From the NCBI RefSeq assembly GCF_000025625.1, contig NC_013923.1, forward strand, positions 186,001-250,000: a stretch of DNA of 64,000 bases. Reading direction: 5' to 3'. This document shows, one piece after another, positions 1 through 64,000 of this stretch; positions within the stretch are counted from its first letter, which is position 1, and each line of letters begins with the position of its first letter. Both the position numbers and the translations under genes were made by a program. This DNA is from Natrialba magadii ATCC 43099. GTDB taxonomy: Archaea > Halobacteriota > Halobacteria > Halobacteriales > Natrialbaceae. The notes below the pieces were generated by a model. That model was given only the letters and a program-made list of their open reading frames with translations, had not been told where the DNA came from and did no database searches.

Positions 1-1
1 G

Positions 2-1537
2 GCGGTGACGGACAGCCTGAATCGAGGCCCTGTCGACATGCGTCTCACCTGGACGTGGTACGGGTTGATGTCGATTGGGACGTTGTTGGCTGGGATCGCG
101 ATACTGGCAGGGTTTCTGGACGATCCACCATCTGTTCTCGGCTCCGAACTGAGCGCCGACGTTCTCTTTACGTTCTACGCACCGTTACAGGCGAACCCGA
201 TCTTTTACATTGGGCTCGTCCTGTTCGTCGTTGGAACGTGGCTCGCCGGCGCCGACTGGTTCCGAACCTGGTGGGCATGGAAGAAGGAAAACCCGGGCGA
301 ACGGATCCCGCTTCCAACGTTCATGGTGTTAACGACCATGATCATGTGGTACATCTCCTCGATCGGGGTGGCAGTCGCGATCCTCGCGTTTATCCTGCCG
401 TGGTCGCTCGGCCTGATCGATAGTCTCAACCCCACGCTAACCCGGACGTTGTTCTGGTACTTCGGCCACCCAGTCGTCTACTTCTGGCTGTTGCCCGCAT
501 ATATGCTGTGGTACATCGTCCTGCCAAAGCTCTCGGGCGGCCGGCTGTTCAGCGACCCACTGGCACGCGTCGTCTTCATCCTCTTCGTGTTGCTCTCAAC
601 GCCGGTCGGTATTCACCACCAGTACCTTGATCCGGGAATCTCTGAAGGATTCAAATACATAGTAATGACAAATACCATGTTCCTCCTGTTGCCGAGCCTG
701 TTGACAGCCTTTACCGTCGTCGCAAGTATGGAACATGGGGCGCGCCAGCGCGGCGGTGAGGGCACGTTCAACTGGCTCCGAGCGCTCCCCTGGCGTGACC
801 CTGCGTTCACGGGAATGGCCCTCGCCGGTCTCGTCTTTGCATTCGGCGGATTTACCGGAATCGTCAACGCCGGCATGAACATCAACTATCTCGTCCACAA
901 CTCGCTGTGGGTGCCCGGCCACATCCACACGCAGGTCGGGACTGCCGTCGCGTTAACGTTCATGGCCGGATCGTACTGGTTGATTCCACAACTGACCGGC
1001 AACCGTCTGGTTGGACGCCAGCTAGCACTGGTACAGGTCGTCCTCTGGTTCGTCGGAATCGTCTTCATGACGAACTCGATGTACCGGGGTGGGCTGATTG
1101 GAATCCCCCGGCGAACCGCGGAACCGCAATACTCGTTCGACTACGAGATTGCCGTCGGCTCGATTCCCGAACTCCGCGCCCAGCTTGCCATCGGCGGCAT
1201 GTTACTGTTCATCTCTGCACTGCTCTTTCTGACGATTATCCTCCTGACTGCGTTCAACAACGACAGCATCCCCGTCGTCGACGGGACGATTCCGCCGGCA
1301 CTGTCCGGTCCCGAGGACTCACCTCGTATTCTCGACGACCTTCGGGTATGGATCGCGATTGCACTGGTCCTCATCGTTATCGCCTACGCCTTCCCGCTCG
1401 CCAATATCGTGAGCCGCGGCGGGTTGTTCGGTCCTGACATCGGACCCTTCCCCGTCATCGTGGAAACCCTTACGTCTCTTCCGCCAGTCGCCGACGCATC
1501 CATGTACCTCGAGACCGTACTCGACGGTAAGTCCTAG
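2..1537 (+). CDS. cbaA: ba3-type cytochrome c oxidase subunit I, 5'-truncated by the window edge
   Basis: Catalytic heme-copper subunit of a ba3-type terminal oxidase in the cytoplasmic membrane, reducing O2 and pumping protons. Counting from the GTG at position 5, the CuB ligand and its cross-linked tyrosine are in HPVVY (H155, Y159), two more CuB histidines are H204 and H205, and the heme ligands are H306 and H308 in VPGHIHTQVG. About a dozen hydrophobic segments are visible. Compared with family members of about 560-600 residues, roughly 80 residues including the first heme-b histidine are missing, so the gene must start before the window and the GTG at 5 is not the true start. Two small membrane-protein genes follow, as in haloarchaeal cba loci. 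Confidence in family is high. Confidence 0.93.
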   Translation, partial: AVTDSLNRGPVDMRLTWTWYGLMSIGTLLAGIAILAGFLDDPPSVLGSELSADVLFTFYAPLQANPIFYIGLVLFVVGTWLAGADWFRTWWAWKKENPGERIPLPTFMVLTTMIMWYISSIGVAVAILAFILPWSLGLIDSLNPTLTRTLFWYFGHPVVYFWLLPAYMLWYIVLPKLSGGRLFSDPLARVVFILFVLLSTPVGIHHQYLDPGISEGFKYIVMTNTMFLLLPSLLTAFTVVASMEHGARQRGGEGTFNWLRALPWRDPAFTGMALAGLVFAFGGFTGIVNAGMNINYLVHNSLWVPGHIHTQVGTAVALTFMAGSYWLIPQLTGNRLVGRQLALVQVVLWFVGIVFMTNSMYRGGLIGIPRRTAEPQYSFDYEIAVGSIPELRAQLAIGGMLLFISALLFLTIILLTAFNNDSIPVVDGTIPPALSGPEDSPRILDDLRVWIAIALVLIVIAYAFPLANIVSRGGLFGPDIGPFPVIVETLTSLPPVADASMYLETVLDGKS

Positions 1538-1545
1538 ATCCCCCG

Positions 1546-1737
1546 ATGCGAACCTCCCCTGCCAAACTTTTGATCCTGATCGCGTTGATCTTCGTAATCG
1601 TCATCGAACTACGAACGGTACTCGCGTTCTTCGACATCGAGACGAGTATCCTCGAAGCAGCAGTCGTCAGCATCGTCGCGACACTCATCGTGATCGCCTG
1701 GGCGTTCACTCCGTCGAGTACCAACGCTGACCAGTGA
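1546..1737 (+). CDS. small membrane protein of the ba3 oxidase locus (CbaC-like)
   Basis: A 63-residue protein starting 8 bp after the oxidase stop codon and therefore almost certainly co-transcribed with it. It has two hydrophobic segments, about residues 6-29 and 36-54, separated by a short acidic loop, and a polar C-terminus. Small one- or two-helix proteins at this position in haloarchaeal cba operons are usually named CbaC. The assignment rests on position and topology, because the protein has no diagnostic motif. The likely role is as an accessory or assembly subunit of the oxidase in the membrane. Confidence 0.7.
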   Translation: MRTSPAKLLILIALIFVIVIELRTVLAFFDIETSILEAAVVSIVATLIVIAWAFTPSSTNADQ

Positions 1738-1811
1738 ACGGATCGGAACGGAGTCAGCAGTGAGAATGCCTGCGGATAGATTGATTACGTTCCGGCGTGA
1801 ATACATGATGC

Positions 1812-2012
1812 ATGCTCGAGGACGTATCACCACGTCACGCCGTTGCCGTCGGCTTGCTTGCGCTGATCCCGACTGTCGTGTACGGGTTCGGACGTCCGGG
1901 GACGGCCGGATTTGTGTCTGCGGTCAACGTCGTCATCATCTTCGGTGCACTGTACCTCGCGATGTCACCCATCGGCGACACGGATTCTGTCGACAACGGA
2001 ATGCCGTCGTAA
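1812..2012 (+). CDS. small membrane protein, probable ba3 oxidase accessory subunit
   Basis: A 66-residue protein with two predicted membrane helices, about residues 10-27 and 32-51, and an acidic tail. It lies 74 bp after the CbaC-like gene on the same strand. Haloarchaeal genomes often carry a protein of this size and pattern next to the ba3 oxidase genes, annotated as a cytochrome-ba3 oxidase subunit. The link is by resemblance and position. No cofactor-binding residue is apparent, so an assembly or stabilising role is more likely than catalysis. Confidence 0.6.
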   Translation: MLEDVSPRHAVAVGLLALIPTVVYGFGRPGTAGFVSAVNVVIIFGALYLAMSPIGDTDSVDNGMPS

Positions 2013-2028
2013 CGACAGTATAACGCGA

Positions 2029-2106
2029 GTCACCAGCCACTACCCCGAACGGGCCGTACGGAAGAAAGTCACCAGCCACTACCCCGAACGGACCGTACGA
2101 AAGAAT
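2029..2106. repeat. 39-bp tandem duplication (2 copies) spanning the 3' end of the DUF389 gene
   Basis: Copies at 2029-2067 and 2068-2106 differ at only a few positions. The second copy encodes the last residues and the stop codon (2079-2081, minus strand) of the DUF389 protein. The first copy is a non-coding duplicate just beyond the stop. Confidence 0.9.
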
Positions 2107-3431
2107 ACGTCTTCGTCGGGCTCGCCCCGTTCCTCACCGACGGTGTACTGCAGTTTGAGGACGACCGACTCCTGGGTCTCCGCTGCAACGCGCTCGTAGA
2201 GCCGGTCAGCGAGGTCTGGTTGCGGACCAGGATCCAGCCCGCGAACTGTGACGACGACCCGATCGACCGACCGGATGGGATACTCGTCGTCGAGAACGAC
2301 CTCGACCGACTCTGCTTCGAGTTCATCGTACTGGGGGTCTTCGAGTACCTCCGTCACCGCCTCGTCGGCCGTCGAGGTGAGTTGCGTCGTCTGGAACTCG
2401 AGTAGGGTGATCCCAACTAGCGGAGCGGTGAGAATGGCGAGTGCGAGTCCAAAGAGGACCGCGTAGGTAGCCGTTCGTTTTCGGGTGGGCGATACTTCGA
2501 ACAGTCCTGGACCCGGTGTCTGGGGGCGGTATCCAGCGACCCAGAGTGTGACCAGCGCGGCGAGGTTGATCGAGAGGAGGTTGACGACGACGAGCACGAA
2601 CGCCCCAAGCGCTGCACCGTACATTCCCCAGGCGGTCGTGATTCCAACGGCAGCCGCAGGCGGAATCAACGCCGCCGCGATCATCACACCGACGATTGCC
2701 TCCGAAAACCCGCGTGTAAGACTCAGAATGCCCGCGACACCAGCTCCGAGCGCTACCGCGAGCGACAGCACGTTTGGAGAGACCCGTTCTTCGAGTTCTG
2801 CGACGACGACGATGTCGACGCCGCTCGGCTCGAACCCGCCGAGTCGGGCGAGCGTCGCGATGGCGATCGAGGCGACGATGACGACGGCGACGCCGATCGT
2901 CTGATACCGGAATCCCCTCGACCGAAGCTCTGCGTCGTCGGTTACGATGCCGACGCTCGCGGCCAGTGCGGGGCCAAGCAGCGGTGCGATGACCATCGAA
3001 CCGACGACGACTGCGGGTGAATCGGACAGCAAACCGGCCGTGGCGACGACCGCGCTGATGAGCAACATGACGAGGTAGATCGAGATCGCTGGCGTAAACG
3101 CATCGGCTTTGGTCCGCAATACCTGTCTCGACGTCCGCTCACCTCGCGTTCCACCACGACTGTACTGATCACGGAGTTCGTCGAACTCCTGGGAGACGAC
3201 CGTCTGTGCGTCGATCACCACCACGCGGGCATCGTCGAGTCCAGCATCGGCCAGTCGATCGAGCACCGGTTCAACCGCTCGCGTGGGGAGCGGGAACCGC
3301 ACGACTGCTGCGTCCTCGATCGTGCTAGCGGTCGCTTCGTCGGCGATGACGTACTCGATTCCCTCGTCGTCGAGGACGGCGAGAACGGCCCGTCGACGGT
3401 CCCTGGGGACAGTGATCTCGAGGTACCGCAT
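2079..3431 (-). CDS. DUF389 / TIGR00341 family membrane protein
   Basis: A 450-residue integral membrane protein of unknown biochemical function. Residues 1-90 form a soluble ferredoxin-like domain (start MRYLEITVP). A linker around residues 95-115 carries SRGGTRGERTS, and about eight hydrophobic helices follow between residues 120 and 350, including the family-typical stretch SPAVVVGSMVIAPLLGPALA. The remaining 100 residues are a soluble, acidic tail. I chose the ATG at 3431 rather than the one at 3446 because family members begin with the MRYxEIxVP pattern. The last residues are encoded inside a duplicated 39-bp unit. It is convergent with the oxidase genes and probably monocistronic. The family is widespread in haloarchaea, but its function is unknown. 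Confidence 0.88.
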   Translation of the reverse strand: MRYLEITVPRDRRRAVLAVLDDEGIEYVIADEATASTIEDAAVVRFPLPTRAVEPVLDRLADAGLDDARVVVIDAQTVVSQEFDELRDQYSRGGTRGERTSRQVLRTKADAFTPAISIYLVMLLISAVVATAGLLSDSPAVVVGSMVIAPLLGPALAASVGIVTDDAELRSRGFRYQTIGVAVVIVASIAIATLARLGGFEPSGVDIVVVAELEERVSPNVLSLAVALGAGVAGILSLTRGFSEAIVGVMIAAALIPPAAAVGITTAWGMYGAALGAFVLVVVNLLSINLAALVTLWVAGYRPQTPGPGLFEVSPTRKRTATYAVLFGLALAILTAPLVGITLLEFQTTQLTSTADEAVTEVLEDPQYDELEAESVEVVLDDEYPIRSVDRVVVTVRGLDPGPQPDLADRLYERVAAETQESVVLKLQYTVGEERGEPDEDVFFRTVRSG

Positions 3432-3490
3432 CGCGGAGACGGTCAACGGGCGTACGGATAGTTCCCTCGGACCGACAGCAGCGACTACTG

Positions 3491-3531
3491 ATCGACCGGA
3501 CTATCGATCGACCGGACTATCGATCGACCGG
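3491..3531. repeat. 16-bp tandem repeat, about 2.6 copies
   Basis: Perfect units ATCGACCGGACTATCG at 3491-3506 and 3507-3522, then a 9-bp partial copy. The tract lies in the divergent intergenic region between the DUF389 gene and the GT2 gene. Confidence 0.9.
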
Positions 3532-3705
3532 TTTTCTCTGCGCGTCCGACTGAACCGTCGTTACGCACTCGAGTAGACTGGCACGTCGCTCGCGGTCGCG
3601 GTCGTGGCGAGCGACTGGCTACCGATTCCCCACTCCTCCTACGCAACTCCTGTGGATCCTGAGACGACCCCAAGAATTAGCAGGGAGACTGGTGTAGACG
3701 TACCG

Positions 3706-4611
3706 ATGGCGACTGTCATCCTTCCGACGTTCGAGTGGACGCGATCGTGTGACCAACTGGGGCGGCAACTCGAGTCCGATGACGAACTGCTGGTCGTCTG
3801 TGATAGCGCGGACGATCCGGTGGCGAGCGCTGACTTGCCTGTGGGTGCCGAGTTGCTCGTCGCCGGCGAGCCGGAGGGCTGTTCTGGGAAGGCAAACGCC
3901 ATCGCACTCGCGCTCGAGCACGCCTCACAGGACCGAATCGTGTTGACCGACGATGACGTCGAACGAGACGACGACTGGCTGGCAACGATCAAACGACTCG
4001 GAGAGGAACACGGGACGGTGACGGCGATTCCGGTCTTCTACAGCGAGGAGTACCCGTTCAAACTGCTGGAACCGCTTTGCATCGTCCTCGCCTCGCTCGT
4101 GGTCGATCAGACGGATTGGGTCACCTGGGGTGGCGGCGTTACGTTCGATCGGCGCGAGATTGACTGTGAAGGGTACATCGACGATCTTCGCCAGACGGTT
4201 TCGGACGACGCCCTGCTCGCCGAGTACACCGACGAGGTCGTTGCCTCGCACGAACTCGTCAATCCAGTACGTGTCCCGGGTGGACCGCGAGTCACCTACG
4301 AGCGGATCACACGGTTCGTGACGATTTTCTACCGGTTCACACCGCGGAAAACGCTCGCGATCCTCGGGCTTTTCCTGGCTGTCGCGGCGGCCGGGATTGT
4401 CGCGCCGCTGCTCGTTGCGTTCGGCGTCACGTACCTCGCACGCAACCGTTACCGCGCGTTTGGCGTCGATCGCCGGACGTGGCTGTTCGCCGTCCCGTCG
4501 CTCGTTCTCGCGCCCCTGTTCGGAATTGCTGGGATCGTCCGTCCGACGTTCGTCTGGGGTGGCCGACGGTACCGCTGGGACGATACGTTCGACGTTACCG
4601 TCCTCGACTGA
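3706..4611 (+). CDS. family 2 glycosyltransferase, membrane-anchored
   Basis: A GT-A fold glycosyltransferase of 301 residues with its catalytic domain in the cytoplasm. It opens with MATVILPTF, has a nucleotide-sugar metal motif TDDDV at about residues 81-85 and the GCSGKANAI segment typical of GT2 enzymes that resemble ceramide glucosyltransferase. Two or three hydrophobic helices lie after residue 210, so the protein is probably anchored by its C-terminal part. The start at 3706 gives the usual GT2 N-terminus; an in-frame ATG at 3604 would add 34 residues that look non-coding. The acceptor cannot be predicted; a lipid or exopolysaccharide is plausible. No operon partner is apparent. Confidence 0.8.
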   Translation: MATVILPTFEWTRSCDQLGRQLESDDELLVVCDSADDPVASADLPVGAELLVAGEPEGCSGKANAIALALEHASQDRIVLTDDDVERDDDWLATIKRLGEEHGTVTAIPVFYSEEYPFKLLEPLCIVLASLVVDQTDWVTWGGGVTFDRREIDCEGYIDDLRQTVSDDALLAEYTDEVVASHELVNPVRVPGGPRVTYERITRFVTIFYRFTPRKTLAILGLFLAVAAAGIVAPLLVAFGVTYLARNRYRAFGVDRRTWLFAVPSLVLAPLFGIAGIVRPTFVWGGRRYRWDDTFDVTVLD

Positions 4612-4624
4612 TCGATTGATCGAC

Positions 4625-4710
4625 TGAGACGTACTGATCAAGACTGTCCGGTTGAGATTGCCCTACTGAGACGTACTGATTGAGACTGTCCGGCTGAGGG
4701 TGCCCGCTAC
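4625..4710. repeat. tandem repeat of about 42-44 bp, two copies
   Basis: Copies at 4625-4666 and 4667-4710 share TGAGACGTACTGAT and the ACTGTCCGG core but differ at several positions. The tract begins about a dozen bases after the GT2 stop codon and fills most of the gap to the next gene. Confidence 0.8.
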
Positions 4711-4803
4711 TGACGTCGGATAGCTGGCTCACGACGACCGAAACCGCCGTGTGGCACAGTCCCGGGGCCATCGTTTAACTCCGTGCGAGTCGACAGTACT
4801 GCC

Positions 4804-5247
4804 ATGCACTGCCTCGTCGCTATCGACGGCTCCGACGCCTCGAAGAACGCGCTCGTCCACGCAATCGACGTCGCAGACGCGATGGGCGGCTCGATCACAG
4901 CCGTTCACTCCGTCGATCCATCCGTCTTCGAGGAGGGTGGCACCGAACCGATCAGCGGCCTCGGGGACGCCGACAACCGGCTGGTGATCGAGCGCCTCGA
5001 CGACGCCGAAGCGCGCGGACTGGACGTCCTCGAGAACGCCGAACGTGTCGCCGACGAACACGGAGCGGACGTCGAAATGGAACTGCTGTACGGCAACCCG
5101 GTGGAGGCGATCACGGACTACGCGGAGGAGTTCGACGCGCTGTTCGTCGGCCACCGGGGCCGCTCCGAGCGAACGGACCTGCTGATCGGCAGCGTTGCAA
5201 AGTCAATCGTCGAGCGGGCGACGGTTCCTGTGACGGTCGTCAGGTGA
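4804..5247 (+). CDS. universal stress protein, single domain
   Basis: A 147-residue cytoplasmic UspA-fold protein. The N-terminal strand MHCLVAIDGSDASKNAL and the C-terminal nucleotide-binding segment GHRGRSERTDLLIGSVAKS fit the ATP-binding Usp signature G-x2-G-x9-G-S, slightly modified. A longer in-frame start at 4783 is possible, but the chosen ATG starts exactly at the first beta-strand. It is one of six Usp genes within 28 kb. No partner gene is close on the same strand. Confidence 0.9.
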   Translation: MHCLVAIDGSDASKNALVHAIDVADAMGGSITAVHSVDPSVFEEGGTEPISGLGDADNRLVIERLDDAEARGLDVLENAERVADEHGADVEMELLYGNPVEAITDYAEEFDALFVGHRGRSERTDLLIGSVAKSIVERATVPVTVVR

Positions 5248-5312
5248 GAGCCGGCCGCCCTACACTGTTTGTGTCGGTGCCGGCAGCCCTGGTTCCTCCG
5301 GCAGGCTTCAAC

Positions 5313-6536
5313 TCACTCCTCGAGGAGCCAGCCAAAGCGCTTCTCCCAGAACTCCTCACCCGGCGGTTTCTTGCTCTGGCCGTAGGTCTTCTCGTCACGG
5401 ATCTGGCGCTCTAGGATCTCCCGTGCCTCGTTTAGCGCGTGTTTGGCACCGTAGCCCTCTCCGGACGCGATAAACAGTCCACTGTCGGTGTAGAGGCGAA
5501 CGCGGGCGAGCAGCAGTGAGCGGCCACGGCGCGTTTCGTCGTGTTCCTGCAAGTGAACCTTCGCGTCGAGGACGTTCATCCCATGGTCCCGGTCGTCGAA
5601 CTTCTCGATCATCGCAACGATATCGTCGTAGGAGAGGTCGTCGATCAGGCTGGCACCGTACAGTTGAACCCCGCGGTTGCCGCCGGCTTCCCAGGTGAGT
5701 GAATCGAGGACGTCGGTCTTCGTCACGATGCCGTGGGGCGAGCCGTCGTCGGTCACGACGAGCGACGAGGCGTTGACCTCGAACATCTCCTCGACGACAG
5801 TCTCGAGCGTTTCGGACGGCGACACGGTTCGAACCGGCGTCGCCATCACGTCCTGGACGGGGAAGTCGAGCATACGCTCGCGTTCGCCCTCCCGTGCGCC
5901 GAAGCCGCCGCGACGAGCGCGGGCCGTACTCGAGGAGATTTCGCCGCCGAACGGATCCACGCCACCGGCGTCCCCACCCTGGCTTCGGACCTCGGCACGG
6001 ACCGTCAGATCGGTGACGTCGTAGAGGCTCAGGATGCCGACTGCCGACCCGTTGTCGACAACCGGCAGGTGCGTGATGTGGTTCTCCCGGAACGTGTTCA
6101 ATGCCTCGCCAAGCCGGGCGTTTGGTGACAGCGTGCGCAGGTCGGTCGAGGCTGCTTCACTGACCGTTGCCGCGTCGAGGTACGGTTGTACCGCCTCGAG
6201 GATACCGTCGACCGTGACGACACCGCGAAATTCGTCGTCCTCGAAGACCGGCAGCAGCTGGGAGCCGCTGTCGTTCATCAACTGTGCGACCTTTCGGACG
6301 TCCTCGTCGGGAGTCAGCCGGGGAACATGCCAGACCAGCGAGCCGAGCTTTTCGTTCGGCTGGCGGTGCGACGTGGCCAGTTGTCTACGGGTGATGACAC
6401 CTTCGAACTCGCTTTCGTCGCCGCGAACGACGACGCCGCTGACGTCTGAATCCGCGAACGTTCCGACGAGCTTCGAGACGGTAGTATCCGGGGCGAACTC
6501 GATGTAGTCTTTCGAAACGATGGTTTCGATATTCAT
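5313..6536 (-). CDS. four-CBS-domain protein with C-terminal S30AE/HPF-like domain
   Basis: A 407-residue soluble protein. Four CBS motifs lie at roughly residues 7-56, 66-117, 125-180 and 227-282, each ending in a GVVT, GILS or GIVT-type strand. A Gly/Arg-rich linker (about 185-222) separates the third and fourth. Residues 295-385 resemble an S30AE (ribosome hibernation factor) domain, with a long amphipathic helix near GYGAKHALNEAREILERQ. CBS pairs usually sense adenine nucleotides. The inferred role is energy-dependent control of ribosome activity, which fits the nearby stress genes. The start at 6536 (MNIETIVSKD) is preferred over the ATG at 6722, which would add a region overlapping the TnpB gene. 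The S30AE assignment is by eye. Confidence 0.82.
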   Translation of the reverse strand: MNIETIVSKDYIEFAPDTTVSKLVGTFADSDVSGVVVRGDESEFEGVITRRQLATSHRQPNEKLGSLVWHVPRLTPDEDVRKVAQLMNDSGSQLLPVFEDDEFRGVVTVDGILEAVQPYLDAATVSEAASTDLRTLSPNARLGEALNTFRENHITHLPVVDNGSAVGILSLYDVTDLTVRAEVRSQGGDAGGVDPFGGEISSSTARARRGGFGAREGERERMLDFPVQDVMATPVRTVSPSETLETVVEEMFEVNASSLVVTDDGSPHGIVTKTDVLDSLTWEAGGNRGVQLYGASLIDDLSYDDIVAMIEKFDDRDHGMNVLDAKVHLQEHDETRRGRSLLLARVRLYTDSGLFIASGEGYGAKHALNEAREILERQIRDEKTYGQSKKPPGEEFWEKRFGWLLEE

Positions 6537-6660
6537 GATGAGTGGAAATGGATTGGTCGTCGGGCAGTACGTCCGTGGTATCGGTTGTGCGTGAGAGTAC
6601 GGTGGACGATACCAAATAGGCGGTGGGCATTCCCACTCATCTGCAGTGTGCACTACTGGA

Positions 6661-6850
6661 GTGAAGTACCCCGCGCACGGTGGCGCGGGGCATCCGTGTT
6701 TAGTCCTGCACTGCTGATGCAACGGTCTTTAATTCCTCTCGCGCTTCCATCTCTGGTTGCGCCGACGTTCCGTGTTGGTGAACACCCGAAGCGAAAATTG
6801 CTCCGTGAGAGCCGGGGCCTCCACCAGCCCCCGATGCCGCCCGTCTCACC
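6661..6850 (-). ncRNA. candidate omega/reRNA at the 3' end of tnpB
   Basis: In characterised TnpB systems the guide RNA scaffold overlaps the 3' end of tnpB and extends through the element's right end into flanking DNA, which supplies the guide. Here that would be the tnpB tail plus the GC-rich hairpin at 6669-6690, with the guide read from bases below about 6660. Position and the hairpin are the only evidence, so the boundaries are approximate. Confidence 0.35.
6669..6690. repeat. subterminal hairpin of the TnpB element (3' side of tnpB)
   Basis: Perfect 8-bp stem CCCCGCGC/GCGCGGGG with the loop ACGGTG. The loop is identical to that of the hairpin at the other end of the element. Confidence 0.85.
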
Positions 6851-8037
6851 GTCCACACGCGTGGAAGGGTTTCGAGAGACGGCACATTTCCAGACTGCTC
6901 GTCAAACCATTCCTGCACAACGCATACCGCCGCTTTCCTATCCGCATGGTCTTGGAACTCACACCGTTTGCACTTGAACCGCTTCTTGTGGCGGTTCGCT
7001 CGTTCTGTGTGCTGGCACTCTGTTCTCGGACATCGCTGGCTCGTGTACTCCGGGTCAACCACATCGCTGGGAATCCCTTCCCACGCAGCCTTGTACGACA
7101 CCATGTTTTGGAGTGCAGCAAACGGGAGTGAGTGCAGCCGTCGATTCATTCGCGTTCCATAATCGATGGAGTCTCGCATGTCTTTGAGGTCTTCAAAGAC
7201 GATTACCGGGTCCTCGAATTGCGAGACCCAGTCAACTACTTGCCGCGATACTTTGTGCAGGCAATCGTGAACGTAGTCTCGTTCCTCCGTCTGCACGGAG
7301 GATGCAAACGCGGTCTGGTTGGCTTTCTGCATCCGCTTGCGCTTGGTGAAAAACTCGTGTCGCTGTTCTTTCACCGACGGATACTCAAACACAACCGACT
7401 GTTTCACCCCACCGTTCCGACTCATTGCAGCAAGGGCAATACAGTCCTCGTTCACATCCACACCAACAATTGTGTCCGCGTCGTTCTTGCTGGCGACGCG
7501 ATGAGTCTCGTGGGTGACTGTTACGTGGAGTCGCCACTCACCGTGTTTGTGAACGACTTCAGCGGTTCCAACCCGCCACTCTTCGTCGTTGAATGCGATT
7601 TGGAGTCTGTCGAAGTGGTCGGGGTTGCCACGAAGTTCACCTTTGACGTGCGTGCCTCTTGTGGCGGTGATACGGAACCGAACCGTCCCGTCGTCTTCGG
7701 GGAACAGGCGATAGCCTTCGCTGTGGTTCATCACCATCGGGTACGACTCGTCGATGTATGGGTAAGGTCGACCCCACCCGTCATCTTTGTTGTCGTGATA
7801 GGTTTTGATTTCACCGAGTGCCTTGTCAACGATGAGTTGGGTGGTGTTGTTGACGTGATCAGCGTTGGCGACAACAGTTGATTTGATCTCGTCCCAATCC
7901 CAACCAGCTCGGTCGAGTCGATTGGCTTCGTTGCGGATGCGGCGGGCCTCAATACAGCCGGTTTGCAGGTCGTCCCCACTCCCCGTATGGATGTCTAGTC
8001 CGAACGATAAGGTTTGGGTGAGTTTGGACGACTGCAC
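6700..8037 (-). CDS. tnpB: TnpB, RNA-guided RuvC-like nuclease of an IS605-type element
   Basis: A 445-residue OrfB/TnpB protein that cleaves DNA guided by an RNA from the element end. RuvC residues are visible as D194 in VGVDVNED, E282 in VFEDLKD and D366 in DHADRKAA. The zinc ribbon has C336, C341, C356 and C359. The usual last motif is DxNAA, but here an Lys replaces the Asn (DRKAA), which is unusual. The open frame is full length with a normal N-terminal region. A TATA-like element at 8061-8070 lies about 25 bp before the ATG, so a leaderless transcript is likely. There is no tnpA partner, and the neighbours (CBS protein, E1-like enzyme) are unrelated host genes. Confidence 0.92.
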   Translation of the reverse strand: MQSSKLTQTLSFGLDIHTGSGDDLQTGCIEARRIRNEANRLDRAGWDWDEIKSTVVANADHVNNTTQLIVDKALGEIKTYHDNKDDGWGRPYPYIDESYPMVMNHSEGYRLFPEDDGTVRFRITATRGTHVKGELRGNPDHFDRLQIAFNDEEWRVGTAEVVHKHGEWRLHVTVTHETHRVASKNDADTIVGVDVNEDCIALAAMSRNGGVKQSVVFEYPSVKEQRHEFFTKRKRMQKANQTAFASSVQTEERDYVHDCLHKVSRQVVDWVSQFEDPVIVFEDLKDMRDSIDYGTRMNRRLHSLPFAALQNMVSYKAAWEGIPSDVVDPEYTSQRCPRTECQHTERANRHKKRFKCKRCEFQDHADRKAAVCVVQEWFDEQSGNVPSLETLPRVWTVRRAASGAGGGPGSHGAIFASGVHQHGTSAQPEMEAREELKTVASAVQD

Positions 8038-8060
8038 TGTATTCTGGTATAATTTGACAC

Positions 8061-8070
8061 TTATTAAAAG
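8061..8070 (-). promoter_or_regulatory. TATA-like promoter element of tnpB
   Basis: CTTTTAATAA on the minus strand, about 25 bp upstream of the tnpB ATG, is the spacing expected for a leaderless haloarchaeal transcript. Confidence 0.5.
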
Positions 8071-8092
8071 TTCGTGTTGTGACGCGCTTCAC

Positions 8093-8114
8093 CCACGGGC
8101 ACGGTGGCCCGTGG
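8093..8114. repeat. subterminal hairpin of the TnpB element (5' side of tnpB)
   Basis: Perfect 8-bp stem CCACGGGC/GCCCGTGG with the loop ACGGTG, matching the loop of the hairpin at 6669-6690. Confidence 0.85.
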
Positions 8115-8203
8115 TACTCGCGCTGCTATTCTTTATAGACACCGTGGGATGCAAACGACAGGCACCGTGGAATACAAAAGACGCTCGACGGCCGGTCTCC
8201 GTC

Positions 8204-8455
8204 TCAACGGTGACGCGACGCGTCCGTTTTGGGATCGAACTCGAGTGCCTGTTCGTGAATCGACGGGCCGTCCTCGTCGGCAGGGTGCCAGTTGTTGCCA
8301 TCGCTGTCCAGTAACTGTGTTTCCGCACAGTGGAGACATCGGAGCGGGTAGACCGATGTCTCACTCGTGACGACGACCTCGTGGTTCCAGGGGTGGTGCC
8401 AGTTGTGTCCGTACAGGCGACATTGCCAGGTGCCGCTCACGTATCCGAGTACCAT
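8204..8455 (-). CDS. small zinc-ribbon-like protein, function unknown
   Basis: An 83-residue protein with CRLYGHNWHHP at residues 12-22 and CLHC at about residues 40-43, so a Cys, one or more His and a Cys pair could bind one zinc ion. The pattern resembles the short phage and archaeal DUF1660-type proteins (C-x3-GHxW followed by CxxC). The rest is acidic and His-rich. It lies between the TnpB element and the E1-like gene, all on the minus strand, about 250 bp downstream of the E1-like stop codon. It may be part of the TnpB element's baggage, or an independent host gene. Function is not predictable. Confidence 0.6.
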   Translation of the reverse strand: MVLGYVSGTWQCRLYGHNWHHPWNHEVVVTSETSVYPLRCLHCAETQLLDSDGNNWHPADEDGPSIHEQALEFDPKTDASRHR

Positions 8456-8510
8456 AGCGAAGGGTAGACGCCCAGAGATGGTAAGTCGCTCGCTGTCTCG
8501 TGAGCTACCC

Positions 8511-8570
8511 TACCGTCTCTTAGCCTACCGTCTCTTAGCCTACCGTCTCTTAGCCTACCCTCTCTTACCC
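8511..8570. repeat. 15-bp tandem repeat, four copies
   Basis: Unit TACCGTCTCTTAGCC, perfect at 8511-8525, 8526-8540 and 8541-8555, then a variant copy at 8556-8570 and a decayed fifth. It lies in the 246-bp gap between the small zinc protein and the E1-like gene; no gene is visible there. Confidence 0.92.
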
Positions 8571-8701
8571 TATCCTCCCTGGCTACTATCTGTAAACAGC
8601 GAGAGAATGCTGCCGTTCACGGCGGGCGAGGATATCACAGTGGGTGACTCGTTGCGGGGACGGGCCACTGATCACACTCACGGTTCCGCGTCCGACAGCC
8701 A

Positions 8702-9538
8702 TCACTCGGTACTCGCTGACCGCTCGATTCGACATCGATCGTCGTACGCGACCGTCTCGAGGGACTCGATCTCGGGACCGTTCGGCCCGCAGAGCGGACA
8801 GTCCGGGTCGCGTTTGAGTGGCGTCCGGAGGAAGGTTGCGTCCGTCCCGTCGTAGCGAAGCAGGTGGCCCTCGAGCGGCTCGCCAATCCCGAGCAGCAGC
8901 TTGAGGACTTCGGTGGCCTGCAGGCAGCCGATCGTACCTGGGGCAGTCGGGAAGACCCCCATCGGCTCGTCCGAGGGGATTCCCTCCTCGCCAGGCGGTT
9001 CGGGAAGCAAACACCGGTAACAGGGCCCATCGGGCCGAAAGACAGTCGTCTGCCCCTCGAAGCCGTAGACCGCCCCGTGGACGAACGGGATGCCAGCGAG
9101 GACGGCTGCATCGTTGACGACAAATCGGCCGACGAAGTTGTCCAGCGCGTCGACGACGACATCGTGCCCCTCGAGCAACGCTTCGGCGCTCGAGGGTTCT
9201 ATCCGCGTCTCGTGCGTCTCGATGTCGATCGCCGGGTTGAGCGCGTCGACGAATCGCGCCGCGCTGTCGACCTTGGGGTCGCCGATGTCGTCGACGGTGT
9301 GGACGACCTGCCGCTGAAGATTTGAGCGTTTGACTCGCCCGTCGTCGACGATACCGATCGTTCCGACGCCGGCGGCCGCGAGGTACTGAATGATCGAGGA
9401 GCCCAGTCCACCCACACCGACGACGAGGACGCAACTCGAGAGCAACGTCCGCTGGTCAGCCGGGTCGATGCCCTCGATCAAGAGTTGACGTGAGTAGCGG
9501 TCCCGTTGCCGGGGCTCGAGCGTGGAGTCACCGTCCAT
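8702..9538 (-). CDS. ThiF/MoeB/HesA (E1-like) adenylyltransferase, UbaA paralogue
   Basis: A 278-residue cytoplasmic enzyme of the family that adenylates the C-terminal glycine of ubiquitin-like or sulfur-carrier proteins. The nucleotide fold GVGGLGS is at residues 41-47, the adenylation motif RSNLQRQ at 71-77, and zinc cysteines are C173, C176, C247 and C250. In haloarchaeal UbaA and in MoeB relatives used for sulfur transfer, a conserved Cys sits in a CAEAG-like loop shortly after the first zinc pair. Here the corresponding segment reads PSDEPMGV and has no Cys, so thioester chemistry may be lost. The start at 9538 matches the family N-terminus. This may be a second copy beside a true ubaA elsewhere. 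Confidence 0.85.
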   Translation of the reverse strand: MDGDSTLEPRQRDRYSRQLLIEGIDPADQRTLLSSCVLVVGVGGLGSSIIQYLAAAGVGTIGIVDDGRVKRSNLQRQVVHTVDDIGDPKVDSAARFVDALNPAIDIETHETRIEPSSAEALLEGHDVVVDALDNFVGRFVVNDAAVLAGIPFVHGAVYGFEGQTTVFRPDGPCYRCLLPEPPGEEGIPSDEPMGVFPTAPGTIGCLQATEVLKLLLGIGEPLEGHLLRYDGTDATFLRTPLKRDPDCPLCGPNGPEIESLETVAYDDRCRIERSASTE

Positions 9539-9699
9539 ACGGCTCGTCCGACGCGAACGATCAAATAACGGCGGTTCGAGGGGACTCCGGGCGAGCGTGG
9601 TGGAGTCGTGTCGCCACCCACGGCTGCGACGACTGAACCGATTGCAACGACTGTACCGATTGCAACAAAGCAAAGACTGTGGTCACCATACGCCACGAC

Positions 9700-10551
9700 A
9701 TGAACGAGTACAACGATATCCTCATTGCAACGGACGGCAGTGACGTCGCCACGGACGCAGCAACCGCCGGAATCGCACTCGCTGAAACGCTCTCGGCGTC
9801 CGTCCACGCCCTGTCGGTCGTCGAAGAGGGCCGGGGAAGCGACGACCGGCGGAAACGACGAGAAGCGTACGCGAAGGAGGTTGCGACGCGGGCCAGCGAG
9901 GCAGGCCTGGAGTCCGCCGCAGTCGTCCGGGCAGGTCGTCCGGCGAGCACAGTCCTCGAGCACGCCGACGAGGTCGACGCCGACCTGATCGTGGTCGGCA
10001 CGCACGGTCGGACGGGGCTACGACAGGCGCTGCTGGGCAGCGTCGCACTCGAGGTGATCCGGGACGCCCGGCGGCCAGTGCTCACGGTCGGCGCGGGGGC
10101 GGAAGGACCAGTCCACCTCGCCGATGGTGACGTCGACGACGTGTGTCTGGCCACCGACGGCTTGACGGGATCGGCTGCAGCGACTGAACACGCGCTCGCA
10201 CTGGCCGACGCCTGCGACGCAACACTGCACGTGCTGTACGCCGTCGAACCCGACGGGGACCCAGAAAACGAAGCACTCCGCTCGGCGTTCGAGAAACACG
10301 GCGAGAAGACGACGGCTGGTGTCACCGAGCGGGCCGACGAACGCGGCGTCGACACTGTCGAGGCCGTCGAACAGGGTGCGCCGACTGACATCGTTCTCGA
10401 GTACACCGAGCACAACGATGTCGATCTGCTCGTAATGGGGACCGAGAGCAAATCCAACATCGAACGGCTCGTTGTCGGCAGCGTCTCCCAGCGGGTGGTG
10501 CCGAACGCGAGTGTGCCGGTACTGACCGTTCGGACGCTCGAAGACTCCTAA
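9700..10551 (+). CDS. universal stress protein, tandem double-domain
   Basis: A 283-residue cytoplasmic protein of two fused Usp domains (about 1-140 and 145-283). The first carries GTHGRTGLRQALLGS, an intact nucleotide-binding motif. The second has the weaker MGTESKSNIERLVVGS. The ATG at 9700 is chosen because the first strand follows directly; a GTG at 9679 is possible. It is divergent from the E1-like gene, with 161 bp between starts. The stop codon lies in the first copy of a 30-bp-period repeat. Confidence 0.9.
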   Translation: MNEYNDILIATDGSDVATDAATAGIALAETLSASVHALSVVEEGRGSDDRRKRREAYAKEVATRASEAGLESAAVVRAGRPASTVLEHADEVDADLIVVGTHGRTGLRQALLGSVALEVIRDARRPVLTVGAGAEGPVHLADGDVDDVCLATDGLTGSAAATEHALALADACDATLHVLYAVEPDGDPENEALRSAFEKHGEKTTAGVTERADERGVDTVEAVEQGAPTDIVLEYTEHNDVDLLVMGTESKSNIERLVVGSVSQRVVPNASVPVLTVRTLEDS

Positions 10552-10624
10552 CGCGGTCGGCGACTTTTACACTGCTCCTAACGCGGCCGTCAACATCGAG
10601 ACAGCTCCTAACACGGCCGCCGAC
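10545..10624. repeat. three copies of a 20-bp motif at exact 30-bp period, starting on the Usp stop codon
   Basis: CTCCTAACGCGGYCG-type copies begin at 10545, 10575 and 10605. The first copy contains the TAA stop of the Usp gene (10549-10551) and the other two lie downstream. Confidence 0.88.
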
Positions 10625-10707
10625 GCGTCGGAGTTCGAGTGGATCGGCTCCGTCGAAGTCCGAATGGACGAGGGGTGACTGGCTCGCGAGCGTCGAATCA
10701 TGTTCCG

Positions 10708-11850
10708 TCACTCGTCGCCGGTGGCGTCCACCGAGAGCCGCCGACCGATCGCATCGGCACCGATGAGCGCGTCGCGGACGTCCGCCGGCGACACCGGGAA
10801 CGGTTCGTTGTGGATCGTCTCGTCCTCCGCGCAGGCCGCCTCCGCCACGACCTCGAGAGCGTCCGGTTCAGGGTCCTCGAGACCGATCTCGGCGAGCGTG
10901 GTCGGCAGGCCGACCGACGCCGCGAAATCGGCCACGTCCTCGACGAACGCGTCGTCCCGCCCCTCGAGGACGAGTTGGGCGAGCGTGCCGACGGTAACCT
11001 TCTCCCCGTGGGTCGCGCCGTGAGTGTCCTCGAGTTGCGTTAGTCCGTTGTGGATCGCGTGGGCGGCGGCCAGTCCGCCGCTCTCGAACCCGAGACCGCT
11101 GAGAAGCGTGTTCGCCTCGACGACCGCTTCGGTGCTGTCCGTGACTGCATCGCGTTCGACGGCGTCGACCGCCGATCGGCCGTGTTCGCGTAGCGTCGTG
11201 TAGGCGAGTCTGGCGATCTGCTGGGCCGTTCGCGTCGATCGCGCGCCGAAGATCGTCGTCGCACCAGAGCGGTGGGCCGCGTCGGCCTCGAACCAGGTCG
11301 CAAGCGCGTCGCCGATGCCACCACGAAACAACCGCGTCGGCGCTTTGGCGACGATCTCGGTGTCGACGAGTACGAGCTCGGGATGGCGCTCGTAGACGTG
11401 GAACTCGACGAACTCGCCGGCTTCGGTGTAGATGACCGCGACCGAACTCGTCGGCGCGTCAGTCGAGGCGATCGTCGGGAGCGAAACGAGCGCACCGCCG
11501 GTGTGCTCGCGTGCGGCTCTCGCGGTATCGATCGCTTTCCCGCCGCCAGCACCGACGAGAACGTCAGCGCCGAACTCCTCGTGGACGTCGGCGACGCGTT
11601 CGATTTCGCTCTCCGAGCACTCGCCGTTGAACTCCTCGAGCGTGACGTCGAACCCCGCGGACTCGAGTCCGTCCCGGACTCGGTCGCCGACGAGGTCGAG
11701 GACCAGATCGTCCCCGAGGACGACAGCGCTGTTCCCGAGGTCTTCGGCGTGGTCGCCGAGGTCGGCGATGGCGTTTCGTCCCTGTACGTATCCCGCTGGA
11801 GATCTGAATACCTGTGTCTGTGTCTGTGTCTGTGTCTGTGTCTGTGTCAT
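10708..11850 (-). CDS. gldA: glycerol dehydrogenase family (iron-containing alcohol dehydrogenase fold)
   Basis: A 380-residue cytoplasmic NAD(P)-dependent dehydrogenase that would interconvert glycerol and dihydroxyacetone, with zinc or iron in the active site. GAGGGKAIDTAR is the dinucleotide-binding loop, and metal ligands are expected at the Asp in GGIGDALATW and the two His in AIHNGLTQLEDTHGATHGEKV. The start at 11850 follows family length. Residues 2-13 are six Thr-Gln repeats encoded by a perfect hexanucleotide tract, an in-frame microsatellite. It follows the lipid-kinase gene on the same strand at 117 bp. sn-Glycerol-1-phosphate dehydrogenase is an alternative but fits less well. Confidence 0.82.
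   Translation of the reverse strand: MTQTQTQTQTQTQVFRSPAGYVQGRNAIADLGDHAEDLGNSAVVLGDDLVLDLVGDRVRDGLESAGFDVTLEEFNGECSESEIERVADVHEEFGADVLVGAGGGKAIDTARAAREHTGGALVSLPTIASTDAPTSSVAVIYTEAGEFVEFHVYERHPELVLVDTEIVAKAPTRLFRGGIGDALATWFEADAAHRSGATTIFGARSTRTAQQIARLAYTTLREHGRSAVDAVERDAVTDSTEAVVEANTLLSGLGFESGGLAAAHAIHNGLTQLEDTHGATHGEKVTVGTLAQLVLEGRDDAFVEDVADFAASVGLPTTLAEIGLEDPEPDALEVVAEAACAEDETIHNEPFPVSPADVRDALIGADAIGRRLSVDATGDE
11812..11847. repeat. perfect hexanucleotide microsatellite (six CTGTGT units) inside a gene
   Basis: It encodes six Thr-Gln dipeptides directly after the start Met of the glycerol dehydrogenase. Slippage by whole units would change the N-terminus length but not the frame. Confidence 0.97.
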
Positions 11851-11967
11851 GCGTACTCCTCGAGACTGGTGTCTCGAAGCTGTCCCCCCTACGACGGTAC
11901 AGACCAAATAAGCAAGTGCTGATTCCCCTGGGTCAGAACCGAGTGGTCATCCCCCTGCAAAACCCCG

Positions 11968-13071
11968 TCAGCGACGCCCCCACCGATTACGAGTAGATTC
12001 TGCGGGCTCGGCCAGCACGGAGAGACGCCGCTCGCAAATCGACAACTCGAGTTCGGTCGCCGAGAGGGGTTCGCCGTCGAGACTGAAGTTGACCGGCGCG
12101 CCATCGTCCGCCCGGGTCGCAATCGACAGCGACGACGCCTCGAACCTGGTGACCGGTCCCGGGATCGTCCCAGGGTCGGCATCGAGCGCGCCCGATACGT
12201 CGTTCTCCTCGAGCGACTCGTCGTCGCCTCCCGTTTCGAGAACGACGACCTCGAGAGTGCCATCCGACATGGGGGATCGGGGCCGTCTGCTGACCGTCGG
12301 CAGTCGGAAGGCGTTCCCGACGAGGACGAGCAACGCGTTTCCCCGCCACGTCGACGGCGTCCCGTCGTCATCGGTGTCGCCACCGGAAGCACCAGCGCAG
12401 GCGGTTTCGCCATCAGTGACCCGTATCTCGAGGGGGACCCCGTCGTACTCGGGGAGCAAGCGAAGCGTCGTGAGTACGTACGCGAACGATCCAAACTGGC
12501 GTTTCCACTCGTCGGGCGTCGTCGCGTTGGCCTCTGCGGAGAGGCCGGCTAGACAGGTGTTGATGAAGGGCTGGCCGTCGGCGATTCCGACGTCGATCCG
12601 ACGACTGGTACCGGCGTCGATCGCATCGAACCCCGCGTCTGCGTCCGGAATGCCGAGGGTTCTGGCGAAGACGTTAGCGGTTCCCGTCGGGACGATGGCG
12701 ACGTCGACGCGATCGAGCGCGTCGGCCTCACGGAGGCCATGGATGACTTCGTTGACCGTACCGTCGCCGCCTGCGACAGCGATCACTGAGATACTGCTGT
12801 TACCGTTGCCGTTGCCGTCACCGTCACAGTCACCGCCACTGTCACCGTTGCCGTTACCGTGGAGGGCCGCCTCGCGAGCAAATCTGCGTGCGTCACCCGG
12901 GCCCCTCGTCTCGCGAACCTCGAAACCTCGCTTCGCTCCCCGCGCTCGAACGTCGGGAGCGTGGTCTCCAGACCCGCTTGCAGGATTGCAAATGAGCAGT
13001 CGGTCGGTGTCGGGTTCAGTCTCTTGGTCCGAGTCGGATGCGGACTCGGACACGAACCGTCGTTCGTTCAT
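11968..13071 (-). CDS. diacylglycerol-kinase-fold (YegS/BmrU-type) lipid kinase
   Basis: A 367-residue protein with the DAGK catalytic fold, which phosphorylates a lipid hydroxyl with ATP at the membrane surface. Motifs are ICNPASGSGD near the N-terminus, the glycine-rich GGDGTVNEVIHGL, PTGTANVFARTL and a C-terminal FSLDGEPL. An inserted Gly/Asn/Asp-rich stretch (about residues 75-98), coded by imperfect 6-bp repeats, lies just before the GGDGT strand and is probably a surface loop. The ATG at 13071 gives the best N-terminus; the longer frame upstream lacks family similarity. It is in line with PAC2 upstream (92 bp) and gldA downstream, so the three may be co-transcribed. The lipid substrate is unknown. 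Confidence 0.85.
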   Translation of the reverse strand: MNERRFVSESASDSDQETEPDTDRLLICNPASGSGDHAPDVRARGAKRGFEVRETRGPGDARRFAREAALHGNGNGDSGGDCDGDGNGNGNSSISVIAVAGGDGTVNEVIHGLREADALDRVDVAIVPTGTANVFARTLGIPDADAGFDAIDAGTSRRIDVGIADGQPFINTCLAGLSAEANATTPDEWKRQFGSFAYVLTTLRLLPEYDGVPLEIRVTDGETACAGASGGDTDDDGTPSTWRGNALLVLVGNAFRLPTVSRRPRSPMSDGTLEVVVLETGGDDESLEENDVSGALDADPGTIPGPVTRFEASSLSIATRADDGAPVNFSLDGEPLSATELELSICERRLSVLAEPAESTRNRWGRR

Positions 13072-13163
13072 ACCCGTCGTTGTAGTCGATGCGTCATATT
13101 CGCGGCGGTCGAACGGTCGGGTTAGTCCTACCCTGGTCGGGCGATAGTAAAGAGACAGAACGA

Positions 13164-13925
13164 TTACTGGAACATTCCCGTCTGGACCTGCTGTTGCTGC
13201 TGGCCCTGGTCCTCCGCCATCTGCTGGTACTGCTGGGCGATCTGTTGCATCTGTTGTTGGATCTCTTCGGCCTGCTCGTCGAGCGCCGTTGTGTCGATGT
13301 CGAAGTCGACGAGGGGTTCGAGTGCGGTCTCGGTCACCGACTTGGCGGCCTTCGGATCCGGGAGGTACGGGTGGGCGCGAACGATCAACAGGGCAGCCGG
13401 AACGTCGGCCTGGTAACATTCGCGAACGAGCGAGCCAGTGATGCCGCCGACCAGCCCGTGTTCGTCCGGAACCGTAATACCGGCATCACGGAGATCATCC
13501 CTGATGTCGTCGGTCGTCGCAACGCCAGTGACCTCGCCGATCTCCTCCTCAGACTGGGCCGGCGCGCCCGCGAGAAAGATCGCCCGGCCGAAGTCGTCGG
13601 ACAGTTCCTCGAGCACGCACTTCGAGAGCGGTTCGAACGCCGGTTCGGGAAGTGCGAGGTCACTCTCGAGAGTCATCACGGCCGGATCCGACCCAGCGTA
13701 CACCCGAACCAGGTCCTGGACGAGGCCGTCCTCGAAGGTCACAACGGGCGGGAACTCGTCCGACGCGACATTCCCGTAGTGTTCGAGGCCGAGCTGTTCT
13801 GTGATCTGGTCGACGGCGATCGACGCGACGAGACCATGTCCCGGAAGCCCCTCGATCAGCGTCGGGGATTTGGCCCGGACGTCCGCGACCTGCTCGAACG
13901 ACGCGGCTGTCGTCTGTTCAGTCAT
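13164..13925 (-). CDS. PAC2 family protein (proteasome assembly chaperone-like)
   Basis: A 253-residue soluble protein of the PAC2 family, related to eukaryotic proteasome assembly chaperone 2; the archaeal role is not established. The family core is visible in LIEGLPGHGLVASIAVDQI, GAPAQSEEEIGEVTGVATT and GLVGGITGSLV. After about residue 215 the protein becomes a Gln-rich amphipathic helix, probably a coiled coil (EEIQQQMQQIAQQYQQMAE), ending in a run of Gln. It is the first gene of a possible PAC2-kinase-gldA transcript. Confidence 0.87.
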   Translation of the reverse strand: MTEQTTAASFEQVADVRAKSPTLIEGLPGHGLVASIAVDQITEQLGLEHYGNVASDEFPPVVTFEDGLVQDLVRVYAGSDPAVMTLESDLALPEPAFEPLSKCVLEELSDDFGRAIFLAGAPAQSEEEIGEVTGVATTDDIRDDLRDAGITVPDEHGLVGGITGSLVRECYQADVPAALLIVRAHPYLPDPKAAKSVTETALEPLVDFDIDTTALDEQAEEIQQQMQQIAQQYQQMAEDQGQQQQQVQTGMFQ

Positions 13926-14070
13926 ACGTGGGGGTGGCTACAGCGTCGGTGACTATGATAGTATGGCTGGTCCTGAAGAGTCCGCTCGTTGATTGACGGG
14001 TCGCGTCGCTCACCGGCCGACGTGGGAGCGGACTGTACCTACTTGTGGGCGAACGTGGTAGGAGGCCCCG

Positions 14071-15318
14071 ATGTACAACACAATTCTCGTACCGACCGAC
14101 GGGAGTCCGGTAGCGGAAGATGTCGGAACGTACGCAATCGGACTCGCAGAGCGATTCGACGCGGCGATACACGTCGTCTCCGTCCTCGAGGGAGGGCTCG
14201 TCGCCAGCGGTGACGAAGACGAGGGTGAACGAGCGGTTGAGGAACTGGCCGATCGCGCACGGGATCGCGGCCTCGACGTGACGACCGAACTCCGCGAGCA
14301 GGCGGATGCGGTTCACGAAGAGATCCTCGCAGCGGCCGACGAACGCGACGCGGACCTGATCGCGATGGGGACGACCGGCCGCAGCGGAGTCGGCAGATTC
14401 CTGCTTGGCAGCGTCGCCGAACAGACGCTACGGGAGTCGTCAGTCCCGGTCGCGACCGTCCACGAAGAGACGGCACTCGAAGGCGCGTTCGAGCGCGTCC
14501 TGGTTCCGACTGACGGAAGCCACAGCTCGGAGGCCGCCCTCGAGCACGCCATCGATCTCGCGGCCGAAACCGGCGCGCGGCTGCACATCGTCCACGTGAG
14601 CGACGAGGAGGCCGTCGAAGAGATGGAGACGTTCGACGTTGCGGATACTACTGCGGCTAGTGACGACGACGAGATCGGTCTCGAACCGGTCGACGACGCG
14701 CTCGAGTACCTGCGCGGGACGCAACTGGACGTCGTCGACATATCGATTCCGAGCGGGCGAGTCGACCAGCAAATCCTCGCGACTGCCGCAACGTCCGATG
14801 CCGACTGCATCGTGATGGGAACGCACGGCGAGACTGGACTGCGGCGCTACCTCCTCGGAAGTACGACCGAACGCGTCGTCCGTTTCACCGGCGTGCCGGT
14901 GATCGGCATCAGCGCGACGCGCGCCGAAGCCGTGACCGTCGAGTATCTCGATTACCAGGTCGTCGACGAACGGGGCTGGTCACTCGAGGACGAGGACCTC
15001 CTCGAGCGGGCCGCGGAAGGCGACCTCGACGACGAGGCTCACGGCACGTTCGAGGTGGGACGCGACGAGTACGTCCTCGACGCCGCCGAGGCGGCCGGCC
15101 ACAGTTGGCCGTTTCACTGTCGGGCCGGCGGCTGTGTGAACTGTACTGCCGTGTTGCTCGAGGGGGAACTCGAGATGGACGTCCAGCGAAGTCTTTCGGA
15201 GGAGGAAGTCGAAGAAAAGGGGTTCCGGTTGACTTGTGTAGCCACGCCAGCAAGCGATTCGATCGAACTCGTCTATGGGGCGAAGCATCTCGACGAGCTT
15301 CGTGATCGCGTCGTATAG
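14071..15318 (+). CDS. fusion of two Usp domains with a halobacterial-type [2Fe-2S] ferredoxin
   Basis: A 415-residue cytoplasmic protein in one uninterrupted frame. Residues 1-132 and 141-282 are Usp domains with nucleotide loops GTTGRSGVGRFLLGS and GTHGETGLRRYLLGS. Residues 286-415 are a complete plant-type ferredoxin with the acidic halobacterial insert (LDYQVVDERGWSLEDEDL), iron ligands C350, C355, C358 and C389 (C-x4-C-x2-C then C), and the family ending AKHLDELRDRVV. The join lacks any start-like or stop codon, so this is a genuine fusion and not two genes. The next gene, 73 bp on, encodes an MsrQ-like heme membrane protein, a plausible electron-transfer partner. The function is inferred: nucleotide- or stress-gated one-electron carrier. 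Confidence 0.9.
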   Translation: MYNTILVPTDGSPVAEDVGTYAIGLAERFDAAIHVVSVLEGGLVASGDEDEGERAVEELADRARDRGLDVTTELREQADAVHEEILAAADERDADLIAMGTTGRSGVGRFLLGSVAEQTLRESSVPVATVHEETALEGAFERVLVPTDGSHSSEAALEHAIDLAAETGARLHIVHVSDEEAVEEMETFDVADTTAASDDDEIGLEPVDDALEYLRGTQLDVVDISIPSGRVDQQILATAATSDADCIVMGTHGETGLRRYLLGSTTERVVRFTGVPVIGISATRAEAVTVEYLDYQVVDERGWSLEDEDLLERAAEGDLDDEAHGTFEVGRDEYVLDAAEAAGHSWPFHCRAGGCVNCTAVLLEGELEMDVQRSLSEEEVEEKGFRLTCVATPASDSIELVYGAKHLDELRDRVV

Positions 15319-15391
15319 GAGTCCTACCGGGAATAGCTTTATTTGAGCGATCGGTGTTCATCTGGTCACAATCGAGTGACACGACGATACC

Positions 15392-16042
15392 ATGACGGCA
15401 GACACCAACAACGAGCTCACCCATCATCTGGGCGTAGCGATCGGAAGCATCGTCGTCGCAGTCCTGCTGTGGGTCGTCGGATACGGGGAGCAGCGGGTCG
15501 TCGGCGCCATTCCCTTCTTCATCCTGTTTTTCGTGATGGTTATCGGCCCACTGGTTCGCATCCGGCCGTCGATCAGGCGTCGGTTCTCCGGGAACTTCCC
15601 CGTGAACTGGCGGTCGGAACTGGGGATCTGGTTCGCCATCTGGTCGGTCGTCCACGTCCTGTTCGTCTTCTGGGCACGGGACTGGGACGTCGTCGGCTAT
15701 CTCGTCGACATGAGTCCGTGGGCGTTCGGGGCCATGGTTGCCGTCCTCATCGCGATCGTGCTGGCGTTTACCTCCAACAACTGGGCCTACGACTATCTCG
15801 GTGCAAAAGCGTGGAAGTGGCACCAGAGCCACGGGACGTACGTCATCTTCTGGCTCGTGGCCGTCCACGGCTACGATCGAGCGTATCTCCGTCCGTACGA
15901 AGAGATGGGCTTTCCCTCGGACGACCCGCTCCACCTGATTTACCTCGCAATGATCGTCCTGGTGGTCATCCTCCACGTGGTCGCGTTCGCGGCTGTCGTC
16001 TCCGAGTATCGGAAGAGTGGCGAGTATCCACCCGATCTCTAG
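15392..16042 (+). CDS. ferric-reductase-like (MsrQ-type) heme membrane protein
   Basis: A 216-residue membrane protein with about six helices. The core resembles the ferric-reductase-like domain: H88 in one helix, and WKWHQSHGTYVIFWLVAVH placing H147 and H159 one helical run apart, as heme-b ligands do in MsrQ and YedZ. The family passes electrons from a soluble donor through heme to an extracytoplasmic acceptor. The gene directly follows the Usp-ferredoxin fusion, whose iron-sulfur domain could be that donor (inference). Its stop codon shares the bases CTAG at 16039-16042 with the stop of the convergent ClC gene. No NAD- or FAD-binding domain is attached. Confidence 0.78.
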   Translation: MTADTNNELTHHLGVAIGSIVVAVLLWVVGYGEQRVVGAIPFFILFFVMVIGPLVRIRPSIRRRFSGNFPVNWRSELGIWFAIWSVVHVLFVFWARDWDVVGYLVDMSPWAFGAMVAVLIAIVLAFTSNNWAYDYLGAKAWKWHQSHGTYVIFWLVAVHGYDRAYLRPYEEMGFPSDDPLHLIYLAMIVLVVILHVVAFAAVVSEYRKSGEYPPDL

Positions 16043-17409
16043 AACAGCCGTCTCGAGTCGACCTCGACGCCCCGCTCGAGCAACCCGATCGTGTAGATGC
16101 TCCCCTCGCTCGCGTGTCGCGACAGTGCCGCGCTGACGAGACAAGCGATCGCGAGCGGCGGGACGATCCAGACGTCGCCGGTCAACTCGTAGACGACGAC
16201 GATCGCCGTCAGTGGCGCCTGTGACGCCCCGGCGAAGACTGCACCCATACCGACGGCAGCGTACGTCGTCGGATCGGCGACGGGCACGGGGACCACCTCG
16301 TCCAGTAACGTACCGTAGACGGTGCCGGTCATCGCGCCGACGTAGAGTGCGGGAGCGAAGATGCCGCCGGAACCGCCGCTCCCGAGCGTGAGGCTCGTCG
16401 CGACAATCTTCGCGACTCCGAACGCGAGGACGGCCTCGAGGGCGAACCCGCCGACGAGCGCGTCCTGGATCACCGGGTAGCCGACGCCGTAGACCTGCGG
16501 AATCGAGAGCGCGAGAACGCCGAGACAGAGTCCTCCCAGCGCCGGCTTCAGGTCGGTAGGAACGGGGAGCCGCTCGAACCCGTGCTCGACGGCGTAGAGA
16601 GAGTTGGCGAAGGCGAGCGCCACGGCCGCGCACACGACGCCGAGGCCGACGTACGCGGCGCCCTCCCAGGGGCTCTCCACGGCGATCCCCGGAACCGAGA
16701 AGATCGGATCCGGGAGCCCAACGACGACGTTCGCCGTCGCGGTCCCGACCACAGCGGCGATCGCGATCGGTGGGACGTTCTCCCTCGTGACGCGCCCGAG
16801 CAAGACTTCCCAGGCGAAGATCATCCCGCCGATCGGGGCGTTGAACGTCCCGCCCAGCCCCGCTCCGGCCCCCGCTGCTAGTAACACCGACGTCTGGGGG
16901 TCAGGCAGGTCGATGCGGTTGCCGACGGCTGCACCGACCGTGCCGCCGATCTGGACGATCGGTCCCTCGCGACCGGTCGCGCCGCCGGACCCGATACAGA
17001 CTGCCGACGCGACTGCCTTCGCCGGAACGATGCGCAGGGGGAGCCGTCCGCGCTTCCGGTCGATCGCCTCGATCACCTCCGGTACCCCCTCGCCCCTCAC
17101 CAGGCCACCGCCGCTGTAGCTGGCTATCAGCCCGACGAACGCGCCGCCGATGGCGGGTGCGAGGACGCGATAGTACCACGGGAGGTCGACGGCTCGCTCG
17201 AGCAGCGCCGCCTGCGACGTCGCCCCGGAGAAAAACAGCGCGGTGAACCCGATCAGCAGGTACTGGAAGGCGACGGCGCCGAGCCCGCCGGCGATCCCGA
17301 CGACGATGCCGAGGACGAACAGTCGGCCACGAAACGACGTCTCGGTCCCCTCGACGAGGCGGAGGCCGACGGAGGAGAGGACGTCGGAGAGGATACGGAT
17401 CGGGGACAT
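16039..17409 (-). CDS. ClC-family anion channel or transporter
   Basis: A 456-residue membrane protein of the ClC family, moving Cl- or another anion. Family motifs are GREGPIVQIG, carrying the gating glutamate, and GSGGSGGIFAPALYVGA. The first anion-coordinating loop, GSGIP in classical ClC proteins, reads GEGVP, so an acidic residue replaces the serine; other prokaryotic branches also vary here. No CBS domains follow, unlike many archaeal relatives. The start at 17409 (MSPIRILSD) is preferred over the one at 17427. It is convergent with the MsrQ-like gene. Confidence 0.9.
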   Translation of the reverse strand: MSPIRILSDVLSSVGLRLVEGTETSFRGRLFVLGIVVGIAGGLGAVAFQYLLIGFTALFFSGATSQAALLERAVDLPWYYRVLAPAIGGAFVGLIASYSGGGLVRGEGVPEVIEAIDRKRGRLPLRIVPAKAVASAVCIGSGGATGREGPIVQIGGTVGAAVGNRIDLPDPQTSVLLAAGAGAGLGGTFNAPIGGMIFAWEVLLGRVTRENVPPIAIAAVVGTATANVVVGLPDPIFSVPGIAVESPWEGAAYVGLGVVCAAVALAFANSLYAVEHGFERLPVPTDLKPALGGLCLGVLALSIPQVYGVGYPVIQDALVGGFALEAVLAFGVAKIVATSLTLGSGGSGGIFAPALYVGAMTGTVYGTLLDEVVPVPVADPTTYAAVGMGAVFAGASQAPLTAIVVVYELTGDVWIVPPLAIACLVSAALSRHASEGSIYTIGLLERGVEVDSRRLF

Positions 17410-17743
17410 ACTGACGCGGCGACGCACTGGGATCTGCGGCCGCGGAACCCGTTACACCGACTGCGGGAATGAAACCCGAACCTACACTCGCCGTCGAATG
17501 ACGTTCGCCCGAGTCGATCGGTTTCGGACGCCGTCGGATCAGTCGACGTGACTTTGCCCTCGTGTCAACACATGTTCACTGTCCAGTCGGTGGAACCTGC
17601 CGTATGTCCAGCGAAACGTACGGTGTCGAGATAGACGAGGACGTAGCGACGTTCTTCGAGGCGGGGAAATCGGGTGTCGCTCTCGACCTCCGTCGTGTGT
17701 ATCGGTTCGCGACGGCTGACTATCAGGTGGGTATCCCGACCGG
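17410..17743. other. 334-bp gap between the ClC gene and the P-type ATPase gene
   Basis: Both flanking genes are on the minus strand. A weak plus-strand frame (ATG at 17604) overlaps the ATPase tail and was not accepted. No repeat or hairpin stands out. Confidence 0.6.
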
Positions 17744-20548
17744 TCAGTACCGTTCGAAGTACCGATCCTGGACCTTCACGAAGACGGCCATCAGCAGTGC
17801 GAAGACGACCGCGGCGACGCCGATCTGGACCCAGTGAACGAACGCGAGCGGTTCGACGTCGAACAGGAACTGTCCGGTCGGCGTGTAGAGGACGAGCAAC
17901 TGGAGCGTGACGGCGACGGCCACCGCGATCACGAGCCAGCGATTCGTGAAGAGGCCGAGTCCGTACCGGTAGCGGATCGCCTGAATACGGACGATCTCGA
18001 AGACGACGAATCCGGTGAACACCATGGTCTGTGCGAGTTCCCTGCCCGGTTCGTAGCCGGGGCTCCACCCGAAGAGCGCCCCCATCACGTCGTAGCCCGG
18101 GATCAGCTCGCCGAAAAAGTTGAGGGTGAACAGCGGGAGCAGGCAAACCGTCATGAAGATGGCGATGCCGACGATCGACGTGACGATCCGATTCGTGATG
18201 ACGCCCTCGTCCGGCGGTCTCGGATCTCTGTCCATGATGTCTTTTGCGGGCGGATCGACGCCCATCGAGAGGGCCGGAATGCCGTCGGTAACGACGTTGA
18301 TGAACAGGATCTGGATCGGCGTAATGACGAGCCCGAATCCCAACATCGAGCCGGTAAAGACCATCGTGACCTCGCCGCCGTTGCCCGACAGCAGGTAGTT
18401 GACGAACTTTCGGACGTTGTCGAAGATACGCCGGCCGCCCTTGACCGCATCCCGAATGGTCGCAAAGTTGTCGTCTAACAGGACGATATCGGAGGCCTGT
18501 TCGGTGACATCGGTCCCACGGATCCCCATTGCGACGCCGACGTCAGCGTTTTTCACGGCCGGTGCGTCGTTGACCCCGTCGCCAGTCATCGCAACCGTGT
18601 GTCCCATTGCCTGCAGCGTCTGCAAGATTCGGGTCTTGTGGTCCGGCGACGTTCGCGCGAAGATGTCGACATCCTCGACAACGTCTGCGAGTTCGTCATC
18701 GGACATCTCCTCGAGTTCGGGTCCCGTGATCACCGTCGTCGAGCGGAGACCGACATCCTCGCCGACCGCTCGCGCCGTCACTGCGTTGTCGCCGGTTATC
18801 ATCACCACGTTGATCCCGGCGTCGAGACTGGCTGCTAGCGCGTCGGTGACTTCAGGTCGAGGCGGATCGAGCATCCCCTGCAGTCCCAGAAAGACCATGT
18901 TTCGCTCGAGGTCCTCACCCGGTTCGTCGACCTGATCGTCTGGCACGTCGGGGCGGTAGGCAAAGCCCATCACGCGCAGTGCGTCCTCCGCGAAGTCTTC
19001 GTTCTGCGCCTCGATCGCTTCGCGACGTTCGTCCGTAAGGTCGACGAGTTCGCCGTCGACGAGTTCTCGATCGCAACGCTCGAGGACGGTCTCGGGTGCG
19101 CCCTTCATGTAGGCGACGGGGTCGCCGTCGGGCGTCTCGTGGACAGTGGTCATCCGTTTGCGCGCGGATGTGAACTCGATCTCACTGAGACGGGGGTACG
19201 CTGCGGTGAGCTCCTCGTGGTCGAAGTCGGCCTTCTGGGCGGCGACGAACAGCGCGATTTCGGTGGGATCACCGAGGTAGGTCCGTTCCTGCTCACCCGA
19301 TTCGGTGGCTTCAGCCTCGTCTTCGTCGCGTTCTCGGGTTCCCACGTCGACGTTGTTACACAGCATGCCACAGCGCAGCACGTCGGCGACCCGCTCCTCG
19401 CCAACCGACTCGTCGTCCTGCAGGAACTCCCCGTCGGTATCGTAGCCGGTCCCGGTCACCTCGTAGACCTCGCGATTGGCGCTGATCCGCTGGACGGTCA
19501 TTTCCTCCTCCGTGAGTGTTCCCGTCTTGTCTGTACAGATGACGTCGACCGAGCCGAGCGCCTCGACGATCGGTAGCCGCCGTACGAGGGCGTTCTGATC
19601 GGCCATCCGGCGAGCGCCGAGTGCGAGTGAGAGCGTAACGACTGCGGGCAACCCCTCTGGAACCGCGGAGACGGCGATACCGACCGCCGTCAGGAACACC
19701 TGCAGCGGCGCTGTTTCCCCCACGACGAGTTCGGCGATTGCGATCACCGCGACCGCGAAGATGACGACGCCGGCGATGATCTTCCCCAGGCGGTCCATCT
19801 CGGCCTGGAACGGCGTCTCCCGATCTTCGGCTTCTCCGAGAGCCGTCGCGATCTGGCCGATCTCGGACTCCGGACCGGTCTCGACGACGACCGCCATTCC
19901 GGAACCGCGCTCGACGACGGTATCCTTGAACAGCATGTTCTCACGCTCGGCGAGCGCGACATCCTCCTCGACCGTTCCGACCTCCTTGGAGACGCCGACG
20001 CTCTCCCCAGTCAGAGCCGCCTCGTCGACGCTGAGGTTCGACTCTTCGATGAGCCGTGCGTCGGCAGGGACGGCGTCGCCCGACTCGACGAAGAGTACAT
20101 CTCCGGGGACGACGTTGGTGGTGTCAATCTCCCGTTTCTCCCCGTCGCGTCTGACCAGCGCGTACGTCGTCGACATCTCCTTTAGCGCCTGGATACTCTG
20201 TTCGGCCCGATAGTCCTGGACGAAGCCGAACAGCGTGATGAAAACCACGATTCCCGCGATGACGGCCGCGTCGATCGTGTGTCCGACGCCTGCCATCACG
20301 AGGGCGGCGACGATCAGCACCCAGATCAGCGCCGACGAGTACTGTTCGATGAGAATTCGTAACGGCGACGTTCCCGCTTCGGCCTCAACCTCGTTCGGCC
20401 CGTAGCGCTCGAGTCGCTCACGGGCTTGCGAAGATACCAGTCCTCCCTCGGATGTCTCTCGCTCCGCGTAGACATCCTCGAGTGGCTTCGAGTGCCAGTC
20501 GCTGCCAGCGCCGGGTTCGATTCGCTCGTCGTATTCTGACCGTGACAT
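17744..20548 (-). CDS. P-type ATPase, Ca2+ (SERCA-like, P2A) type
   Basis: A 934-residue ATP-driven cation pump in the cytoplasmic membrane. Domains in order: cation-transporter N-terminal domain (about 15-75), actuator with TGES (180-183), PEGLP in helix M4 (297-301), phosphorylation site DKTGT with D340, nucleotide-binding domain, hinge GDGVNDAPA, and a C-terminal helix bundle. Residues that form SERCA Ca2+ site II appear conserved: Glu in PEGLP, Asn and Glu in LLSGNGGE, and Asn/Asp in NVVTDGIPA. This favours Ca2+ over Na+/K+, though related pumps of this group can export Na+. The start at 20548 skips an eight-residue extension from 20572. It is probably monocistronic. Confidence 0.92.
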   Translation of the reverse strand: MSRSEYDERIEPGAGSDWHSKPLEDVYAERETSEGGLVSSQARERLERYGPNEVEAEAGTSPLRILIEQYSSALIWVLIVAALVMAGVGHTIDAAVIAGIVVFITLFGFVQDYRAEQSIQALKEMSTTYALVRRDGEKREIDTTNVVPGDVLFVESGDAVPADARLIEESNLSVDEAALTGESVGVSKEVGTVEEDVALAERENMLFKDTVVERGSGMAVVVETGPESEIGQIATALGEAEDRETPFQAEMDRLGKIIAGVVIFAVAVIAIAELVVGETAPLQVFLTAVGIAVSAVPEGLPAVVTLSLALGARRMADQNALVRRLPIVEALGSVDVICTDKTGTLTEEEMTVQRISANREVYEVTGTGYDTDGEFLQDDESVGEERVADVLRCGMLCNNVDVGTRERDEDEAEATESGEQERTYLGDPTEIALFVAAQKADFDHEELTAAYPRLSEIEFTSARKRMTTVHETPDGDPVAYMKGAPETVLERCDRELVDGELVDLTDERREAIEAQNEDFAEDALRVMGFAYRPDVPDDQVDEPGEDLERNMVFLGLQGMLDPPRPEVTDALAASLDAGINVVMITGDNAVTARAVGEDVGLRSTTVITGPELEEMSDDELADVVEDVDIFARTSPDHKTRILQTLQAMGHTVAMTGDGVNDAPAVKNADVGVAMGIRGTDVTEQASDIVLLDDNFATIRDAVKGGRRIFDNVRKFVNYLLSGNGGEVTMVFTGSMLGFGLVITPIQILFINVVTDGIPALSMGVDPPAKDIMDRDPRPPDEGVITNRIVTSIVGIAIFMTVCLLPLFTLNFFGELIPGYDVMGALFGWSPGYEPGRELAQTMVFTGFVVFEIVRIQAIRYRYGLGLFTNRWLVIAVAVAVTLQLLVLYTPTGQFLFDVEPLAFVHWVQIGVAAVVFALLMAVFVKVQDRYFERY

Positions 20549-21047
20549 GGATCTGTTGTTACCGATACTCACTCCGCTTTCGCAGTTGGTCTCGATCCCT
20601 CACGAGATGGACTGTCGGTCGTCACGCCGACAAGTCGCCCGTTGCAGCAAGTCTGTCCACTGCGTGTCGACTCGAGTACCCCGCGTAGTGAGCCTGGTTG
20701 CCAGACCGGTCGTCGATTCCGACAGCGCACAGGTCGTCACAACTGGGATGCGACACCGATGTGTTCACCGAGAGTGTGGGTATGGCCGCTCCGAGGTGTG
20801 CAGAGAGTAGCGACCAGAACCGATGATCAAATTCCGTGCTGGTGATACCAGCAATCCGAACGGTCATGTGAGGGGTCCTACGACGATTTGCCATTTAATA
20901 CACCCACTAACCTCTACGGTTACTGACCTCTCACGGCCCGGGTGGTGGTACCGGTACCGCCGAACCGAGACTCGGTGTGTGGGACAGAAACCGAGACTCG
21001 ACGCGCGTACAGGTTCCGTTTCGCCAGCTGCCGGCGGGTGGCTTTAT
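20549..21047. other. gap upstream of the P-type ATPase and Usp genes, no credible gene
   Basis: The divergent intergenic region is 636 bp from start codon to start codon. A 90-codon minus-strand frame at 20622-20894 has a non-halophilic composition and was rejected. The right end of the gap is occupied by the MITE-like element at 21048-21153. Confidence 0.6.
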
Positions 21048-21153
21048 ACTGTCGGACAGAAGTCAGTGAGGAACCGGTCGCGAAGTCGCGGCCGTCCCCC
21101 AAGGTGACGGCCGCAGTAGCGCGACCAGTCTTCGAATGGTTCTGTCCGGCAGT
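21048..21153. mobile_element. 106-bp MITE-like inverted-repeat element, copy A
   Basis: It is bounded by ACTGTCGGACAGAA and TTCTGTCCGGCAGT, near-perfect inverted repeats, with further inner pairing (GCGGCCGTC with GACGGCCGC, GGTCGCG with CGCGACC), so nearly the whole unit can fold into one long hairpin. It is about 75% identical without gaps to the 106-bp unit at 49088-49193. There is no coding potential and no clear target duplication. Its right end lies about 30 bp before the start of a Usp gene. Confidence 0.82.
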
Positions 21154-21184
21154 ATTAGGAGTCTCCGTGATGAATACCGGACCG

Positions 21185-21649
21185 ATGTCACGATCGATCC
21201 TGGTCCCACACGACGGCTCGACAAACGCACAAGCTGCGTTCCGGTACGCTCTCGAGACCTTTCCGAACGCCCGAATCGTTCTCTTCCACGCGATCGATCC
21301 GTTCGAGGTGACAGCGTCTGACGAGCAGCTAGCGCCGTTGACCGACGACTGGCTCGACGAGCAACGGTCGCAGGCCGAGCGACTCCTCGAGGACGCGCAG
21401 GCGAACCTCGAGCTGGATGGCCACGACGATGACGGTAACAGGAACGAGCGACTATCGCGAGTCGAAATCGAGACCGAGACAGGGGTCGGCTCACCGGCGC
21501 AGGTTATCGTCGCCGCCGTCGACGAGACGGATACCGATCAGATCGTGATCGGGAACCGTGGCCAGAGCGGTGCAGCCGGAGCGCGAATGGGAAGCACGGC
21601 CGAAACCGTCGTTAAACGGTCGGACGTTCCGGTGACAGTTGTCCGCTGA
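21185..21649 (+). CDS. universal stress protein, single domain
   Basis: A 154-residue cytoplasmic Usp protein. MSRSILVPHDGSTNAQAAF is the first strand and loop, and GNRGQSGAAGARMGSTAET is a clear G-x2-G-x9-G-S nucleotide motif. An acidic insert (LELDGHDDDGNRNERLSR) lengthens the middle of the domain. An ATG at 21170 would add five residues. The MITE-like element ends about 30 bp upstream and could contribute promoter sequence. Confidence 0.88.
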   Translation: MSRSILVPHDGSTNAQAAFRYALETFPNARIVLFHAIDPFEVTASDEQLAPLTDDWLDEQRSQAERLLEDAQANLELDGHDDDGNRNERLSRVEIETETGVGSPAQVIVAAVDETDTDQIVIGNRGQSGAAGARMGSTAETVVKRSDVPVTVVR

Positions 21650-21992
21650 GACGACCCCGTCGTCGTTCGGGACCAGTGGCCGCTGGCCCGTCGGAACGAT
21701 CACCCCACCCACAAACCGCTACGACGATCCGTATGACACTGTCTCGACGCTGCTTCTTCTTCCATATCGCAGCACGGGAACGAAGGGGAACAGCAGGGTA
21801 TCGTCCCTATACAGCCCGACGCCTCACATCGACGCCATCCAGATTTATTTAGCTGCACGGCCGATTCACTAGCGTATCACACTCGAGTTCGAGTAGGTGG
21901 ACTGGGAGCACCCAGTACCGTCCACGGCGATACGTCGATCCGTCGATCACTCGAGCGGATACGTACAGCAGACCACACCATATCACCCGACT
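21650..21992. other. 343-bp gap between a Usp gene and the DUF2267 gene
   Basis: I see no gene, repeat or strong hairpin in this stretch. An A/T-rich TTTATTTAG around 21844-21852 could be a TATA element or a remnant. Confidence 0.5.
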
Positions 21993-22388
21993 ATGAATTA
22001 CAAAGCGTTCATCGGCCAGGTCCAGCACAGACTCGAATTCGCACAACTCGGACAGGCAGTCAGAGCAACCCGGGCGGTGTTGACGACGCTCGGCGAGCGC
22101 TTACACGAGGGTGAAGCGACGGACCTCGCGAGTCCGTTACCGATGGAGATCGATCGCTACGTGACCACCGCCGAACACGGACAGCGCTTCGACTATCAGG
22201 AGTTTCTCGACCGTGTTGCAGACCGCGCGAACGTTGACCGCTCAGACGCCAATTATTACGCCCAACAGATCGTCGCGGTCGTCGCTGACGTGGTCCCACC
22301 TGGAAATATCGAAAAGATCGAGAACCAGCTTCCGGATGACTTCAACCCGCTGTTCGATCTGATCAAAACACAGGAAACGGAGCAGTGA
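21993..22388 (+). CDS. DUF2267 domain protein
   Basis: A 131-residue soluble, mostly helical protein. The pattern MNYKAFIGQVQHRLEF, then RATRAVLTTLGERLHEGEATDLASPLP, and a second half with FLDRVADRANVDRSDANYYAQQIVAVV, fits DUF2267, which is built of two similar helical repeats. No catalytic motif is visible and the molecular role is unknown. In haloarchaea it is frequently found near stress genes. Here it lies between two Usp genes and is convergent with the second, leaving a 4-bp gap. Confidence 0.82.
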   Translation: MNYKAFIGQVQHRLEFAQLGQAVRATRAVLTTLGERLHEGEATDLASPLPMEIDRYVTTAEHGQRFDYQEFLDRVADRANVDRSDANYYAQQIVAVVADVVPPGNIEKIENQLPDDFNPLFDLIKTQETEQ

Positions 22389-22392
22389 TGAG

Positions 22393-23280
22393 TTACGTCG
22401 TCGTTGATCGGGGATCACCCTGAACGAGGGTCACTGTCCGCGGGGATCGGCGGGCGACCCGTTCCGCAACCGAGCCGAGAAGCCGCGCCCTGAGCGAGCG
22501 GCCGTGGGCGCCCAGCACGATCTGATCGCACCCGTTCGTTTCGGCGTACTCGAGTATCGACTGTGCTGGTTTCCCGTCCGCGGTTGCTGTCTCGATCGAC
22601 GGTCCCAGTTCGTCGGCGATTGTAGTTGCCGATTCGAACACCGCCTCGGCTCGCTCTTCGCGGTCGGTCAGGATCGCTTCGAGATACGTTCCCTCGACTG
22701 CCGACCGAGGGCGGTCGAACGGGAGTGACAAAGCGTGAAAGACGGTGTGGGTGGCGTCCGGAAACGTCTCGAGTGCGTATGCGAGTGCGGCGTCGGCCTG
22801 TGCTGAACCGTCCACCGGGATCAGAACGTCACCGGGAAGGTCGCGGTCACGAATGGCTGTCGTCGATTCGGGGACGAGTGTGGTCGAAACGGGTGTCCGC
22901 CGAACGACGGCCTCGCTCACGCGGCCGAGAAACGGGCTCGTAATCGGCGATTCGCCGTGACTACCGAGGACGATGTGATCGACGTCGTCAGTCGCGAGGG
23001 AGAGAATCTCTGTGTGTGGCGTTCCGGTTCTGCGTACCGTCTCTATTTTGCGCCCGCGATCGGCGGCGCGGCTCGCTGCACGCTCGAGAACCTGGTCTCC
23101 GCGCTCCTCGGCGCGTTCTATGGACGTCGTCTGGGAACCGACGGCTGCCTCGTGATCGTGTGTGGGGTCGACGACGTACAGGGCCGTCAGTGACGCATCA
23201 GGAAATGATGTGAGACAATACTCCAGTCCGGCGTCGGCGTGATCCGATCCGTCGATCGGAACGAGGACGTGTCGTGGCAT
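22393..23280 (-). CDS. universal stress protein, tandem double-domain
   Basis: A 295-residue protein of two Usp domains (about 1-138 and 147-286). The first begins MPRHVLVPIDGSDHADAG and has a modified nucleotide loop (GSHGESPITSPFLGRVSE). The second begins DVLIPVDGSAQADAA and has GAHGRSLRARLLGSVAER, closer to consensus. The asymmetry suggests that only the second binds ATP well, as in some double-Usp proteins. It is convergent with the DUF2267 gene. Confidence 0.9.
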   Translation of the reverse strand: MPRHVLVPIDGSDHADAGLEYCLTSFPDASLTALYVVDPTHDHEAAVGSQTTSIERAEERGDQVLERAASRAADRGRKIETVRRTGTPHTEILSLATDDVDHIVLGSHGESPITSPFLGRVSEAVVRRTPVSTTLVPESTTAIRDRDLPGDVLIPVDGSAQADAALAYALETFPDATHTVFHALSLPFDRPRSAVEGTYLEAILTDREERAEAVFESATTIADELGPSIETATADGKPAQSILEYAETNGCDQIVLGAHGRSLRARLLGSVAERVARRSPRTVTLVQGDPRSTTT

Positions 23281-23733
23281 GGGTATGTGAACGTAGCTGA
23301 TCGGTGGGAGTCGTCGGATTCTCCGGGTTCTCCGGGCTGTCCGAGTTCTCCGGATCTTTGGAGTCTTCGGATATCCCGGACGCTTCCCAGTCAGTCTTCA
23401 ACGGCAACGCCGATAAAGACACCCCGCGACCACATTGCTTTGCACTGTCCAATCACCGTCGTGGCCAACACACGCTCGGGTCGTTCTTCCGGAGTGAGTA
23501 CGTGAGTGGGGATTGTGTTCTCGCTGATTCGGCTAGCGGATACCGACCGGCTGAGTAGGGTCGGCTTATTCAATGACTCGAACGGGCACGGCAGTGCCAC
23601 AATCAGTCACCGAGACAGTTCTGACGGTTCCGCTCGTGGTTCGACTATTGTGACCAGGGCCAGCGCCGTGACCACATCAATTACCCTCTCAACTACCCAA
23701 TAATTATTCATCATCCCGTCGTAGTCCGAGGGC
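23281..23733. other. 453-bp gap between a Usp gene and the sulfatase gene
   Basis: The two flanking genes diverge from here. A cluster of degenerate roughly 10-bp repeats based on TTCTCCGG occupies about 23318-23370. Frames present in several phases lack halophilic composition, so no gene is called. Confidence 0.6.
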
Positions 23734-25089
23734 ATGGACTCGTCGCGACCAAACATCCTCCTGATTCACGGCCACGACCTCGGCCAATACCTGGGCTGTT
23801 ACGGCGTCGATATCGAGACGCCGAACATCGATTCCCTCGCCGCCGACGGTGCCCTGTTCGAACGCCACTTCGCGACCGCCCCACAGTGTTCTCCCAGTCG
23901 CGGGAGTCTCATGACCGGCCGCCACCCACACGTCAACGGGCTCATGGGCCTTGCCCACGGCGATTGGGAACTCCACGACGACGAACGGATCCTCCCCCAG
24001 TACGTGAGCGACGCCGGCTACGAAACGCACCTGTTCGGACTCCAGCACATCTCCCAGGACACGGACCGACTCGAGTACGACCGCGTTCACTCCGAGGGGA
24101 ACCTCTATCCGGGCGTCTCACCGGCGGTCCATCAGGCGAATCGAGCCCGTAACGTCGCGTCGGTCGTTTCGTCGTTCCTCGATGCATCGGCGTACGAGGA
24201 GCCGCTTTTCGCGTCAATTGGGTTCTTCGAGTGCCACCGGGCCGAAGAAGAGGACGGGCGATTCGGGTTCGACGCCAATTACTACGGGGCCGACGACCCG
24301 GATACCGTGCGGCCGTTACCGTATCTTCCGGATAGACGGGGACACCGACATGACCTCGCCGAAATGCGCGGGATGATGTATGCGGTCGACGAGGGCATTG
24401 GAACGATTCTCGACGCGTTGGACGAGAACGGACTGACAGAGGACACGCTCGTCATCTTTACGACTGAACACGGAATTGCGTTCCCACGAGCGAAAGGGAC
24501 GTGCTACGACGCGGGAATCGAGGCGGCCCTCGTGATGCGGTACCCGGGCGTCATTACCGCCGACGAGCGGTACGATGAACTCATTAGCAACGTCGATGTC
24601 TTGCCGACGGTCCTCGATCTCATCGATGTCGATGTTCCCGAAGCGATCGACGGCCGGAGTTTTGTCAATCTGATCACCGACGACGGCGACTCGTACGCGG
24701 AGCGAGAGCGGATCTTCGCTGAAATGACCTGGCACGACATGTACAATCCGGTTCGAGCGATCCGAACGGATCGGTACAAGTACGTCCGAAGTTTCTGGCA
24801 TCTCCCTACTGTCTACCTCCCGACGGACGTATTCGTGAGCGAATCCGGCCGCGAAGTCCGTGAAACTGACGGGGTTCCACCACGCCAGTACGAGGAACTG
24901 TACGACCTCCGAGATGCGCCGCAGGAAGACGACAACGTCGTGTACGAACCCCGGTATCAGGACGTTCGCCAGGACCTCTCTCGAGAGCTGTACGAGTGGA
25001 TGGACGAAACGGACGATCCACTTCTCGACGGGCCCGTCCTGCCGGGCGATTATGACGAGATCCAGTCGTGGCCACACGAGTCGACGTAG
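23734..25089 (+). CDS. sulfatase (formylglycine-dependent, alkaline-phosphatase fold)
   Basis: A 451-residue hydrolase. The sulfatase signature CSPSRGSLMTG places the formylglycine precursor at C52 and the arginine at R56, so a maturase or FGE-type enzyme would be needed. Metal-binding residues are expected in ILLIHGHDLG near residue 15 and in the later FTTEHGIAFPRAKG. No signal peptide is visible, so it probably acts in the cytoplasm. The substrate is unknown; sulfated glycan or choline sulfate-like compounds are possible. The stop codon TAG lies within the first unit of a four-copy 8-bp repeat. Confidence 0.88.
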   Translation: MDSSRPNILLIHGHDLGQYLGCYGVDIETPNIDSLAADGALFERHFATAPQCSPSRGSLMTGRHPHVNGLMGLAHGDWELHDDERILPQYVSDAGYETHLFGLQHISQDTDRLEYDRVHSEGNLYPGVSPAVHQANRARNVASVVSSFLDASAYEEPLFASIGFFECHRAEEEDGRFGFDANYYGADDPDTVRPLPYLPDRRGHRHDLAEMRGMMYAVDEGIGTILDALDENGLTEDTLVIFTTEHGIAFPRAKGTCYDAGIEAALVMRYPGVITADERYDELISNVDVLPTVLDLIDVDVPEAIDGRSFVNLITDDGDSYAERERIFAEMTWHDMYNPVRAIRTDRYKYVRSFWHLPTVYLPTDVFVSESGREVRETDGVPPRQYEELYDLRDAPQEDDNVVYEPRYQDVRQDLSRELYEWMDETDDPLLDGPVLPGDYDEIQSWPHEST

Positions 25090-25116
25090 TCGCGTAGTCG
25101 CGTAGTCGCGTAGTCG
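25085..25116. repeat. perfect 8-bp tandem repeat, four copies, over the sulfatase stop codon
   Basis: Units of CGTAGTCG at 25085, 25093, 25101 and 25109. The TAG stop codon (25087-25089) is inside the first unit. Degenerate ATCCT-type repeats follow at about 25200-25236. Confidence 0.95.
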
Positions 25117-25235
25117 AGACGAATCGCCTTTCCAACGTGCGTGACAACATAGCCGATCACGGTATCTGCCGATCACGGTATCTTCAGGGTATCAGGTCCT
25201 CAGATCCTCTATCCTCTATCCTAGATCCTATATCC

Positions 25236-26639
25236 TCATGAGGAAGACTGATCGGTCGCTGGATCACGGTCGCTGGCAGTAGCGAGTTCGAGAACGAAAC
25301 TCGAGGAAGAGACGATGTCGCCGATGCCGACCGTTCCCACGGGGTCGGCGACGACGCGATTGGGGCAAGCGGCGACCGTCGGTGTCGAGAGGACGCCGTC
25401 CTCAGCCGTCTCCTCGAGGTGATCCGCGAGGAGTTCGATCGCGTCCCGGCCTGCCGCCGACGGCTCGTACTCCAGACCGGTTTCGAGATCGTCGGGAGAC
25501 GTGATGTTACCCAGTGCGGCTTTCGTCGCCGCGTTGACGGCGGAAAACTCCAGACCGCGTGCGACCGCGTCCGGGTGGGGGTACGACTCCATTACAGCGA
25601 GGTGGTACTCCATCGCGTGTAACTGGATACAGCCGACGCCCAGGTCGTCTCGGATCGCGTCGAGCATGCGGTAGTGGGTGAGAATTTCCTCGGGTTCGAA
25701 CGGCGTCGCTTCCGACGGGGCCGTCTCGACGACCGCGAGGTCGGCGTCGTCGTGCAGGAGCGTGAGTTCGTGCGTGTCCGCGCCGACGACGTCCGCCTCC
25801 GGCAAGATCCACTCGTACATGCTCTCCCGGAGGTCCTCATCGTGGGTCACCGCGTACTCGATGTGGACCTGCAGGTCGTCCTCGCTGCCGGACCGAAGCC
25901 GACGGATTACGTTGCGGGCGTGGCGGTGGGCCTGCTCGTAGCCCTCCTCGACGTGGTCTGGCGTGAGGTTGTGATAGCCAGCGAGCAGTGCCCCATCGAC
26001 GACCTCACCGACCTGATCCACGTGGGCGTCGAGATCACCGGTGACGAGGTCGAACTCCGGCGGCCGCGAGGCCGCGATGAACCGCGTGTCTTCGGTCGCG
26101 CGGACACCGAACAACTCGTCGTCGACGCGAAACTCGAACACCCAGTTAATCTTCGTCCGATCCGTGTTGACCGCCTCACGCAATGGGATACACTCGATCT
26201 CATCGTCCTTGACCTTCGGGTACTCCACCGCATCGGGGTGGTCGAACATCGAGAGCTGTCGCTCCGAGAGCAGGTACGTGTACGTGATCGGAGCGGCGCC
26301 GAGTGACGAGACGAGATTCGTCATGATCCCCGTCTGGCCGCCCATCTGCTGGTTGTCGGGCTCGAACTCCGCTTCGAGCGTCTCGGAAAACTCGTCCGTC
26401 ATCGCGACTTCGTCGCCCCGTCCGGCCGCCATCGTGTGTGTAATCGCCGTTGCAAGGTCGCGTTTCGAATCCAGGGGGCTCGGCGGCTGTCGCTCGCCGG
26501 GGTCGGACGGCCGGTCGAGGTACGATTCGACATCGTCGTCGACTCGAACGATTGCGTCGACGTTCGCGTTGTACGCGATGAACACCGGAAGCCCGTCCAG
26601 TGTTTGAATATCGGACGCTAACTGTGCGTACTCGTCCAT
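25236..26639 (-). CDS. ADP-dependent phosphofructokinase/glucokinase family sugar kinase
   Basis: A 467-residue cytoplasmic kinase of the archaeal ADP-dependent family (ribokinase-like fold), which transfers phosphate from ADP to a hexose or hexose phosphate. Supporting sequence includes IAYNANVDAIVRV near the N-terminus, GGQTGIMTNLVSSLGA, and the catalytic GIGD (near residue 440), whose Asp is the general base. The start at 26639 is chosen for homology; the open frame runs far upstream without similarity. The next gene upstream on the same strand is fructose bisphosphatase, so fructose-6-phosphate is a likely substrate; glucose is the alternative. Most haloarchaea rely on a modified Entner-Doudoroff route, which makes this pair interesting. 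Confidence 0.82.
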   Translation of the reverse strand: MDEYAQLASDIQTLDGLPVFIAYNANVDAIVRVDDDVESYLDRPSDPGERQPPSPLDSKRDLATAITHTMAAGRGDEVAMTDEFSETLEAEFEPDNQQMGGQTGIMTNLVSSLGAAPITYTYLLSERQLSMFDHPDAVEYPKVKDDEIECIPLREAVNTDRTKINWVFEFRVDDELFGVRATEDTRFIAASRPPEFDLVTGDLDAHVDQVGEVVDGALLAGYHNLTPDHVEEGYEQAHRHARNVIRRLRSGSEDDLQVHIEYAVTHDEDLRESMYEWILPEADVVGADTHELTLLHDDADLAVVETAPSEATPFEPEEILTHYRMLDAIRDDLGVGCIQLHAMEYHLAVMESYPHPDAVARGLEFSAVNAATKAALGNITSPDDLETGLEYEPSAAGRDAIELLADHLEETAEDGVLSTPTVAACPNRVVADPVGTVGIGDIVSSSSFVLELATASDRDPATDQSSS

Positions 26640-26772
26640 CATGATACGGGGTGCTCCCAGCGCCAGTGAGTTAATGGTATGCGTGCACCGTTCGAGCGAT
26701 TTCGACGCTCGAACGACACATCTCGGAGATCTGCTATCTCCGGCGTCCGTCGTCCACAGTTCGCCGTCTGCC

Positions 26773-27639
26773 TCACCCAATCGCGGCTTCCAGGCGCTCG
26801 ACCAACTCGGGGTTACCGACGTGAAGTGGAACCCGATCGTGCAGGTCGGTCGGCTCGACATCGAGGATCGATCGACTCCCATCGGAGGACCGACCACCGG
26901 CCGTCTCGATGATGTACCCGATCGGATTCCCCTCGAACTGGAGCCGAAGCTTGCCGTTGGGGCTGTTCTCGAGTGCAGGGTAGGCGAAGATGCCGCCTTT
27001 CGTAAGGACCTGATTCACATCGTTGATCATCGCTCCGCTGTAGTGGCACTCGAGTGCGAGCTCGTCGTCGGTCTCGATGCCACGGGCGAACTCGTGAAAA
27101 TCGTCGATCCAGGTCGGGACGCGGCCGCCGAATCCGTAGACGGTGGGGGTCGCTGGAATCGTGACGTCGTCGCGGATGACGGTCCGGTCTCCATCAACGA
27201 GTGCGTATTCGGTGACGGTGCCGTCGTGTGCGACCATCATCGTCGTCAGCGGCCCGTAGAGAACGTAGCCCGCCGCGACGAGGGCTGTTCCGGGGGCTGG
27301 GAGGGATGCGTCGTAGATCCCGAAGACGGTTCCCATCGTGTTGTTCGACGGTAGGTTCGAGGTGCCGTCGACTGGATCAGCAGCGACGGCGAGGCCGTCG
27401 GGAGCGAAGTCGACGGGATCAGCGCGCTCCTCGCTGGCGTACTGGGCGACGCCGTCGATCGACGAGAGCTGATCGGCGAGCAACTCGTCTGCGAAGACAT
27501 CCGCCTCGAACTGTGTTTCACCGCTCGGGTTCTCGCCATCGGCTGTTACTCGCCGGTCGACGAGGCCGTGATGAATGTCACTCGCTGTTTGTGCGACCGT
27601 TGCAACGACGCGTTCGACTGCGGACGTTGTGTCGGTCAT
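26773..27639 (-). CDS. fbp: fructose-1,6-bisphosphatase, class I-like
   Basis: A 288-residue gluconeogenic phosphatase acting on fructose-1,6-bisphosphate in the cytoplasm. The metal and phosphate motif DPVDGTSN (consensus DPLDGSSN) is present, with the Glu of YASEE upstream as a metal ligand, and NGKLRLQFEGNPIGYIIETAGG near the C-terminus as in class I enzymes. It lies upstream of the ADP-dependent kinase on the same strand, 133 bp apart. The opposing PEP synthase gene is divergent on the other side. Confidence 0.88.
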   Translation of the reverse strand: MTDTTSAVERVVATVAQTASDIHHGLVDRRVTADGENPSGETQFEADVFADELLADQLSSIDGVAQYASEERADPVDFAPDGLAVAADPVDGTSNLPSNNTMGTVFGIYDASLPAPGTALVAAGYVLYGPLTTMMVAHDGTVTEYALVDGDRTVIRDDVTIPATPTVYGFGGRVPTWIDDFHEFARGIETDDELALECHYSGAMINDVNQVLTKGGIFAYPALENSPNGKLRLQFEGNPIGYIIETAGGRSSDGSRSILDVEPTDLHDRVPLHVGNPELVERLEAAIG

Positions 27640-27857
27640 GTCTCCTGGGCTAGCGTGTGATCACTCGCGAGAAGTCGTTCTCGTCCGGGACGAACGATCG
27701 AGGTGTCGTCGGTCGTGTCAACCGCGTCGATCGGTAGCATTCGCCGAGTTCTCCACCAGGGAGCTATAAACTGTTTGTGGTGGGGACAGTGAGAGTCGTC
27801 CATCCATTCAACCGTCCAACCGTCCTTCCGCGCGGCCTTTGACGCGTACCCCCGTCG

Positions 27858-27866
27858 ACTTATTAC
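27858..27866 (+). promoter_or_regulatory. TATA-like element of the PEP synthase gene
   Basis: ACTTATTAC about 27-36 bp before the ATG at 27894 fits a haloarchaeal TATA box for a leaderless or short-leader transcript. Confidence 0.45.
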
Positions 27867-27893
27867 CATGCGTGTGGTCAGCATGCCTGATCG

Positions 27894-30176
27894 ATGGAAG
27901 CAAACACGTTCAGCCGATGGTTAGACGACGTCAGTAGCGCCGATTCGGGAGCCGTCGGTGGAAAGAGCGCGAACCTTGGCGAACTCGCCACCCTCGACGT
28001 TCCCGTCTTACCGGGGTTCACCACGACTGCTACCGCGTACGAGTATTACATCGAGCAGACGGGTATCCAGGAGGCCATCGACTCGGAACTGGCCGGACTC
28101 GACGTCGAAGACGTCGCGGATCTGCAACAGCGTGGGGAGCGAATTCGAAGCCTCATTTCGGATGCCGAGATGCCCGCAGAGCTAGCGTCTGCGATGGTCG
28201 ACCGGTACGACGCGCTGGCAGCTCAGCTGGAGATCGACGATCCCGAGGTTGCCGTCAGAAGCTCTGCGACCGCTGAAGACCTGCCAGATGCGTCTTTCGC
28301 GGGCCAACAGGAGACGTTCCTGAACGTCGCCGGGACGACGGAGCTACTCGAGTCGCTCAAATACTGCTTCGCGTCGCTGTTTACCGACCGGGCGATCGTC
28401 TACCGCGAGACGAACGATTTCGACCACCTCGACGTTAAACTCGCCTGTACAGTCCAGAAGATGGGGCGGGCGGATCTGGCGTCTTCGGGGGTGTTGTTCA
28501 CCCTCGACCCAGACACCGGGTTCGAGAACGTCGTCGTGATCGAGGCGGCCTACGGGTTCGGCGAGCCCGTCGTTCAGGGGGTCGTCGACCCCGACAGGTA
28601 CGTCGTCTTCAAGCCGACAAACGGCATCGTCGAGAAAGAACTGGGCGGGAAGACCCAGCGAATGGTCCGGCGCAACGGCGGCACCAAGCTGGAGTCGGTT
28701 CCCGACGAGGATCAGGACGAGTTCGCACTCTCGGACGACCGAATCCGAGAACTCGCGACGTACGCGACTCGTATCGAGGACCACTTCGACACCCCCCAGG
28801 ACATCGAGTGGCTCGTCGACGGCGACCTCGACGAACTGTTCGTCGTCCAGGCCCGGCCCGAGACGGTCCACGGCGCGGCCGAAGGGAACGTCATCCGCAC
28901 GTACAGCATGACGGAGAGCGCCGACGAAATTCTGGATGGGATCGCGATTGGCAACGCCGTGGCGAGCGGCGCTGTGCGCGTCCTCCAGGACCACCGGGAG
29001 ATGGACCGCGTCGAGGACGGCGACATCCTCGTCACCGAGATGACGGACCCGGACTGGGTCCCCGTGATGAAGAAAGCGAGCGCAATCGTGACCGACCGCG
29101 GCGGCAAAACATCACACGCGGCGATCGTCTCCCGGGAACTCGGGGTCCCCGCAATCGTCCGAACCGGTAACGCGACAGCGACGCTGTCGAACGGCGACCC
29201 CGTGACGGTCGACTGCTCGACCGACATCGGCCGAGTCTACGAGAGTGAACTCGAGTACGAGGTCCGCGAGGAGGTGGTGGACGACCTCCCCGAGACGGAT
29301 ACCGAGGTCAAACTGATCCTCGGCGATCCGGCGCGGGCGTTCGCGCTCGCGAATCTCCCGGTCGACGGCGTCGGACTGGCGCGCGAGGAGTTCATCGTGA
29401 CATCCCACGTCGGCTATCACCCCCTGGAACTGCTCGAGCGCGGCGAGGAGGAGCGCTTCGTCGACGCGTTGCAGACTGGTATCGCGAAGATCGGTGCCGC
29501 GTTCTATCCGGACGACGTTCTCTTTCGGCTCAGCGACTTCAAGACCGACGAGTACCGCAACCTGGAGGGTGGGTGGAAGTACGAACCGGAGGAGGACAAC
29601 CCGATGATCGGCTGGCGGGGGGCGTCTCGCTACTACGACGAGGCCTTTCGCGAAGCGTTCCGACTCGAGTGTGAGGCGCTCCGGCGGGTCCGCGAGGACG
29701 TCGGGCTGGACAACGTTACCGTGATGGTCCCGTTCTGTCGGACGCCCGAGGAGGGCGAGCGCGTCCTCGAACTGATGGCCGAGTACGGCCTGCCGCCGGA
29801 GGAGATGGACGTGTACGTGATGGCGGAACTGCCCTCGAACATTGTGCTCGCGGATCGGTTTTCCGAGCTGTTCGACGGTTTTTCGATCGGCTCGAACGAC
29901 CTCACGCAGTTGACGCTGGGTGTCGACCGGAATTCGGAGCAACTCGCACCGCTGTTCGACGAGGCAGACGACTCGGTCACGCGATCGATCTCGTCGTTGA
30001 TCGAGACGGCACACAGTCACGACCGACCGGTCGGTATCTGCGGCGACGCACCGTCGACGATTCCGGAGTACGTCGAGTTCCTGCTCGAGGAAGATATCGA
30101 TTCGATTTCGGTGTCGCCGGACGTCGCTATCGAGACGCTGCTTACCGTTGCCGAGTTCGAGGATCGTGATTCGTGA
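27894..30176 (+). CDS. ppsA: phosphoenolpyruvate synthase
   Basis: A 760-residue cytoplasmic enzyme making PEP from pyruvate and ATP, the entry to gluconeogenesis. The order is an N-terminal nucleotide-binding domain (VGGKSANLGEL, AVRSSATAEDLPDASFAGQQ), the phosphohistidine domain with H408 in GGKTSHAAIVSRELG, and the PEP/pyruvate domain with IGSNDLTQLTLGVDR and C716 in GICGDAPS. Consensus there is GICGQAPS, a mild variation. Length is normal for the family. The TGA stop lies inside a 7-bp tandem repeat, so the last residues depend on repeat number. It is divergent from fbp. Confidence 0.95.
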   Translation: MEANTFSRWLDDVSSADSGAVGGKSANLGELATLDVPVLPGFTTTATAYEYYIEQTGIQEAIDSELAGLDVEDVADLQQRGERIRSLISDAEMPAELASAMVDRYDALAAQLEIDDPEVAVRSSATAEDLPDASFAGQQETFLNVAGTTELLESLKYCFASLFTDRAIVYRETNDFDHLDVKLACTVQKMGRADLASSGVLFTLDPDTGFENVVVIEAAYGFGEPVVQGVVDPDRYVVFKPTNGIVEKELGGKTQRMVRRNGGTKLESVPDEDQDEFALSDDRIRELATYATRIEDHFDTPQDIEWLVDGDLDELFVVQARPETVHGAAEGNVIRTYSMTESADEILDGIAIGNAVASGAVRVLQDHREMDRVEDGDILVTEMTDPDWVPVMKKASAIVTDRGGKTSHAAIVSRELGVPAIVRTGNATATLSNGDPVTVDCSTDIGRVYESELEYEVREEVVDDLPETDTEVKLILGDPARAFALANLPVDGVGLAREEFIVTSHVGYHPLELLERGEEERFVDALQTGIAKIGAAFYPDDVLFRLSDFKTDEYRNLEGGWKYEPEEDNPMIGWRGASRYYDEAFREAFRLECEALRRVREDVGLDNVTVMVPFCRTPEEGERVLELMAEYGLPPEEMDVYVMAELPSNIVLADRFSELFDGFSIGSNDLTQLTLGVDRNSEQLAPLFDEADDSVTRSISSLIETAHSHDRPVGICGDAPSTIPEYVEFLLEEDIDSISVSPDVAIETLLTVAEFEDRDS

Positions 30177-30195
30177 TTCGTGATTCGTGATTCGT
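30168..30195. repeat. perfect 7-bp tandem repeat, four copies, over the ppsA stop codon
   Basis: GATTCGT units at 30168, 30175, 30182 and 30189. The ppsA stop TGA is 30174-30176, formed at the junction of units one and two. Confidence 0.95.
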
Positions 30196-30258
30196 GGTTT
30201 TGGGATCCGGATTCAGGGGCCAGGTTCCAGGGGCCAGGATCCCGGATTCTGGATTCGT

Positions 30259-30328
30259 AGTTCGTAGTTCGTAGTTCGTAGCTCGTAGCTCGTAGCTCGT
30301 AGCTCGTAGCTCATAGCTCATAGCTCGT
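30259..30328. repeat. 7-bp tandem array, ten units in three variants
   Basis: Three AGTTCGT units, four AGCTCGT, two AGCTCAT and one AGCTCGT follow without interruption. It lies 83 bp after the ppsA stop, in a 326-bp gap that otherwise holds only a possible 36-codon reading frame. Confidence 0.95.
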
Positions 30329-30395
30329 GGATCGCAACCACAACTCCATGAAAGGTTTACCACCAACGTCGTGGGAAGTCGGGTCTGTGACTCGT

Positions 30396-30506
30396 ATGAG
30401 TTTGAGCATGAGCAAGAGCAGGAGCCAGAGTACGACCCAGGTACCGACTCACGTCTGCCACGTGACCAACGCCGAACAGCGCCCGTCGGCAGGTGCTGAC
30501 CGATGA
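30396..30506 (+). CDS. possible 36-residue leader peptide, translationally coupled to the nucleotidyltransferase
   Basis: The frame starts MSLSMSKSRSQST and ends in TGA at 30504-30506, which overlaps the ATG of the next gene at 30503 (ATGA overlap), a typical coupling arrangement. The peptide is Ser/Thr/Arg-rich, not acidic, and contains two small imperfect repeats. It could be a real leader, a decayed gene, or chance. No homologue comes to mind. Confidence 0.3.
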   Translation: MSLSMSKSRSQSTTQVPTHVCHVTNAEQRPSAGADR

Positions 30507-31486
30507 AAGCTGTCGTCCTCGCTGGCGGGTACGCCACGCGCCTGTGGCCGATCACGAGACACCGCCCGAAAATGTTTCTTCCGCTTGAAGAGACGACCGT
30601 CATCGAACGCATCTACGCCGAACTCGAGACCGCGGATCGCATCGAGGAAGTCTACGTGAGCACGAACGAACGGTTTGCCCCGGAGTTCGAGGCACAACTG
30701 GCTGACAGCGACTACGAAAAACCGCAGCTCTCGGTCGAAGAAACCCGCGCCGAGGACGAGAAACTCGGCGTCGTCGGCGCACTCGCTCAACTGGTCGACC
30801 GCGAGGGAATCGACGACGACCTGCTGGTGATCGCCGGCGACAACATCGTCGACTTCGCGATCGAGGACTTTCTCGCGTACTACGATCGAAAAGACGCACC
30901 GGTGATCGCCGCCTACGATGTCGGCTCGCCAGAGCGGGCAACCGCGTACGGCGTCGTCGATCTCGAAGACGACCGCGTAGTCGACTTTCAGGAAAAGCCC
31001 GACGATCCACCGGGGACGCGCGTCTCGATCGGCTGCTACGCGTTCCCGCAAGACGCACTCGAGTTACTGCCGACGTATCTCGAAGGGGGCAACGATCCCG
31101 ACGAGCCGGGCTGGTTCGTCCAGTGGCTCCAGTCGCGGGAGCCGACGTACGCGTACGTGTTCGATGGGGCCTGGTTCGACATCGGCACGCGGGAGAGTTA
31201 TCTCGACGCCGTTGCCTGGTTCCTCGACGGTGGCACACGCGTGGCCGACTCGGCGACACTCGAGAACGCGATGCTCGGGTCGAACGTCCACGTCATGGCG
31301 AACGCGACGCTCGTCGATACCGACGTCGAACGGTCGGTTATCTTCCCGGACGTGACAGTTGAGGGGACGACCATCCGCCGGTCGATCGTCGACGAGGGCG
31401 CGGCTCTCGAGGGCGTCGATCTTCACGACGCGATGATCGGTGCGTACACGCAAATTCCGGACGCTCCAGACGCTCCAGGGGAGTGA
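30503..31486 (+). CDS. sugar-1-phosphate nucleotidyltransferase with left-handed beta-helix tail
   Basis: A 327-residue cytoplasmic enzyme that joins a sugar-1-phosphate to an NTP. The signature VVLAGGYATRLWPITRHRPKMFLPL opens the protein, IAGDN near residue 114 carries the catalytic Asp, and FQEKP is present. Residues from about 250 onward form hexapeptide repeats of a left-handed helix. Glucose-1-phosphate thymidylyl- or uridylyltransferase is most likely; mannose-1-phosphate guanylyltransferase is the alternative. TreT, about 1 kb away, uses NDP-glucose, so this enzyme could supply it. It is convergent with a Usp gene. Confidence 0.85.
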   Translation: MKAVVLAGGYATRLWPITRHRPKMFLPLEETTVIERIYAELETADRIEEVYVSTNERFAPEFEAQLADSDYEKPQLSVEETRAEDEKLGVVGALAQLVDREGIDDDLLVIAGDNIVDFAIEDFLAYYDRKDAPVIAAYDVGSPERATAYGVVDLEDDRVVDFQEKPDDPPGTRVSIGCYAFPQDALELLPTYLEGGNDPDEPGWFVQWLQSREPTYAYVFDGAWFDIGTRESYLDAVAWFLDGGTRVADSATLENAMLGSNVHVMANATLVDTDVERSVIFPDVTVEGTTIRRSIVDEGAALEGVDLHDAMIGAYTQIPDAPDAPGE

Positions 31487-31498
31487 GTTGGGAACTCG

Positions 31499-32401
31499 CT
31501 ACGGCGACTCAGCGCTGACTGGCACGCAAAACACCGGGACATCGGCTTGTCGGACGACGTTTTCCGTGACACTGCCGAGGAACCACTGCCCGATTCCGGT
31601 TCGGCCGTGCGTTCCCATGACGATCAGGTCGGCGTCGCGTTCGGTTGCGGCCGTGAGAATGACGTCCGCTGGTGATCCTGTCGTGATCGTTCCGGTGATA
31701 CTGACACCGGCGTCTGTGGCCTGCTCCCGAACTGCCTCGATCGCGTCCTCGCCGCTTTGCTCGAGCGCGTCGAGGAGTTCATCTGGCGTTTTCGCTCGGG
31801 AGAGGCGACTCGTCTCGGCGGAGTACACGGTGTGAACCATCGACTCGAGTCGACTCGCCAGCGCGATCCCCCAGTCGGCCGCGATGGCTGCTCCGTCGCT
31901 CCCGTCCGTCGGCAAGAGGAATTCGTCGAAAGCGATCTCGTTGATCTCGGACAGGTTGGCCTCCGGAGGAACAACGAGGACAGGCGTACGCGCCGTCCGG
32001 AGGACGTTCTCGGTGACGCTGCCGAGGAGAACCCTGTCTACTCCGTCCCGACCTTTCGTCCCCATGGCGATGATGTCGATCTCGCGTCGTGTAGCGTACT
32101 CCCGGATCGATTGGAACGGCGTTCCACGTTTGACGGTGGTCGTTACCTCGAGATCTTCGTCGTAGGATCGCACCATGTCCGCGATGGTCTCCACTGCGGC
32201 TTTCGCATCGTCCTCGAGTGACGCGTACATAGACTCCATCGCGTCGGTGATCCCCTCCAGATCACTGCGAACGGCGACGACCGAGAGAACGTGCACGTCC
32301 GCACCGGTTTGCGATGCAAGCGCAATTGCGTGTTTCGCTCCTGCGAGGGCGCCCTCACTGTCGTCCGTCGGTATGAGTATCGAATCGATAAGCCGGGTCA
32401 T
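31499..32401 (-). CDS. universal stress protein, tandem double-domain
   Basis: A 300-residue protein with two Usp domains (about 1-145 and 155-298). Nucleotide loops are GTKGRDGVDRVLLGSVTEN and GTHGRTGIGQWFLGSVTEN, both matching G-x2-G-x9-G-S/T, so both may bind ATP. It lies 87 bp downstream of the TreT-like gene on the same strand and may be co-transcribed, linking a stress protein with compatible-solute synthesis. Confidence 0.9.
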   Translation of the reverse strand: MTRLIDSILIPTDDSEGALAGAKHAIALASQTGADVHVLSVVAVRSDLEGITDAMESMYASLEDDAKAAVETIADMVRSYDEDLEVTTTVKRGTPFQSIREYATRREIDIIAMGTKGRDGVDRVLLGSVTENVLRTARTPVLVVPPEANLSEINEIAFDEFLLPTDGSDGAAIAADWGIALASRLESMVHTVYSAETSRLSRAKTPDELLDALEQSGEDAIEAVREQATDAGVSITGTITTGSPADVILTAATERDADLIVMGTHGRTGIGQWFLGSVTENVVRQADVPVFCVPVSAESP

Positions 32402-32488
32402 GGCAATCTATCTCTTCCTTCACCGCTAGAGCGGATAATGGTAGGGGGGCGAAAGACTCCGATGACGGCCACGGACTCACTCGTCTCA

Positions 32489-33742
32489 TCACTGGTCATA
32501 CTCCAGTTCGTCGGCGAGTACGTCCAGCAACTCCACGAGTTGCCGGGGCAATAGAAAGTGCTCCTGAACATGCTCTCGTGCGTTCTCGCCGAATCTCGCC
32601 CGGCGCTCGTCGTTCTCGAGGAGGTCGACGACGCGCTCACCGGCGCCCGTTGCGTCGTCAGGCGCAACGAGATAGCCGGTCTCTTCGTCGACGATTTGTA
32701 GTGGGATGCCGCCGACGTCCGATCCCACGACTGGTGTCCGTTTCCAGAGCGCTTCCGAGACGACCAGGCCGAACCCTTCGCGGAGCGACTTCTGAACGAC
32801 GACGTCCGACTCACGCTGCAAGACGTTCACGCCTATATCCGACAGATCGGTCAACACGTGGACGTTCGGATCGGTAGCCGCCTCTTTGGCGACCTGTTCG
32901 TACAGTTCCAGCCCCTCCGGGTCGTCCCCGGCCATCCCGCCGACGAGCGCTAGCTGGAGGTCCGCCACGTCCTCGCTGGCACGGCGGTACGCCTCGAGCG
33001 TGCCAAACTGGTCCTTCCACGGATCGAATCGGGAGATCTGCGTGACGAGCGGGTCTTCGAACGAGAGCGGGTCCAAGCGATCACACATCGTTGCGATCGT
33101 TTCGGCCTCGAGCGATCGATTCTTCTCTGCGACCGGATCGATCGATGGATAGATGATGCTCGTCCCCGGAACCGCGGTTTCGCCGATGTAGTCGGACCGA
33201 CTGAAGATTCCATGGTCGACCTGCGCTGTATACTCCGAGACGAACGCGAGGTACTCGGCGGTCGGATCGGTGAGGTCGATATGACAGCGCCAGACGATCA
33301 CGGTTTCCGGCATCATCTCTTCGAGCTGGTCGAGCATGCCAAGCGGTTGCGGGTCGTGGATCACGGCGAGATCGTACTCCTCACCGTGGTCCGCGAGTTC
33401 GCGGGCGTTTTGCTCGTTGACCGTTCGATAGGTCGCTTTCATGTCTTCAGTCAGCGGAGGACCGCTCCCCTGGAGCGCGTTGTGCATCGCCTTGGTCACC
33501 TCGAAGAACTCGTCGTCGGCATCCATGACGAGCCAATCTGTGTCGATTCCGAGGTCGTTACAGACAGGAACGATCGATCGCAAGAGTTCGGCAACCCCGC
33601 CGCCAGTCGCAGTCGAGTTGACGTGCAGGATACGGCTGTCGGCCAGCGTGTCGGCCAGCGACCGAAGCCGTTCGAGACGATCTCTCCCCGTCACGTCGGT
33701 GTACGCGTCGAACGTTTGATCTGAAAGTGATGGCGCGTGCAT
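32489..33742 (-). CDS. treT: trehalose glycosyltransferring synthase (TreT-type GT4)
   Basis: A 417-residue GT-B glycosyltransferase. TreT joins NDP-glucose and glucose to make trehalose, a compatible solute. The N-terminal signature ILHVNSTATGGGVAELLRS is characteristic, ISRFDPWKDQFGTLEAYR begins the donor-binding domain, and SLREGFGLVVSEALWKRTPVVGSDVGGIPLQI carries the conserved E-x7-E donor motif. There is no signal peptide, so it is cytoplasmic. The bat-type regulator lies 79 bp upstream and a Usp gene downstream, all on the minus strand. Confidence 0.87.
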   Translation of the reverse strand: MHAPSLSDQTFDAYTDVTGRDRLERLRSLADTLADSRILHVNSTATGGGVAELLRSIVPVCNDLGIDTDWLVMDADDEFFEVTKAMHNALQGSGPPLTEDMKATYRTVNEQNARELADHGEEYDLAVIHDPQPLGMLDQLEEMMPETVIVWRCHIDLTDPTAEYLAFVSEYTAQVDHGIFSRSDYIGETAVPGTSIIYPSIDPVAEKNRSLEAETIATMCDRLDPLSFEDPLVTQISRFDPWKDQFGTLEAYRRASEDVADLQLALVGGMAGDDPEGLELYEQVAKEAATDPNVHVLTDLSDIGVNVLQRESDVVVQKSLREGFGLVVSEALWKRTPVVGSDVGGIPLQIVDEETGYLVAPDDATGAGERVVDLLENDERRARFGENAREHVQEHFLLPRQLVELLDVLADELEYDQ

Positions 33743-33821
33743 CGTTCTAGCCGTCCTACAACGACCGGTAGTATCAGTTGTGGGGGGTGCTCAGTACTCC
33801 GTCTCAGAGCAGCAGTCCGTC

Positions 33822-34469
33822 TCAGAGAAACTCGACGACGCCAGCGGCGATCTTGGCTTCGGCGCGTCGGAGGTGGTGATCGACGGTTCGCCGACCGATT
33901 CCCACGCTGTCGGCGAGTTTGGCGGTTGTCGTCTCCCGCGGGATTTCGTAGTAGCCACGTTCGTACGCGAGCAGAAAAATTTCTCGCTGGCGCTCGGAGA
34001 GGTCTGGAACGGATGACGCCGTCGAGAGCACCGGTGTCTCTGCCGGAACGGCGTCGAGGTCGTACTTCGAGTCGACGGTAACAGCGTAGTCGGCGGCGAT
34101 ATCGCGGTAGAACGCGCTCAGGTTTGCACCGTCTATAGCGAGCACGCGGACGACTTTCATCCCGTCCTCGTAGCGAAGCGGTGGAACGAGGAGACAGCCA
34201 TGTGCTGAGAGGTACGACTCGATGTAGTCGTCGCCGTGCTGTTTCAGACAGTCGTCGGTGATAATCGTCTGCGTCGTCTCGTCCTGTTCGATTCGTTCGC
34301 GAACGCCGACCTCGTCGCTGACGCGGTCGACGACAGCCGTCTGCTGGTCGCCCGTGACGTGAAGCAAGTCGCAGTGATCGTTACACCACAGTTCGATGCT
34401 GGTGTTCGTTCGAGCCGTCGACTGTGCGTACGGACTGCCGCCGTCGATCCGGAACACGCCCACGTGCAT
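33822..34469 (-). CDS. bat-type helix-turn-helix regulator, possible hut regulator
   Basis: A 215-residue DNA-binding protein. The C-terminus (LSERQREIFLLAYERGYYEIPRETTTAKLADSVGIGRRTVDHHLRRAEAKI) is the HTH_10 domain of bacterio-opsin-activator proteins. The N-terminal 150 residues are a predicted ligand- or signal-sensing domain without a clear cofactor site. The start at 34469 avoids an upstream extension that does not fit the family. It is divergent from hutU with 85 bp between start codons, where a TTTAAGTCC-like element near 34490-34500 could serve both directions. The inferred role is control of histidine degradation, of TreT, or of both. Confidence 0.82.
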   Translation of the reverse strand: MHVGVFRIDGGSPYAQSTARTNTSIELWCNDHCDLLHVTGDQQTAVVDRVSDEVGVRERIEQDETTQTIITDDCLKQHGDDYIESYLSAHGCLLVPPLRYEDGMKVVRVLAIDGANLSAFYRDIAADYAVTVDSKYDLDAVPAETPVLSTASSVPDLSERQREIFLLAYERGYYEIPRETTTAKLADSVGIGRRTVDHHLRRAEAKIAAGVVEFL

Positions 34470-34554
34470 ACCAGCAGTTGTCGCACGCGAGGACTTAAAC
34501 CCATAGCCGTATGGAAACACGATCCTCTCGGACAGTGCTAGTGACTAGACTGGT

Positions 34555-36342
34555 ATGACCACACCCACACAGGAGCCGACGAACGACGGCGAGGCCGACG
34601 ACGCTGCACACGATATCGGCACGCCTTCCGAACAGTGGCAGGAGTACCAGGGCGCACCCACAGGCACGGAGATCGAGTGCGAAGGGTGGCGACAGGAAGC
34701 CGCACTCCGCATGCTCAACAACAACCTCGACCCCGAGGTCGGCGAGAAACCCGAAGAGCTCGTCGTCTACGGCGGCACCGGCCGAGCAGCCCGAAGCTGG
34801 GACGCCTACGACGCCATCCTCGAGTCGCTCCGAACGCTCGAAGACGACGAGACGCTCCTCGTCCAGTCCGGCAAACCGGTCGGACGGTTCACCACGCACG
34901 AACGCGCACCGCGCGTTCTCATCGCGAACTCGAACCTCGTCGGCAAGTGGGACGACTGGGACCACTTCCACGAACTCGAGTCGAAGGGACTGATCATGTA
35001 CGGCCAGATGACCGCCGGCTCGTGGGCGTACATCGGCACCCAGGGAATCATTCAAGGAACCTTCGAGACGCTCGCGGAGGCCGCCAGACAGCACTTCCCC
35101 GACCGTGATGGGCTTCGCGGGACGATCACCGTCACCGCCGGCCTCGGTGGAATGGGCGGTGCCCAGCCGCTCGCTGTGACGATGAACAACGGCGTCTGTA
35201 TCGCGGCTGAAGTCGACGAGGACCGGATCGACCGCCGCCTCGAGACGGACTACTGCATGGAGAAGACCGACGACATCGACGAGGCACTCGAGTTAGCCCA
35301 GGCTGCAGCAGCCGAGGACGAGCCGCTGTCGATCGCGTTGCACATGAACGCGGCAACGATGTTCGACGAACTGCGTGAGCGGGAGTTCGTACCGGATATC
35401 GTGACGGACCAGACGAGTGCGCACGACGAGCTTGAGGGATATTACCCAGCTGGCTATTCTGTTACTGAATCAGAGAGGTTGCGCGAGAAAGACCCCGAAG
35501 CGTACGTCGAGGAGAGCCTCGATACGATGGAACGACACGTCGAGGGAATTCTCGCGATGCAAGCGCGCGGTGCGGTCGCGTTCGAGTACGGGAACAACAT
35601 CCGCGGACAGGTAGAAGAGCACCGAAATATGGACGACGCGTTCGACTTCCCCGGCTTCGTTCCGGCGTACATCCGCCCGCTGTTCTGTCGCGGCAAGGGC
35701 CCGTTCCGCTGGGTCGCTCTCTCCGGCGACGAATCGGATATCCACCGCACCGACGAGGCCGTCAAAGAGTTGTTCCCGGAGAAGGAGCATCTCCACCGCT
35801 GGATCGACCTCGCACAGGAGCAGGTCTCGTTCCAGGGACTGCCGAGCAGGGTCTGCTGGCTTGGGTATCAGTCCGCTGATGATCCTGGTGACCTAACAGA
35901 ACGAGCACAGTTTGCACTTCGGATCAACGACCTCGTCGCCGAGGGTGAAATCTCCGCGCCGGTCGTCGTCACGCGCGACCATCTCGACGCGGGCAGCGTC
36001 GCGAGTCCGAACCGGGAGACAGAGGCCATGCGAGACGGCTCCGACGCCGTCGCGGACTGGCCGATTCTCAACGCCTTGCTCAACGCGTCTGCGGGCGCTG
36101 ACATCGTCAGCGTCCACGACGGCGGCGGCGTCGGCATCGGCAACTCGCTGCACGCCAACAATCACGTCGTCCTCGACGGCTCGTCGCTCGCCGCCGAGAA
36201 GGCCCGCCGCGTGTTCACGACGGACCCCGGCATGGGCGTCGTCCGCCACGCCGACGCCGGCTACGAGGAGGCACTCGAGGAGGCGGCCGAATCGAACGTG
36301 CATGTGCCGATGGCAGACGCAAAAACACAGGAGGACAAGTAA
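34555..36342 (+). CDS. hutU: urocanate hydratase
   Basis: A 595-residue cytoplasmic enzyme using tightly bound NAD+ as an electrophile to convert urocanate to imidazolonepropionate, the second step of histidine degradation. Family segments include [19 protein letters not shown] near residue 63, [21 protein letters not shown] and [20 protein letters not shown]. Length is normal for archaeal HutU. The first 40 residues are an acidic extension common in haloarchaea. It is the first gene of hutUGIH; its TAA overlaps the next ATG by one base (TAATG). Confidence 0.96.
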
Positions 36343-37328
36343 TGCAAACGACATCGTCCAACATCGAGTGGGCCTCGCGCTCGAGTGACCCTACCGACGA
36401 GACGTTCGGCGAACTCGTCGAACCAGTCGCAACGGACGATCTGGATAGCGTCAAGGCAGTGCTCGTAGGTGAGCCGTTCGACGCGGCAGTCATCGGCCGA
36501 ACGGGTGCGAGCGAGGGACCAGACGCGATCCGCGACTCCCTCGCAGGCGCGAAAACGCACCACTTCGACGCCGGCCCGTGTTCGGCGTTGCAGGTCGGTG
36601 ACTACGGCAACGTCTCCCTCGCAACTGCTGAGACGGGAACTCCAGCAGCAACCGACGACACAGAACTCACAACAATCCGATCCGCCGTCGAACCCGTCGC
36701 TCGCGCCGTTCACGACTCGAGTGCAACCCCGATCTTCCTCGGCGGCGATAACTCGCTGACAGTGCCCAACGTCCGCCCGCTGCTGGAGCGTGGCGACGCC
36801 GTCGGCGTCATCAACCTCGACGCCCACCTCGACGTTCGTCACGTCCACGACGGCCCGACCAGCGGGACGCCGTACAGGGAGCTACTCGAGTCCGGCCTGG
36901 ACACCTACACCTGCGTCGGCGCGCGCCACTTCGAGACGTCGACGGCGTACGCCTCGTTCCTCGAGGGGCAGGGCGGCGAGATTGTCACAGCAGCGTCGGT
37001 CGGCTCGGATCTCGACGGCGCAGTCAGCCGGGTACTCGAGTCCGTTGCGGACGTCGATACGGTCTATCTCAGTATCGACTGCGACGTGCTCGATGCGGTC
37101 CACGCACCGGGGGTGAGCGCGCCGACGCCCGGCGGGCTAACTACCCGCGAACTGTTCGAACTGGTTCGGCGGGTTGCGAGCCACGACACCGACCGCCTCG
37201 CGGGCGTCGAAATCGTCGAATGTGCGCCGCCGCTGGACGAGGGTCAACGAACGGTGACTGCGGCAGCCAGAACAGTTGCACACGCGCTTGTGGGACTGGT
37301 GCAGGCATCCGGAGGTGAACTCCGATGA
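36342..37328 (+). CDS. hutG: formimidoylglutamase
   Basis: A 328-residue ureohydrolase-fold enzyme hydrolysing N-formimidoyl-L-glutamate to glutamate and formamide, the last step of the pathway. Manganese motifs are GGDNS (residues 134-138), DAHLD (D160, H162, D164) and SIDCDVLDAVHAPG. The first motif has Asn137 where arginases have His; as I recall, some formimidoylglutamases share this change, so it need not mean loss of activity. It is coupled at both ends: TAATG with hutU and a 4-bp ATGA overlap with hutI. Confidence 0.94.
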   Translation: MQTTSSNIEWASRSSDPTDETFGELVEPVATDDLDSVKAVLVGEPFDAAVIGRTGASEGPDAIRDSLAGAKTHHFDAGPCSALQVGDYGNVSLATAETGTPAATDDTELTTIRSAVEPVARAVHDSSATPIFLGGDNSLTVPNVRPLLERGDAVGVINLDAHLDVRHVHDGPTSGTPYRELLESGLDTYTCVGARHFETSTAYASFLEGQGGEIVTAASVGSDLDGAVSRVLESVADVDTVYLSIDCDVLDAVHAPGVSAPTPGGLTTRELFELVRRVASHDTDRLAGVEIVECAPPLDEGQRTVTAAARTVAHALVGLVQASGGELR

Positions 37329-38644
37329 CCGCCGCCGACGCCGTCATCTACGGTGCGTCGGAACTCGTGGTGGGGCCGGCCGCAGGTACAGCTGAGGGCT
37401 CCCACCCCGGCGCTGACGGATCGCCGGCCGACCCGGATGCTGTACTCGAACGGATCGAAGACGGCGCAGTCGCGATCGCGGACGGCAAAATCGTCGCCAT
37501 CGGTCCGACTGACGAAATCGTTGCAGAGTACCCACCGGAAAGCGCAGCCGAGGCGATCGACGCAAGCGGGAAAACGATCCTCCCCGGCTTCGTCGACAGC
37601 CACACACACGCCGTCTTCGCCGGCGACCGCTCCGACGAGTTCGCCGCCAAACTCAGGGGCAAACCGTACCAGGACATCCTCGCTGAGGGCGGCGGCATCC
37701 TCCGAACCGTCCGGGCGACACGAGCGGCGAGTGATGAGAAGCTACTCGAGTTACTCCTCGAACGTCTCGATACGATGCTCTCGTTCGGCGCGACGACGGT
37801 CGAGGTGAAGTCGGGCTACGGACTGGATACGGAGACGGAGCGGCGGCTACTCGAGGTCGTCGGCCGGGCAGCAGAGATGCATCCAGTTCGCGTCGTTCCG
37901 ACGTTTATGGGCGCACACGCAGTCCCGGAAGGCGAGTCGACTGCCGACTACGTAGACCGGGTCATCGAGGATCAGTTGCCGGTAGTGGCGGAGCACGCAG
38001 TCTTCTGTGATATCTTCTGCGAGGAAGACGTCTTTTCGGTCGAGGACTCGCGACGCGTGCTCACGGCCGGACGGGAGCACGGACTCGAACCGAAGATCCA
38101 TGCTGAGGAGTTCGCCCACCTCGGCGGCAGTCAGCTCGCGGCGGAGCTGAACGCCGTCAGCGCGGATCACCTCCTGCAGGCGACCGAATCGGACGCGACG
38201 GCCATCGCAGACGCGGGCGTTGTCCCGACGTTGCTGCCTGGAACTGCCTTCGCGCTCGGCACCGAGTATGCGGAACCGCGTCAGTTCCTCGCGGCCGGAA
38301 GCGAGGTCGCCGTGGCAACGGATTTTAACCCGAACTGCTACGCGCCGGGAATGGAGTTTGCGCTGACCCTCGCCTGCGTTGGCATGGGGCTCTCCCCCGC
38401 AGAAGCCGTCCGCGCCGGCACCTACGGCGGCGGACTCGCGCTCGGTGCCTCTCGCACAGAAATCGAGCGCGTGCCGGCCGGCTGTGGCACGCTTCGCGAG
38501 GGCGCGCCGGGCGACCTGCTCGTCCTCGATGCGCCATCGCACGCTCACGTCCCCTACCGGTTCGACGAATCGGTCGTCGAACGGGCGCTAATCGGTGGCG
38601 AACCGGCCTATCGCTCCCGCGCCGATTCGGAGGTGGACCGATGA
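37325..38644 (+). CDS. hutI: imidazolonepropionase
   Basis: A 439-residue amidohydrolase-fold metalloenzyme opening the imidazolone ring to N-formimidoyl-glutamate. The metal-binding HxH is in GFVDSHTHAVFAGDR near residue 92, the signature KSGYGLDTETE follows at about residue 160, and FVPT-like and IHAEEFAHLGG segments provide later His ligands. The N-terminal part is slightly longer than in bacterial enzymes. It overlaps hutG and hutH by four bases each, so translation is probably coupled. Confidence 0.95.
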   Translation: MTAADAVIYGASELVVGPAAGTAEGSHPGADGSPADPDAVLERIEDGAVAIADGKIVAIGPTDEIVAEYPPESAAEAIDASGKTILPGFVDSHTHAVFAGDRSDEFAAKLRGKPYQDILAEGGGILRTVRATRAASDEKLLELLLERLDTMLSFGATTVEVKSGYGLDTETERRLLEVVGRAAEMHPVRVVPTFMGAHAVPEGESTADYVDRVIEDQLPVVAEHAVFCDIFCEEDVFSVEDSRRVLTAGREHGLEPKIHAEEFAHLGGSQLAAELNAVSADHLLQATESDATAIADAGVVPTLLPGTAFALGTEYAEPRQFLAAGSEVAVATDFNPNCYAPGMEFALTLACVGMGLSPAEAVRAGTYGGGLALGASRTEIERVPAGCGTLREGAPGDLLVLDAPSHAHVPYRFDESVVERALIGGEPAYRSRADSEVDR

Positions 38645-40251
38645 CCGTCACCCTCGACGGCGACTCGCTGACGATCGAGGAGGTCGTTGCCGTCGCTCGC
38701 CACGGGGAGGCTGTCGAACTCGCGAGCGAGGCCCGCGAGCGCGTTCGAACCTCTCGAGAGCGAGTCGAGGATATCGTCGAGGCCGGCGACCCGGTGTACG
38801 GCGTAAACACCGGTTTCGGCGAACTCGTCGACACGCAGGTCCCACGAACCGAGGTCGCGGAACTGCAGACCAATCTCGTCCGGAGTCACGCCGCCGGCGT
38901 CGGCCGCGAACTCAGCCGCGAGGAGGTTCGGGCGATAATGGTCACGCGGCTCAACGCGCTCCTCGCGGGCTACTCTGGTATCCGCCTTCGTGTGGTCGAA
39001 CTGCTCGCGTCCCTGCTCAACGAGCAGGTCCATCCGGTCGTCCCCTCGCGTGGGAGCCTCGGCGCGTCGGGCGATCTCGCACCGCTCGCACACCTTGCAC
39101 TCGTCCTGATCGGCGAGGGCGAGGCCGATGTGGCGGTCGATTCGTCGGCTGACGGCGGATCCGGCGGCAGTTCCGCTGCACCCGAGTCCGAGCGCCTTCC
39201 CGGTGACGAGGCGCTCACAGCAGTGGGACTCGAGTCGGTCGGCCTCAAAGCGAAGGAGGGACTCGCGCTCATCAACGGCACCCAGTTGACGCTCGGACTC
39301 GCGGCCCTGCTCGTCGCCGACGCCGAGCGACTCTGTCGCGCGGCAGACGCCGCTGGCGCGCTCACGACGGAGGTGACGATGGGGACGACGGCTGCTTGCG
39401 CCGAGCCGCTCCACGAGGTGCGACCGCACGCGGGTCAGGCGACGAGCGCGCGCACCGTGCGACGACTAACCGCTGACTCGGACGTCGTCGAATCACACCG
39501 CAACTGCGACCGGGTGCAGGATGCCTACTCGATCCGCTGTCTGCCACAGATCCACGGCGCGGTTCGAGACGCCGTGGCTCACCTCCGCGAGGCCGTCGAA
39601 ATCGAACTCAACAGCGTCACCGACAATCCGCTCGTCTTCCCGCGGGCGGCCTTCGACGACCGCGCCTCTGGGACGGACCAGGGTGCGGTCGTCTCCGGCG
39701 GGAACTTCCACGGTGCGCCGCTCGCTCATCGACTCGACTACCTCATTGCGGCGCTGACCGACCTCGCCGCCGTCGCCGAACGACGGACCGATCGACTGGT
39801 GAACCCGAACCTCCAGGAATCGCACCTGCCGCCGTTCCTCGCCCAGCGCTCCGGCGTCGAATCCGGGCTGATGATCGCCCAGTACACCGCCGCTTCGCTG
39901 GTCAACGAGTGTCGAAGCGTTGGCCGTGCGGCGACCGACAACACGCCCGTCTCGGGCGGTCAAGAGGATCACGTCAGTATGAGCGCGACAGCGGCGGTCA
40001 ACGCGCGGCGAGTGCTCGACCGTGCTCGCCAGGTCGTCGCCACCGAACTCCTCTGTGCAGCCGAAGCCGCCGAGTACGTCGACGAATCGCTCGGATCTGG
40101 AACCAGTGAGGCCTACGAGACGGTCCGTGAAGTCGTCCCGCCGTTGACCGGCGACCGTCGACCGGACGCCGACATGAAGGCAGTCGACTCGCTGATCGAG
40201 ACCGGCGTGCTCGACGACGCGGTCGATGAACTCGGTGCTGACACCCAGTGA
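38641..40251 (+). CDS. hutH: histidine ammonia-lyase
   Basis: A 536-residue enzyme removing ammonia from L-histidine to give urocanate, the first step of the pathway. The Ala-Ser-Gly triplet that cyclises to the MIO cofactor is at residues 142-144 in RGSLGASGDLAPLAHL, and YGVNTGFG near residue 53 carries a conserved catalytic Tyr. A Ser/Gly-rich insert (about 168-188) is a haloarchaeal-style surface loop. It is the last gene of hutUGIH, followed by 58 bp to a convergent aldehyde dehydrogenase gene. Confidence 0.96.
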   Translation: MTVTLDGDSLTIEEVVAVARHGEAVELASEARERVRTSRERVEDIVEAGDPVYGVNTGFGELVDTQVPRTEVAELQTNLVRSHAAGVGRELSREEVRAIMVTRLNALLAGYSGIRLRVVELLASLLNEQVHPVVPSRGSLGASGDLAPLAHLALVLIGEGEADVAVDSSADGGSGGSSAAPESERLPGDEALTAVGLESVGLKAKEGLALINGTQLTLGLAALLVADAERLCRAADAAGALTTEVTMGTTAACAEPLHEVRPHAGQATSARTVRRLTADSDVVESHRNCDRVQDAYSIRCLPQIHGAVRDAVAHLREAVEIELNSVTDNPLVFPRAAFDDRASGTDQGAVVSGGNFHGAPLAHRLDYLIAALTDLAAVAERRTDRLVNPNLQESHLPPFLAQRSGVESGLMIAQYTAASLVNECRSVGRAATDNTPVSGGQEDHVSMSATAAVNARRVLDRARQVVATELLCAAEAAEYVDESLGSGTSEAYETVREVVPPLTGDRRPDADMKAVDSLIETGVLDDAVDELGADTQ

Positions 40252-40309
40252 CGATTCGGCGACAGACAAAATCTAATCGGTCCAGAAAAAGCGTATAGGC
40301 GGCTGCCCG

Positions 40310-41821
40310 CTACAGCTCCGGCTCGTCCAGCGCCACGTTGATCGCCTTCGTCTGCGTGTACTCCCCGAGCGTCTCGCGTGCACACTCCCGACCGATACCC
40401 GACTGCTTGTAGCCGCCGAAGGGGATGCCAACGCCGCCGCCGTGGTACTCGTTGATCCAGACGCTGCCCGCCTCGATATCGGCGGCAGCACGATGTGCGA
40501 GGCTGGCGTCCTGCGTCGCGACGCCCGAGGCGAGTCCGTAAGGGACGTCGTTCGCCAGCTCGATCGCTTCCTCGTAGCTCTCGAAGGTGATCAGACACTG
40601 TACCGGACCGAAGATTTCCTCCTGCGCCAGGCGGCTGTCGTTGTCCACGTCACCGAAGACTGTCGGCTCGTAGAACCAGCCCTCCTCGAGTGCCTCGGCT
40701 GCTGGCGGCTCGCCACCGGCGAGCAGGGTTGCCCCCTCTTCCTGCCCGATCTCGACGTAGTCGTCGACCTTCTCGTACTGGTCAGCGAACGTGAGCGGCC
40801 CCATCGTCGTGCCGTCGACGAGCGGATCGCCGGGCTCCCAGTAGTCGGCTGCGTCCAGGAACAGGTCGGTGAACTCGTCTGCGACGTCCTCGTGGACGAG
40901 GATTCGCGAACACGCATCACACGACTGCCCGGTGTTGTAGTAGATACCTGCCGCAGCGGTCTCGGCGGCCGCTTCGAGATCCGCGTCGGGGAAGACGACG
41001 TACGGAGACTTCCCGCCGAGTTCGAGCGTTACCGGCGTGACATCGTCCGCTGCCGCCTTCATCACCTGCTGGCCGACCGGAACTGAGCCGGTGAACGAGA
41101 GCTTGTCGACACCGCTGTGTTCGGTTAGCGGTGCGCCGGCGTCCTCGCCGAAGCCGTTGACGACGTTGAACACGCCATCGGGGAGGATGTCCGCAGAGAG
41201 CTGTGCCAGTCGCGTGATCGTACACGGCGCCTGCTCGGAGGGTTTGGCGACGACCGTGTTCCCCGCGGCCAGCGCAGCGCCGACCTTCCAGCCGGCCAGC
41301 GAGAGCGGATAGTTCCAGGGCAGAATCTGCCCCGCGACGCCGTAGGGCTCCTCTCGCGTGTAGACGTGGTTTTCCGTCCCGAACGGAATCTGCTCGCCGT
41401 GGCTCGCCTGTGCCACGGACGCGTAGTACTCGAAGAACTCGAGTGCCCCTTCGACTTCGTCGCGGGCAAACGCGAGCGGCTTGCCGACGTCGAGGGACTC
41501 GAGACGGGCGAGTTCGTCCACGTGCTCGCGGCAGACGTCCATCCAGTCGGAGATGAGGGTGGCCCGCTCGCGGGCGGTCGTATCGCCCCACTCGCCGTCG
41601 GCGGCGGCGCTAGCCGCCTCGACTGCGTCGTCGATGTCGGCTGCGGTGCCGCTGGCGACGGTCGTAATGGGTACCGCGGCTGCCGGATCGACCGTTTCGA
41701 ACCGTTCTCCCGACGCTGGTTCGGCGTGCGCACCGTCGATCCAGTGGTCGAGAGTGAGTTCGGCTGTCGCGTCGTCGATTGCCGCTTCGTGTCGCTCGAT
41801 GAGTGTGTTGTCGGTAGCCAT
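40310..41821 (-). CDS. aldehyde dehydrogenase (betaine/aminobutyraldehyde dehydrogenase-like)
   Basis: A 503-residue NAD(P)-dependent enzyme oxidising an aldehyde to a carboxylate in the cytoplasm. Catalytic residues are N170 in LPWNYPL, E267 in LELGGKSP and C301 in NTGQSCDACSR. The oxyanion and cofactor residues therefore fit the functional class. Substrate cannot be fixed; betaine aldehyde and 4-aminobutyraldehyde dehydrogenases are the closest in style. The gene is convergent with hutH. A 17-bp direct repeat lies just upstream of its ATG. Confidence 0.9.
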   Translation of the reverse strand: MATDNTLIERHEAAIDDATAELTLDHWIDGAHAEPASGERFETVDPAAAVPITTVASGTAADIDDAVEAASAAADGEWGDTTARERATLISDWMDVCREHVDELARLESLDVGKPLAFARDEVEGALEFFEYYASVAQASHGEQIPFGTENHVYTREEPYGVAGQILPWNYPLSLAGWKVGAALAAGNTVVAKPSEQAPCTITRLAQLSADILPDGVFNVVNGFGEDAGAPLTEHSGVDKLSFTGSVPVGQQVMKAAADDVTPVTLELGGKSPYVVFPDADLEAAAETAAAGIYYNTGQSCDACSRILVHEDVADEFTDLFLDAADYWEPGDPLVDGTTMGPLTFADQYEKVDDYVEIGQEEGATLLAGGEPPAAEALEEGWFYEPTVFGDVDNDSRLAQEEIFGPVQCLITFESYEEAIELANDVPYGLASGVATQDASLAHRAAADIEAGSVWINEYHGGGVGIPFGGYKQSGIGRECARETLGEYTQTKAINVALDEPEL

Positions 41822-41828
41822 GAGTTGT

Positions 41829-41874
41829 GTGTGGGTGTGAGTGAAGATGTGAGTGTAGTGTGGGTGTGAGTGAA
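41829..41874. repeat. 17-bp direct repeat upstream of the aldehyde dehydrogenase
   Basis: GTGTGGGTGTGAGTGAA at 41829-41845 and again at 41858-41874, 29 bp start to start. It is immediately upstream of the ATG (41821, minus strand) and could be a regulatory site or a slippage product. Confidence 0.9.
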
Positions 41875-41998
41875 ACTACACTCGTCTCACACCGCTAACT
41901 ACTCGACACCAACACTTAAATTTGGACTGTGTTTCCATTCCTCACACGTATTTGGCCAGTCGGCAGCTCCCGCAGATATCCTCGAACCCAATGACAGA

Positions 41999-43405
41999 TT
42001 AGGCGAGTTGTGCCTCGACGAGTTCGCTCCCGGCATCGAGGAGGGACTCGAGTTGCTCGCCGGCCGGCGTCTCGGCGTACACTCGCATCTTCGGCTCAGT
42101 GCCGCTCGGGCGGATGAGAATCCAGGAGCCGTCCTCGAGGAGCAGTTTGTAGCCGTCGAGTGCGACGGTGTCGACGACAGATTGGTCGGCGATGGTGTCG
42201 GGAAGTGCCGCTTCGAAACCCGAGATGACGGCGTCCTTCCGGTCGTCGGGGCAGTCGACGCTGACCTTGTCCGCGTGGATTTGGCCGTACGTCGCGAAGA
42301 GCCGGTCGAGTCGGTCGTCGATCGGTTCGGTCGCGGCCGCTGCGGCGGCCAGCAGCGCGACAAGCACGCCGTCTTTGGTCCCGATATGGCCGTCGATAGT
42401 GAACCCGCCGGACTCCTCGCCACCGAAGAGGCCGTTGTACGTCGCCATGCCGTCCGCGATCCACTTGAATCCGACCGGCACCTCGTGCACGTCGGCACCG
42501 TACTCGCTGGCGATTCGATCGATCAGGAACGTCGTCGAAACCGTCCGGATGGCGGGTCCCGTCACCTCCGCCTCGGCAAGGAGCGCTTCGTAGATCACGG
42601 CGAACAGGAGGTTGCCGCTCAGGACGCCTCGATCGGGTGTACAGACCGTGATCCGGTCGGCATCACCGTCGTTCGCGATAGCCAGATCCGCGTCGTGCTC
42701 GGCGATGATCGACGGGAGGTCGGCGAGCGTTTCGGGACCTGGTTCGGGTGCGTTCCCGCCGAAAGTCGGGTCGCGGTCGCAGCGGTGGCGGATGACCGTC
42801 GCGCCGGCGGACTCGAGTAGCGCGTCGGTAATCCCCCGCCCGCTGCCGTGGATGGCGTCGTAGACGACGGTGAGGTCGGAGAGGTCCGTGCCGAGGTATC
42901 GGTCGGTGAGTCCGACAGCGTGCGTCGCGTGGATTTCGACGGGATTGTAGCGGGTGACGGTCCCGTGTTGGGCCTCTGGCAGTGGGTCAGGTGGTTCGAT
43001 GTGGCTCTCAATCGCGTCGGTGATCGATGGCATGGCCGATTTGGCGTCGCCGGGAATGAACTTCACGCCGTTGTACTCCGGCGGGTTGTGCGAGGCCGTA
43101 ACCATCGCCGCGCCGGCGAGGTCGCGGTCGACGACGGAGTGGGCGACGACGGGCGTCGGCAGGTCGCGGTCGGTGAGGAGGACGTCGAAGCCGGCACTCG
43201 AGAAGACGTCCGCGAGACTCGCTGCGGCGTCGGCCGACGTGGCTCTGGCGTCGTAGCCGACGGCGACGGTGTTTTCGGACGGGATAACGTCCTGTTTCTC
43301 GGTGAGGTACGCTGCGATACCCTGGCCGACTCGGCGCACGTTCTCGTCCGTGAAGTGGTCCTGGGTCGCGCGCCAGCCGCCGGTCCCGAAGCTGATCCGA
43401 CTCAT
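41999..43405 (-). CDS. phosphoglucomutase/phosphomannomutase
   Basis: A 468-residue alpha-D-phosphohexomutase moving phosphate between C1 and C6 of a hexose. The catalytic phosphoserine is S105 in TASHNPPEYNG, the metal-binding loop is ANDGDADRI near residue 245, the sugar-binding loop GGEESGGFT follows, and the phosphate-binding loop RPSGTEPKMRVY is near the C-terminus. The start at 43405 (MSRISFGTGGWRA) matches family members. It is divergent from the ROK kinase with 146 bp between starts. Together they interconvert glucose, glucose-6-phosphate and glucose-1-phosphate, the substrate of the nucleotidyltransferase at 30503. Confidence 0.92.
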   Translation of the reverse strand: MSRISFGTGGWRATQDHFTDENVRRVGQGIAAYLTEKQDVIPSENTVAVGYDARATSADAAASLADVFSSAGFDVLLTDRDLPTPVVAHSVVDRDLAGAAMVTASHNPPEYNGVKFIPGDAKSAMPSITDAIESHIEPPDPLPEAQHGTVTRYNPVEIHATHAVGLTDRYLGTDLSDLTVVYDAIHGSGRGITDALLESAGATVIRHRCDRDPTFGGNAPEPGPETLADLPSIIAEHDADLAIANDGDADRITVCTPDRGVLSGNLLFAVIYEALLAEAEVTGPAIRTVSTTFLIDRIASEYGADVHEVPVGFKWIADGMATYNGLFGGEESGGFTIDGHIGTKDGVLVALLAAAAAATEPIDDRLDRLFATYGQIHADKVSVDCPDDRKDAVISGFEAALPDTIADQSVVDTVALDGYKLLLEDGSWILIRPSGTEPKMRVYAETPAGEQLESLLDAGSELVEAQLA

Positions 43406-43551
43406 GTGATACCGTACCGAGGCGAGGATGATAAACGCTCGGCTCACGGGCCCAGTGGCTCGCCTGCACGTCGAAACGCACTCTGGCCAAGGAGGCGGCG
43501 CATACAGCCAACCACGCACAGTTAAGTCGACTCAGTGGCTGATTCTCGGTA

Positions 43552-44571
43552 ATGTACGCCGTCGGCGTCGATCTCGGTGCAACGAACGTTCGCGCAGTCG
43601 TCGGTGATGACACTGGGACGATCGTCGGCCGTGCCAGAGCCAGGACGCCCCAGGGGCCGACCGCCGACGCGGTCACACGAGCAGTCCTCGACGTTGTTCG
43701 CGAAGCGTGTCGAGACGCGTCTGTCGAACCCTCGACGATCGCCGGTGCTGGCATCGGTTCGATGGGTGTAATCGACCGAGATGCGGGAACCGTGGGTCTC
43801 TCGTCGAATCTGGGAACCGAAACGGAATCGCTCGACCCTATCCCGCTCGTCGATCCGCTCGCGGACCTACTCGAGACCGACGCCGTCGTCCTGCACAACG
43901 ACACGCTGGCGGGTGCGATCGGCGAACACCACCATACCCACCCCGACGTCGACTCGCTCGTCTACCTCACGATTTCCTCCGGCATCGGAGCCGGCGTGAT
44001 CAGCGACGGCAGCCCACTCCTGGGAACGGACGGCAACGCCGGCGAGGTTGGCCACATGACGATCGACGCCGCCGGCCGCCTTCCCTGTGGCTGCGGCGCG
44101 GCCGGCCATTGGGAAGCCTACTGCTCGGGGAACAGCATTCCCGCACTCGCCCGGCTGTTGGCAGCGGATGGGGGTGAGAGGAAGAGCGAGAACGAGAACG
44201 AGGTCGAAGATGAGGACAGACACACGGAAACAGCGCTGCCACTCGAGTCCAACGACCTCACCGCCGCAGAAATCTTCGAGCACGCCGGCTCGGATCCGCT
44301 CGCGACGCACGTCGTCGACCGGGTCGCCGAACTGAACGTGCTTGGGATGGGGAACGTGATCAACGCGTACGCGCCGGCGGTCGTCAGCGTCGGCGGTGCG
44401 GTCGCGCTCAACAACCAGTCGCTCGTTCTCGACCCGATTCGCGAGGAAATTGAGTCACAGCTCGTCGTGCAGACGCCCGAAATCGTGTGTAGCGATCTCG
44501 GTGAGGAAGCGGTTCTGCGGGGTGCGCTTCGCTGTGCGTTCACGGGTACGAGTGGCGGATTAGACGGCTGA
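43552..44571 (+). CDS. ROK family sugar kinase (glucokinase-like)
   Basis: A 339-residue ATP-dependent sugar kinase. MYAVGVDLGATNVRAVVGD is the ATP phosphate loop, HNDT (near residue 120) carries the catalytic Asp, and GEVGHMTIDAAGRLPCGCGAAGHWEAYCSG has the ROK zinc-binding Cys residues and His. A Glu/Asn/Arg-rich insert at about residues 209-228 (SENENEVEDEDRHTE) is unusual and probably a surface loop. There is no HTH domain, so it is an enzyme and not a repressor. Glucose is the most likely substrate. Confidence 0.88.
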   Translation: MYAVGVDLGATNVRAVVGDDTGTIVGRARARTPQGPTADAVTRAVLDVVREACRDASVEPSTIAGAGIGSMGVIDRDAGTVGLSSNLGTETESLDPIPLVDPLADLLETDAVVLHNDTLAGAIGEHHHTHPDVDSLVYLTISSGIGAGVISDGSPLLGTDGNAGEVGHMTIDAAGRLPCGCGAAGHWEAYCSGNSIPALARLLAADGGERKSENENEVEDEDRHTETALPLESNDLTAAEIFEHAGSDPLATHVVDRVAELNVLGMGNVINAYAPAVVSVGGAVALNNQSLVLDPIREEIESQLVVQTPEIVCSDLGEEAVLRGALRCAFTGTSGGLDG

Positions 44572-44591
44572 CCGGCGTCTCAGCCCGCCAG

Positions 44592-46103
44592 TCAGAACCG
44601 CTTCTCCTCGGTGTCGTAGAACCACTCCTCGGGGTAGGGATACCACCAGTCGTGAACCTGCGGGTTCCAGTCGATGACCCCCATCTTCGTCTGGCGGAAC
44701 GCATCCAGCCCCTGCCGGCCGAGTTCGCGGCCAATGCCGGAGTGTTTCCAGCCGCCGAACGGAATCGCGTCGTTGTCGATCATCGGATTGTTGATCCAGA
44801 CCATGCCCGCCTCCAGCGTCTCGTAGGCTCGCATCGCCTCCTCGAGATCCGTCGTGAAGACCGACGCGCCCAGTCCGAACTCGGAGTTGTTCGCCTCCGT
44901 GAGCGCCTCCTCGAAGCTCTCGACGCGACAGATCGGCGCAACCGGGCCGAACACCTCCTCGCGGACGATGGCCATCTCCGGCGTTACGTCTGTCAACACT
45001 GTCGGCTCGTAGAACCAGCCCGTTTCCTGCTCCGGTGGCACCTGCCCGCCGCACTCGAGTGTCGCGCCCTTCTCGAGGGCATCCTCCACCAGTCGCTCGA
45101 CGTTGTCGCGGGCGGCCTCGCTGACGAGCGGGCCGATCTCGCTGGATTCGAAGCCGTTGCCGACGCGGAGTGCCTCGGTCATCTCGACGAGGCCGTCGAC
45201 GAACTCGTCGTGGACGGCGTCGTGGACGTAGAACCGCTCGGCGGCGGTACAGACCTGTCCGGAGAGATGGAACGCTGCGGTGGTCGAGCCGGCGATTGCG
45301 ACCTCCATGGGCGCGTGCTCGGTGACGATGAGCGGGTCGTTGCCGCCGGCTTCGATGACGGCGGGCATCAGCTGCTTGCCGGCCGCTGTGCTCACCTGCT
45401 GTCCGGTTTCGACGCCGCCGGTGAACGCGACGGCGTCCGTCCCGTCCGACTGGATCATCGCCTGTGCGGTTTCGCCGCGGCCGGTGAGACACGAGACGAG
45501 GCCGTCGGGAAGCCCTTTGAAGTGCTCTATGAACTGGAGCGTCGAGAGCGGCGTCTGCTCGGACGGCTTGACGATCACAGCGTTGCCGGCCGCGAGCGAG
45601 GCAGCGACTGTCCAGGCCGTTAGCAGGACGGGGAAGTTCGAGGGGACGATGTGAACGGTGACGCCGTAGGGAAACGCCCGGTCGAACTGGAACGACTCCG
45701 CCTGCGTCGAGCCGGGGACGTTCCCCTGGTCGTCGCGCGCCAGTTCGGCGTAGTAGCGGAAGATGCCCGCGACGTTTGCGAGTTCGCCCTCCGATTCGGG
45801 GAAGGGCTTGCCGTGTTCTCTCGTCATCAGCGTCGCGATGCGCTCGAAATCGTCCGCCTCGATCGAATCTGCAACCTCGTGGAGCGCTGCTGCACGTGTC
45901 CCTGCGGGTTCGTCGCCCCACGCTGACTGTGCCTCGACGGCTCCCTCGATGACGGCCTCGACCTCGTCGGGATCACAGACCGCAACGGAGCCGACGGGTT
46001 CCTCGGTCGCAGGGTCGATTACGTCCATGGACTCGAGTGACTCGCTCTCGCGGAAGGTGCCGTCGGCGAAGATGTGACGGCCGAACGGGTCGAACTCGGT
46101 CAT
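44592..46103 (-). CDS. aldehyde dehydrogenase of the amine catabolic cluster
   Basis: A 503-residue NAD(P)-dependent aldehyde dehydrogenase. Catalytic residues are N156 in VPSNFPV, E251 in IEAGGNDP and C285 in GQVCTAAER. The EAGGNDP variant of the usual ELGGKSP places it in a different branch from the enzyme at 40310. The C-terminal VHDWWYPYPEEWFYDTEEKRF is aromatic-rich and unlike most family members. It is the last gene of a GT1-cupin-ALDH transcript, 129 bp after the cupin gene, and probably oxidises an aldehyde made by the amine oxidoreductases of this island. Confidence 0.9.
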   Translation of the reverse strand: MTEFDPFGRHIFADGTFRESESLESMDVIDPATEEPVGSVAVCDPDEVEAVIEGAVEAQSAWGDEPAGTRAAALHEVADSIEADDFERIATLMTREHGKPFPESEGELANVAGIFRYYAELARDDQGNVPGSTQAESFQFDRAFPYGVTVHIVPSNFPVLLTAWTVAASLAAGNAVIVKPSEQTPLSTLQFIEHFKGLPDGLVSCLTGRGETAQAMIQSDGTDAVAFTGGVETGQQVSTAAGKQLMPAVIEAGGNDPLIVTEHAPMEVAIAGSTTAAFHLSGQVCTAAERFYVHDAVHDEFVDGLVEMTEALRVGNGFESSEIGPLVSEAARDNVERLVEDALEKGATLECGGQVPPEQETGWFYEPTVLTDVTPEMAIVREEVFGPVAPICRVESFEEALTEANNSEFGLGASVFTTDLEEAMRAYETLEAGMVWINNPMIDNDAIPFGGWKHSGIGRELGRQGLDAFRQTKMGVIDWNPQVHDWWYPYPEEWFYDTEEKRF

Positions 46104-46232
46104 TACGGTTCACCTCGATTTTGTGGTGTTCCGCCCCAAACTGGGGTGTTGTCCTGTGGTTGTGCGGACATTCCCTGTGGTTGTGTGGGCGTGTCCTGTG
46201 GTTTCGTGGGAGCGCTCATGGCTGACAGTCTG

Positions 46233-46616
46233 TCATCGGCACATGTACACTTTGCGCACGGTCTCGTGGACGCGGCAGGTGCCGGTCCAGCCGGCGGGAA
46301 AGGTTGCGATCGTCCCCGGCTCAATCTCGGTTACGGTACCGTCCTCGTGCGTGTACGTTGCACTGCCCTCGAGGAAGTGGCAGAACTCGTCGCGTTCGAC
46401 CGTACACTCCCAGTAGCCCGGCGTGCAGGTCCAGATGCCGCTTTCGGACTCGCCGTCGGGACCCTTGTAGATGACCGTCCCCGCTGTGTGGGATTCGCCT
46501 TCGATCATGTCCGGAACAGGACCCCAGTCGTCGAGATCCGCAATGTCGATGTCGGTTGGGTTCGCAAGCGCGCGTACGGACGGCGATTCGTCGGAATCGG
46601 ATGGGGTTTCAGACAT
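46233..46616 (-). CDS. cupin-domain protein (ureidoglycine aminohydrolase/EutQ-like cupin)
   Basis: A 127-residue small beta-barrel protein. GIWTCTPGYWECTVERDEFCHFLEGSATY and TIEPGTIATFPAGWTGTCRV-type segments fit the Cupin_3 (DUF861) family, often seen beside amine-catabolic genes in bacteria. Its start overlaps the stop of the GT1 gene by eight bases, so it is co-translated. The classical metal-binding His residues are partly replaced, so the role may be binding or sensing and not catalysis. Function is otherwise unknown. Confidence 0.78.
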   Translation of the reverse strand: MSETPSDSDESPSVRALANPTDIDIADLDDWGPVPDMIEGESHTAGTVIYKGPDGESESGIWTCTPGYWECTVERDEFCHFLEGSATYTHEDGTVTEIEPGTIATFPAGWTGTCRVHETVRKVYMCR

Positions 46617-47913
46617 TATCGTGATCCTCCAGTACGTCATCGAGCAGCCGCGCTGCCTTTTCTGTTCCGCTCTGTGCCTGCATGTCGGCCGAGGTCTGTG
46701 CGACGTTCGCCTGGATCTCCTCGTCAGTCAGGCAGGTCTCGAGTGCCTCGGCGAATTCCTCGGGCGTCCAGTCAGAGCGGTGAAGTTTGATGCCGTGATT
46801 CGTCTCGTCGAGTCGAGTGGCGTTGTCCTGTCCGTCCCAGACGTACGGCATAATGATCGCCGGTTTGCCGTAGTAGAGACACTCGTTGAACGTGTTGTTC
46901 CCGCCGTGGTGAATAACGACGTCAGCCTGCGAGATGGCCGACTGCTGGGGGAACCAGCTATCGATTTTGACGTTGTCCGGAATCTGTGTGTCGTCGTACT
47001 CGTCGATGTATTCGCCGACGTTCACGAGGAAGCGGTAGGGCTGGCTGCCGAAGAACTCGAGGAGGCGCTTCAGCAGGTCCGTATCGCCCGAGCCGAGGCT
47101 GCCGTAGCTCAGGTAGACGAGCGGATCGTCCTCGTCGCCGATCGGTGGGACCTCGTAGGTTTCGTCCTCGTCTCGAAGACAGCCGTTCAGGTACTGGAAC
47201 CGGTCTGGGTCGAGTTCGTTCCAGCGGTCCCAGCGCAGTCGTTCGGGGTATTTGAGGAGGTTGAGGTATGGGGACGTCTCGAAGAACAGCCCGTGCGGAT
47301 ACGGCTCTTCGCCGTGTTCTCTGAGGAAGTCGTTGAAGTCGTCGTGGACCGGCGCGATCAGTTCGTCGTACCGGCGCTCGAACTCGTGGTGGCTCTCGAC
47401 ATCGTCCGCGCGACAGCCCGACAGGTACGGCGGAATATTGGGGTCTGGAATCTCGTTTTCTGCGCAGGAGACGATTCGAACCCAGGGGACGCCGTACTGT
47501 TTGATAGCCGGGAACAGAACGACGTTGTCGACGCAGATCAGATCCGGGTCGACTTCGTCCAGTACGTCCGGTAAGTCCTGCTGTGCCCACTTCGCGGTTT
47601 CGACGATGGCGTCCCAGCACTCCGTGATGTAGTTGTCGAGCTGGTCGTAGGGCTCCTTATCGAAGTTCGGGATGTGCTTGTTGATGAAGTCGTCCCAGTA
47701 CTTCGATTTCTCCTCAGCCGTCAGTGACGGATCCGCCATGTTGACCTCGTACGTCTCGAAGCCGTGGTCTTCGAAGACCTCCGCCATTGGTGGATCGGTG
47801 AGGAAGACGGGTTCGTGGCCGAGTTCGCGACACTCCTGTGCGATGCCGACGGAATTTAGTGCTGGCCCGTATGCCGCTTCCGGGAAAAACGCGATCGTCT
47901 TGTCGTCGCTCAT
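46609..47913 (-). CDS. GT1 (UDP-glycosyltransferase/MGT-like) glycosyltransferase
   Basis: A 434-residue GT-B glycosyltransferase that would transfer sugar from an NDP-sugar to a small molecule. The donor motif SWFPQQSAISQADVVIHHGGNNTFNECLYYGKP followed by PYVWDGQDNATRL is that of UGT/MGT enzymes, with the conserved D-Q pair contacting the sugar. No signal peptide is present. It is the first gene of the GT1-cupin-ALDH transcript and divergent from the IclR regulator (223 bp). A glycosyltransferase heading a catabolic operon is unusual. Confidence 0.87.
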   Translation of the reverse strand: MSDDKTIAFFPEAAYGPALNSVGIAQECRELGHEPVFLTDPPMAEVFEDHGFETYEVNMADPSLTAEEKSKYWDDFINKHIPNFDKEPYDQLDNYITECWDAIVETAKWAQQDLPDVLDEVDPDLICVDNVVLFPAIKQYGVPWVRIVSCAENEIPDPNIPPYLSGCRADDVESHHEFERRYDELIAPVHDDFNDFLREHGEEPYPHGLFFETSPYLNLLKYPERLRWDRWNELDPDRFQYLNGCLRDEDETYEVPPIGDEDDPLVYLSYGSLGSGDTDLLKRLLEFFGSQPYRFLVNVGEYIDEYDDTQIPDNVKIDSWFPQQSAISQADVVIHHGGNNTFNECLYYGKPAIIMPYVWDGQDNATRLDETNHGIKLHRSDWTPEEFAEALETCLTDEEIQANVAQTSADMQAQSGTEKAARLLDDVLEDHDNV

Positions 47914-47975
47914 GGGTGAGCCACCCCGCTGGAAACGGAGCGCGTCGCGCAGCCAGTAGTGTGTGGGGTGTGTAT

Positions 47976-47988
47976 GGTATATTTACCC
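47976..47988 (-). promoter_or_regulatory. TATA-like palindromic element of the GT1 operon
   Basis: GGTATATTTACCC on the plus strand reads GGGTAAATATACC on the minus strand, about 65 bp before the GT1 start codon. It forms part of the imperfect palindrome ATGGTA-TATT-TACCCAT. It is probably a TATA box; the palindrome may also be an operator. Confidence 0.45.
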
Positions 47989-48087
47989 ATGATTGTGTAT
48001 CTCTGACCCAGAGACCATAAATCATGCGCTGGGGCAGAATCGCAGGCAGCTACCGCGTTCGATATGGAGTGCTCGTCCCTCACAATG

Positions 48088-48108
48088 CGTTTCACGTATG
48101 GTGAAACG
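48088..48108. promoter_or_regulatory. palindromic operator at the IclR/GT1 divergent promoter (site 1)
   Basis: CGTTTCAC-GTATG-GTGAAACG is a perfect 8-bp inverted repeat. It abuts the TATA-like TTTTATAT at 48109-48116, about 20 bp before the ATG of the regulator, so binding there would block transcription initiation. Confidence 0.7.
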
Positions 48109-48116
48109 TTTTATAT
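48109..48116 (+). promoter_or_regulatory. TATA-like box of the IclR gene
   Basis: TTTTATAT about 21 bp before the ATG at 48137, immediately downstream of the operator-like palindrome. The spacing suggests a leaderless transcript. Confidence 0.6.
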
Positions 48117-48136
48117 CTGCGCTGTAACCACATACC

Positions 48137-48949
48137 ATGGGTGAGATAACCACGCCACGTCCGGTTCGAACGACCAAGACATCGTTCCGAATCGTCGAGT
48201 TCGTTCAGGAGCACGAACGGGCGACATTATCAGCGATCGCTGAGGGTGTCGACATCGCCTGTAGTACGGCACACAACCACCTCGCAACCCTCTGTGATGA
48301 GGGGTGGCTCATCGAGCACGATGGCGAGTACGAGATCGGACTCAAGTTTCTCCACTTTGGACGGTCGGCGTACTACCGAACGCCGCTTTTCAACACGGCC
48401 AGACAGCACGTCAACGACCTCGCCGAACGGACGAATCTGGAAGTCGAGTTCCTCGTCGAAGAGTACGGCCGAATCATCTCCATCGCCGATGTTATCCACG
48501 AGCCTCGCGGGTATGGTGACCCAGACAAGAGCACCTGGAGCGGCGTTGGCCAGTACTACCACATTCACAACACCGCCTCGGGAAAGGTGCTCTTGGCCGA
48601 ATTCTCGGACGAGCGCGTCGATGAGATCCTCAACCAGTGGGGGATGCCCGCACAGACACCCTACTCGGTTACCGACCGGGAGACACTCGAGTCCCAACTC
48701 GAGACGATTCGCGAACAGGGGTACGCCGAAATTCATCAGGAGGTACTCGAGGGCTTCTCGAACATCAGCGCCGCAGTCTCACTCCCCGACGGAACCACCT
48801 TCGGTGCGCTCAGTATCGGCTGGCCGACCTACTTCTACGAAAACGGCGTCGAACCGGATATGATCGACAATCTGCTCGAAACCGTCGATGCCATCGAGGC
48901 CGATCTGGCGACCCAACTCGAGTCCGTCGACTATCGAGCGAAACCGTAG
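48137..48949 (+). CDS. IclR family transcriptional regulator
   Basis: A 270-residue DNA-binding protein. The winged helix occupies residues 12-70 (SFRIVEFVQEHERATLSAIAEGVDIACSTAHNHLATLCDEGWL), and the IclR effector domain follows (about 80-260). IclR proteins bind small organic metabolites and act as dimers on palindromic sites. The palindrome directly upstream and three more copies downstream are its likely operators. It is divergent from the GT1-cupin-ALDH operon, so it is a candidate regulator of the catabolic island and of itself. Confidence 0.93.
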   Translation: MGEITTPRPVRTTKTSFRIVEFVQEHERATLSAIAEGVDIACSTAHNHLATLCDEGWLIEHDGEYEIGLKFLHFGRSAYYRTPLFNTARQHVNDLAERTNLEVEFLVEEYGRIISIADVIHEPRGYGDPDKSTWSGVGQYYHIHNTASGKVLLAEFSDERVDEILNQWGMPAQTPYSVTDRETLESQLETIREQGYAEIHQEVLEGFSNISAAVSLPDGTTFGALSIGWPTYFYENGVEPDMIDNLLETVDAIEADLATQLESVDYRAKP

Positions 48950-49087
48950 AACCGAGAGCGGAGCCGGCTGCTGTGAGCTTCGAATCGGCTTCCCCGATAG
49001 CCTGAAGGTGGGCTCGCTGTCACTATCAGAACCGTGTCTCGCTGCTACCAGGTGCTCGTTCCCGACGGTGGCCACCACGTTCCGCCT

Positions 49088-49193
49088 ACTGTCGGACAAA
49101 AGGCAGTGAACAGTCGGTCGTGAATTCGTGGCGGTCACCGAGAGGGGACGCCACAGTTCTGCGACCGATCTTCGAATAGTTCTGTCCGATAGT
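49088..49193. mobile_element. 106-bp MITE-like inverted-repeat element, copy B
   Basis: Ends ACTGTCGGACAAAA and TTCTGTCCGATAGT are inverted repeats. It is about 75% identical without gaps to the element at 21048-21153 by hand count (79 of 106). It is more diverged at its right terminus than copy A. No clear target duplication is visible. Confidence 0.82.
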
Positions 49194-49278
49194 GGTATCG
49201 TTGCGACCTAATCACCAACTTGCGACTGTCTGTCCCGCTATTTGCTGTTTTCCCGTTCAGTTACCGAGTGCGCCCTGT

Positions 49279-49297
49279 GTTTCACGATGCGTGAAAC
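49279..49297. promoter_or_regulatory. IclR-type palindrome, site 2
   Basis: TTTCACG-ATG-CGTGAAA, perfect 7-bp arms around a 3-bp centre, flanked by G and C. It has the same 17-bp design as site 1. Confidence 0.65.
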
Positions 49298-49517
49298 GTG
49301 AGTGTCGGCGAGCTAGAAAACAGTGATCGGCGACTTCAGCGCTTCTGGGGACTCTATCTGGGACTGTCTGTGATAACCACACAATTGTCTCTTGCTATCA
49401 AACATGAGTTCGATGCGAGCGACTGCACCGCTCTCCTGGAATCTGGCGAGTGATTACAGGAGTACGCTTGTAAATTCTTTCTGGCATGTCGGCAACGGGC
49501 ACCCGTGCCTGCACCAG

Positions 49518-49534
49518 TTTCACAATGTGTGAAA
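49518..49534. promoter_or_regulatory. IclR-type palindrome, site 3
   Basis: TTTCACA-ATG-TGTGAAA, perfect 7-bp arms around a 3-bp centre. Confidence 0.65.
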
Positions 49535-49659
49535 AGAAGCCACGGTAGTGATGAACACAATTCTACAGCGACCGCATAGAATGAGACTGTCACTAGCTTC
49601 CACTGCACCTCCCACAATCGAACGCTCATACGTTCGCACAACACATGGCACCACGACCG

Positions 49660-49676
49660 TTTTACCATGTGTGAAA
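49660..49676. promoter_or_regulatory. IclR-type palindrome, site 4, degenerate
   Basis: TTTTACC-ATG-TGTGAAA keeps the right arm and centre of the motif but has mismatches in the left arm. Confidence 0.45.
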
Positions 49677-50044
49677 TGGTCTGCCAAACCAGGTCAACGC
49701 ATAGCACTCGAGACGACCACAGAGCGAAGTCGGCCGTTCGATGGAAGACGCTGGTACTCGAGTCGCGTGACAATATAGTAGCCACTGCAAGTCACTGCAC
49801 ACCTGCTCGCCAGCCTGCTCGGCGAGCAGTGTGTAACTAGTTGCAGTTGTTACTATAGCCTCATCTGAGAGTCGCCATCCAGCAGTCGACGGAAAAGAAC
49901 ACACTCGCAGTCCACTCGGGGTCGCGTCGGTATGAAGCGGTCGGCGGATCTCGATCGCAGTTTGTACGGTTTGCTGTAAGTCATTTCCAGTGCAACTGCG
50001 ACCCGTGCCGTAGTTGCGCCGGTAAATCAGTACAGCAATCCGTA

Positions 50045-51190
50045 TCAGTTGCCCGCGCTGATGCTGATGAACTCGAAGTCGTCGCTGCGCGTATCGAACC
50101 GGTCGATCGCGAAGGTGTCGAGTGAGAACGGTGCATCTTCGCCAGTGAGCAGCGAGCGGACGGCGGTCGCGGCGACCGGCGCGGTCATCACACCGCGGCC
50201 GTTGAACCCTGTGGCGACGACGAGGCCGTCAGGTGCGTCCGCCGGTGCGTCGAGGATCGGTCGTGTGTCGGGCGTCGCACCGTCGACACCCGCCCAGCCG
50301 TCGACGTAACCCGCTTCCTCGAAGCCTTCGAGGAAGGTCGGGACGAGCTCGGCAACGTGATTTCGGAACTCCGCGTCTGCCTGTCCGCTCGCACCCTCCG
50401 GATTCTCCTCGGCAAACGACCAGCCGCCGATGAGGAAGTCGCCGTTGTGCTCCGGTCGGAAGTAAACGTGCTCGCCGGGGTACCAGCCCATCGGGAAGCC
50501 GTCTGGAAGCGGTGTTTCTGGCTCAAGAACGATACACTGCGTGCGATAGGGTCGGACCGGAATCGGAGTGTACTCGAGAAGGAACTCGCGCGTGCGCCAC
50601 CCGGCGGCACAGACGACGTGGTCGGCCTCGGCGCGGCCGTCTTCGGTTTCGAGGCCGGTGACTTCCCCGTCCTCGACGAGCAGGTCGTGAACGGCCGTGT
50701 CGGTGTGGAAGGTCGCGCCGTCGTCGCGCGCGTCGTGGTGGAGCGTAATCGCGAACGTGTAGGGGTCGACGAAGCCCGAGACGCCGTGTTCGATGACGCC
50801 CGCGTGATCCGAGAAGTCGAACGTGGGATACGCCTCGCTCGCCTCCTCGCGTTCGAGATAGCGTACGGGAAGGTCATCAGCCGCGACTCGCGAGGCGTAG
50901 CGGCGCTTTTCGTCCTCGCGATCCGGCGTGACGAGCCCAATGCTCGGCAGTTCCGTGTAGGAGAACTCGCCGGTGCCGTCGTACTCCCGGAAGAAGTCAA
51001 CCGCGTGCCAGCCGACCGCTGGCTCGTCCTCGTAACTCGAGAGCATCGTGATCTCGCCGGCTGCGAGTGCAGAGGCTTCGCTCGCGAGTTGTCCCTTCTC
51101 GAAGACCTCGACGTCGTAGTCGGGTGCGAGTTCGCGTGCGACGGCGCAGCCGATGACGCCACCGCCGACGATGGCGACGCGCTCGCTCAT
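50045..51190 (-). CDS. FAD-dependent amine/amino-acid oxidoreductase (DAO family), first copy
   Basis: A 381-residue flavoprotein of the D-amino-acid oxidase/sarcosine oxidase/glycine oxidase group. VAIVGGGVIGCAVARELAP is the FAD dinucleotide-binding motif at the N-terminus, VVCAAGWRTREFL is the second FAD strand, and ATGFNGRGVMTAPVAA is the C-terminal FAD loop. It would oxidise a C-N bond of an amine or N-methyl amino acid to an imine. Its ATG overlaps the stop of a 79-codon frame, itself overlapping the aminotransferase stop. It is homologous to the second copy at 53898. Confidence 0.88.
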   Translation of the reverse strand: MSERVAIVGGGVIGCAVARELAPDYDVEVFEKGQLASEASALAAGEITMLSSYEDEPAVGWHAVDFFREYDGTGEFSYTELPSIGLVTPDREDEKRRYASRVAADDLPVRYLEREEASEAYPTFDFSDHAGVIEHGVSGFVDPYTFAITLHHDARDDGATFHTDTAVHDLLVEDGEVTGLETEDGRAEADHVVCAAGWRTREFLLEYTPIPVRPYRTQCIVLEPETPLPDGFPMGWYPGEHVYFRPEHNGDFLIGGWSFAEENPEGASGQADAEFRNHVAELVPTFLEGFEEAGYVDGWAGVDGATPDTRPILDAPADAPDGLVVATGFNGRGVMTAPVAATAVRSLLTGEDAPFSLDTFAIDRFDTRSDDFEFISISAGN

Positions 51191-51426
51191 CGTGGGGCCT
51201 CCGAACTGTAGTGGTTCGATTCGGCTTTCGATTCGGCGTTTGTTTCGGCTGCAGAACGGTCAGAATCGTCGCTCTCGGTTCCCTTGTGATCGGCTCTGAT
51301 CGGTTCAGTCGTCGTGGTCGTGATCATGCTCGTTCCCATCGTTGCTGCCACGGTCACTATCGGTGTCGGTCTCGGATTCGATGCCGGTCTCCGTTTCGAG
51401 GTTCGCGTTCGATTCGAGTCTGTCAT
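51187..51426 (-). CDS. 79-codon frame fitting exactly between aminotransferase and FAD oxidoreductase, uncertain
   Basis: Its ATG overlaps the aminotransferase stop (AATGA) and its TGA overlaps the oxidoreductase ATG (ATGA), an ideal operon arrangement. However, the product is Ser/Thr/Arg-rich. Another frame of the same DNA, reached by a one-base shift from the aminotransferase end, is strongly acidic and ends in EHDHDHDD, which looks like a typical haloarchaeal tail. Either this is a small coupled gene, or the aminotransferase has lost its C-terminal extension by frameshift. Confidence 0.35.
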   Translation of the reverse strand: MTDSNRTRTSKRRPASNPRPTPIVTVAATMGTSMITTTTTEPIRADHKGTESDDSDRSAAETNAESKAESNHYSSEAPR

Positions 51427-52808
51427 TCGTACTCGTGATTCACCTCGTTGAACGCATCCTCAGCGATCGACAGCGCACGGTCGATTTCCTCCTCACTGTG
51501 CGTGTAGGTGGTAAAGAAGCGCTCGCTCTGCATCGGGTTGCCAAACAGTGCGCCGCCGGCTGCCGCCTCGCGCCACCAGTCGGCGTACTGCTCGCTGTTC
51601 GCGTGCCAGGTATCCCGGTAGTGTCGGATCTCGTGGTCGGTCATGTACACCTGGCCCATCGAACCGACGTACTGAACGTTGACTGGGAGACCCACGTCGT
51701 CGGCGACCTCCTGTAGTCCCTCAAACAGGCGTTCGCCCATCCGGTCGATGTGCTCGTAGACGTCCTCGTTCTGCAGCACGTCGAGCGTCGCGAGCCCAGC
51801 CGCACACGAGACAGGGTGGCCGTTATACGTCCCGCCGTGGAACGCCGAGCTGTGCCACGATTCGGCGTCCTCGTCTTCCGGCGGTTCGATTTCGGCCATG
51901 ATCTCGCGCTTGCCGCCGAAGCCACCGACCTGGTAGCCGCCGCCGGCCGCCTTCGCGAACGTCGTCATATCCGGTGTCACGCCGAACCGACCCTGCGCGC
52001 TGGCCGGGCCGAGACGGAAGCCGGTCATCACTTCGTCCCAGATGAGGACGATGTCCAGTTCTTCCGTGAGTTCGCGGAGGAACTCGTGGTAGCCGTCCTG
52101 GGGTTTCAGACAACCCGCGGAGAACATCACCGGTTCGATGATGACTGCTGCGAGGTCGTCTGCATGCTCGCGCAACACTGCCTCGGTGTTCTCCTTGTCG
52201 TTGAACGGAATCGCAACGACGGTGTCCTCAACGACATCGGGAATCCCGGTCCCGTACGAAACGGTGTTCGGCCGCTCCTTCGGCCCGAGCGCCTCCTCGT
52301 CCGCGTAGACGCTCATCAGCGCGTAGTCGTGTGCCCCGGCGTAGCCGCCCTCCGGCTTCGCGATGAGGTCGTTGCCCGTGTACGACCGCGCAGTTCGGAT
52401 CGCGTGCATCGTCGCTTCGGTCCCGCTGTTCGCGAGTCGAACCTGTTCGATGCTCGGTGTCATCTCGACGATCCGCTCCATGAACTCGATCGCGATCCGC
52501 TGGGGTGTGGCCGTCAGATCGGCTCGTTCGGCCTGCGCCTTCACCGCCGAAGTGACATCCGGGTGATTGTGCCCCAGGATGATCGGGCCGAGTGCCAGCA
52601 GGAAATCGAGATACTCGTTGCCGTCGATGTCCGTCACCGTCGAGCCCGATGTCTCCTCGACGTAGAAGGGATACGGGTCGAACGATCTGACGTTCGATTC
52701 GACACCGAGCGGCGTTACTTCGGCTGCTCGTTCGTGTAACTGCTCGCTCTTCGGTGTCTGCTCACGAAGTCGTCGACTGTGGTCATGCCTGTTGTCACCA
52801 GGGCTCAT
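51423..52808 (-). CDS. class III aminotransferase (glutamate-1-semialdehyde aminomutase-like)
   Basis: A 461-residue PLP enzyme of fold type I. The conserved elements are NSGTEATMHAIRTAR for cofactor phosphate, WDEVMTGFR with the PLP-ring Asp, and the lysine in TTFAKAAGGGYQVGG forming the Schiff base. HGGTYNGHPVSCAAG is present. It resembles haloarchaeal GSA-aminomutase-like aminotransferases outside the heme locus, so an omega-amino acid or GABA-like substrate is plausible. It is co-transcribed with the FAD oxidoreductase downstream. A palindrome, AGTATT-TTATT-AATACT, lies immediately upstream. Confidence 0.9.
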   Translation of the reverse strand: MSPGDNRHDHSRRLREQTPKSEQLHERAAEVTPLGVESNVRSFDPYPFYVEETSGSTVTDIDGNEYLDFLLALGPIILGHNHPDVTSAVKAQAERADLTATPQRIAIEFMERIVEMTPSIEQVRLANSGTEATMHAIRTARSYTGNDLIAKPEGGYAGAHDYALMSVYADEEALGPKERPNTVSYGTGIPDVVEDTVVAIPFNDKENTEAVLREHADDLAAVIIEPVMFSAGCLKPQDGYHEFLRELTEELDIVLIWDEVMTGFRLGPASAQGRFGVTPDMTTFAKAAGGGYQVGGFGGKREIMAEIEPPEDEDAESWHSSAFHGGTYNGHPVSCAAGLATLDVLQNEDVYEHIDRMGERLFEGLQEVADDVGLPVNVQYVGSMGQVYMTDHEIRHYRDTWHANSEQYADWWREAAAGGALFGNPMQSERFFTTYTHSEEEIDRALSIAEDAFNEVNHEYE

Positions 52809-52824
52809 TGTAGAAAGGAGGGGT

Positions 52825-52841
52825 AGTATTTTATTAATACT
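52825..52841. promoter_or_regulatory. palindrome/TATA-like site upstream of the aminotransferase gene
   Basis: AGTATT-TTATT-AATACT, perfect 6-bp arms, 17-33 bp upstream of the ATG at 52808 (minus strand). A related TTATTAATAC string precedes the ABC receptor gene at 56694. Confidence 0.5.
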
Positions 52842-52943
52842 TTTGGGGAAATGAGCGGAGACGATTCTCCATATCTAGCAGCGTTCCAACAGCGTCCGAG
52901 AGAACCGCTCGCTCCGATGGCAGACTGGGACGGTCCAATCGCG

Positions 52944-53585
52944 CTATTCGTCGCCGTGACAGTACCGCCCGAAGTTCTCGAGGACCCGCGTCGCGTTCGA
53001 GTCCTCGAACGAGTGATCACCATCGGCCCAGTCGCTTGGTTCGTCGCGGACACGCTCGGTAAACTCGGGGTGGAACTGGACCGTCCAGATCGGTGCCTCG
53101 GCGTGTCGGCTACAGAAGTGTGCGTTGTACGCCGTCTGCGCGGTGGACTCGAGTGCATCGGCCGGATCGACGACGAGGTCGGCGTGCAGGACGGGGACGA
53201 CGGGGTCGAGGTCGGCCAGTGCGCGGTCGTCGCCAGCGGTGGACTCGAGTTCGACGAACGTCGCGCGTCGTTCGTCCTGTTCGACGATGCCGCCGAGCGC
53301 CTGATGGATGAGCTGGTGGCCGAAGCAGACGCCGAGCAACGGCACGTTTTCGTCGCGACAGCGGCGGACGAGTGTTTCGGCTGGCTCGATCCAGTCGGCG
53401 TGCTCGTCGTCGTAGACGCTTGCAGTACTACCAGACAGGATGACGCCATCGTACGGTTCCAGATCCGGCTGCACCGGCTTGTCGACGAAGACGCGATATT
53501 CCGTCTCACCCGGTGTGAGGCGGGCGATTTCGGGGGCGAGGTAGCGGTAGTCGGGTTGCACTTCCAGGTCGAGGACGAGTATCAT
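52944..53585 (-). CDS. class I glutamine amidotransferase (GuaA-like)
   Basis: A 213-residue hydrolase with the complete class I triad: C87 in GVCFGHQL, H172 and E174 in VQFHPEF. Such stand-alone domains hydrolyse a gamma-glutamyl amide. In gamma-glutamylated amine pathways a related hydrolase (PuuD-type) removes the glutamyl group, although this protein resembles the GMP synthase glutaminase more than PuuD. It lies upstream of the aminotransferase, 135 bp apart on the same strand. A separate guaA-associated role cannot be excluded. Confidence 0.85.
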   Translation of the reverse strand: MILVLDLEVQPDYRYLAPEIARLTPGETEYRVFVDKPVQPDLEPYDGVILSGSTASVYDDEHADWIEPAETLVRRCRDENVPLLGVCFGHQLIHQALGGIVEQDERRATFVELESTAGDDRALADLDPVVPVLHADLVVDPADALESTAQTAYNAHFCSRHAEAPIWTVQFHPEFTERVRDEPSDWADGDHSFEDSNATRVLENFGRYCHGDE

Positions 53586-53897
53586 TGGTCAACACATAGT
53601 GTGGGTCCGTAATGATTCTGACGGGAAGCGGTGTCGTGAGAAGGTGGTCGGCGGAGTGAGTGGAGCGGGTTGGCGTCGTGGTGTTCGTGATCGGTGCAGT
53701 GACTGCGGTGAGCGGAGCGGTTGGCGTCGTGATGTGCGTGGTAGGTGTAGTGACTGCGGTGAGCGCAATGAGTGTAGCGAGCGAGGTGGGCGTATGAAAC
53801 GTGCGTGGTAAGCAAGATAGCCAACACGAGAGGTGCGTTTATGTATGTCTATGACACACAATCTCACGAACCGACTGAGACGGTCGGCACCAACCCA
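53586..53897. other. 312-bp gap between glutamine amidotransferase and second FAD oxidoreductase
   Basis: The two genes diverge from here. A 51-52 bp tandem repeat fills 53656-53758. Upstream in-frame ATGs for the FAD gene (53805, 53841) exist, but the sequence before 53898 lacks family similarity. Confidence 0.6.
53656..53758. repeat. 51-52 bp tandem repeat, two copies
   Basis: Copies at 53656-53707 and 53708-53758 start with GTGAG and end with GACTGCG; a partial third begins at 53759. It is imperfect but clearly one unit. Confidence 0.85.
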
Positions 53898-55055
53898 ATG
53901 ACAGAACACATCCTCATCGTTGGAGGCGGTATCGCAGGACTCAGCGCAGCTCGTGAACTGGCACCGGATCACGACGTGACGGTACTCGAGCGCGACGCGA
54001 TTGCAAGCGGCGCAACCGGTCACGCATCGGGGCTGGTTAGCGTGGTTGCAGACTACGCCGAGCGGCGGGAAGCCGCCCGCTACTCGATTGAATCGTTCCG
54101 GGAGTTCGACGGCACTGGCCAGTTCTCGTTTCACGAGCGGCCGTTCGTCCAGCTGCGGACGACACCGGAGCTTCCGGGGCTACGCGAGGAGGCCGCAGAC
54201 TTCCGGGACGACGGCTTTGCGGTGACGGCACACGACGGTGCGTCTCTCGCGGACCGCTATCCTGACATGTTCGATACGTCGGCACACGCTGGCGCGGTCG
54301 TCTTCGACGACGCCGGCTGGGTCGATCCGTACACGTACGCGGCCACGTTGGCAGACGAAGCGGTAAGCGAGGGCGCGGAGATACGGACGAACACCGAGGT
54401 AACCGAGCTCATCGTCGATGGCGGAACTGCTCGCGGGGTTCGCACCGACGACGGCGAAGTCCGCGCCGACCAGGTCGTCGTCGCCGCAGGCTGGCGCACG
54501 CCGGACCTCGCCGGCGTGGACCTCCCGGTTCGTCCGTTCCGCTACCAGACGGCCAACCTCGAGACAGGGGCCGAGATTAGTGACTATCCGATCGCCTGGG
54601 ACCAGGAGTCACGGCTCTACTGGCGGCCCGAACACAACGGCGACCTCCACGTGGGTGGCGGGGCCTACTACGTTTCCGAGCCGGGTTCGATCCGGTCGAC
54701 GACAGTCGAGGGATTCAAACGGCTCGTCGCCGGGACGATTCCGGACCGGCTCCCGGCGTTGACCGACGCACGATTCGCAACCGACGACACCTGCCCCTCC
54801 GGGGATGCCGCAACGCCGGACCACCTTCCGATCATCGACTCACCGTCGAACGGACCGACAGGGCTCGTCGTCGCGACCGGACTCCACGGCTTCGGCATCA
54901 TGGCCGGGCCGGCTGTCGGCCGCGCGATTCGCGCACACGTCACCGATGAGGACGCCCCGTTCCCGCTGGAGCCGTACCGAGCCGACCGATTCGAACCGGA
55001 TCCGTCGTGGGAGTTTCCCTACATCGCGCCGACGGCAGCTGAAACTGGTCCGTAG
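53898..55055 (+). CDS. FAD-dependent amine/amino-acid oxidoreductase (DAO family), second copy
   Basis: A 385-residue flavoprotein. HILIVGGGIAGLSAARELAPDHDV is the FAD-binding motif, VVVAAGWRTPDL the second strand, and ATGLHGFGIMAGPAVGRAI the C-terminal loop. It is similar to the protein at 50045 along its length (shared WVDPYTYA/FVDPYTFA and RPEHNGD), so the two arose by duplication and may act on different steps or substrates. The start at 53898 is chosen because the first strand begins there. It is convergent with the glutamine-synthetase-like gene. Confidence 0.88.
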   Translation: MTEHILIVGGGIAGLSAARELAPDHDVTVLERDAIASGATGHASGLVSVVADYAERREAARYSIESFREFDGTGQFSFHERPFVQLRTTPELPGLREEAADFRDDGFAVTAHDGASLADRYPDMFDTSAHAGAVVFDDAGWVDPYTYAATLADEAVSEGAEIRTNTEVTELIVDGGTARGVRTDDGEVRADQVVVAAGWRTPDLAGVDLPVRPFRYQTANLETGAEISDYPIAWDQESRLYWRPEHNGDLHVGGGAYYVSEPGSIRSTTVEGFKRLVAGTIPDRLPALTDARFATDDTCPSGDAATPDHLPIIDSPSNGPTGLVVATGLHGFGIMAGPAVGRAIRAHVTDEDAPFPLEPYRADRFEPDPSWEFPYIAPTAAETGP

Positions 55056-55158
55056 CCGGACCAACGTTGAGCAGTATTGCTTCGAATCAGGACCAAAACT
55101 GTCGTGAACCGCAACCTCGGCATCGACCGCAGCGACAGCGAGAGTGGCCGACCACGAG

Positions 55159-56520
55159 CTACAGTATCTCGATGTACTCGTCTCGCTCCCACGCCGTCGT
55201 CTGGCTGTAAAAGCGCTCGATCTCGTGGCGCTTCTGTGCGGCATACTCGGAGACGACATCTTCGCCCAAATATTCCGTGAGTACCTCATCGGCCTCCAGA
55301 CGGACGATCGCCTCTCGCGGCGACTGGGGCAGCGTCGGTCGTGACCCGGACGGGTCCCCCTCCGACGGTGCGGGCGGCTCGAGTTCGGCCTCCAGGCCGT
55401 GCAGTCCCGCAGCCAACGTCGCCGCGACGACAAGATAGGGGTTGGCGTCGGCACTCGAGATGCGATTCTCGACGCGGGTCGTTCCGTGCCCGGGGACGCG
55501 TATCGCTGTCATCCGATTTCCATAGCCCCAGGAGGCTGAATAGGGCGCGAACGTACCCGGCTGGTAGCGTTTGAATCCGTTGAGGTTCGGCGTCCCGAGC
55601 GCGGCGAGTGCATCGGCGTGTTCGAGGAGCCCGCCAACGAAGTGTCGCCCCTGCTCTGAGAGGTCGCCGTCGGTCCCTTCGAGGACGTTCTCGCCGTCGT
55701 CGAAGAGACTCACGTGGAGATGGTAGCCGCTCCCGGCCCGGTCGGTGAACGGTTTCGCCATAAACGTCGCGTGCTGGTCACAGGCTGTCGCTGCGTGCTT
55801 GACGAGTTCCTTGAACCGAAACGTCCGGTCGGCCTGGCCGAGCGGGTCGCCGTGCTTGAAGAGAATCTCGATCTGTCCAGCGCCGAACTCGTGATGGACG
55901 GTCGTGAGATCCAGTCCAAACGCTGACGCCCAGTCGTAGACGCAGTCGTAGAACGGAGACACCTCCTCCGTCGCCCGCGTGAGATTCTCGTGCTTGTCAC
56001 TCGTCGCTGGAACATAGTTCGTCCCCGTTTGGGTTCCTGCTCGCATCTCGTCGCTGCCGTTGCTATTCCCCACCTCACCGACCGACTCGAGAAGGAAGCA
56101 CTCGAGTTCACTGCCGACAGACGCATCGAGTCCGAACTCGGTGATCTGTTCGGCGACGGACTGGAGGACGGTTCGTGGAGCGCCGGGGACCGACTGGCCC
56201 CGAAACTCGAAGTCGCAGATGACCCGGACAGCGTCGTCGCGCCAGGGGACACGTCGGCAGGTTCGTGGATCTGGATGGACGAGTGCGTCGGCGTAGTCGA
56301 TCTCGTCGCCGTACTTCGACCCCTCTACAACGTCGCTTCGAGGCGTCTGTGTGAGTAAGGCGAGGTTCATCGTGAACCCGTCCTCCCAGGAGTCGAGGAA
56401 GTAGTCCGCATCGAGCTGCTTCGACCGGGACAGGCCGTTCAGGTCGGGAAATTCGATGAACACGTGATTAATGTCGTCGGCCTGCACCATCGACTCGAGC
56501 CGCGCTTCCGTGTCAGTCAT
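55159..56520 (-). CDS. glutamine-synthetase-like ligase, probable gamma-glutamyl-amine synthetase
   Basis: A 453-residue GS-fold enzyme joining glutamate to an amine with ATP. Metal and substrate elements include SELECFLL, HHEFGAGQIEI and YHLHVSLF, and PYLVVAATLAAGLHGLE near the C-terminus. The length and these segments resemble the GlnT/PuuA/GmaS side of the family more than GlnA. It lies in an amine cluster, divergent from a Pot-type importer. A Ser/Gly/Asn-rich insert follows LLESVGEVG. The substrate is probably an amine imported by that system (inference). Confidence 0.86.
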   Translation of the reverse strand: MTDTEARLESMVQADDINHVFIEFPDLNGLSRSKQLDADYFLDSWEDGFTMNLALLTQTPRSDVVEGSKYGDEIDYADALVHPDPRTCRRVPWRDDAVRVICDFEFRGQSVPGAPRTVLQSVAEQITEFGLDASVGSELECFLLESVGEVGNSNGSDEMRAGTQTGTNYVPATSDKHENLTRATEEVSPFYDCVYDWASAFGLDLTTVHHEFGAGQIEILFKHGDPLGQADRTFRFKELVKHAATACDQHATFMAKPFTDRAGSGYHLHVSLFDDGENVLEGTDGDLSEQGRHFVGGLLEHADALAALGTPNLNGFKRYQPGTFAPYSASWGYGNRMTAIRVPGHGTTRVENRISSADANPYLVVAATLAAGLHGLEAELEPPAPSEGDPSGSRPTLPQSPREAIVRLEADEVLTEYLGEDVVSEYAAQKRHEIERFYSQTTAWERDEYIEIL

Positions 56521-56693
56521 TGTCAGTACTGAAACGGGGTAGACACCTTAAAAATATGGGTGCTCTCGGCCAGCATCGCTGACGCTGTTGCTTTCGAGAT
56601 GAATTATATCCAATCACTATCGGGGACTGCCAATTCACGTTCAGACCCTCCCCTAGTTATTAATACTCCTGTTTCATACGACCATGTGTTGAC

Positions 56694-57755
56694 ATGCCAA
56701 TTGGTAAGCAATCACGTAGGCGGTTTCTCACCGCAACGGGTGGTGCTGCGGCACTGGGAACAGTTGCAGGGTGTCTTGGTGGTGACGACGACGACGTCGT
56801 GAACTACTTCAGCTGGGGGGCGTACATCGACGACAGCTGGATTCAGCCGTTCGAGGAGGATACAGGGATCACGGTTAACACCGAGACTTACGAGTCGAAC
56901 GCCGACGCGATCAACCAGATCGAGACCTCTCCAGAGGGAACGTACGACGTCTGGACGCCGTCCGCGCCAGGCGCAGACTTCGAGCGTGCATATCGGAACG
57001 ACCTCCTCGATCCGATCGACCTGGATAACGTCCCCGGCTGGGACGAGTACATCTTCGAGGAGATGAAGCTCGACGACTTCTGGTTCGACGACGAACTCTA
57101 CGCCGTCCCGATGACGTTCGGGTTCGACGGCGCAATCTACAACCACGAGGAGGTCGGCGATCTCGGCGACGAGATCAGCTACGACGTGCTCTGGGACGAC
57201 GAGTACGCCGGCGAGATCACGAGCCGAGACGACGCGGCGACGCAGATTTGGACCGCAGCGAAGTACCTCGACCAGGATCCGGACGAGCCCGAGGATCTGG
57301 AGGCGGTCGAGGACGCGCTGAACGAACACGTCGACCTGGTGAACACCTACTGGACCTCCTCTGCGGAGTCGATCCAGATCTTCCAGCAGGGCGAGGCGTC
57401 GATTGGGACATCGTGGGACGGTGCCTACCACCGCCTCGCGGCGGAGGACGAACCGGTCTCGCTGGCCTTCTGGGAGGAAGGAACTATCGGCTGGATCGAC
57501 TCGTTCTGTATCGCCCGCGGCTCGGAGAACAAAGAAGAAGCCGAGCAGTTCATCGACTACATGGTCTCCGAAGTCCCCCGGGCGTGGTTCGAGGGGCCGG
57601 AGTACATTGTCGTCTCCGACGCGGTCGATTACACCGACGAGGAACTCGACCAGTACAACCTCGAGATGGCACTCGAGAACACCGAGTTCCCGGCGTACAA
57701 CGACGACGATCAGATCCAGACCTACGACGAGATTTGGACGGACGTCACCGTCTAA
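56694..57755 (+). CDS. ABC transporter substrate-binding lipoprotein (PotD/spermidine-putrescine-type)
   Basis: A 353-residue receptor. The Tat motif SRRRFL is at residues 7-12, a hydrophobic h-region follows, and the lipobox VAGC puts the lipidated cysteine at C27, so the protein is exported folded and anchored outside the membrane. The mature part has the periplasmic-binding-protein type II fold with NYFSWGAYIDDSWIQPFEE near its start, as in PotD-like receptors. Very high Asp/Glu content is typical of extracellular haloarchaeal proteins. It is the first gene of a four-gene importer operon, with 22 bp to the ATPase. Confidence 0.9.
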   Translation: MPIGKQSRRRFLTATGGAAALGTVAGCLGGDDDDVVNYFSWGAYIDDSWIQPFEEDTGITVNTETYESNADAINQIETSPEGTYDVWTPSAPGADFERAYRNDLLDPIDLDNVPGWDEYIFEEMKLDDFWFDDELYAVPMTFGFDGAIYNHEEVGDLGDEISYDVLWDDEYAGEITSRDDAATQIWTAAKYLDQDPDEPEDLEAVEDALNEHVDLVNTYWTSSAESIQIFQQGEASIGTSWDGAYHRLAAEDEPVSLAFWEEGTIGWIDSFCIARGSENKEEAEQFIDYMVSEVPRAWFEGPEYIVVSDAVDYTDEELDQYNLEMALENTEFPAYNDDDQIQTYDEIWTDVTV

Positions 57756-57777
57756 TCGCTGAGAGGGTATTCTACGT

Positions 57778-58854
57778 ATGACTTCAACACTACACGTCGA
57801 TTCCGTGACGAAGGATTTCGGCAGCGTTCGCGCAGTCGAAGATGTCAGCTTCACCGTCGATGAGGGGAAGTTTGTGACCTTGCTCGGTCCCTCCGGGTGT
57901 GGCAAGACGACGACACTGCGGATGATCGCCGGCTTCGAGACGCCGACGGAGGGTCGCGTGCGTCTCGGTGACCACGACATCACCATGGAAGAGCCGTATC
58001 TACGACCGACGAGTATGGTCTTTCAGAGCTACGCATTGTTCCCGCACAAGACGGTCGGCGAGAACGTCGGCTTCGGGCTGAAGATGCGCGACGTTCCTGC
58101 TGACGAGCGATCCGACCGGATCGCGAAGATGCTCGATCTGATCGAGTTGCCGGGGATCGAAGACCGCGGCATCGACGAACTCTCCGGCGGACAACAACAG
58201 CGCGTTGCGCTGGCGCGAGCGCTGATCACCGAACCCGAGGTGCTGTTGCTCGACGAGCCACTCGGCGCGCTCGACCTGAAACTGCGAAAGAACATGCAAG
58301 TCGAACTGAAGAATCTGCAGGAGGAACTCGGCATCACGTTCGTCTACGTCACTCACGATCAGGAAGAAGCGCTGACGATGAGCGACGAGATTATCATCCT
58401 CAACGAGGGCGAAATCGAACAACGCGGCACGCCGACGGAAATCTACGAGAGCCCACGAACCAGGTTCGTCGCCGACTTCATCGGCGACACGAATCTGCTC
58501 GACGGCACCTACGTCGAGAACGGGAACGCTGCCATCGTCGAGTGTGGAAGCGTCGATGTCCCGATCGACTCGCTCTCTGCGGCCACGGACGGCCAGTCGC
58601 TTTCCGTGTCCATTCGCCCGGAGAAGATCGCACTCGGCGATGGGGCAGGGAACGGGAACGGAAACTCCGTGACACTCCGCGGCGAAGTCGAGGACGTCAT
58701 CTACCAGGGGAACGTCGCAAAAGTGCACGTCACCATCGACGGCACCGAACTCGTCCTCGAACAGCAGGTGATCGACACGGTCAACCTCCCGACGCCAGGC
58801 AGCGAGTGTACGATCAGTTGGGATCAGGAGAACACCAATGTCCTCACAGGATGA
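57778..58854 (+). CDS. ABC transporter ATPase (PotA-like)
   Basis: A 358-residue cytoplasmic ATPase of a Pot-type importer. Walker A GPSGCGKTT is at residues 37-45, the Q-loop is in MVFQSYALFPH, the signature is LSGGQQQR, Walker B is LLLDEPLGALD, and the H-loop is VTHDQEEAL. The last 120 residues form the TOBE regulatory domain, with a Gly/Asn-rich stretch (about residues 288-300). Its end overlaps the start of the first permease by 17 bp. Confidence 0.94.
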   Translation: MTSTLHVDSVTKDFGSVRAVEDVSFTVDEGKFVTLLGPSGCGKTTTLRMIAGFETPTEGRVRLGDHDITMEEPYLRPTSMVFQSYALFPHKTVGENVGFGLKMRDVPADERSDRIAKMLDLIELPGIEDRGIDELSGGQQQRVALARALITEPEVLLLDEPLGALDLKLRKNMQVELKNLQEELGITFVYVTHDQEEALTMSDEIIILNEGEIEQRGTPTEIYESPRTRFVADFIGDTNLLDGTYVENGNAAIVECGSVDVPIDSLSAATDGQSLSVSIRPEKIALGDGAGNGNGNSVTLRGEVEDVIYQGNVAKVHVTIDGTELVLEQQVIDTVNLPTPGSECTISWDQENTNVLTG

Positions 58855-59818
58855 CGTCGCTACGGATCCGGTCCGCTCTCAGCGAACACCGGAAACCGGC
58901 ACGCTTCGCGAGCGGATACTCGAGTGGGCAGACAGCGAGGTGTTCAAGGGCTCGATCAGCCTCGGCCCGGTCCTCATCCTGCTGACCGTCTTTTACGCGG
59001 TTCCCGTCGCGTTGCTGTTGATCTACAGTATCTTCGTCGAGGATCCGTTCGCGTCGGGGCTGACGTTCGAACACTTCGGACGGTTCATCGATGTCTCGGC
59101 GATCACGTCGCTGCAGTTCGGTGAGTTGTCCTACGTGCGGTTGCTGGGCCGATCGATCGGGATCGCCGTCATCGTGACGGTGTTGTCGCTCGTGATCTCG
59201 TATCCGATCACCTACTACCTCGGACAGTACGCACCCGAACGCTGGAAGATCGCGCTCGTGATGCTCGTGATTATCCCGTTCTGGACGTCCTACCTGATCC
59301 GGACGTACGCGTGGATTCCGATCCTCTCGAACAACGGGTTCATCAACAGCGCGCTCACGACGGTGGGCTTACCGACGTTACCGCTGTTGAACAACTATAT
59401 CGGGAGTATCATCGGGCTCGTCTACGTCTTCGTCCCGTTCACGATCCTGCCACTGTACGCGAGTATGGAGGGACTCGATTCGTCGCTGATCGAAGCAGCA
59501 CGCGACCTCGGTGCTTCGCGCTGGGAAGCGTTCCGTGAAGTCGTCTTCCCGCTCACGCTCCCTGGGGCGCTCGCCGGTGGCGTCTTCGTCTTCATCAAGA
59601 CCGCAGCGGCGTACGTGACGCCCTCGCTGCTCGGCGGGACCAGTGGCCGAATGTACGCGCAGGTGATCGAAAACCAGTTCGGCACCGCGTTTAACTGGAA
59701 CTTCGGCGCTGCGCTAGCGGTGATTCTGGTCGTGGTCGTCCTCGGAACGATCTGGATCGCTATGCGGTGGGGAATCGACGTCAAAGGCTCTCGTGGCCTT
59801 GGCGGAGGTGGCCTATGA
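58838..59818 (+). CDS. ABC transporter permease (PotB-like)
   Basis: A 326-residue membrane protein with six or seven helices. The EAA loop contacting the ATPase is in EAARDLGASRWEAFREVVFPLTLPGALAG near residue 225. The first 40 residues are a hydrophilic extension. It overlaps the ATPase gene by 17 bp and the second permease by 4 bp (ATGA), so translation is coupled. Confidence 0.93.
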   Translation: MSSQDDVATDPVRSQRTPETGTLRERILEWADSEVFKGSISLGPVLILLTVFYAVPVALLLIYSIFVEDPFASGLTFEHFGRFIDVSAITSLQFGELSYVRLLGRSIGIAVIVTVLSLVISYPITYYLGQYAPERWKIALVMLVIIPFWTSYLIRTYAWIPILSNNGFINSALTTVGLPTLPLLNNYIGSIIGLVYVFVPFTILPLYASMEGLDSSLIEAARDLGASRWEAFREVVFPLTLPGALAGGVFVFIKTAAAYVTPSLLGGTSGRMYAQVIENQFGTAFNWNFGAALAVILVVVVLGTIWIAMRWGIDVKGSRGLGGGGL

Positions 59819-60636
59819 GCGTTGCCGACTCCATCCGCGATCGGGTCGGCTCCGATTCAGATCCCAACGACGGTGCCGGGAGCGGGTTGAAACTCGTGAC
59901 GTTGCTCACGTACCTGTTCCTCTACGGTCCGATTCTCGTCGTCGTCCTCATGTCGTTCGACGCCGGCCGATACGGGCTGCGCTGGGACTTTACGACCGAG
60001 TGGTACGCGAGCCTCGCGACTCGAAGCGACCTGATCGACTCGCTGTGGCTGAGCATCCAGATCGGCATCGTGGTGATGATCATCTCGACGGTGCTGGCAG
60101 TCGTTGCAGCGTTCGGCCTCTCACGATTCGACTGGCCGAAGCGAAAGGGACCGATCGCGACCTACCTCATCTTCGTCCCGCTCACGCTGCCGATCATCAT
60201 CTACGGGATTGGGCTGTACGTCTTCTTCACACAGCTCGGGATCGGCCGTGGCTTCTTCCCGATCGTCGTCGGCCACGTGCTCTACACGTTGCCGTTCGCG
60301 ACGCTCGTGGTCGGTGCAGGCGTCATCGGCCTCGACCGGACACTCGAGGAGGCCGCGATGGATCTCGGCGCGGACCCGCTGACGACGTTCCGCGAGGTGA
60401 CGCTGCCGGCACTAATGCCGAACATCGTGGCGGCGGCGCTGTTCTCCTTTACGCTCTCGTTCGACGAGTTCCTCATCTCGTTCTTCGTCAGCGGCGGCGG
60501 TGCAGTGCCGCTGCCAGTCCGTATCTGGGGCATGGTTCGAGCGGACATCGAGCCAGAAGTGTACGCAATCAGCGTGGTCGTGTTGCTCATCAGCATCGCC
60601 ATCGCGGGGATGGCGACGCGGCTGCGGCGGTTCTAA
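59815..60636 (+). CDS. ABC transporter permease (PotC-like)
   Basis: A 273-residue membrane protein with six or seven helices; EAAMDLGADPLTTFREVTLPALMPNI is its EAA loop. The start at 59815 is fixed by the ATGA overlap with the first permease and by the MSVADS N-terminus. It completes a receptor-ATPase-permease-permease operon for polyamines or a related cation. Convergent with the flavin oxidoreductase, 15 bp apart. Confidence 0.93.
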   Translation: MSVADSIRDRVGSDSDPNDGAGSGLKLVTLLTYLFLYGPILVVVLMSFDAGRYGLRWDFTTEWYASLATRSDLIDSLWLSIQIGIVVMIISTVLAVVAAFGLSRFDWPKRKGPIATYLIFVPLTLPIIIYGIGLYVFFTQLGIGRGFFPIVVGHVLYTLPFATLVVGAGVIGLDRTLEEAAMDLGADPLTTFREVTLPALMPNIVAAALFSFTLSFDEFLISFFVSGGGAVPLPVRIWGMVRADIEPEVYAISVVVLLISIAIAGMATRLRRF

Positions 60637-60651
60637 CGACAAACGGGACCG

Positions 60652-62670
<2,019 letters not shown>

Positions 62671-62774
62671 ACCTGCATCTTGGTATCATACAACACAAAT
62701 GTATCGACAGCCGTGACAGACCGACAACGCATCACGGCCATAACTGCTATGCCAGTATCACATAACCTACAGAC

Positions 62775-64000
62775 ATGAGTGAACGTGGCGAACTGCAAAA
62801 CGTGGTCGAGCACACCGAGACCGTCCACGAGCGCATCGGTGAGACGGTCGCAGTAACCGAAACGCAGTCGACGGAACTCGCGGCGCTGCGCCGCGAGATC
62901 GACACGTTGAGTGCAACGATGGAGGAGGTTGCCTCGAGTGCGACCGAGGTCGAGACGCTAACCGAGGAGGCGTCCGACACTGCTTCGAGCGGCGTCGAAC
63001 GGAGCGAGAGGGTGAGCGAGCACGCCGATCAGGCATCTGCCGACGTCGAACGATTGCTGGACGCCGTCGAATCGGTCGGCGAACAGACCGACCGCGTCCA
63101 CGAAATCGTCGACATCATCGTCGATATTGCCACGCAAACGCACGTACTGGCACTCAATGCGAGTATCCAGGCTGCACACGCCGGTGAGTCAGGAGCCGGC
63201 TTCGCCATCGTCGCAGACGAGGTCAAAGCACTCGCCGAGGAGACGGAGTCGAACGCGACCGAGATCCGCTCGGTCCTCGACACGCTGACGACTGACATCG
63301 AGACCGGACTCGAACGCGGCACCGAGACGCAGGGATCCGTCGAGGAGATGGTTGCGCAGGTCGACGAGATGGCCGACGCGCTGGGCGAGATTCAGCGCGC
63401 CGTCGAACGCTCGAGCGACGGCGTCCGCGAGATTGCAGACGCGAACGACGATCAGGCCGTCAGCGTTTCCGAACTGGCGACGCGACTCAACACGGTTTCC
63501 GAGCAGGCCCAGACGGTCCAACAGGAGATGACAGCGGTCGACGCCGACGCAGACGCACAGCGCCAGCGGATTCGGCACATTACGTCCTTCGTGGACAACC
63601 TCCCCGGCTACGCCTACCGCAACGAGAATGAAAAGGGCTGGCCGGTGCAGTTCGCCTCCGAGGGTATTGCCGAACTGACCGGCTATACGTCGTCACAGCT
63701 CGTCAGCGGCGAGGTCTCCGTCGGCGACGACATCGTCCACGACGACGACCAGGCAGCGATCTGGGAAACCGTCCAGAAGCACCTCGACCGGCGCGACTCG
63801 TTCGCACTCGAGTACCGGATGAACACAGCCAGCGGAGACGTCATTCGCGTCCGCGAGCAGGGACGAGGGCGGTACGACGAGAACGGCGAGGTCGTCGCCA
63901 TCGAGGGCTACGTCTGGCGCGTTGACAACACCTACAAACAGATCGCACCGAAACGGTCTGCAGCGCACGACGGTGAGACGGAGCCAGCGCGCGAGCGCGA
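62775..64000 (+). CDS. soluble MCP-like chemoreceptor with C-terminal PAS domain, 3'-truncated by the window
   Basis: At least 408 residues, open at the window end. Residues 1-255 are a long coiled coil with a chemoreceptor signalling hairpin, whose tip reads QTHVLALNASIQAAHAGESGAGFAIVADEVKALAEE, compared with the usual DQTNLLALNAAIEAARAGE. Residues 265-385 are a PAS domain (VDNLPGYAYRNENEKGWPVQFASEGIAELTGYTSSQLV). No membrane helix is seen, so it is cytoplasmic. The signalling region precedes the sensory PAS domain, the reverse of most receptors. Coding begins at 62775, about 100 bp from the divergent flavoenzyme start. The end is outside the window. Confidence 0.85.
   Translation, partial: MSERGELQNVVEHTETVHERIGETVAVTETQSTELAALRREIDTLSATMEEVASSATEVETLTEEASDTASSGVERSERVSEHADQASADVERLLDAVESVGEQTDRVHEIVDIIVDIATQTHVLALNASIQAAHAGESGAGFAIVADEVKALAEETESNATEIRSVLDTLTTDIETGLERGTETQGSVEEMVAQVDEMADALGEIQRAVERSSDGVREIADANDDQAVSVSELATRLNTVSEQAQTVQQEMTAVDADADAQRQRIRHITSFVDNLPGYAYRNENEKGWPVQFASEGIAELTGYTSSQLVSGEVSVGDDIVHDDDQAAIWETVQKHLDRRDSFALEYRMNTASGDVIRVREQGRGRYDENGEVVAIEGYVWRVDNTYKQIAPKRSAAHDGETEPARER

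Follow-up and report, generated by a model that had tools for sequence, protein, structure and literature searches.

Tandem Usp domains fused to a halobacterial [2Fe-2S] ferredoxin, and their genomic pairing with a putative heme membrane protein

The biochemical role of ATP-binding universal stress proteins (Usp) is a long-standing question. A gene of Natrialba magadii ATCC 43099 poses it in a particular form: what would two Usp domains do on a complete ferredoxin? The gene lies in the 64,000-nt stretch analysed here (contig NC_013923.1, positions 186,001 to 250,000), called the window below. All parts of the system are of known kinds, and their combination appears to be undescribed. The first-pass annotation had known of no characterised protein of this combination. 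This agreed with the open-access literature, in which our searches turned up neither a Usp-ferredoxin fusion nor its pairing with a membrane protein.

Domain make-up and spread of the fusion

The gene product, UspFd, had been described as an uninterrupted frame of 415 codons with two Usp domains, their nucleotide loops, and a complete ferredoxin with four cysteines and the halophilic insert. The description was borne out in each of these parts. The frame spans 14071 to 15318 (+), starts with ATG and contains no interruption. Pfam recognised two Usp stretches (192 bits summed), assigned to residues 1-133 (14071-14469) and 140-282 (14488-14916; best Pfam stretch 140-278), and Fer2 on residues 325-393 (49 bits, cut-off 21). 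A short linker (residues 281-288; 14911-14934) leads to the ferredoxin domain (residues 289-415; 14935-15315), which was matched over the whole length of NCBIfam model NF041393, 'ferredoxin Fer' (198.9 bits, cut-off 150). NF041393 is defined for single-domain proteins of about 128 aa; UspFd, with 415 aa and two N-terminal Usp domains, falls outside that definition. A Natronococcus occultus plasmid homologue is annotated 'ferredoxin Fer'. The closest solved structures to the ferredoxin part were those from Halobacterium (1e0z, E ~1e-48) and Haloarcula (1doi, E ~1e-47), and both alignments covered the full length with the halophilic insert. The whole protein is acidic, with 93 Asp and Glu against 29 Lys and Arg.

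An AlphaFold model, made with 33 homologues as input, gave a tandem Usp part and a ferredoxin part at a mean pLDDT of 81.5. The modelled Usp part resembled the tandem Usps Rv2623 (3cis) and Archaeoglobus 3loq (Z 26.9 over about 250 residues) and TTHA0350 (Z about 27), and the modelled ferredoxin domain resembled 1doi (Z 24, rmsd 1.1, 128 residues). Both nucleotide loops were modelled at low confidence. They span 14368-14412 (G100-x2-G103-x9-G113-S114) and 14818-14862 (G250-x2-G253-x9-G263-S264).

A search for the same domain order in other genomes, which the first-pass annotation had proposed, returned 32 further full-length fusions with 49-84% identity to the window protein, making 33 copies in 30 haloarchaeal genomes. 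The annotation had also named two things that would speak against the fusion. One was a stop or frameshift at the Usp/ferredoxin junction. The frame runs on through it in the 32 homologues found elsewhere, in other genomes or other loci, and this ruled out a frameshift or chimeric-assembly artefact. The other was absence of the fusion from all close relatives. Relatives that carry it were found, yet within the genus only one of the six other genomes has the gene, and about 78% of the family lacks it. Of the 125 family genomes, 27 carry it, three of these in two copies, and it occurs in three further genomes from outside the family. Outside Halobacteria, a sample of 197 genomes from the phylum yielded none. 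In the plasmid collection, a single record covered at least 80% of the UspFd query. This patchy distribution fits loss or lateral spread.

The cluster ligands C350, C355, C358 and C389 (15118-15237) were unchanged in 33 of 33 copies. The Usp residues D10, G100, G103, G113, S114, G250, G253 and G263 were also kept in all 33, and the motif G-2X-G-9X-G(S/T) was present twice in all copies but one, the window protein being among the 32. From the last Usp motif to the ferredoxin there were 11-12 residues in every homologue measured. The ferredoxin domain was the better conserved part, with a mean majority-residue frequency of 0.79 against 0.71-0.72 for the Usp domains, and 34 invariant columns against 19-20. 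These conserved residues would most naturally be read as those of an electron carrier with nucleotide sites.

UspFd shares with the haloarchaeal Fer proteins (1e0z/1e10, 1doi, NF041393) the four cysteines in CX4CX2C...C, the insert and the end-to-end match; it differs from them in being fused to two Usp domains and in forming a separate group in the tree. The fusion ferredoxins occupied one side of a branch and 21 standalone ferredoxins the other (support 100/97; 100% of bootstraps), and this single group ruled out a recent private fusion. The cluster loop reads CRxGGC[VI]xC in the fusions and CRAGACANC in 20 of the 21 standalone proteins. Where the standalone Fer has MDMQQILS, UspFd mostly has M[DE]..RSLS. 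An ordinary standalone Fer is also encoded in the genome of the window; the fusion is therefore no replacement for it.

The tandem Usps Rv2623, TTHA0350 and 3loq have the tandem fold predicted for UspFd, but they are without a redox domain. Rv2623 has the ATP motif in both domains, as UspFd does, and its growth effect is lost in mutants with lowered ATP binding (PMC2682197). By analogy, Rv2623 would be the closest precedent for a nucleotide dependence of UspFd. A 2025 survey of archaeal Usp architectures describes, in the text available, fusions with permeases and ion exchangers, and that portion of the text does not mention ferredoxin (PMC12159084).

The neighbouring membrane protein and its pairing with UspFd

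The gene downstream of UspFd in the window (15392-16042, +) encodes a 216-aa protein, whose homologue in N. occultus is annotated 'hypothetical protein'. Its profile matches were weak: 20.3 bits (E 6e-4) to Ferric_reduct PF01794, below the gathering score of 28, and 24.4 bits to the MsrQ equivalog NF003831, far under the cut-off of 130. The model was a six-helix bundle of moderate confidence (pLDDT 78). Its top fold matches were STEAP1/2/4, NOX5, cytochrome b561, Dcytb and SpNOX, with Z from 10.1 to 7.2. Each of these is a heme protein of the membrane, and the values lend support; for a helical protein, values below about 13 are not decisive.

Four residues, R74, H88, H144 and H159, were invariant across 34 homologues. 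R74 and H88 form R74-x13-H88 in TM3 (15611-15655), and H144 and H159 in TM5 (15821-15868) are candidate heme ligands. An Arg that replaces the first heme-spanning His marks the YedZ/STEAP branch of ferric-reductase-domain (FRD) proteins (PMC3591440); the 13-residue spacing in Arg-x13-His is our own reading of that paper. The conserved residues suggested that the protein probably binds heme, putatively heme b, and the model that it probably belongs to the YedZ/STEAP-type fold class. Here the Arg stands for the inner heme His. The signature predicts an outer heme only, so a cytosolic ferredoxin would need a flavin or quinone as an inner bridge.

The loop before TM3, judged by its charge, is a probable cytoplasmic loop. 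It has 4-5 Lys or Arg in groups I and II of the membrane protein, against 1-4, mostly 2-3, in a distant group. A loop this basic would favour the docking of acidic UspFd, though electrostatic attraction is weaker at high salt.

With MsrQ/YedZ, the heme subunit of MsrPQ, the protein shares R-x13-H and, in its model, the six helices and the short, FRD-only form. MsrQ pairs with MsrP, however, whereas here a ferredoxin fusion is encoded beside the membrane protein, and no MsrP-type molybdopterin reductase occurred among the neighbouring genes scanned. STEAP and NOX, its best structural matches, transfer electrons across the membrane to outer acceptors. STEAP2-4 and NOX own NAD(P)H/flavin domains (PMC3591440 and general background); the linked cytosolic protein here is instead a Usp-bearing [2Fe-2S] ferredoxin. 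The extracytosolic electron-transfer clusters of MsrQ-like proteins in PMC8238504 likewise have a modular membrane protein whose donor and acceptor genes can be exchanged. The defining partners there are flavinylated (ApbE/FMN-binding) and the donors often NAD-binding, in contrast to the [2Fe-2S] ferredoxins and Usps linked here. A link to FMN/ApbE flavinylation of that kind was considered and dropped, there being no such gene among the scanned neighbours.

The membrane-protein gene adjoined UspFd in 23 of the 33 loci, downstream on the same strand in 15 and divergently in 8. It lay within 5 kb in 27, the four non-adjacent cases being L069, L077, L078 and L090. Among the family genomes, 25 of 27 with the fusion carried the membrane protein, against 6 of 98 without it (Fisher p = 1.8e-18, phylogeny ignored), and all three fusion genomes from outside the family carried it as well. 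The two arrangements, and the spread over several families, make it less likely that a single block was simply inherited. Two loci, L081 and L092, had no recognised partner near UspFd, and in both cases the membrane protein is encoded at another place in the genome. The first-pass annotation, which had not noted the neighbour, had suggested a nucleotide-gated electron carrier for use under stress. Its electron-carrier part, still a possible function, was strengthened by the conserved partnership with a putative heme-binding protein of the ferric-reductase type.

The distances of the two proteins correlated over 23 pairs (r = 0.92), a between-group effect. Within the main group (group I) they did not correlate (r = 0.02, p = 0.41), and co-evolution of the two proteins within that group was therefore not supported. 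In one genome (G091, contig 2), the membrane-protein gene beside UspFd (L071:9467-10113) was split over two frames by an apparent frameshift; another contig of this genome carries a second pair that is intact.

Four loci without the membrane protein had a gene for a two-helix protein of about 70 aa directly downstream of UspFd (L075:7668-7880, L079:7658-7879, L080:7570-7782 and L082:7674-7886). This protein has a conserved H4 and NRWxH, and gave weak, sub-threshold matches to the DUF4405 and cytochrome b561 families. A further copy, L182:1501-1713, is not beside UspFd but precedes a cation/proton antiporter-like gene.

The distant group of membrane proteins (mostly 54-61% identity, 47% in L135) had no adjacent fusion. 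A gene for a lipobox [2Fe-2S] ferredoxin immediately preceded the membrane-protein gene in L127, L128 (7533-8630), L130, L131 and L135, and lay near it in L132. The longer versions have a twin-arginine-like start. The lipobox ferredoxins as a whole are possibly extracytoplasmic electron acceptors. All 17 of the strong lipoprotein matches (E up to ~1e-34) came from family genomes in which the fusion or the membrane protein is present (p = 3e-12, phylogeny ignored). The genome of the window had no lipoprotein-ferredoxin match at E 1e-20. The membrane protein thus recurs with a ferredoxin partner, which is cytosolic in UspFd and, in the lipoprotein, probably lies outside.

Promoter-like elements and the surrounding island

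The membrane-protein gene is preceded by a promoter-like element (15337-15380, +) with a TTTAT box and the inverted repeat GTCAC-N6-GTGAC (15365-15380). The box was kept in 16 of 16 group I loci examined, including the non-adjacent ones, and the repeat or variants of it in most. The first part of the element is unique within the window. The repeat by itself was not significant: with one mismatch allowed, it occurred 4 times in the window against 5.6 expected. The case for the repeat is one of conservation alone. The element is a candidate operator of a regulator.

UspFd has a conserved promoter-like element of another kind, TAnnTACTT...CGTGGTAGG, at 14036-14062 (+). A strict operon was unsupported, since each gene has its own conserved element, and the two genes are probably not one transcript.

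The pair lies in an island (1-34 kb of the window) that also encodes further Usps, a CBS-domain protein, DUF2267, a Ca-type P-ATPase, ClC, an ADP-dependent kinase and a PEP synthase-like gene. This mix is reminiscent of bacterial hypoxia or dormancy sets, among them the DosR regulon, of which Rv2623 is a member. A TnpB-type transposon protein with a Cas12f1-like TNB domain is encoded inside the island at 6700-8037 (-), suggesting mobility. In two other loci, partial ClC matches beside the pair (L064:10021-10285 and L077:12759-12932) were apparent remnants, and the neighbouring ClC seems dispensable.

Possible roles of UspFd

We interpreted UspFd, with about an even chance of being right, as a soluble carrier in the cytosol, dedicated to passing electrons to a membrane heme conduit and regulated by nucleotides through its tandem Usp. 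The [2Fe-2S] cluster of UspFd would receive electrons, one at a time, from the ferredoxin pool. Ordinary haloarchaeal ferredoxin is fed by 2-oxoacid:ferredoxin oxidoreductases, which are the probable source for UspFd too. UspFd would hand the electrons to the adjacent YedZ/STEAP-like protein, or to the two-helix protein that may replace it in some loci. Through the membrane protein they would reach an acceptor on the outer side, perhaps the lipoprotein [2Fe-2S] ferredoxin in some genomes. With its short linker and two conserved ATP sites like those of Rv2623, the tandem Usp may set docking or activity by the adenylate state. Electron disposal would then track the energy status, possibly under stress.

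This dedicated-carrier reading was drawn from the conserved cysteines and Usp loops, the adjacency in two arrangements and the co-occurrence. It drew further on the two-helix substitutes, the pairing with lipobox ferredoxins, the STEAP/NOX-like model, R74-x13-H88, the basic loop and the Rv2623 precedent. The sequences establish the fusion, how well it is conserved and its genomic pairing, together with a probable fold class for the partner; binding of cluster and heme, the direction of electron flow, control by nucleotides and a role in stress are inferred from them. Against it stand the prediction of an outer heme only, the separate promoter-like elements, the lack of correlation within group I, L081 and L092 with no recognised partner nearby, and the Usp-rich island. 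A stricter version, in which ATP or ADP on the fused tandem Usp switches ferredoxin delivery to the heme protein and so makes an energy-gated transmembrane electron valve, is possible, although we hold it rather doubtful. If true, a universal stress protein would thereby gain a direct redox output, and the disposal of electrons across the membrane would be coupled to adenylate charge.

The same domains may carry no current at all. The cluster might report oxidant, NO or iron state and switch regulatory interactions of the Usp pair. Usps are mainly regulatory, and the systematic change of the cluster loop from CRAGACANC to CRxGGC[VI]xC could tune potential or lability. We consider such a sensor unlikely, because conservation is higher over the entire ferredoxin domain than in the Usps, and because the protein usually encoded beside it is of a heme electron-transfer kind. 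The Usp pair might, conversely, be a docking or dimerisation module only, bringing a dedicated ferredoxin to the membrane protein, with a structural nucleotide. That would suit the short linker of near-constant length and the assembly of tandem Usps as dimers of tandems (PMC12159084). The two loop motifs in 32 of 33 copies, however, are stricter than a scaffold would seem to require, and the same survey notes Usp classes in which the ATP motif is absent. The scaffold thus seemed to us quite improbable.

The two genes could also be together merely because both reside in a mobile stress island rich in Usps and holding ion transporters, and the fusion might serve other proteins, for instance the K+, Cl- or Ca2+ transporters nearby. 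A Ca2+-type P-ATPase, ClC, Kef/TrkA-N proteins and many Usps do recur near the loci. These neighbours vary, however, whereas the pairing with a membrane protein survives two arrangements and apparent partner exchange, and in most group II loci the island genes are missing and the pair is kept. Coincidence of this kind is very improbable.

For the dedicated-carrier reading, the fusion and its linked membrane protein, found in several haloarchaeal families, would provide a measurable output, the rate of heme reduction, in titrations with ATP and ADP. The pairing also points to an apparently undescribed, ferredoxin-linked archaeal branch of YedZ/STEAP ferric-reductase-domain proteins, under the present annotations 'ferredoxin Fer' and 'hypothetical protein'. 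At the left edge of the window, a gene at 38-1537 (+) encodes a COX1-family heme-copper oxidase subunit I, possibly of related respiratory function.

Follow-up and report, generated by a model that had tools for sequence, protein, structure and literature searches.

A STEAP-like membrane protein encoded beside a Usp–ferredoxin fusion in Natrialba magadii: a candidate transmembrane electron conduit

Genes and features of the locus

The window analyzed here, a stretch of 64,000 nt from Natrialba magadii ATCC 43099 (NC_013923.1, positions 186,001 to 250,000), almost certainly belongs to the small chromosome pNMAG01. On its forward strand, separated by 73 intergenic bases (15319–15391), lie the gene for a fusion of two Usp domains with a [2Fe-2S] ferredoxin and that for a membrane protein, hereafter MEM (Table 1). 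Gene order and both proteins were confirmed as originally predicted, with the Usp–ferredoxin gene directly before the membrane gene; position 15319, given at first as the start of the membrane gene feature, is merely the base that follows the stop codon of the fusion. Around the pair extends a stress-type island (4783–32401), in which several additional Usp genes are accompanied by genes for a Ca2+-type P-ATPase, a CLC channel, a PAC2 protein and an enzyme resembling E1 (UbaA/MoeB type). The window also has a gene for an 83-aa protein (8204–8455, minus strand) that contains paired Cys and paired His residues and belongs to no Pfam family; it recurs in 10 loci of this neighborhood, often just before the Usp–ferredoxin gene. 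In the genome paper, as far as its text was available for searching (PMC3403918), neither ‘ferredoxin’ nor ‘ferric’ occurs.

Table 1. Positions of genes, domains, codons and conserved elements in the window. Neighbor counts refer to 38 loci left after removal of 4 duplicates from 42; other overlaps may remain among them, and L095 and L105 are absent from them as ORFs.
Feature	Position	Strand	Basis
MEM, putative single-heme, six-helix membrane protein of FRD/STEAP type, 216 aa	15392..16042 (ATG at 15392, stop ends at 16042)	+	ORF, conservation, model, STEAP/NOX fold
Usp–Usp–[2Fe-2S] ferredoxin fusion, 415 aa, proposed electron donor	14071..15318	+	ORF, domain profile matches
Ferredoxin domain of the fusion, residues 289–415	14935..15315	+	Full-length relative of Halobacterium ferredoxin 1e0z
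ATP motif G2XG9XG(S/T) of Usp domain 1	14368..14412	+	Motif match
ATP motif G2XG9XG(S/T) of Usp domain 2	14818..14862	+	Motif match
Codon R74, start of TM3, invariant; site of the first heme His in NOX	15611..15613	+	Alignment; signature in excerpt of PMC3591440
Codon H88, TM3, proposed outer-heme ligand, invariant (24/24)	15653..15655	+	Alignment; aligns with TM3 His of E. coli MsrQ
Codon Q145, TM5, invariant (24/24)	15824..15826	+	Alignment; signature in excerpt of PMC3591440
Codon H159, TM5, proposed outer-heme ligand, invariant (24/24)	15866..15868	+	Alignment
Codon H12, invariant, presumed cytosolic end of TM1	15425..15427	+	Alignment
TATA-like conserved element upstream of MEM (TTTATTTGAGCGATCGGTGTTCAT), probable own promoter	15338..15361	+	Conservation; single site in window
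Conserved element upstream of the Usp–ferredoxin gene (CTACTTGTGGGCGAACGTGGTAGG)	14039..14062	+	Conservation
CLC-type chloride channel, convergent neighbor (context)	16039..17427	-	Profile match; ≤5 kb in 6 of 38 loci
P-type ATPase nearest Ca2+ types, recurrent neighbor (context)	17744..20572	-	Profile match; ≤5 kb in 15 of 38 loci

The Usp part of the fusion matched PF00582 with 192 bits, and both copies of G2XG9XG(S/T), the ATP motif of ATP-binding Usp proteins, are intact. Its ferredoxin domain is of the halophile type: it passed the NCBIfam model NF041393 (198.9 bits; cut-off, 150), retains CX4CX2C as well as the fourth cysteine (in RLTC), and aligns with residues 2–128 of the 128 in the solved Halobacterium ferredoxin 1e0z, from which it differs in being fused behind two Usp domains. 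The neighbor of MEM thus supplies a soluble one-electron carrier, as had been supposed. The domain is strongly acidic (33 D+E vs. 10 K+R), and a standalone ferredoxin copy is present elsewhere in the N. magadii genome. In a plasmid record of Natronococcus occultus, the fusion is named ‘ferredoxin Fer’ and MEM ‘hypothetical protein’, names that hide the pair; the public annotation of L162:4947–6176, which likewise uses ‘ferredoxin Fer’ for the fusion, obscures its stress domains. The literature searched, mostly by listing, yielded no paper on a Usp–ferredoxin fusion or an archaeal STEAP-like protein; a study of composite genes names a Usp fusion to MnhE, its excerpted text being free of the word ‘ferredoxin’ (PMC5992828).

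Fold and conserved residues of MEM

AlphaFold, given an alignment of 24 MEM relatives, returned a heme-free model of moderate confidence (pLDDT 76.8, pTM 0.72) with six long helices and no extra domain, bearing out the view of a membrane protein devoid of a soluble redox domain. When the model was compared to solved structures with VIA-align, a method in which helical bundles can reach Z-scores of ~13 without kinship, STEAP proteins lay above this line (STEAP2 7tai and STEAP1 8ucd, 15.5; STEAP4 6hcy, 15.0), NOX proteins near it (NOX5, 13.3; SpNOX, 12.3) and cytochrome b561 lower, at 9.6. The matches to STEAP1/2 and NOX5 span residues 8–215, in agreement with a six-helix FRD fold. Foldseek gave no PDB match for the model at E ≤ 0.001 (best, 3.1e-3), with STEAP and NOX structures ranking first. 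By sequence, no solved relative of MEM emerged, a PDB search returning designed repeat proteins only. MEM itself scored 20.3 bits (E = 6e-4) against Ferric_reduct (PF01794), below the cut-off of 28, and a whole-genome Pfam search reported nothing at E ≤ 0.01; its distant relative L105 passed the PF01794 model with 42.1 bits.

Six residues (H12, R74, H88, K142, Q145 and H159) are invariant in all 24 aligned MEM sequences, followed by H144 (23/24) and by H147 and H195 (19/24 each). Four of the invariant residues form two evenly spaced pairs, R74-x13-H88 and Q145-x13-H159. According to the excerpted text of PMC3591440, the mark of YedZ and STEAP proteins is that TM3 has an Arg instead of its first heme His, that TM5 has a Gln, and that mainly the surface-proximal His pair is retained; R74, Q145, H88 and H159 reproduce this signature in 24 of 24 sequences. 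On the strength of that signature and the modeled fold, MEM is best read as a member of the single-heme YedZ/STEAP group of the FRD superfamily, with heme binding as a predicted property. In the same source, as far as excerpted, archaeal members of the superfamily are held to be few and of bacterial origin.

The original prediction also had histidines placed like b-heme ligands, which fits H88 (TM3) and H159 (TM5); H147 and H195 were dropped as ligands because these positions vary. H12 and H144 together might hold an inner cofactor or form a docking site. Loop 55–75 carries on average 4.6 K+R vs. 0.1 D+E (23 of the 24 rows, with L105 left out), and these positive charges put the loop inside, so that H88 and H159 presumably lie toward the outer ends of TM3 and TM5.

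Of the earlier label, an MsrQ-like heme membrane protein, the ferric-reductase superfamily fold stood, whereas the MsrQ identity did not, the protein being nearer to the single-heme YedZ/STEAP group. Bacterial MsrQ/YedZ shares superfamily and signature with MEM, which differs in that H147, beside the inner TM5 position, is not conserved. The two are distant homologs (hhalign against E. coli MsrQ: 27% identity over 131 columns, E = 7.6e-5), which would be in keeping with a true MsrQ-like role, namely feeding the repair of oxidized methionine outside the cell. Such a role is nonetheless extremely improbable. MEM reached 24.4 bits on the MsrQ model NF003831, far below the cut-off of 130, which was exceeded in none of 41 genomes (its own and those of relatives). 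Moreover, no gene for the MsrP partner lies nearby: the only PF00174 (Oxidored_molyb) match of the genome is a protein on another replicon (C1) that scored 59 bits, compared to the MsrP cut-off of 207, and has no Tat signal by eye. For these reasons, we ruled out MEM as an MsrQ proper and abandoned oxidized methionine as the acceptor, one of two suggested at the outset. A NOX identity was likewise rejected, as R74 and Q145 sit at the inner pair, so that the four heme histidines are not complete, and as the 216 aa represent the membrane part alone, without a fused FAD/NADPH domain.

Two observations concern the wider family. A plasmid-encoded protein of Alkalihalophilus pseudofirmus OF4 (L161:5962–7233) is clearly, if distantly, related (hhalign E = 4e-25); it is extended by ~180 aa at its C-terminus and has an Arg aligned with the H159 position. 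It has no Pfam match, and no redox domain was recognized in its extension. In Natronococcus sp. A-GB1, a MEM gene (L039:5001–5647, identical with L083:9001–9647) is apparently broken near residue 175; further MEM fragments lie on the contig of the broken gene in genome G364, and two other MEM copies there look intact.

Gene linkage and upstream elements

MEM homologs (E ≤ 1e-5) were found in 31 of 391 Halobacteria genomes, 29 of them close and two distant (G338 and G368; 35–37 bits), the latter being excluded from the set of close MEM genomes. The full Usp–ferredoxin fusion, defined as a match at E ≤ 1e-60 that reaches the ferredoxin end, occurred in 22 of the 391 genomes, a definition that left out 13 of 35 genomes with Usp-only matches. 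All but one of the 22 fusion genomes also carry MEM (Fisher p = 3e-27, a value that ignores kinship), the exception being G344. Of the 21 genomes that carry both genes, 20 have them within ~2 kb of each other, confirming across Halobacteria the adjacency seen in N. magadii; in G029, both are present but unlinked. The 21 linked loci comprise 13 with co-directional genes (in G131 with a gene between) and eight with divergent genes (G253, G247, G165, G045, G098, G308, G159 and C7 of G364), all adjacency counts having been read by hand from match coordinates. A stronger argument than the Fisher value is that the genes stay linked across a change in their orientation. The linkage of MEM and the fusion is thus real and has been kept by evolution.

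This bears on the possibility that MEM and the Usp–ferredoxin are unrelated genes that share nothing but their place on a stress island. MEM has other genes of the island as recurrent neighbors too, and pNMAG01 is rich in Usp genes, with 18 given in the available text of the genome paper (PMC3403918), both of which would fit such hitch-hiking. However, the Usp–ferredoxin is single-copy in most genomes and yet stays close to MEM in nearly all that have both, and the pair is kept in two orientations and across genera while other neighbors change. Hitch-hiking is therefore improbable.

Upstream sequences did not bear out a single operon. A TTTAT element ~55 bases before the MEM ATG, followed by GATCG(G/A)TG, is kept in all 18 close-clade upstream regions, also in L038 and L077, where the next upstream gene is not the fusion. 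A different conserved element precedes the fusion start in the 21 close rows compared. A shared operator for both genes was considered; the two elements differ, each having one exact site in the window. An operon as the general state was rejected on account of the separate elements and the eight divergent loci. Two promoters are likely in the window, given the separate conserved elements, and read-through is possible. The core of the fusion element has 21 sites in the genome vs. 17 for a reversed-pattern control, and as it is not enriched, no regulon is claimed.

Ferredoxin partners and a candidate electron route

A second kind of partner was found in a sister clade. In L096, L098 and L102, MEM is immediately preceded, on the same strand and at a distance of ~10 to 50 bases, by the gene for a lipoprotein ferredoxin of ~155 aa. 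This protein combines a plant-type [2Fe-2S] domain with a twin-arginine and with a lipobox recognized by eye (AGC or SGC); the representative in L098 scored 58.9 bits against PF00111, with the Pfam TAT model below cut-off. The arrangement recurs in a Halobacteriales MAG (L042), whose MEM is 44% identical, and the lipoprotein gene lies within 5 kb of MEM in L100 and L104 and ~10 kb away in G082. MEMs paired in this way fall in one clade of 10 rows (support 98/81, from a bootstrap that had not settled), of which three (L097, L099 and L103) have no lipoprotein ferredoxin neighbor. The close lipoprotein ferredoxin family is present in 13 of 391 genomes, 12 of them with MEM, at E ≤ 1e-40, a cut chosen after viewing the matches in 168 genomes at E ≤ 1e-12. 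Outside the clade, the lipoprotein ferredoxin is a lone gene in the five other stretches read where it was called, several of them from MEM genomes, and in L106 and L107 it lies near a second-type Usp–ferredoxin. N. magadii has no match at E ≤ 1e-12. Both pairs, MEM with Usp–ferredoxin and MEM with lipoprotein ferredoxin, occur in G131 and G364, and four of the 29 MEM genomes (G118, G282, G285 and G361) lack the fusion as well as the close lipoprotein ferredoxin. With the lipoprotein ferredoxin gene lying directly ahead of MEM in the sister clade, the partner of the family would be either a Usp-fused ferredoxin inside the cell or a lipid-anchored one outside.

We favor, with slightly better than even confidence, the view that MEM conducts electrons across the membrane by way of a single heme, in the manner of YedZ/STEAP proteins, and is fed by the Usp–ferredoxin. 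The acidic ferredoxin domain would dock at the basic cytosolic face of MEM and pass one electron at a time, perhaps via a flavin at the site of the NOX inner heme, whereupon the outer heme, with H88 and H159 as its ligands, would hand electrons to an acceptor outside the cytoplasm. Judging by redox potentials, the flow from ferredoxin to b-heme would be expected to run downhill. If MEM had no inner cofactor, the step from a low-potential ferredoxin straight to a lone outer heme would be a long one; STEAP4 binds FAD at the NOX inner-heme site, according to the excerpted text of PMC10659578. The Usp domains may adjust the electron supply in response to ATP or stress.

As to the acceptor, the lipid-anchored exported ferredoxin would take this part in the sister clade, and Fe(III) is our best guess for N. 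magadii, being compatible with the STEAP precedent. Among the annotated genes next to MEM, a minority of its neighbors, no iron transporter was identified. The named MEM carriers are largely soda-lake organisms or soda-lake MAGs, in whose habitat iron should be hard to get; one of them, Natronococcus occultus, comes from Magadi. More tentatively, and in our view doubtful as a whole, the family might act as a plasma-membrane reductase that operates a stress-gated ferredoxin-to-ferredoxin relay, from the Usp–ferredoxin via the STEAP-like MEM to a lipid-anchored ferredoxin (or metal) outside, which the poor solubility of Fe(III) in soda lakes would favor in the haloarchaea living there.

Electrons might instead stay within the membrane, with MEM serving as a ferredoxin:quinone oxidoreductase that delivers them from the Usp–ferredoxin to the menaquinone pool. 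According to the available part of PMC8238504, MsrQ is the subunit that binds quinone in its own system, and no gene for an outside acceptor was recognized beside MEM in N. magadii. Two points nevertheless make this reading unlikely: the invariant His pair presumably sits toward the outer ends of TM3 and TM5, and the sister clade pairs with an exported ferredoxin. Decidedly unlikely, too, is a redox-sensing pair, in which the heme protein would sense oxygen or redox state and recruit or release a Usp–ferredoxin acting mainly as a stress regulator: the intact ATP motifs of both Usp domains and the Usp-rich neighborhood agree with sensing, but a full-length ferredoxin domain that keeps all four cysteines, and a sister clade whose exported ferredoxin has no Usp, do not.

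Under the favored conduit reading, MEM and the Usp–ferredoxin would be an archaeal counterpart of STEAP1 and its soluble reductase, with an iron–sulfur donor. Like STEAP1–4, the single-heme metalloreductases of animals, MEM has six helices, a predicted single outer heme held by TM3/TM5 histidines and, at the inner position of TM3, Arg instead of His; like STEAP1 in particular, it is without an oxidoreductase domain of its own, STEAP1 being reduced by a separate soluble reductase (excerpt of PMC10659578). It differs in being archaeal, in its low identity to STEAP1–4 (13–17%) and in its proposed donor, a Usp-fused ferredoxin rather than an NADPH/FAD domain. MsrQ-like flavinylation systems similarly wire a PF01794 membrane protein to an extracytosolic redox protein; there, as described in the excerpted text of PMC8238504, the outer carrier is FMN-binding and goes with ApbE, whereas in MEM, and only in its sister clade, it would be a lipoprotein [2Fe-2S] ferredoxin. 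The fold is already known. For an archaeal, putatively single-heme branch tied to either the Usp–ferredoxin fusion or the lipoprotein ferredoxin, the second of these partners being new with this analysis, no precedent came up in the literature searched.

For a type of protein whose electron partners are often unknown, the MEM family provides a specific donor that can be put to the test and, for one of its clades, a similarly testable acceptor, and a Usp protein gains a possible redox output. The pair may offer a membrane outlet for low-potential ferredoxin electrons, whose reoxidation in haloarchaea is, to our knowledge, not fully settled, and it suggests a stress-linked wire that moves electrons across the cell membrane of a salt- and alkali-loving archaeon.

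Other Usp–ferredoxin copies, 55–60% identical, directly precede a 70–73-aa two-helix protein with conserved His (c36; L106:8658–8879, L107:7570–7782 and L109:7674–7886). It weakly resembles DUF4079, PepSY_TM and cytochrome b561 models, all below cut-off, and is possibly an alternative membrane partner of the Usp–ferredoxin. A 72-aa gene beside the G029 fusion (L108) was ruled out as c36-type, having no His. In two small neighborhoods (G216 and G371), c36 relatives follow a nitroreductase-like gene. As a side lead, c36 occurs in seven of the 391 genomes, in three of them beside the fusion.
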